IMG/VR virus record: IMGVR_UViG_3300019752_000026 | Location: 1 to 20,222 of that record | Length of the DNA: 20,222 nucleotides | Reading direction: 5' to 3' (one strand) | Origin: a virus | In this document: positions 1 to 20,222 of the stretch, one piece after another | Numbering within the stretch: position 1 is the stretch's first letter | How the letters are laid out: each line of letters opens with the position of its first letter | Translations under genes and position numbers: made by a program | The notes under the pieces: generated by a model | The model's database searches: none | What the model was told of the DNA's origin: nothing | The model's input: only the letters and a program-made list of their open reading frames with translations

Positions 1-126
1 CCTACCATTAGTAATTTCTGGCATATTCACAATGAAGATAAACACCATAATCAGGAATATAGTAAAAGAAACTACATCCAGAGCCAATTCTTTCTTTTCA
101 CTGTTAGACAATCTTTCATTTTTCAT
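1..126 (-). CDS. Small single-pass membrane protein, partial at left edge
   Basis: The first 42 codons of a minus-strand gene are visible and the frame is open to the window edge. The start is the ATG at 126-124, preceded by GGAG with a 6-nt gap, a good ribosome binding site. The visible protein starts MKNERLSNSEKKEL, a short charged N-terminus, followed from about residue 18 to 34 by a run rich in V, F, I, L and M that fits one transmembrane helix. The frame then continues as NMPEITNGR past the edge. A short charged head followed by one helix suggests an inner-membrane protein with its N-terminus in the cytoplasm (inference). I do not recognise a family. It runs opposite to the structural genes, like the other small genes here, so it is probably an early accessory gene rather than a virion component. 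Confidence 0.6.
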   Translation of the reverse strand, partial: MKNERLSNSEKKELALDVVSFTIFLIMVFIFIVNMPEITNGR

Positions 127-165
127 AATAGTCTCCATATGGTTAAAGTGTTTCAATACGTTCAG

Positions 166-192
166 ATTACATAGACCATAAATATGTGTCAA
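166..192 (-). promoter_or_regulatory. Possible sigma70-type promoter for the left-edge minus-strand gene
   Basis: On the minus strand a perfect TTGACA lies at 192-187. The best -10 candidate is TGTAAT at 171-166, five of six matches but with a short 15-bp spacer. A 17-bp spacer gives only the poor box TAATCT. The -35 box is the same hexamer used by the two better promoters near 5640 and 8139 and sits in the same position relative to a plus-strand late promoter, which is the main support. Weak by itself. Confidence 0.4.
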
Positions 193-200
193 TAAGAAAA

Positions 201-208
201 TATAAATA
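201..208 (+). promoter_or_regulatory. T4-type late promoter (TATAAATA)
   Basis: A perfect TATAAATA, the T4 late -10 consensus read by RNA polymerase carrying gp55 and gp33, lies 32 nt before the 1610-aa gene. With T4 geometry (box at -13 to -6) transcription would start near 214, giving a leader of about 27 nt that contains the GAGG ribosome binding site at 231-234. No other gene in the leader competes for it. Confidence 0.75.
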
Positions 209-240
209 ATTGTAATAACATTTTATAAAAGAGGCAACAT

Positions 241-3200
241 ATGGCAGATTTAAGAAATCTAGCTCCATACAGACAGGATTATGACCCTGTTAAAGAATAT
301 TATCAGGTTATGTATCAGCCATCAAAGGCTATACAGGCTCGTGAATTGAATAATAGTCAGGCCATTGTTCAGGAACAGATTAATAGATTTGGTCAGAATA
401 TTTTTCAGGACGGTACACTTGTATTAGGTGGTGGTATCAGTACTATCATGAATCAGGATGTAGTTACTGTTAATCTTACACTAGGTTCTGTATACACTGA
501 TATCAGTAACAGGGATGAATTATTTGTCAGGTCTAATACATCTGGTTTGAGAGCAAGAGTAATCAAGACTTTTGATGTTGAAAATACTGATCCAGTAACA
601 CTATTTGTTGAATATGATAATTCGGGTACAGAAGGTCAGACCAGAACATTTTCAGATTCAGAATTTGTTGTGTTCTCTGCTATGGTTGGTGGTAGTGAAC
701 AGGATATTGCTACAGCAACTATTATCACCACAGATGAAGGTACATGGTGTCGTGCACTAGAATCAGTATATTTTATTGATGGTCTGTTTGTAAACAATGC
801 TGAACAGGATTATATCATTAGTAAGTATACTACTGATCCAACTCGGCGTATCGGCTTTGAAGTGGTTCGTGATATTGTAACAGAAGCTGAGGATAACACA
901 CTGTTTTCTAATGCTGCTGGTACAATCAATGAGAATGGTGCAGGCGCACATAGATATCGAATTGATTTGAGACTCACAGGACTAAATGAAGGTCAGGCTG
1001 AACAACCTGACACACCATTCATGGAAATCATTCGTCTTGAAAATGGTATTGTAACCAGAAAGATTGACCAGACACAGTATAGTATCTTAGGTGATACACT
1101 TGCACAACGAACTTTTGAAGAATCTGGCGATTATACAGTAACCCCATTTTCATGTCTTATCAGAGAACATCTGAACGATGGAACCAATGGTGGATATCTC
1201 ACAGCACAGAATGGTGGTCTTGAATCTAAATTCGTGGTTGATGTGAATCAAGGTGTTGGATTCGTAAAAGGGTATCGTGTATCTAATCCAAGTATTGAAC
1301 ATGTAGTTGTTGATAAAGCACGTGATACAGATAGTGCTAACAACACTGTGGTTGCTGCAACATACGGAAACTATATTATCGTCAATAATCTTTTCGGTAT
1401 GCCTGATCTAAACATTGGTAACACCTTTAATCTGCATGATGCAATTATTACAGGTGGGGCTGATACTGGTAATGTGATTGGAACATGTCGTGTACGTAGT
1501 GCACAACGTCATTCTGATACAGAGATTAGATTATATATTTTTGATGTACAGATGAACACTGGCAACACATTCAGTCAGGTGAATGGTATCAGATATACAG
1601 ATGCATCAAATCTATTTGGTGGTGGGGTAGTTGGTTCCAATATTAATGAATCTGCTAATAACAGACTTGTATTTGGTCTTGCTAACACCTCTATACGTTC
1701 TTTAAAAGCAAATGGTATTGACACCTCATATGTGGTTATCAGAGACTTCACACCAACCACAAACAGTTCTGGTATTGCTACAATAACTGTAGGTTCAAAT
1801 GAGTTGTTCAGTACACTCAATAATTTTGAATATCTCATTGCGGTCCGTGGAGCCAGTGAAGGTGAAGTAATTGATGTGAGTGGTAAACTTAGTTTGTCTG
1901 GTACACCAGTCGGAAGAACACTTAATATTAATTTAGGTGTTGGTTTTGAAAGTAAAGAACTGACTGTTATTGCACCTGTTTTAAAACAACAGGCTTTAGA
2001 GCGTACAAAGACAGACACCCTCGAAGTTGAATTCCTTACACTAACTAATGAAAGTGTAAAGGCTTTGGAACATGCTGATGTACGTAGAATCGCTAGTATT
2101 GTAGACACCAACAATGGTACAGTTGTAACAGACAGTTTTGAATTAGACACTGGACAACGTGATAGTTTTTACACGAACGGTAGTATTAGAGTGCGTGGCG
2201 GTAGACCAGTATCTGGATCATATCAGGTTACGTATAATTATTTTGAACATGGTACAGGTGATTATTTTTCGGTAGATAGTTATGACGTGTCATATGAAGA
2301 TATTCCTACATATACAGCTAGTGACGGTGAAATTCTGCAATTAACAGATAGTTTTGATTTTAGGCCTGTAAGAACTGCAAGTGGATTTACAGACGTAGAT
2401 GTTATTAGACCTAATGACACTATTCGTGCTGATGCTGAATATTATTTGCCACGTATTGATAGTGTGTATGTTAGTTCTGATGGTGATTTTGGAGTTGTTA
2501 AGGGTATTAGCTCATTGACCCCATCTGAACCATCTGCACCTAATAACAGTATGGTAATTGCTACATTAGAAATTCCAGCATATACTAAATCTGCATCTGA
2601 TGTTGTTAAAGTTGATATTGATAACCGTAGATATACCATGAGAGATATTGGTAGACTTGACACACGTATCAGCAATCTCGAATACTACACATCTTTGAAT
2701 ACGTTAGAAACAACTGTTAATAACGTAGATGTTATTGATCCAGCTACAGGCAACTCTAGATTTAAAAATGGTATTGCTGCAGATGACTTTAGTGATTATA
2801 TCCTGAGTGATATTAACAGTGCTGAATACAGGGCTACAGTAGACTTTCAAAATCTACTTGTGGTTCCTGAATGGGCTGGCAATGCAGTTGATATGAATTT
2901 TACAAGTGGAACAAGTCACAGGATTCAGAGTGACGTAGCTATGATTGATTATACAGAGCAAGCCAGTGTCGTTCAGCCGTATGCTACACGCACTTCAAAC
3001 ATCAATCCATATGCTGTGTTCACTTGGAATGGAAACGTTGTTCTAGACCCTGCTGTGGACTTCTGGCGGGATGTTAAATTTCTACCGCCTATAATTCAGA
3101 ACAGGACTATCAATAATAGGGGTGGTGTGGTAGAAGAAGGTGTTAGTAGGGTTTTAACAAGTTCGTCTAGAACTCTTGTTGGTGATCGTGATTATGATGT

Positions 3201-5073
3201 ACGCAATACATTTTCAGTCATTCAAACTGAATTAACATCTAATGTACAGACATCTACAACTACAAACGTAGTAAATACTGAAATCATTCCGTTCATGAGA
3301 GAAATTGATATTAATTTTGTTGCAAAAGGATTAAAACCACAGACAAGACTATATCCATTTTTTGCAGATACATTTGTTGGTCCACATTGCAGACCAAATA
3401 CAGGTTCATTTGGAGATAATATCACAACTGATGTCAGTGGCAATGTGAGTGGTGTTTTTAGAGTTCCCGTTACAGATAGTGATAAATTCAGAACAGGAAG
3501 AAATACATTCAGACTCAGTGACAGTAACACTAACAGCTTTCTTGCGACAGAAGTATCCACATCAGCAGAGGCCGAACATGATTCATCTGGTGAACTGAGT
3601 GTAAGTCAGAATACAGTCAATAGTATCACTACACTGGGATTGAGACAGACTGAAAGTGTACAGACAACTATTAGGCGAGTGCAAGACCCCATTGCACAGT
3701 CTTTTCAGGTTGGTACTATTGGTGGCGAATTCCTTTCAAGCGTGGACGTTTATTTTAAAACTAAAAGTGCAAATATACCTGTGACATTAGCATTAAGATA
3801 TGTTGATACTGGATTACCTACTAATATTGATCTACCATTAGGAACTGTTACATTAAATCCAAATCAGGTTAATATCTCAGATGATGCTAGCGTGGCTACA
3901 AAATTCACATTCGATGCACCAGTATATCTGGAACGCAACCGAACTATTGCAATAGTGATGTTAGCCGATACAATTGAATATGAGGTTTATATTGCACAGT
4001 TGGGAGAAGCCAGAATTAATGGTGATGGTGCTGTGAGTAAACAACCCAATTTAGGGAGCTTCTTCACATCTCAGAATCAGGAAACATGGACACCTGAACA
4101 GAATAGAGACCTTATGTTTACCGTCAATAGGGCGGTGTTTAATTCTAATAGTGCTGTAATTGAATATGATTGTGGCGAGAATATGATTGCACCATTTGAG
4201 TTCTTCAATCCAATTGACACTACTAATGCAAGTTCTACTGTCAGTATGCATGTTAGATCACACGGTCTTAAAGTAGGGGATACGATTACAGCATCTGGTT
4301 GTGTAGGTGGCAATGGAATCAATGCAGAGGCTCTTAATAAAGTTCATACCGTAACTGCTGTAACTGATATAGATGTATTCACAGTTGATTTGGGTGTCAA
4401 TGCAAATGCGGATGGGTCAATTGGTGGTGGAAACTGTAGACTCATAGGCAATCTACTTGCAGACTCATTTTCATCTAGTGTAAATACAATTGTTGTTGAA
4501 GGTACTAATATCGTATGGGAATATAGATTGAATAATCAGGGTAGCAGAGTACTTTCAGATTATTCTTCATTCGATGCAAACACTATTGTAAATCTTGTCA
4601 ATACTGGAGTGATTACTGGTCCAAATGATTTAAAAATTAGAGCCACATTAAACAGCAGTAGAAATACGTTATCACCTATGATTGATAACCGAGGATTTAT
4701 ATCTGTATTAACCAGTGGCCGTGTGAGTGCAGATGAAAACAACCCTAAATTCAGTTGGGTTTCGAAGGATATCATTTTCGACAATCCTTGCACAACAGCT
4801 AGAATATGGGTTGGAGCAAATCTTGCTGGTGATACTGATATGAAATTATATTACAAACCATTCTACAGTGCTGATGATGACATCACAGAGGTTGATTGGA
4901 CTGAGTTGTCACCAGTGAATGCTATTATCAATAGTGATTTGCCAGTTGAATACGTTTATAATTTAGAATCTATTGGATCATTTGTAGGATATAAAATTAG
5001 AATTGATTTGTTGACCGATGAACCAATCTATAGACCTAGTTTGAATGATTTCAGAACAGTTGGTTTAGCATAA
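241..5073 (+). CDS. Giant DUF4815-type tail/fibre structural protein, 1610 aa
   Basis: A probable virion protein of the distal tail or fibre network. The N-terminal 60 or so residues (DYDPVKEYYQV, QARELNNSQAIVQEQI, NIFQDGTLVLGG) match my memory of the DUF4815 family in large myoviruses. Around residues 800-850 comes MRDIGRLDTRISNLEYYTSL, then RFKNGIAADDF, another hallmark. From about residue 1147, DPIAQSF is followed by FLSSVDVYF, a segment with QVNISDDASVATKF, and YEVYIAQLGE, typical of the beta-rich C-terminal module. The middle is Asn, Thr, Ser and Gly-rich and looks beta-structured. There is no signal peptide or membrane helix. The start is fixed by GAGG six bases upstream. It lies directly before the neck genes, where T4 has gp10-gp12 and fibritin, so it may replace some of those functions (inference). 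The exact role, baseplate-linked or receptor-binding, cannot be told from sequence. Confidence 0.8.
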   Translation: MADLRNLAPYRQDYDPVKEYYQVMYQPSKAIQARELNNSQAIVQEQINRFGQNIFQDGTLVLGGGISTIMNQDVVTVNLTLGSVYTDISNRDELFVRSNTSGLRARVIKTFDVENTDPVTLFVEYDNSGTEGQTRTFSDSEFVVFSAMVGGSEQDIATATIITTDEGTWCRALESVYFIDGLFVNNAEQDYIISKYTTDPTRRIGFEVVRDIVTEAEDNTLFSNAAGTINENGAGAHRYRIDLRLTGLNEGQAEQPDTPFMEIIRLENGIVTRKIDQTQYSILGDTLAQRTFEESGDYTVTPFSCLIREHLNDGTNGGYLTAQNGGLESKFVVDVNQGVGFVKGYRVSNPSIEHVVVDKARDTDSANNTVVAATYGNYIIVNNLFGMPDLNIGNTFNLHDAIITGGADTGNVIGTCRVRSAQRHSDTEIRLYIFDVQMNTGNTFSQVNGIRYTDASNLFGGGVVGSNINESANNRLVFGLANTSIRSLKANGIDTSYVVIRDFTPTTNSSGIATITVGSNELFSTLNNFEYLIAVRGASEGEVIDVSGKLSLSGTPVGRTLNINLGVGFESKELTVIAPVLKQQALERTKTDTLEVEFLTLTNESVKALEHADVRRIASIVDTNNGTVVTDSFELDTGQRDSFYTNGSIRVRGGRPVSGSYQVTYNYFEHGTGDYFSVDSYDVSYEDIPTYTASDGEILQLTDSFDFRPVRTASGFTDVDVIRPNDTIRADAEYYLPRIDSVYVSSDGDFGVVKGISSLTPSEPSAPNNSMVIATLEIPAYTKSASDVVKVDIDNRRYTMRDIGRLDTRISNLEYYTSLNTLETTVNNVDVIDPATGNSRFKNGIAADDFSDYILSDINSAEYRATVDFQNLLVVPEWAGNAVDMNFTSGTSHRIQSDVAMIDYTEQASVVQPYATRTSNINPYAVFTWNGNVVLDPAVDFWRDVKFLPPIIQNRTINNRGGVVEEGVSRVLTSSSRTLVGDRDYDVRNTFSVIQTELTSNVQTSTTTNVVNTEIIPFMREIDINFVAKGLKPQTRLYPFFADTFVGPHCRPNTGSFGDNITTDVSGNVSGVFRVPVTDSDKFRTGRNTFRLSDSNTNSFLATEVSTSAEAEHDSSGELSVSQNTVNSITTLGLRQTESVQTTIRRVQDPIAQSFQVGTIGGEFLSSVDVYFKTKSANIPVTLALRYVDTGLPTNIDLPLGTVTLNPNQVNISDDASVATKFTFDAPVYLERNRTIAIVMLADTIEYEVYIAQLGEARINGDGAVSKQPNLGSFFTSQNQETWTPEQNRDLMFTVNRAVFNSNSAVIEYDCGENMIAPFEFFNPIDTTNASSTVSMHVRSHGLKVGDTITASGCVGGNGINAEALNKVHTVTAVTDIDVFTVDLGVNANADGSIGGGNCRLIGNLLADSFSSSVNTIVVEGTNIVWEYRLNNQGSRVLSDYSSFDANTIVNLVNTGVITGPNDLKIRATLNSSRNTLSPMIDNRGFISVLTSGRVSADENNPKFSWVSKDIIFDNPCTTARIWVGANLAGDTDMKLYYKPFYSADDDITEVDWTELSPVNAIINSDLPVEYVYNLESIGSFVGYKIRIDLLTDEPIYRPSLNDFRTVGLA

Positions 5074-5078
5074 AAAGA

Positions 5079-5107
5079 GAGGCTGGATGTAAATTACATC
5101 CAGCCTC
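5079..5107. terminator. Bidirectional intrinsic terminator
   Basis: The arms 5079-5090 (GAGGCTGGATGT) and 5096-5107 form a perfect 12-bp stem around the loop AAATT. On the plus strand it starts 5 nt after the stop of the 1610-aa gene and is followed by CGTTTCATTTATT. On the minus strand it follows the convergent gene ending at 5115 and is trailed by TCTCTTTTTA. It therefore probably stops transcription from both sides. Confidence 0.85.
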
Positions 5108-5114
5108 GTTTCAT

Positions 5115-5345
5115 TTATTGCTTGTCAAATTCTTTGTGACATTTTTTGATCGAAGACAGAATTGTCTGTAAACTTGTTGTTTGTAGAGTTCGTACTATAC
5201 TCGAATGTGACCCTTCATCCATTTCGTCATACAACCCCAAATCATGCACCACATTATTTGACAATCTTGCCAATTGCATCCACAACTCTTTATATGTCAT
5301 GGTGTCTTCATTCAGTTTGAAATTCAGCAATTCTTTGTGTGTCAT
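5115..5345 (-). CDS. Hypothetical small protein, 76 aa
   Basis: I do not recognise this protein. It is hydrophilic, probably helical and cytoplasmic, and begins MTHKELLNFKLNEDTMTYKEL. The segments MTHKEL and MTYKEL are near-repeats, so a second in-frame ATG (codon 16, at 5300) could be the true start, with an upstream internal duplication. I keep the first ATG because AAGGG lies 9 nt before it, while the second has no clear site. The C-terminal half (SHSSIVRTLQTTSLQTILSS) is Ser/Thr/Leu-rich. It is the second gene of a two-gene minus-strand island, 21 nt after its upstream neighbour, and ends just before a bidirectional hairpin. Transcription presumably comes from the promoter at 5640-5612. 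Convergent to the late genes, it is likely an early accessory gene. Confidence 0.6.
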   Translation of the reverse strand: MTHKELLNFKLNEDTMTYKELWMQLARLSNNVVHDLGLYDEMDEGSHSSIVRTLQTTSLQTILSSIKKCHKEFDKQ

Positions 5346-5366
5346 TTTATTATACCCTTATCTTGT

Positions 5367-5561
5367 TTATTCATCAACACCATAAAAGCTTTCAATGAAT
5401 TCCTTAACCATTTCTTCGTGCTGGTCTTCATTGAAAATTCTATTGTCAACATCACCAGAACAAATTTGAAGTCCTTCATCTTCATTAAAGACTGTCATGT
5501 TGTTTGCGGTGGTTTCGAATGACAGTGTACCGAATTCTGTTTCAGTTGTGAATGTAGCCAT
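5367..5561 (-). CDS. Hypothetical small acidic protein, 64 aa
   Basis: Unrecognised. The protein starts MATFTTETEFGTLSFETTAN and ends in the acidic stretch EMVKEFIESFYGVDE. It is strongly acidic overall, with no membrane segment and a single Cys in LQICSGDVDN. An ATG four codons upstream (5573) is also in frame. I chose 5561 because GGAG lies 6 nt before it, whereas the upstream ATG has no ribosome binding site and that GGAG would fall inside its coding sequence. It is the first gene of its island, about 45 nt downstream of a strong sigma70-type promoter at 5640-5612. Its regular codon structure, ribosome binding site and promoter support a real gene. A role early in infection is inferred from the promoter type only. 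Confidence 0.65.
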   Translation of the reverse strand: MATFTTETEFGTLSFETTANNMTVFNEDEGLQICSGDVDNRIFNEDQHEEMVKEFIESFYGVDE

Positions 5562-5611
5562 TTCTTTCTCCATTTTGTTAAGTTTTAGGATTTCTCCTTT
5601 CCATGAGTCTA

Positions 5612-5640
5612 GTTATATTCAACTCATATTCTCTTGTCAA
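5612..5640 (-). promoter_or_regulatory. Sigma70-type (early) promoter of the 5115-5561 island
   Basis: Read on the minus strand: TTGACA (5640-5635), a spacer of exactly 17 bp, then TATAAC (5617-5612). That is a perfect -35, ideal spacing and a -10 with five of six matches. Transcription would begin near 5605, about 45 nt before the first gene of the island. The host RNA polymerase could read it without phage factors, hence the 'early' label (inference). Confidence 0.75.
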
Positions 5641-5662
5641 CAAGTTTCTAAAAGATTTTTCA

Positions 5663-5670
5663 TATAAATA
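5663..5670 (+). promoter_or_regulatory. T4-type late promoter (TATAAATA)
   Basis: A perfect TATAAATA lies only 5 nt before the ATG of the 65-aa gene at 5676. With T4 late-promoter geometry the transcription start falls on the A of that ATG, predicting a leaderless message. It also serves the overlapping gp13 gene and gp14. Confidence 0.7.
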
Positions 5671-5675
5671 TTAAT

Positions 5676-5873
5676 ATGCATAAAATTAAAGGACATTCAA
5701 ACCTTAGAAAGAATCCATCTAATGGTGTAATTGTAAACACAGACACAAAAGGGTTCCAGCAATTCATGAGACAACGCGAAAAGGCTTTGAAGACAGAAGA
5801 CAAGATATCTGATTTAGAATCCGAGATCAAAGAACTAAAATCCATGATAAAGGGACTCGTAAATGGCAATTAA
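5676..5873 (+). CDS. Conserved small protein preceding the gp13 neck gene, 65 aa
   Basis: The N-terminus, MHKIKGHSNLRKNP then GVIVNTD, resembles (from memory) small conserved proteins encoded just before gp13 in marine T4-like phages; their function is unknown. Residues 1-25 look like a compact conserved head. Residues 30-62 (REKALKTEDKISDLESEIKE) are a charged heptad-like helix that could form a coiled coil. The last 11 nt overlap gp13, which implies translational coupling. The next in-frame ATG is codon 31, which would remove the conserved head, so I keep 5676 even though the late promoter box ends only 5 nt upstream and leaves no room for a ribosome binding site. Being late-transcribed with neck genes suggests a structural or assembly role (inference). 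Confidence 0.75.
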   Translation: MHKIKGHSNLRKNPSNGVIVNTDTKGFQQFMRQREKALKTEDKISDLESEIKELKSMIKGLVNGN

Positions 5874-6612
5874 TACTAAAGCTGAGTTTATAGATAGAAT
5901 TAAAAATAAATTAGGGTTTCCAGTCATCAAGATAAATGTTGATGACGCACACTATGAGCTAGCTATCACAGAAGCAATTGAAAAATTCAATGATTATCAT
6001 AGAGATGGGCAAAAGAAAGTTTATATCATAGGTACATTAACAGAAACCGATATAATCAATAACTATATTACTACACCTGATAATGTGATTGAAGTCATAC
6101 AATTAATTCCTGCTGGCAGTGGTGCATGGACTCGTGATATCACTAGTTGGAGTTATCAATATAGTCACTATTATCTCAATGAGGTTACACGCACTAACTG
6201 TTATATCACTCTAACGGACTGGGCATTGTATAAAAACCGATTTAATACACTCACGTACGTGTTTGGTGTTGATAATGTCCCATTTGAATTTGTCAAATAT
6301 CAACACAGACTAAGATTAGACAATGATGTCGTTGCTGGTGAAGAAATAGTATATGAAGCTATTGAACGTGTTGATCCAAATGATGCTGGCAGTGAATGGG
6401 CGTGGAATGATAGATGGTTATTGGAATATGCCACAACCCTTGTGAAAGAATACTGGGGTTCGATTCTACAGAAAGCCGAAGGTATTCAGCTTGTAGGTGG
6501 CATCACATTGAATGGTGAGCTTATTTATAATCAGGCACAAGAAGATAAAAGACGTTTGGAAGAAGAAGTTGAACAGGGTCATCAGGAACCACCTAAATTC
6601 TATATAGGATAG
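5863..6612 (+). CDS. 13: gp13-like neck (head completion) protein
   Basis: T4 gp13 and gp14 form the neck that closes the packaged head and joins the tail. The N-terminal segment, AINTKAEFIDRIKNKLGFPV then INVDDAHYELAITEAIEKF, fits the gp13 family, which begins with a helical domain. Aromatic-rich central motifs (WTRDITSWSYQYSHYY) and a C-terminal helix with LEYATTLVKEYWGSIL also fit. At 249 aa it is shorter than T4 gp13 (309 aa), as in distant T4 relatives. The ATG at 5863 has AGGGA 7 nt upstream and lies inside the end of the 65-aa gene. gp14 follows after 2 nt. The assignment rests on sequence resemblance plus exact synteny with 14-15-16-17. Confidence 0.85.
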   Translation: MAINTKAEFIDRIKNKLGFPVIKINVDDAHYELAITEAIEKFNDYHRDGQKKVYIIGTLTETDIINNYITTPDNVIEVIQLIPAGSGAWTRDITSWSYQYSHYYLNEVTRTNCYITLTDWALYKNRFNTLTYVFGVDNVPFEFVKYQHRLRLDNDVVAGEEIVYEAIERVDPNDAGSEWAWNDRWLLEYATTLVKEYWGSILQKAEGIQLVGGITLNGELIYNQAQEDKRRLEEEVEQGHQEPPKFYIG

Positions 6613-6614
6613 TC

Positions 6615-7250
6615 ATGACAGTAAATTCATATTTTAATCATATCAGTCATCAGAATCAACAGGATTTAGTAGATGATTTGATAGAAGAATCAATCCAGTT
6701 GCGTGGAATAGATGTAACATATTTAATACGCGACAAGGTGAATGAAGATCAATTGTTGGGTGAGGCCCCAGCGTCAGAATTTAATAATGGTATTATCATA
6801 GAAATGTATCTGGAAGAAATTGAACAGTTCAACGGTGATGGCGATTTCTTCACACAATTTCATTTGGAAATGAGAGATATTGCTACGTTCATTGTGTCAC
6901 AATCTAGATTTACAACTGAATTCAGTGCACATAACATGCCAAAACCATTGGAAGGTGATTTAATTTACATTCCATTCAGCAAGTCATTGTTTGAAATTAA
7001 AAAAGTCAAAGAGGATGATAGCTATCATCAATGGGGTAAGAATTATAAATGGCGTTTGAAATGTGAACTCTTTGAACCTAGTAATGAAAGTATTGATATT
7101 GATAATACAAGTGGAGATTTCACTGGATTGTTATCTACAGTACAGGCTATAGATGATTATGATGAAAATTATGATAATATTATTGAAACTGAATTTGATT
7201 CAGATGTAGATACAGGCGATAATGAAAATCCATTTGGATTAGAATGGTAA
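6615..7250 (+). CDS. 14: gp14-like neck protein
   Basis: The partner of gp13 in the T4 neck, needed for head completion and head-tail joining. The N-terminus (SYFNHISHQNQQDLVDDLIE, IQLRGIDVTYLIRD) matches the gp14 pattern of a helical start followed by a segment naming a ligand-free beta fold. LEGDLIYIPFSKSLFEIKKV and YKWRLKCELFEPS are the characteristic core, where a small beta barrel reads a position or interface. The C-terminal tail is very acidic (DDYDENYDNI and beyond). At 211 aa it is shorter than T4 gp14 (256 aa). AGGA lies 5 nt before the ATG, overlapping the end of gp13. A hairpin terminator follows within 6 nt of the stop, so the unit ends here. Confidence 0.85.
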   Translation: MTVNSYFNHISHQNQQDLVDDLIEESIQLRGIDVTYLIRDKVNEDQLLGEAPASEFNNGIIIEMYLEEIEQFNGDGDFFTQFHLEMRDIATFIVSQSRFTTEFSAHNMPKPLEGDLIYIPFSKSLFEIKKVKEDDSYHQWGKNYKWRLKCELFEPSNESIDIDNTSGDFTGLLSTVQAIDDYDENYDNIIETEFDSDVDTGDNENPFGLEW

Positions 7251-7255
7251 TAACA

Positions 7256-7285
7256 GAGGATGTAGATAACTTTATCTACATCCTC
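7256..7285. terminator. Hairpin terminator between gp14 and the convergent island
   Basis: The arms 7256-7268 (GAGGATGTAGATA) and 7273-7285 make a perfect 13-bp stem around ACTT. The plus-strand side runs into ATTTTGTTT. It starts 5 nt after the gp14 stop and ends 7 nt before the stop of the minus-strand gene, so it can serve both, although the minus-strand tail (TGTTATTA) is a poor T-run. Confidence 0.75.
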
Positions 7286-7292
7286 ATTTTGT

Positions 7293-7682
7293 TTATGGTG
7301 CAATACCAAATTCCCATTCATACGGCTCATCTGGATTTTCATCATTGAAACATGCTGATTCTACAACAGACTGATATTTTGTTCCAGCAAGAATTCGCAG
7401 TGTCTGATCCATAACCCAGTCTTTATGGTGTGCGCCATCAATGTCATTGTATTCAACCAACAGTTCAATAGCTTTCTGAATTCGGTCATCACCTGTAGAT
7501 GTGATGATATCAGTTTTACACATACCGTCACATTTACAACCAGTAGATTCCTCAAGACCGTTCCACATTTCAAGAAAATCCTGCAATACAGTATCTGCAT
7601 ATTCCTTACGTTTAATTGAGGGTGCAGTATCATAAGCATTCAACCACACATCTTTACACATCAATTTCAATTCTGTTTTCAT
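7293..7682 (-). CDS. Phage hypothetical protein with HHKDWVMDQ and C-terminal GIAP motifs, 129 aa
   Basis: Two features recall small uncharacterised phage proteins: AHHKDWVMDQTLRILAG at about residues 84-100 and the C-terminal ending YEWEFGIAP. Function unknown to me. The N-terminus (MKTELKLMCKDVWLNAYDT) looks helical. A CKCDGMCK cluster near residues 49-56 has three close Cys that might bind a metal, but this is speculative. Soluble, acidic, no membrane helix. The start ATG shares its A with the TAA of the upstream gene (TAATG), so the two are translationally coupled. AAAAGGA lies 7 nt upstream. It is transcribed from the promoter at 8139-8111 together with its neighbour and ends at the hairpin shared with gp14. 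Confidence 0.75.
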   Translation of the reverse strand: MKTELKLMCKDVWLNAYDTAPSIKRKEYADTVLQDFLEMWNGLEESTGCKCDGMCKTDIITSTGDDRIQKAIELLVEYNDIDGAHHKDWVMDQTLRILAGTKYQSVVESACFNDENPDEPYEWEFGIAP

Positions 7683-7966
7683 TAGTTATTCCTTTTAAAT
7701 TTTGTTTTGTCAAATGGTCCATCACGATCTTCTTCAAGTCTTACCGTTGGTTGATCCAAATATACAAGTGAATTATAACATGGTTCAATAGAGGATGGAC
7801 ATGTTTTGCAGTACTGAAAATAACAGTCATAACATTCACCAGCATCACTATAATACAATTCAGCACCATTATATTCTGCATCTGGTTTAATTGCGTCCGC
7901 ATGTTTGACATACTCGCCAAATGTGTCTTCAATCATCTTACCGTCAACCAGATTAAATCTTTTCAT
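7682..7966 (-). CDS. Cysteine-rich small protein, possible zinc binding, 94 aa
   Basis: Begins MKRFNLVDGKMIED, a start I associate with small phage hypothetical proteins. Residues 44-63 hold five Cys: CYDCYFQYCKTC, then one more after PSSIEP. The C-x2-C, x4, C-x2-C spacing could bind a metal or form a knuckle (inference). The rest is charged, with a basic C-terminus (DKTKFKRNN), and there is no membrane segment. AAAGGA stands 7 nt before the ATG. It is the first intact gene of the island and overlaps the next start by one base, so both are read as one operon from the promoter at 8139-8111. Function unknown. A role in early takeover or regulation would fit promoter and size but is not shown by the sequence. 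Confidence 0.72.
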   Translation of the reverse strand: MKRFNLVDGKMIEDTFGEYVKHADAIKPDAEYNGAELYYSDAGECYDCYFQYCKTCPSSIEPCYNSLVYLDQPTVRLEEDRDGPFDKTKFKRNN

Positions 7967-7977
7967 TTTACAATCCT

Positions 7978-8085
7978 TTAAAATGTTAATTGTATAAAAG
8001 TTACAATCAGACCAATCAAACCAATAGCCAATATAGTTAATGATGCTACAACACCATGATTAACATGTCATTTATTACCATTCAT
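7978..8085 (-). pseudogene. Possible nonsense-broken small membrane protein gene
   Basis: Between the early promoter and the Cys-rich gene, one minus-strand frame starts with ATG at 8085, reads MNGNK, meets a TGA at 8070-8068, then stays open for 29 residues to TAA at 7980-7978. The part after the TGA is HVNHG followed by a strongly hydrophobic run (VVASLTILAIGLIGLIVTF) that would be a good transmembrane helix. If the TGA were TGG the product would be a plausible 35-aa single-pass peptide. No clear ribosome binding site precedes the ATG and there is no in-frame start after the TGA. It could be a decayed gene, or a chance hydrophobic frame in AT-rich DNA. TGA is clearly a normal stop here, because the long genes avoid it. 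Confidence 0.35.
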
Positions 8086-8110
8086 AAAGATTTATCTTGC
8101 CATGAAAATG

Positions 8111-8139
8111 ACTATACACACATCATTCTCACATGTCAA
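8111..8139 (-). promoter_or_regulatory. Sigma70-type (early) promoter of the 7293-7966 island
   Basis: Minus strand: TTGACA (8139-8134), a spacer of exactly 17 bp, then TATAGT (8116-8111). That is a perfect -35, ideal spacing and a -10 with five of six matches. Transcription would start near 8104, leaving a leader of about 140 nt that contains the broken membrane ORF. Confidence 0.75.
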
Positions 8140-8160
8140 CAGTTTCTTAAATATTTCTTT

Positions 8161-8168
8161 CATAAATA
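8161..8168 (+). promoter_or_regulatory. T4-type late promoter (CATAAATA variant)
   Basis: CATAAATA followed by CTATT matches the extended T4 late motif TATAAATACTATT except for the first base. T4 spacing places the start at 8174, the first base of the GAGG ribosome binding site of gp15, so the leader would be only about 10 nt. Confidence 0.65.
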
Positions 8169-8183
8169 CTATTGAGGTAAACT

Positions 8184-8858
8184 ATGCATAGCACATACTT
8201 TTTTCACGATTCCATACGTAGATATATTCTAACCTTTGGGAAAGTGTTCAATAATATAAAGATTAGTAACGATGGTGGCGCAACAACTATAGATGTGCCT
8301 GTAGTATATGGTCCAGCTAAAATATATTCTAAAAAAGCTGATCATGATGATAGGTGGCGTAAAAAGGTTCCTATCATTGCATATGAATTAGTTGGTAATC
8401 CAGTTTTCCAACCAGATAGAAATACTAATTCAAGGCACAAACTATCTAATAACGTTCCTGCACCAATAGGAACTACAACAGAGAATCAATATCAGTCTAA
8501 CAGAGTACCATTTGATTTAGAATTTACCCTATATATTAAAACTAAAAATCAGGGTGATATGAATCAAATCATAGAACAGATTTTACCATTCTTTTCTCCC
8601 AGTATCACAGTTAATATTAAAGATCAAGAAGATATTACGGTTGAACAGGATATTAGAATAACTCTAAACAACTCTTCTGAACGTGATAACAATTACAATG
8701 GAGATTTTGAAGAGACTAATGAAATCAATGCAGAACTTAATTTTACATTAGATGGATATCTATACAAACCTACAGAAAACAAGAAAATAATCAGAACTAT
8801 CACATTGAATGGAAACATAGATGGTTTTGAATATGAGATGGCTAGTATAACGGAGTAA
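8184..8858 (+). CDS. 15: gp15-like tail terminator / sheath stabiliser
   Basis: In T4, gp15 caps the tail tube and sheath (gp19 and gp18) as a hexamer and binds the neck. The start MHSTYFFHDSIRRYILTFGK and the following FNNIKI fit the gp15 N-terminus. The core includes VPVVYGPAKIYSKK and RWRKKVPIIAYEL. FDLEFTLYIKTKNQGDMNQI and LPFFSPSITVNI form the typical terminator-fold segment where hexamer contacts are made. At 224 aa it is shorter than T4 gp15 (272 aa). GAGG lies 6 nt upstream, practically at the predicted 5' end of the late transcript. gp16 follows after 2 nt. Assigned with good confidence from motif order and position between the neck genes and terminase. Confidence 0.87.
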   Translation: MHSTYFFHDSIRRYILTFGKVFNNIKISNDGGATTIDVPVVYGPAKIYSKKADHDDRWRKKVPIIAYELVGNPVFQPDRNTNSRHKLSNNVPAPIGTTTENQYQSNRVPFDLEFTLYIKTKNQGDMNQIIEQILPFFSPSITVNIKDQEDITVEQDIRITLNNSSERDNNYNGDFEETNEINAELNFTLDGYLYKPTENKKIIRTITLNGNIDGFEYEMASITE

Positions 8859-8860
8859 AA

Positions 8861-9391
8861 ATGAGCAATAAAAAATTAAAAGAATCACTTGGAATCAGTG
8901 ATGAACCTGATGATTCTGTGGATAGATCAATACAGATATTAAAAGAAGCTGGTGTAACAGACAAGCCAAATTTAGTTGAATATGAATCTAATGAAGTTGT
9001 GATTCCAAAATTAAATTTAAAATCTGTGAATACGACCATTCCAGATGATTATGAATCTGATGTGGCTAAAGATTATATATTTGGTCGAAACGTTCTGTAT
9101 ACAATGATAGATGCGTCCACAGAAGCCCTAGCAGGGGCTTTAGAGGTCGCTAAAGAGTCTCAGCACCCTAGGGCATATGAAGTACTCAATCAGATCATAG
9201 GAACCACGTCAGGGCTTTCTAAGGACCTATTGAGTTTACAGAAGGTATATAAGGATATCCAGAAGGATGTGGAGCCATCAGAACAACCACAACCACAGGG
9301 TATCAATTATACACAGAACAATTTTACAACAAGTTCACATGACTTATTAAAAATGGTCAATGATGCACAGAATGGAAAGTCAGATGAATAA
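8861..9391 (+). CDS. 16: gp16-like terminase small subunit
   Basis: The small terminase recognises or recruits DNA for packaging and stimulates the gp17 motor; in T4 it forms oligomeric rings. At 176 aa it is close to T4 gp16 (164 aa). The diagnostic central helices are visible: YIFGRNVLYTMIDASTEALA and ALEVAKESQHPRAYEVLNQI, then GLSKDLLSLQKVYKDI. Together they form the coiled-coil oligomerisation domain. The N-terminus is acidic (SDEPDDSVDRS) and the C-terminus is Gln/Asn/Pro-rich and probably flexible. GGAG lies 5 nt upstream of the ATG, within the end of gp15. The last 8 nt overlap the favoured gp17 start, implying coupled translation. Within the gene, 9121-9180 has unusually high GC and several short palindromes. 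Confidence 0.9.
   Translation: MSNKKLKESLGISDEPDDSVDRSIQILKEAGVTDKPNLVEYESNEVVIPKLNLKSVNTTIPDDYESDVAKDYIFGRNVLYTMIDASTEALAGALEVAKESQHPRAYEVLNQIIGTTSGLSKDLLSLQKVYKDIQKDVEPSEQPQPQGINYTQNNFTTSSHDLLKMVNDAQNGKSDE
9121..9173. other. GC-rich palindromic patch inside gene 16 (pac-like candidate)
   Basis: Counting 9121-9180 gives 32 G or C in 60, well above the surrounding DNA. It holds an inverted repeat, AAGCCC (9123-9128) and GGGCTT (9135-9140) around a 6-base loop, and the perfect palindrome CCCTAGGG (9166-9173). A related AGGGCTTTCTAAGG word follows near 9210. T4 terminase is reported to prefer a sequence near the 3' part of gene 16. The functional reading is inference only. Confidence 0.3.
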
Positions 9392-11087
9392 CAATGAACT
9401 TGCACCGTTAAAAACAGGATTTAAAGTAGATGACGTAGTATTAAAAATAGCACAGACATATAATGGTGAACCAGATGTAAAGAAAGTCGGGGTTCAAATT
9501 CCGTATACCGAGGAACAGATACAGGAATTTATTAAATGTAAGAATGATCCAATATACTTTATCGAAAATTATCTGACGATTATTCATGTCGATAAGGGAA
9601 TTGTTCCATTTAAACTATATGATTATCAGAAGAAACTTGTCAATCTGTATAAGAATAATAGATTTTCAATAGCATTACAGGCTCGACAATCTGGTAAAAC
9701 ACAGACAACAGCAGCATTTATTTTATGGTACGCCCTTTTCCACAATGCTAAAAATATTGCTGTACTCGCTAATAAACTTGATCAGGCTATAGAAATCCAG
9801 ACTCGTATCACAGAAATGTATAAGGGTCTACCATTTTTCTTGCAACAGGGTTGCAGTGAACTGAACAAGAAATCTATTGTTTTTGAGAACAGCAGTAAAA
9901 TATTTTGTGCCGCCACATCACCATCTGCAATTCGTGGTAAATCCATTTCGTTGTTGTATATGGATGAAGCCGCTTTTATTCCAAATGACACTGAATTTTT
10001 TGAATCTGTCATGCCTACTATTTCCAGTGGGTCCACAACTAAAATCATTCTCAGTAGTACCCCCAAAGGTGCTAGAGGCATGTTTTATAAGATTTACATG
10101 GATTCAAAGAATGGTGACAACAAATATAAGTATCAGAAAGTTATATGGTCTGAGGTTCCGAATAGAGATGAAGAGTGGAGACAAACGGCATTAGCTGACT
10201 TGGGCAATAATCAAACACGATTCGAACAAGAATATGAATGCAGTTTCGTCAGTTCAGTTGGTTCTCTCATTGAATCAAGAATACTCGAAACAATGGTATA
10301 TACGCATCCTGTAATAGTCAAAGAAAATCTTAATATTTTAAGTGTGGTTGATCCAACACATTTGTATGTTGCTATCGCAGACTCTAGTATGGGAACAGGT
10401 GGAGATTATAGTGTCACTACTGTTATAGACGTTACTGAAATACCATATAAACAGGTTGCAGTATATAGATGTAATACAGTTGCTCCACTAATATACCCAT
10501 ATCATATTGTTGAACTCTGCAACTATTATAATAAATGTCCACTGTTGATTGAGACTAATAACGAGAGTGGTGGTCAGGTTTCATACATCACAGCATATGA
10601 TTTAGAATATGAAGGCGTTATTTGGACTTGTCCTGATAAACGTGGTCGTGGGATGCGTATAGGTGGGGGGTCTAATGCACGTGCTGGGGTGAACACATCG
10701 AAAGCAGTTAAAGCTATTGGCTGTGGAAACTTGAAAACATTAATCGAAAACCAAAAACTTTTAATCAATGATATGGATACATTAGATGAATTAGGAACTT
10801 TTGTGGCTAAAGGCGCATCATACGAAGCTGATGATGGTTGTCATGATGATACTGTAATGCCTTTGGTGTTGTTTTCATGGCTTGTTAAACAAGAATGGTT
10901 TGTTGAATATACAAGTTCAGATATTCAGACCAATGTATATGATTCGATGGTGAAAGAAACGCAAACTGATTTATTACCAGTGATGATGCAACATGAGACA
11001 ACAGAAACCCCACCGTTATATTCTAATTGTGGATTCAAAATTACAGAAGGACATGAAATGAGTTTCTCACAGTGGATGAGTCAATAG
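9384..11087 (+). CDS. 17: gp17-like terminase large subunit (packaging ATPase and nuclease), 567 aa
   Basis: The DNA-packaging motor that docks on the portal, cuts concatemers and pumps DNA. Numbering from 9384, the ATPase shows Walker A QARQSGKT (residues 99-106, Lys105), Walker B LLYMDEAA (190-197, Asp194 and Glu195) and the coupling motif SSTPKG (224-229). The RNase H-like nuclease has AIADSSMGTGGDYS (Asp333), LLIETNNESGG (Glu390) and GCHDDTVM (Asp488/489), matching the T4 acidic triad in order. Size is close to T4 gp17 (610 aa). An upstream in-frame ATG at 9360 would add 8 residues, but it has no ribosome binding site. GGAAAG at 9374-9379 precedes 9384, so I chose that start, overlapping gp16 by 8 nt. 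All key catalytic residues are present, so the enzyme looks functional. Confidence 0.96.
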   Translation: MNNNELAPLKTGFKVDDVVLKIAQTYNGEPDVKKVGVQIPYTEEQIQEFIKCKNDPIYFIENYLTIIHVDKGIVPFKLYDYQKKLVNLYKNNRFSIALQARQSGKTQTTAAFILWYALFHNAKNIAVLANKLDQAIEIQTRITEMYKGLPFFLQQGCSELNKKSIVFENSSKIFCAATSPSAIRGKSISLLYMDEAAFIPNDTEFFESVMPTISSGSTTKIILSSTPKGARGMFYKIYMDSKNGDNKYKYQKVIWSEVPNRDEEWRQTALADLGNNQTRFEQEYECSFVSSVGSLIESRILETMVYTHPVIVKENLNILSVVDPTHLYVAIADSSMGTGGDYSVTTVIDVTEIPYKQVAVYRCNTVAPLIYPYHIVELCNYYNKCPLLIETNNESGGQVSYITAYDLEYEGVIWTCPDKRGRGMRIGGGSNARAGVNTSKAVKAIGCGNLKTLIENQKLLINDMDTLDELGTFVAKGASYEADDGCHDDTVMPLVLFSWLVKQEWFVEYTSSDIQTNVYDSMVKETQTDLLPVMMQHETTETPPLYSNCGFKITEGHEMSFSQWMSQ

Positions 11088-11090
11088 TTA

Positions 11091-11098
11091 CATAAATA
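11091..11098 (+). promoter_or_regulatory. Possible T4-type late promoter (CATAAATA) for gp18
   Basis: CATAAATA sits just after the gp17 stop, with the same first-base variant as the box before gp15. T4 geometry puts the start near 11104, about 31 nt before gp18, whose site AGGA is at 11122-11125. A highly expressed sheath gene is expected to have its own late promoter. Confidence 0.5.
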
Positions 11099-11134
11099 AT
11101 TACATAATAATAAAACTAAATAGGACGGTTTAAT

Positions 11135-13297
11135 ATGGCATTTTCAATTAGCCCTGCTGTAATAACCAGAGAGATTGACAGAAGCCTATATGCTTTGCAA
11201 GAGGTGCAGACTATAGGTGCAATCGCTGGCACATTCAACTGGGGTCCCGCTGAATCACCTGTTCTCATCACAAGAGGTGAGGAACAGTTGCTTGAAGTTT
11301 TCAGCAGACCCACAGACGCAAATTACAGCACTTTTCTGTCTTGTGTTGATTTTTTATCATATACTTCTACTATGCATGTAAATCGTGCTGTAGGTGATCT
11401 TGCAAGAAACAGCACAAGTGATGGTAATGGTATCGTTATTAAAAATGACGATGAGTACGACACTGTAAATATCCCTAATAATGTAAAGTATGTTGGCAAA
11501 TATATTGGTGCTGCTGGTAACGGTATTATCATCGATATTAAAGACAAAGATACATTTGCTGGCTGGGAATATGCAGAAAACTTTGAATACGTTCCCGATG
11601 AAGTCGGTGAATTTAGTGTAGCCGTAATTGATGGGTCTGGATATTGGACTGGTAGTGGTTCAGCTATTCAGCAGGAATCACTTTCAGTCACAGGTGAAGC
11701 TAATGGTGGCACAAAACAAGTAGATACACTTACTGTCACTGATCCTGCAACATCAGACGGCACTATCTTAGTAGCTGGTATTGGTGTGTCTGTAGCGAAC
11801 GCTGATACAACTGCAGAAGTTGCAACAAAGATTGAAACCGCTTTTGCAAGTTCCAATCTGTATACTGTTGAAGCTACAGGCAGTGTAGTTACATTTACAT
11901 ACAGAACTAAAGGTGCATTTACTGTAATTGATGCTGTGGATGACAGTGCTAATACTGGTGTGATTTTCACAACTGCTATCAGTACACCATACAACCCAGC
12001 ATTTAATGTCACTGTATTTGGTGAAACTATTAGTGTGCTTGACACAGATAGTAATTCTGAAATTGCAACTAAAATTGTAGCTGGTATCGGTAGTGTAACA
12101 GGTATTGACAATGTAAGTGCTGCTGAAAATATCATTTCATATGATAGAATCACTATTGGATTTAAAACCCAACAGACTGGATTTGAATCAGGTGGTCTTA
12201 CAGGTACCGTGAGTGTAACTATTGCTGGCACACTTGGTACTATACTCGAACGTTACGAGCTTGTAAGAAATGATCCTGCTTTTAGATTTGATACAGGCCA
12301 GAGTGGTTATTTCAGAGCAAGAATTAATTCTGGTTCACAGTATATCAGACATGGTGATGAAACACAGATTCTTACATCTGAAACTATCACATTGAGTGGT
12401 GGTGTAGATGATAATGAAATTAACCTTATCAACGCATTCACTGAATTCGAAGACGCTGAACAATACGATGTACAGTTTCTTATTGCTGGTGACGTAGATG
12501 TAAATGTTCAGAAAGCAATTGTAGATATTGCAGATTCAAGACGTGATTGTATTGCATTTGTGTCACCTATGTTTGAAGACGTTATCAATAAAACTGGTAG
12601 AGTCACAAATATTATCGAATGGCGTGAAACAGAATTGAATAAAAACAGTTCGTACATGTTTCATGATGATAACTGGGGATTCATTTATGACGCATACAAT
12701 GACAAGAATAGATGGATTCCAAGTTGTTCTGGCACAGCTGGACTTTCAGCACGTACATGGGGGAATGATTTTCCTTGGTTCAGTCCAGCAGGATTGAACA
12801 GGGGTAGATTCCGCAACTACGTCAGAACTGCATGGTCTGCGAAAAAAGGTGACAGAGATCAGTTATATGCATCACAGGTTAACTCTGTTGTTACACGTGC
12901 TGCTGATGGTATTGTTCTTTGGGGTGATAAAACAGGCACAACAAAACCAAGTGCATTTGATAGAATCAATGTACGAAGTCTGTTTATCATCGTTGAAAAG
13001 ACTATGGCGAATTTCAGCAAATACCTGTTGTTTGAACAGAATGATGAAATTACCAGACGACAGTTTCTAAACACTGCTAGACCGTATCTCAGACAGGTAC
13101 AGGGCCAACGTGGTATCACTGATTTCCGAATCGTGTGTGATGAAACCAATAACACTGGCATCGTCATTGATCAGAATACAATGGTAGCTGATATGTTTAT
13201 CAGACCTACTAAGAGTATTAATTTTATCAGACTCAATTTCATTGCCGTAGGCAACTCTGTGAGCTTTGATGAAGTGATTTCTGAATTCGCTGGATAA
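11135..13297 (+). CDS. 18: gp18-like contractile tail sheath protein, 720 aa, with an inserted repeat region
   Basis: Hexamer rings of this protein form the contractile sheath around the gp19 tube. The start SISPAVITREIDRSLYALQE and FNWGPAESPVLITR are classic sheath motifs. The C-terminal third (WFSPAGLNRGRFRN, LYASQVNSVVTRAADGIVLW, RSLFIIVEKTMANFSKYLLF) is the conserved core, ending NFIRLNFIAVGNSVSFDEVI. It exceeds T4 gp18 (659 aa) because about residues 177-367 carry extra material. Two related units, at roughly 193-262 and 288-365, sit between DGSGYWTG and GTILERYELV, a spot normally continuous in the family. They resemble small beta-rich modules (VSVANADTTAEVATKIETA and ISVLDTDSNSEIATKIVAG). 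The insertion is probably surface-exposed. AGGA at 11122 marks the start. Confidence 0.95.
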   Translation: MAFSISPAVITREIDRSLYALQEVQTIGAIAGTFNWGPAESPVLITRGEEQLLEVFSRPTDANYSTFLSCVDFLSYTSTMHVNRAVGDLARNSTSDGNGIVIKNDDEYDTVNIPNNVKYVGKYIGAAGNGIIIDIKDKDTFAGWEYAENFEYVPDEVGEFSVAVIDGSGYWTGSGSAIQQESLSVTGEANGGTKQVDTLTVTDPATSDGTILVAGIGVSVANADTTAEVATKIETAFASSNLYTVEATGSVVTFTYRTKGAFTVIDAVDDSANTGVIFTTAISTPYNPAFNVTVFGETISVLDTDSNSEIATKIVAGIGSVTGIDNVSAAENIISYDRITIGFKTQQTGFESGGLTGTVSVTIAGTLGTILERYELVRNDPAFRFDTGQSGYFRARINSGSQYIRHGDETQILTSETITLSGGVDDNEINLINAFTEFEDAEQYDVQFLIAGDVDVNVQKAIVDIADSRRDCIAFVSPMFEDVINKTGRVTNIIEWRETELNKNSSYMFHDDNWGFIYDAYNDKNRWIPSCSGTAGLSARTWGNDFPWFSPAGLNRGRFRNYVRTAWSAKKGDRDQLYASQVNSVVTRAADGIVLWGDKTGTTKPSAFDRINVRSLFIIVEKTMANFSKYLLFEQNDEITRRQFLNTARPYLRQVQGQRGITDFRIVCDETNNTGIVIDQNTMVADMFIRPTKSINFIRLNFIAVGNSVSFDEVISEFAG

Positions 13298-13301
13298 ATA
13301 A

Positions 13302-13309
13302 TATAAATA
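13302..13309 (+). promoter_or_regulatory. T4-type late promoter (TATAAATA) for gp19
   Basis: A perfect TATAAATA followed by C lies just after the gp18 stop. T4 spacing puts the start at about 13315, exactly where a hairpin begins. It should supply extra transcription of the tail tube gene and genes downstream. Confidence 0.7.
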
Positions 13310-13313
13310 CAAT

Positions 13314-13334
13314 TGAGGGGTTAGAATCCCCTCA
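13314..13334 (+). terminator. Hairpin between gp18 and gp19: terminator or 5' mRNA cap hairpin
   Basis: TGAGGGG (13314-13320) pairs with CCCCTCA (13328-13334) around a 7-base loop, and TTTTAAATT follows. It looks like an intrinsic terminator for transcripts from gp18. The predicted late start at 13315 would also place the same hairpin at the very 5' end of the gp19 message. The two uses are not exclusive. Confidence 0.6.
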
Positions 13335-13362
13335 TTTTAAATTATAAAAAAGGTAAAAATAT

Positions 13363-13893
13363 ATGGCTTCTATATCAGAATTTAGAAGTGAAATTGCTGG
13401 TGGTGTTCAGCGTCAAAATAAATGGCAAGTCACTATACCATTTCCTGCATTTGCTGGTGATGGTAACGATAGTCGAACCGTAAGTATTCTGGCAAGAACT
13501 ACCAAGACACCAGATTTCACCATCGGTGAGATTGAAATTCCGTATTTCGGAAGAACATTATATATGGCTGGCGACCGTGTATATGATCCAATCGATATCA
13601 GTTTTATTGGAACCACAGCCAAACAAGAGCGTGATGCTTTTGAACGATGGGTTGAAGCATTCAATGGTTCTGATAGCAACACAGCTACAGCAGGTCCATT
13701 GAGTGACAAGCTTGCAGACATCCAGATTGATTTGCTTGATGAAGCGGGTGCTGTAGTTAAATCTTATACACTCGTAAGTGCATGGCCACAGAATATGATT
13801 GGCTATGACCTTGATGCAACCAGTGCTGATACGCTCGCAGAGTATACAGTCACATTTAGATACGACAACCTTTCCTCTAACACTTCACGATAA
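13363..13893 (+). CDS. 19: gp19-like tail tube protein
   Basis: Stacked hexamers of this protein form the inner tail tube through which DNA is delivered. At 176 aa it is close to T4 gp19 (163 aa). The N-terminal SISEFRSEIAGGVQRQNKW and FPAF, then IGEIEIPYFGRTLYMAGDR, the following YDPIDISF, and DAFERWVEAFNGSDSN are the conserved tube-fold segments. The C-terminal ADTLAEYTVTFRYDNLSSN ends in the expected strand. An AGG-containing site lies about 9 nt before the ATG. The gene sits between its own late promoter and hairpin on one side and gp20 on the other, 5 nt after its stop. Codon choice is regular and the protein complete, so a functional major structural protein is expected. Confidence 0.93.
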   Translation: MASISEFRSEIAGGVQRQNKWQVTIPFPAFAGDGNDSRTVSILARTTKTPDFTIGEIEIPYFGRTLYMAGDRVYDPIDISFIGTTAKQERDAFERWVEAFNGSDSNTATAGPLSDKLADIQIDLLDEAGAVVKSYTLVSAWPQNMIGYDLDATSADTLAEYTVTFRYDNLSSNTSR

Positions 13894-13898
13894 TAATT

Positions 13899-15440
13899 AT
13901 GTTTGGATGGTTTAACACTAATAAATTGATCGGCACTGATTTAAAATTAAAATCAGATGTCAATGATGAAAAAATAATCAAAAAGAATACCTCTATCTCG
14001 TTTATGCGGGATGGAGTTATTCTTGCTGGTTTAAATTCTCATTACAACACAGGCATAGACTTACGCACTGAAATTAAAACTCAGGCTACATTAATCAACG
14101 AATATAGATCAATGGCAATGCAGGATGACGTAGATGATGCAGTTGATGATATAGTCAATGCTGCTATTACATGTAACACTGACGAACCGCCAATTAAAAT
14201 TGATTTATCAAAATTAGAAATCGATGAGAGTAAGAAGAATCAGATTCAGGAAGTATATGACAAGATTGAAAAATTAACTGGATTTAGAGCCAATGCGTAT
14301 CAAATTTTCAGAGACTGGTATGTAGATGGTAAAATCTATGCATATATACTTCCAGAAACAGTCGAATCCAAGGGTATAGGTAAAATCGAATTTCCAGACC
14401 CTAGGTATATGAAACACATAGTTGAAATCGATAAGAATGCGGTAGACTCTGTATATGTGAAAGAAGACTATTTTGTATATGATCGTGGGAGTGCTATTGC
14501 AGAAAACTATGTTGCTAATATGCGTTCCACTATCACCAGTCAGAATGATTATTATAAGATTGAGAAAGATAGTATTGTGGAAACTCTTAGTGGTGTAGTT
14601 GATTGTGACCATGTAACGCCTGTAGGATATCTTCACAAAGCACGTAAGCCTTTGAACAACCTACGGTCTATGGAAGACTCTATTGTCATTTACAGAGTGA
14701 GTAGAGCCGCTGAAAGACGTATATTTTACGTTGATGTGGGCAATCTACCAACGAAGAGTGCCGAAGCCTACGTAAAATCTGTAATGAACAATTACAAAAA
14801 TAAAATGGTGTATGACCCTGCTACAGGTAAGGTTACAAATGATCCACATATCTCTATGAATGAGGATTATTGGATGCCTAGACGTGAAGGTGGAAGAGGT
14901 ACAGAGATTGATACGCTTCCAGCTGGTCAGAATTTAGGTGACATTGATGACATCCATTATTTTCGAAAGAAATTATATAGGTCATTGAATGTTCCTGTAT
15001 CTAGGCTTGAATCCGAATCTATCATTCAGATTGGTGCAAATAATCTTGCTGAATCTAATCGTGAAGAGTGGAAATTTTCCAAATTTGTTGAAAGGCTCAG
15101 ACGTACATTCTCACAGTTTCTATTGGATTTAATTGAAATTGAAATTATCTTAACTGGTGTCATGAGTGAAGAGGACTGGAATGAAATTAAAGGTGAAATC
15201 ATTTTCACATACACTAGTGACTCTATGGTTAAGGCACAACAGGAGATGCAGAGCCTTAGAGAGAAAACAGAAGTTGCAAATGAAATGATGCCGTTTGTAG
15301 GAAAGTACGTCAGTCACAAAACTATCATGAATAAAGTTTTTGATATGACTGATGAGGAAATCAAAATGGAAAGAAAACAGATTGATGAAGAGTTGAAAGA
15401 CGAACTTTTCAAACCTGTAGAAGAAGAACCATCATTTTAA
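13899..15440 (+). CDS. 20: gp20-like portal vertex protein
   Basis: The dodecameric portal occupies one capsid vertex, starts prohead assembly and is the docking ring for terminase and neck. The 513 aa compare with 524 in T4. Visible conserved segments, in order: RSMAMQDDVDDAVDDIVNAA near residues 70-90; FRANAYQIFRDWYVDGKIYA around 129-148; KPLNNLRSMEDSIVIYRVSR near 250; VYDPATGKVTND and EDYWMPRREGGRGTEIDTLP around 305-345; and FRKKLYRSLNVPVSRL around 356-371. The acidic, helical C-terminus (EEIKMERKQIDEELKDEL) is typical. The ATG follows the gp19 stop by 5 nt and has no obvious Shine-Dalgarno sequence, so translation may depend on ribosomes leaving gp19. No internal alternative start preserves the conserved N-terminus. 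Confidence 0.95.
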   Translation: MFGWFNTNKLIGTDLKLKSDVNDEKIIKKNTSISFMRDGVILAGLNSHYNTGIDLRTEIKTQATLINEYRSMAMQDDVDDAVDDIVNAAITCNTDEPPIKIDLSKLEIDESKKNQIQEVYDKIEKLTGFRANAYQIFRDWYVDGKIYAYILPETVESKGIGKIEFPDPRYMKHIVEIDKNAVDSVYVKEDYFVYDRGSAIAENYVANMRSTITSQNDYYKIEKDSIVETLSGVVDCDHVTPVGYLHKARKPLNNLRSMEDSIVIYRVSRAAERRIFYVDVGNLPTKSAEAYVKSVMNNYKNKMVYDPATGKVTNDPHISMNEDYWMPRREGGRGTEIDTLPAGQNLGDIDDIHYFRKKLYRSLNVPVSRLESESIIQIGANNLAESNREEWKFSKFVERLRRTFSQFLLDLIEIEIILTGVMSEEDWNEIKGEIIFTYTSDSMVKAQQEMQSLREKTEVANEMMPFVGKYVSHKTIMNKVFDMTDEEIKMERKQIDEELKDELFKPVEEEPSF

Positions 15441-15446
15441 TAAATA
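15439..15446 (+). promoter_or_regulatory. Weak late-promoter candidate (AATAAATA)
   Basis: AATAAATA overlaps the gp20 stop and differs from TATAAATA at the first base. T4 spacing puts a start near 15452, at the AAAGGA site of the gp67-like gene. Such an AT-rich word can arise by chance, so support is low. Confidence 0.25.
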
Positions 15447-15464
15447 ATTATAAAGGATATGCTG

Positions 15465-15839
15465 ATGGAAGAATTATTTGAATCATTTGTGAAAGGTGAT
15501 CACGAAAAAGCTAAGATTAAAATTAAGGAAGCTCTTGATTTGAAGGCTCGTGAACTCGTTGAATCGGGTGAATTATATATTAAAGAACATTTGTCTGAAT
15601 ATGTACTGGATGAGGCTATTCGTAGGAAAGTTAATTTCCTAGGAAAACTTATTCGTAGAAAGAAATGTCCAGAAGGTTATGTTCTTGTAGATGGCAAATG
15701 TAAGAAACAAAAAGCTGACACCAAACGTAAATTACATAGGATTGGTAAAAAGTCTGCTAAGAAACGTAAACGTAAGCAAGCGCGCATTAACATCAGAACC
15801 GATAAAGCCAAGGCTAAACGTAAACAGAAGGGTTTGTAA
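15465..15839 (+). CDS. 67: gp67-like prohead core protein with a basic C-terminal tail, 124 aa
   Basis: T4 gp67 is a small scaffold-core protein processed by gp21. The start MEELFESFVKGDHEKAK and the helix ending in LKARELVESGE match the gp67 N-terminus, and the position between gp20 and gp21 is exactly that of T4 67. An ATG two codons upstream (15459) is too close to AAAGGA (15452-15457); 15465 has 7-nt spacing, so I chose it. T4 gp67 is about 80 aa. Here a C-terminal half follows with CPEGYVLVDGKC (Cys68, Cys79) and a tail in which about 29 of residues 61-124 are Lys or Arg. LDE-A at residues 48-51 fits the gp21 cleavage rule and would release the basic part. No separate gene 68 is seen, so a 67/68 fusion is conceivable. 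The stop overlaps gp21 as TAATG. Confidence 0.75.
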   Translation: MEELFESFVKGDHEKAKIKIKEALDLKARELVESGELYIKEHLSEYVLDEAIRRKVNFLGKLIRRKKCPEGYVLVDGKCKKQKADTKRKLHRIGKKSAKKRKRKQARINIRTDKAKAKRKQKGL

Positions 15840-16474
15840 TGGCACAGTTACTTATAGAATCAACTAATGAAAAAATTGAAGGTTATGCTGATTCTGATGA
15901 TGTTTACAAGATTCGTGGCCCATTCACACGGGCCAACAATGTAAATCGAAATGGTAGACTATATCCACGTTCAATCATGGAAAGGGCTATCAAAAAATAC
16001 ATTGATGAATATCTAAACAAGAATCGTGCCATAGGTGAACTCAATCATCCTGATTATGTTTTACCTAATATTGAACGTGCAGCTATCATGATTAAGAGTC
16101 TCGAATGGAAAGGTGATTCTGTGATTGGTGAAGCTGTTGTTCTAAACACACCACAGGGTAAACAGATACGTGCACTAATGGAAGCTGGCTTCAATATGGG
16201 TGTATCTACCCGTGCAACTGGAAGTCTGAAAGAAAATGGCAAATACTTAGAGGTTCAGGACGACCTTGAATTTCATGCAGTAGATGCTGTTGATATGCCT
16301 AGTGATCAAACTGCATATGTGCAACGGGTGTACGAGAGCGTCCAGTGGGAAAAACACGATGGTGTATGGGTAAAAATGAATGAGGCATCTATTCCAGATG
16401 ATGTATATAAAGCATGTGACGGCAAGACCATCAAAATGCTTGAAAATTATATAGAAAATTTATTCACTAAATAG
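15839..16474 (+). CDS. 21: gp21-like prohead maturation protease
   Basis: A serine protease built into the prohead core. After assembly it digests the scaffold and trims gp23, usually after Glu in (L/I)-x-E followed by a small residue. The 211 aa match T4 gp21 (212 aa). The fold segments are clear: GPFTRANNVNRNGRLYPRSI near residues 27-46; GELNHPDY with the likely catalytic His70; GVSTRATG with the likely Ser123; and HAVDAVDMPSD, where Asp149 or Asp152 would complete the triad. Start ATG 15839 shares its A with the TAA of the gp67-like gene, so translation is coupled. gp22 follows after 16 nt. Late transcription is inherited from the upstream genes, with no promoter box of its own. All expected catalytic residues are present. 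Confidence 0.93.
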   Translation: MAQLLIESTNEKIEGYADSDDVYKIRGPFTRANNVNRNGRLYPRSIMERAIKKYIDEYLNKNRAIGELNHPDYVLPNIERAAIMIKSLEWKGDSVIGEAVVLNTPQGKQIRALMEAGFNMGVSTRATGSLKENGKYLEVQDDLEFHAVDAVDMPSDQTAYVQRVYESVQWEKHDGVWVKMNEASIPDDVYKACDGKTIKMLENYIENLFTK

Positions 16475-16490
16475 TTGAAAGGAAACAATT

Positions 16491-17813
16491 ATGAAAGATA
16501 TTTTTAAAGTTTTTCTTGTCGAGAACATGGGAATTGACGATTCCACAGCAACAAAACTTGATGAACAATTGAGTGTAAAGCTGGAAGAAGAAGTTCAAAC
16601 CCGTGTGTCGGAGATTAAAGAAAAATATGAAGACAAACTTGAAGAACAGGCTGACAAGTATGAATTGCAAATTGCATCTATTGAAGAAAGTTTCGATGAA
16701 CAATCAAATGAGATTTTCACAGAGGCTATCAATGAATGGGCTTTAGAAAATAAAGCTGCACTTGATTCTCAGATTAAAGTCAATATTGCTGAAAATCTTG
16801 TACAGTCCATCATTGGAACACTCCATGAAAATCATATTCATTTCAATGATGAAGAATTTTCACCAGAACTCATGGTTAATGAAGACCTCGTAGTTGAAAA
16901 TGCTGATTTGAAAGCAGAACTTAATTCGTATCGAATTTCTGAACAGATTGATCAACTTGTGGAAACACACGGTCTGGACGAACAACTGAAATCAAAATTA
17001 TTTTTAATGTGTGAGAATGTAGAGACTGACAAACTAAACGAATATATCGAAGACTCTTGTAAATCCCTCATGGAAGAATGTGGTAAGGATCGCATGAAAG
17101 CTATGTCTGATTTTGGTGTCAAGATGTATGAAATGGAGAAACGTATGAAAGACGGAAAAATGTCTGATAAAGATATGAAAGAAATGAAAGATATGATGAA
17201 AGAAATGAAAGGTATGATGAAAGAAATGGGATATAAAAAGAAAATGAATGAATCTACTGAACTCAATGAAATGGGTGGTTCAACAGACACATCTATGTAT
17301 GCTGACATGGTACGTAAAATGTATGGAATGGAAGACCTTAAACGTGGTATCGCCAAAAAGTATAATATGGACGATGAAATGATTGGTGAAATGATTGGCG
17401 ACATGATGGGTAAAATGCATGAGATGGGATATATCAAAGAAGATATCAATGAAGAATGTGATTATAAGATGAAAATGAAAGAAATGAAAAAGATGATGGA
17501 TGAAATGGATATGAATGATCCAAAATCCATGAAAGCTCTTGATGATATCTATAACAAAATGAATAAAGCCGCTAAAGATATGGGTGACGGTGGAAAACAG
17601 TCCATGAATGAAAAGGATATGGACGATAAAGATATGGACGATAAGAAAGACGACAAGAAGATGGATGAAAAGAAAATGGATTCTGAATCTGATGAAATGA
17701 AAGATGATAAGGAAATGGATGATAAAATGGAAAAGAAAGATAAGAAGAAAATGAATGAATCCGTAGAAACCGTAGAACCAACTGGAACAGCTGCATATGT
17801 AGCTAACTGGTAA
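16491..17813 (+). CDS. 22: gp22-like prohead scaffold (core) protein with a Met-rich extension, 440 aa
   Basis: The main internal scaffold on which gp23 assembles; it is later degraded by gp21. Residues 1-150 follow the gp22 pattern: MKDIFKVFLVENMGIDDSTA, long charged helices (EEEVQTRVSEIKEKYEDKLE), then EWALENKAALDSQIKVNIAE and LVQSIIGTLHENHI. Residues 150-200 (QLVETHGLDEQLKSKLFLMC) also fit. T4 gp22 has 269 aa. The extra length lies in about 202-421, which I count as holding 46 Met, together with very many Lys, Asp and Glu, including MKEMKDMMKEMKGMMKEMGY and, at 375-396, repeated K-D-M-D-D units. A better-ordered segment, YADMVRKMYGMEDLKRGIAK, lies within it. The C-terminus TGTAAYVANW recalls that of other scaffolds. 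AAAGGA marks the start. Confidence 0.88.
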   Translation: MKDIFKVFLVENMGIDDSTATKLDEQLSVKLEEEVQTRVSEIKEKYEDKLEEQADKYELQIASIEESFDEQSNEIFTEAINEWALENKAALDSQIKVNIAENLVQSIIGTLHENHIHFNDEEFSPELMVNEDLVVENADLKAELNSYRISEQIDQLVETHGLDEQLKSKLFLMCENVETDKLNEYIEDSCKSLMEECGKDRMKAMSDFGVKMYEMEKRMKDGKMSDKDMKEMKDMMKEMKGMMKEMGYKKKMNESTELNEMGGSTDTSMYADMVRKMYGMEDLKRGIAKKYNMDDEMIGEMIGDMMGKMHEMGYIKEDINEECDYKMKMKEMKKMMDEMDMNDPKSMKALDDIYNKMNKAAKDMGDGGKQSMNEKDMDDKDMDDKKDDKKMDEKKMDSESDEMKDDKEMDDKMEKKDKKKMNESVETVEPTGTAAYVANW

Positions 17814-17831
17814 TAGTTCAGAATAAACTAT

Positions 17832-17839
17832 TATAAATA
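17832..17839 (+). promoter_or_regulatory. T4-type late promoter (TATAAATA) for gp23
   Basis: A perfect TATAAATA lies 18 nt after the gp22 stop. T4 spacing places the transcript start at about 17845, leaving a leader near 35 nt with AAAAGGA at 17864-17870 before the gp23 ATG. The major capsid gene is expected to have its own strong late promoter. Confidence 0.78.
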
Positions 17840-17879
17840 TTTAAAACGATAACAAAACATTTCAAAAGGAAATAAAATT

Positions 17880-19331
17880 ATGAAACTTAACGAAGAAATG
17901 AAGCAAGGTCTTGAACAGGCCGATAAGCTTTCCCCACTTACCGAGAAATGGAAGCCTGTACTTGATGCTACTCCAAAATCTCGTTTTGTAATGACTAAAG
18001 ACGACATGGTTGCACGTATTCTTGAAAATCAGGAAGATTGGAATAAAAAGAACGCTGGTCGTATTAAAATTGAAGAATCCTCTGTACCTAACATGCAGAT
18101 TGGTACATCCACTGGTGATGGTAACGGTATTAATACAGGTGCAGTTCGCACATTTTCACCAATTCTTATCAAGATGGCTAGACGTGTTGTTCCTAACCTC
18201 GTAGCAATGGACTTCTTCGGCGTTCAGCCAATGAGTGGTCCTGATGGTCAGATTTTTGCACTGCGTGCACGTTACGAAGATGACAGTACAACTGGCATTA
18301 GTTTTGCAGATAATGAAGCTCTTCATAATGAAGCTCTTTCTGGATTTTCTGGTGACGGCACTGCACAGACTGGCGATCCATCAATGTTTCCACAGGGGCA
18401 TCTTCGTGACCGTCCTAGCATGGAAGAACCAGCAGCTGCACCAGCATATGGTCAGGGTATGACTTCTGGCACTGCACAGCTTTTAGGTTCTACTAATAGC
18501 TGGGCTAAAATGGGTATGACCGTAGAGAAATCTGGCGTATCAGCTCGTTCCCGTGGACTGTTCACAGATTACAGCCACGAACTCCGTCAGGATATGATGG
18601 CTGTACATGGTGAAGACGTTGACATGATTCTTGCTGATATCCTCAGTACTGAAATTCAGGTTGAAATGAACCGTGAATTTATTCGCCTTATGAACCTTAG
18701 TGCACAGTATGGACGACAGGGTACAGCATATCAGTGGAATACTGGTACATCTTCTTATGATCAGGTTCAGCGTGACGGTGTATATAATATCACACTTGAT
18801 ACAGATGGTCGTTGGTCCGAGGAACGTTGGAAGCACATGCTTTTCCGCCTCGAACAGGAAGCAAACGATATTGCTAAGTCAACTAGACGTGGTAAAGGTA
18901 ACCGTGTACTGGTATCCTCTAATGTTGCATCTGCTCTTATGGTTGCTGGCATCATTGATTTTGCACCAGCATTGCAGCAGCACATCGGTCTGAATCCAGA
19001 TGACGCAACTGGTCGTACATATCTCGGTAATCTCGCTAACGGTATGATGGTTTATGTTGACCCATATGCTGTAGAAGATTACATGACTGTAGCATTTAAA
19101 GGCCAGAATGAACTTGACGCAGGTATCTTCTTCTGTCCATACACTCCACTGGAAATGTATCGTGCAGTTGGCGAAGATTCCATGAATGCACGTATGGCGT
19201 TTAAAACACGTTATGGATTGGTTGCCAACCCATACGAAATTAAAACAGCAGCTGGTGCAGATCGTACAGGTAAGGGTCTTGGCGCACAGGAGAATTCGTA
19301 CTTCAGGAAAACGCTCGTGGGCAACCTCTAG
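17880..19331 (+). CDS. 23: gp23-like major capsid protein, 483 aa
   Basis: The HK97-fold protein forming the capsid lattice. Diagnostic segments are NTGAVRTFSPILIKMARRVV near residue 85, ADNEALHNEALSGFSGDG, the Pro-rich EEPAAAPAYG, WAKMGMTVEKSGVSARSRGL near 205, TDYSHELRQDMMAVHGEDVD, and the C-terminal PYTPLEMYRAVGEDSMNARM followed by FKTRYGLVANPY. T4 gp23 is 521 aa. RIKIEE/SSVP, with the break after Glu66, fits the gp21 site and lies almost exactly where T4 gp23 is cut (after residue 65), giving a mature protein starting near Ser67. The gene has its own late promoter and a strong terminator. C-ending codons are frequent compared with neighbouring genes, consistent with high expression. Complete and certain. 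Confidence 0.97.
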   Translation: MKLNEEMKQGLEQADKLSPLTEKWKPVLDATPKSRFVMTKDDMVARILENQEDWNKKNAGRIKIEESSVPNMQIGTSTGDGNGINTGAVRTFSPILIKMARRVVPNLVAMDFFGVQPMSGPDGQIFALRARYEDDSTTGISFADNEALHNEALSGFSGDGTAQTGDPSMFPQGHLRDRPSMEEPAAAPAYGQGMTSGTAQLLGSTNSWAKMGMTVEKSGVSARSRGLFTDYSHELRQDMMAVHGEDVDMILADILSTEIQVEMNREFIRLMNLSAQYGRQGTAYQWNTGTSSYDQVQRDGVYNITLDTDGRWSEERWKHMLFRLEQEANDIAKSTRRGKGNRVLVSSNVASALMVAGIIDFAPALQQHIGLNPDDATGRTYLGNLANGMMVYVDPYAVEDYMTVAFKGQNELDAGIFFCPYTPLEMYRAVGEDSMNARMAFKTRYGLVANPYEIKTAAGADRTGKGLGAQENSYFRKTLVGNL

Positions 19332-19376
19332 GTTTTTCAATGATTTCAACCACTTAGGTGGTCAATGAATAAAACT

Positions 19377-19402
19377 AACCCTAGTCAGAAATGACTAGGG
19401 TT
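19377..19402 (+). terminator. Strong intrinsic terminator after gp23
   Basis: AACCCTAGTCA (19377-19387) pairs perfectly with TGACTAGGGTT (19392-19402) around GAAA, a stable GNRA-type tetraloop, followed by TTCTTTTG. This 11-bp hairpin ends the late transcripts about 45 nt after the gp23 stop. Confidence 0.9.
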
Positions 19403-19455
19403 TTCTTTTGTCCATTATATAATATTAGCGTAAAAAGGTTTACTAAATAAAAGAA

Positions 19456-19497
19456 AAGGTGTGTATTCCTGCTCACAAATACAGGAATACACACCTT
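19456..19497 (-). terminator. Intrinsic terminator of the right-hand minus-strand genes
   Basis: The arms 19456-19471 (AAGGTGTGTATTCCTG) and 19482-19497 make a perfect 16-bp stem with a 10-base loop. On the minus strand it is followed by TTCTTTTATTT, a good T-rich tail, and it starts 24 nt after the stop of the gene ending at 19521. It may also catch plus-strand read-through from gp23. Confidence 0.85.
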
Positions 19498-19520
19498 AGT
19501 TTTAGTTGTCAACAACTATT

Positions 19521-19784
19521 TTACAATCCGTACATACCCACAACCCATTCATGAACAACGTCATTGTCATAGTTATAGTAGTCTTCTAGCAAGTCTAACA
19601 CACTGTCCAAGAATCTCGGATTTACATATTCATCATAATCATTTTTAGCATGACGTTCAAATGATTCAATGATATCTTTTGATGGACCTTGTTTCACATC
19701 AACCATTACGAACTTATCGTGATTGTTGATGATCCATTCAATAGCTTCATTACTGTCCATTTGCATCAAGTCTTTTAATTGCAT
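19521..19784 (-). CDS. Hypothetical acidic protein, 87 aa
   Basis: I do not recognise a family. The protein starts MQLKDLMQMDSNEAIEWIIN, continues KFVMVDVKQGPSKDIIESF and ends with an acidic, aromatic helix region (DSVLDLLEDYYNYDNDVVHE) and VVGMYGL. Hydrophilic, probably cytoplasmic and mostly helical. The frame is open further upstream, to an ATG at 19883, but that part overlaps the preceding gene and looks non-coding. I chose the ATG at 19784, two bases after the neighbour's stop, which implies translational coupling in one operon. The ribosome binding site is weak (GTAG inside the neighbour's last codons). The gene ends at a strong minus-strand terminator. It converges on gp23, like the other small minus-strand genes converge on their structural neighbours, and no function can be inferred from sequence. 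Confidence 0.68.
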   Translation of the reverse strand: MQLKDLMQMDSNEAIEWIINNHDKFVMVDVKQGPSKDIIESFERHAKNDYDEYVNPRFLDSVLDLLEDYYNYDNDVVHEWVVGMYGL

Positions 19785-19786
19785 AT

Positions 19787-20222
19787 CTACACCAATGTAT
19801 ATGTTTGTTTCACATATCTTGTATATGCAGATGAACTCTTTTTGCCAGTTGCATAGATTTTGAATGCTGTTGCACCTTTCCAACTTCCAAAATCATTTGA
19901 TTCCAGTCTGTCCATAATCCATTCGTCAATTTTTGATTTTAAATCATCTTTATCCAGTGCGAACATTTTTGTTGATGTGTCATATCTAGAACCATTACGA
20001 TCAAAAATAATTCTCACATCATAATCTTCACCACGCACACGATCAAAGACCATTGCTTTCAATTTGTCACCTTTAATGCCCTGTATTTTCAGAAATTCTT
20101 TGAAGACATGTTCTGTATTGTCAATAAAAATGTTATAGATACTTGGTCCCAACTCTTCAATACTACGAGAATGAATGACTTTGATGTCAACATTCGCATA
20201 CCCAAAATCTTTACATATACCC
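19787..20222 (-). CDS. Hypothetical protein, partial at right edge (144 residues visible)
   Basis: The frame is open from the window edge (about 20221) to TAG at 19789-19787, so the 5' end lies outside. A TTG at 20152 could be taken as a start, but the frame upstream of it looks equally coding (CKDFGYANVDIKVIHSRSIE), so I treat the gene as cut by the edge. The visible part holds EELGPSIYNIFIDNTEHVFK, a basic segment around GIKGDKLKAMVFDRVRGEDY, VRIIFDRNGSRYDTSTKMFA, and a C-terminus with Ser/Tyr/Lys (GKKSSSAYTRYVKQTYTLV). Alternating strands and helices suggest a folded alpha/beta domain. I do not recognise the family. It is followed after 2 nt by the 87-aa gene, with a shared terminator, so the two form one operon whose promoter is beyond the window. 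Confidence 0.72.
   Translation of the reverse strand, partial: GICKDFGYANVDIKVIHSRSIEELGPSIYNIFIDNTEHVFKEFLKIQGIKGDKLKAMVFDRVRGEDYDVRIIFDRNGSRYDTSTKMFALDKDDLKSKIDEWIMDRLESNDFGSWKGATAFKIYATGKKSSSAYTRYVKQTYTLV

Follow-up and report, generated by a model that had tools for sequence, protein, structure and literature searches.

A methionine-rich insert in the linker of a T4-type gp22 scaffold protein

Why should the prohead scaffold protein of a T4-like virus carry a long stretch in which about every fifth residue is methionine? The window, i.e. the whole 20,222-nucleotide stretch of DNA that we analysed, is an IMG/VR virus record (IMGVR_UViG_3300019752_000026). The scaffold gene and its two neighbors are as follows:

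15839..16474, plus strand: gp21-like prohead protease, Peptidase_S77 (Pfam 3.2e-36; phrog_207 3.5e-60)
16491..17813, plus strand: gp22-like prohead core/scaffold protein, 440 aa (Pfam PF25623 T4_CASP, phrog_237 and gene order)
17880..19331, plus strand: gp23-like major capsid protein (Pfam Gp23 1.2e-116; tblastn; tree)

The gp22 ORF starts with ATG and its frame is unbroken. Its product matched PF25623 at 4.7e-8 (33.3 bits, above the cut-off of 27) and phrog_237, head scaffolding protein, at 1.3e-9, and the gene is flanked by gp21 and gp23 in the order gp20, gp67-like, gp21, gp22, gp23. These matches uphold the original prediction that the ORF encodes gp22; judged by its sequence, the protein is a genuine T4-type scaffold, and the virus is T4-like and infects bacteria. 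The gp21-like protease is expected to be the enzyme that cleaves gp22. An antisense ORF of 165 codons (16952-17449, minus strand) overlaps gp22 and is probably a by-product of gp22 composition. Elsewhere in the window, a 1610-aa ORF at 241-5073 matched DUF4815 (1.6e-57) and is Met-poor (1.1%), and small minus-strand ORFs (5115-5573, 7293-7966 and 19521-20152) sit between plus-strand late structural genes; there was no Pfam match for 7293-7682 or 19521-19883, and no PHROGs match for 5115-5345.

Residues 202-421 of gp22 had been described as holding about 46 Met, roughly one in five, and as consisting mostly of Lys, Asp, Glu and Met. Our count gave exactly 46 Met in 220 residues (20.9%), together with 47 Lys, 36 Asp and 23 Glu, and the four residues make up 69% of the stretch, in which MKEM, MMKEM and KDMDDKDMDDKK all occur. 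The interval first assigned to it, 17091-17760, is correct to within about 3 bases, 17091 being codon 201. Only 5 Met (2.5%) are found in residues 1-201. Within the insert the Met content peaks at 24 per 100 residues, and the remaining long proteins of the window contain 0.4-5.4% Met, with at most 9 per 100 residues. Leu, Ile, Val and Phe together account for 27% of the N-domain but 5% of the insert. With Met included the share stays similar, at 30% versus 26%; Met thus appears to replace the other hydrophobic residues. The helix pattern in the spacing of Met, with one Met four residues from the next, is only modest (p about 0.05).

Alignment of gp22 with its relatives, together with its composition and the AlphaFold models, gave the following anatomy:

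16491..17075, plus strand: conserved N-domain, helical, residues 1-195 up to LME195 (alignments; AlphaFold helices)
17076..17759, plus strand: linker insert rich in Met, residues 196-423, 228 aa (composition; linkers of relatives tabulated and compared)
17277..17453, plus strand: middle Met helices, residues 263-321 (AlphaFold; sub-cut-off DUF2551 match)
17601..17753, plus strand: Lys/Asp/Glu/Met run, residues 371-421 (composition; predicted mostly disordered)
17754..17813, plus strand: site MNE423|S, followed by the conserved tail SVETVEPTGTAAYVANW at the C-terminus (alignments with relatives)

The relatives share one plan: a helical N-domain, an LVE/IVE/LAE site, a linker, a [L/V/I]xE site mostly followed by Ser, and a tail of roughly 11-26 residues that often has AxYLxxL at its end. 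LME195 aligns with the first of these sites. MNE423|S and the tail align with INES, VNES or LNES ... AxYLxxL, so that Met sits where relatives have Ile, Leu or Val. By their sequence, LME195 and MNE423 are conserved sites resembling prohead-protease sites. The stretch had been called an extension of the scaffold. It is real and is absent from the relatives recovered, but it is an insertion upstream of the conserved tail (residues 424-440) and not a terminal extension. With anchors picked by eye, the linker measures 228 aa here against 28-128 aa in 12 relatives, and its Met content is 20% against 0-1%. Its charged, Met-rich composition is likewise unusual only in part: linkers of relatives are often Lys/Asp/Glu-rich (in Ackermannviridae the charged fraction often exceeds 60%), yet short and Met-poor, so the charge is ordinary. 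Residues 371-421 are the part of the insert closest in character to these charged linkers. On this comparison of sequences, the length and the Met content of the linker are new, and the scaffold type and the charge were already known.

Because tblastn with gp22 matched nothing in 50,697 phage records, the relatives were reached through gp23; scanning IMG/VR with gp22 or gp21 found nothing either. The resulting set comprises about 90 ORFs directly upstream of gp23, i.e. in the gp22 position, some of them cut by contig ends or near duplicates. Met makes up 0.6-4.7% of their residues and never exceeds 12 per 100 residues, versus 24 here, and none of them has a Met-rich stretch like that of the window. 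The stretch is thus absent, as had been proposed for T4 gp22, from these ORFs and from the gp22 of RB69 and phiAS5, our comparators for the T4 type, and the comparison of gp22 length and Met content refutes the idea that every relative bears an identical extension. For gp23 the best relative is that of Pseudomonas phage Cygsa01 (58%, tblastn). The gp23 tree places the window and Cygsa01 as sisters (support 99/98), within a nine-member clade with Ackermannviridae (support 100/100). As the other eight gp22s of this clade contain 1-2% Met, the Met-rich state is, as sampled, private to this branch. Scans of IMG/VR by capsid, portal and terminase gave no closer relative, the best terminase relative being no nearer than 42%, and a capsid scan of bacterial genomes found none. 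Searches with degenerate DNA patterns for Met heptads returned 0 matches and then 3, none in a scaffold, and none of the papers in our literature search describes a phage scaffold rich in methionine. In two loci (L089:6396-7337 and L090:7825-8766) the gp22-position ORF opens with CPDCDSSTMELKEDVHVCPECQ, a sequence similar to a zinc ribbon; for a scaffold protein this seems unusual.

A stretch of this kind in one virus record, without a close relative, could come from misassembly of the metagenomic contig. The 660 bases stay in frame, however, contain no exact repeat of at least 18 bases, are followed in frame by the conserved tail and have codon ratios that match the phage background, and we regard an assembly artefact as very unlikely, to the point of being negligible. 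The coding signature is that of a mature gene: of the ATG codons in the stretch, 46 are in the coding frame and 16 and 1 in the other two, the AAA:AAG ratio is 0.70:0.30 in the insert versus 0.72:0.28 in the rest of the phage, and the GAT:GAC ratio is 0.69:0.31 versus 0.72:0.28. It had also been suggested that the repeats expand and contract by slippage. The clearest array, and the only one reported in the insert by Tandem Repeats Finder, has the following position:

17175..17228, plus strand: 21-base tandem array (2.6 copies, 96%, 54 bases)

Its 21-base unit corresponds to one heptad with Met at heptad positions (MKEMKDM/MKEMKGM). With this single 54-base array, no long exact repeat and Lys and Asp codon ratios at background, recent slippage is unsupported. 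Given these background synonymous ratios, the insert looks like old coding sequence rather than a product of fresh expansion. The chief rival to a functional reading, namely that a tolerant linker grew by old duplications and drift and that Met has no specific role, fits part of these data, since linker length and composition vary among relatives (28-128 aa) and short degenerate repeats persist. It fits less well with a hydrophobic fraction that is retained while its identity moves to Met, with a reading frame free of stops, and with synonymous ratios that speak against fresh expansion. We consider such near-neutral growth possible, though on balance doubtful.

The suggestion that Met side chains lie on long helices agrees with the AlphaFold models, which predict Met-bearing helices in the insert. 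For the full protein (11-row alignment) the mean pLDDT was 64 and the pTM low, at 0.21. The N-domain is predicted as a long helical core-forming domain, with helices at 17-113 and 131-220 (pLDDT mostly 60-88). Predicted insert helices lie at 202-220 and 226-245, with three in 268-311 and two in 320-364 (pLDDT mostly 60-83), and after about residue 366 the model is mostly coil of low confidence. Segment 259-330 alone, modeled from a single sequence, gave two long helices in a helical hairpin (pLDDT 79). These models predict helix, not assembly. A DUF2551 identity was rejected at 17.3 bits, below the curated cut-off of 23.4, and a winged helix for the DUF2551-like segment was dismissed in view of the helical hairpin that AlphaFold gives for that segment alone. 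The NCBIfam search gave no match, the sequence search for solved structures found no relative of gp22, and the Foldseek matches were meaningless (E at least 2.7). A Met-rich low-complexity composition also recalls yeast Pbp1 (PMC8394241), and by analogy Met contacts might drive a labile core that oxidation loosens, as in a redox or condensate-type domain. About half of the insert residues are charged, however, and much of it is predicted to be helical, which makes such a domain highly improbable.

Another source of Met could be the cyanophage-like gp22s, many of which have, in an N-terminal extension, the conserved module TKAGMINAMYxKMxGMKKEDLQ, about 22 residues long; we found it in 34 relatives (L014:3098-3163, L016, L069 and 31 other loci). 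In the region of residues 264-280 the window sequence STDTSMYADMVRKMYGM is similar to STKGSMITAMVHKMQGM of L014, and a short profile of the module scored it above 99.5% of composition-matched shuffles (p = 0.005). A wider profile reached only p = 0.03 against shuffles, pairwise scores gave p = 0.06-0.11, and the module sits at the opposite end of gp22. A transferred copy is therefore quite unlikely, and we do not claim homology of residues 264-280 to the module.

T4 gp22 is the prohead scaffold, which is broken down into small peptides and removed before packaging (PMC9958956). The T4 protease gp21 cuts after L/I-x-E and the phiKZ prohead protease after S/A-x-E (PMC9026906), from which it follows that the P3 preference varies between phages (PMC9026906, PMC9958956). 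The gp22 of the window contains 18 putative [LI]xE sites, or 31 if [LIM]xE is counted. Of the 23 Glu in the insert, 14 are preceded at P3 by L/I/M, where 25% would be expected (p = 0.0003), and in 10 of those 14 the residue is Met (p = 0.012). A link of the Met-rich stretch to proteolysis, raised in the original prediction, is thus plausible. In 80 non-redundant relatives, which are not independent of one another, the P3 position before Glu holds Leu 2.02x, Ile 2.05x, Val 1.52x and Met 1.37x over expectation, compared with 1.17x, 1.53x, 1.17x and 1.11x in 206 control proteins of the same loci. LxE and IxE are thus about twofold over expectation in these gp22-position ORFs, above the other proteins of their loci, and may serve as a signature of prohead-protease substrates at the sequence level. 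Met two before Asp is enriched in the insert as well (13 observed versus 7.5 expected), so the M-x-acid pattern in part reflects the general makeup of the insert sequence, and our literature search found no documentation of Met at P3 for gp21-type proteases. If MxE were cut, the largest fragment would be at most 40 residues; if L/IxE alone were cut, the last 119 residues would form a single fragment, which is within the range of relatives. Cleavage at MNE423 together with either LME195 or MNE254 might instead free a Met-rich internal protein that is kept in the head and may be ejected into the host. Conserved protease-like sites do lie on either side, and T4 retains some cleaved core products, gp22*, IPIII and Alt (PMC9026906). 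The many internal [L/I/M]xE motifs would nevertheless destroy such a piece, which moreover is of low complexity and has no recognised domain, and embedded cargo of this kind is unlikely.

We favor, with moderate confidence, the reading that the gp22 linker was enlarged in this lineage as extra disposable core mass, cut up at head maturation. The variable linker that joins the core-forming helical domain to the short tail at the C-terminus would have grown into several predicted helices, in which Met replaces Leu, Ile and Val, plus a disordered charged run. In the prohead core the insert would provide additional mass, together with helix-helix contacts that are weak and malleable. Activated gp21 would then reduce the insert to short peptides by cleavage at many [L/I/M]xE sites, and the peptides, by analogy with T4 gp22, might exit the head before packaging. 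That Met takes two roles in place of Leu, Ile and Val, namely soft packing in an enlarged scaffold core and P3 of M-x-E sites, is a tentative proposal, and a rather improbable one; if true, a single residue would serve both the assembly and the programmed destruction of a scaffold. The building and clearing of T4-type cores are still to be structurally resolved (PMC9958956). The gp22 linker evidently tolerates an eightfold range of lengths, from 28 to 228 residues, and in this gp22, with its private linker full of Met, nature has set up a test of two questions: does the volume of the core determine head size, and will the protease accept M-x-E sites?

Among known systems, yeast Pbp1/ataxin-2 resembles the window gp22 in having Met-rich low-complexity sequence in a self-associating protein, but it is eukaryotic and unrelated, and the likeness is one of composition alone. 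Cyanophage-like gp22s (Kyanoviridae and their IMG/VR kin) have the same core domain as the window protein; unlike the insert, their module is at the N-terminal end and they reach at most 12 Met per 100 residues. T4-like gp22 (T4_CASP; RB69, phiAS5) shares with the window protein the gene order, the helical N-domain, the short conserved C-terminal tail and the protease-like sites either side of the linker. A Met-rich region is missing from the gp22s of RB69 (270 aa) and phiAS5 (263 aa), whereas the linker of the window protein is 228 aa with 20% Met. Ackermannviridae (Kuttervirus) and Cygsa01 are the nearest relatives by capsid protein (about 49-58%), and many of their gp22s have, like that of the window, Lys/Asp/Glu-rich linkers and a [L/V/I]xES site; unlike it, they make do with linkers of about 35-61 aa and 0% Met.
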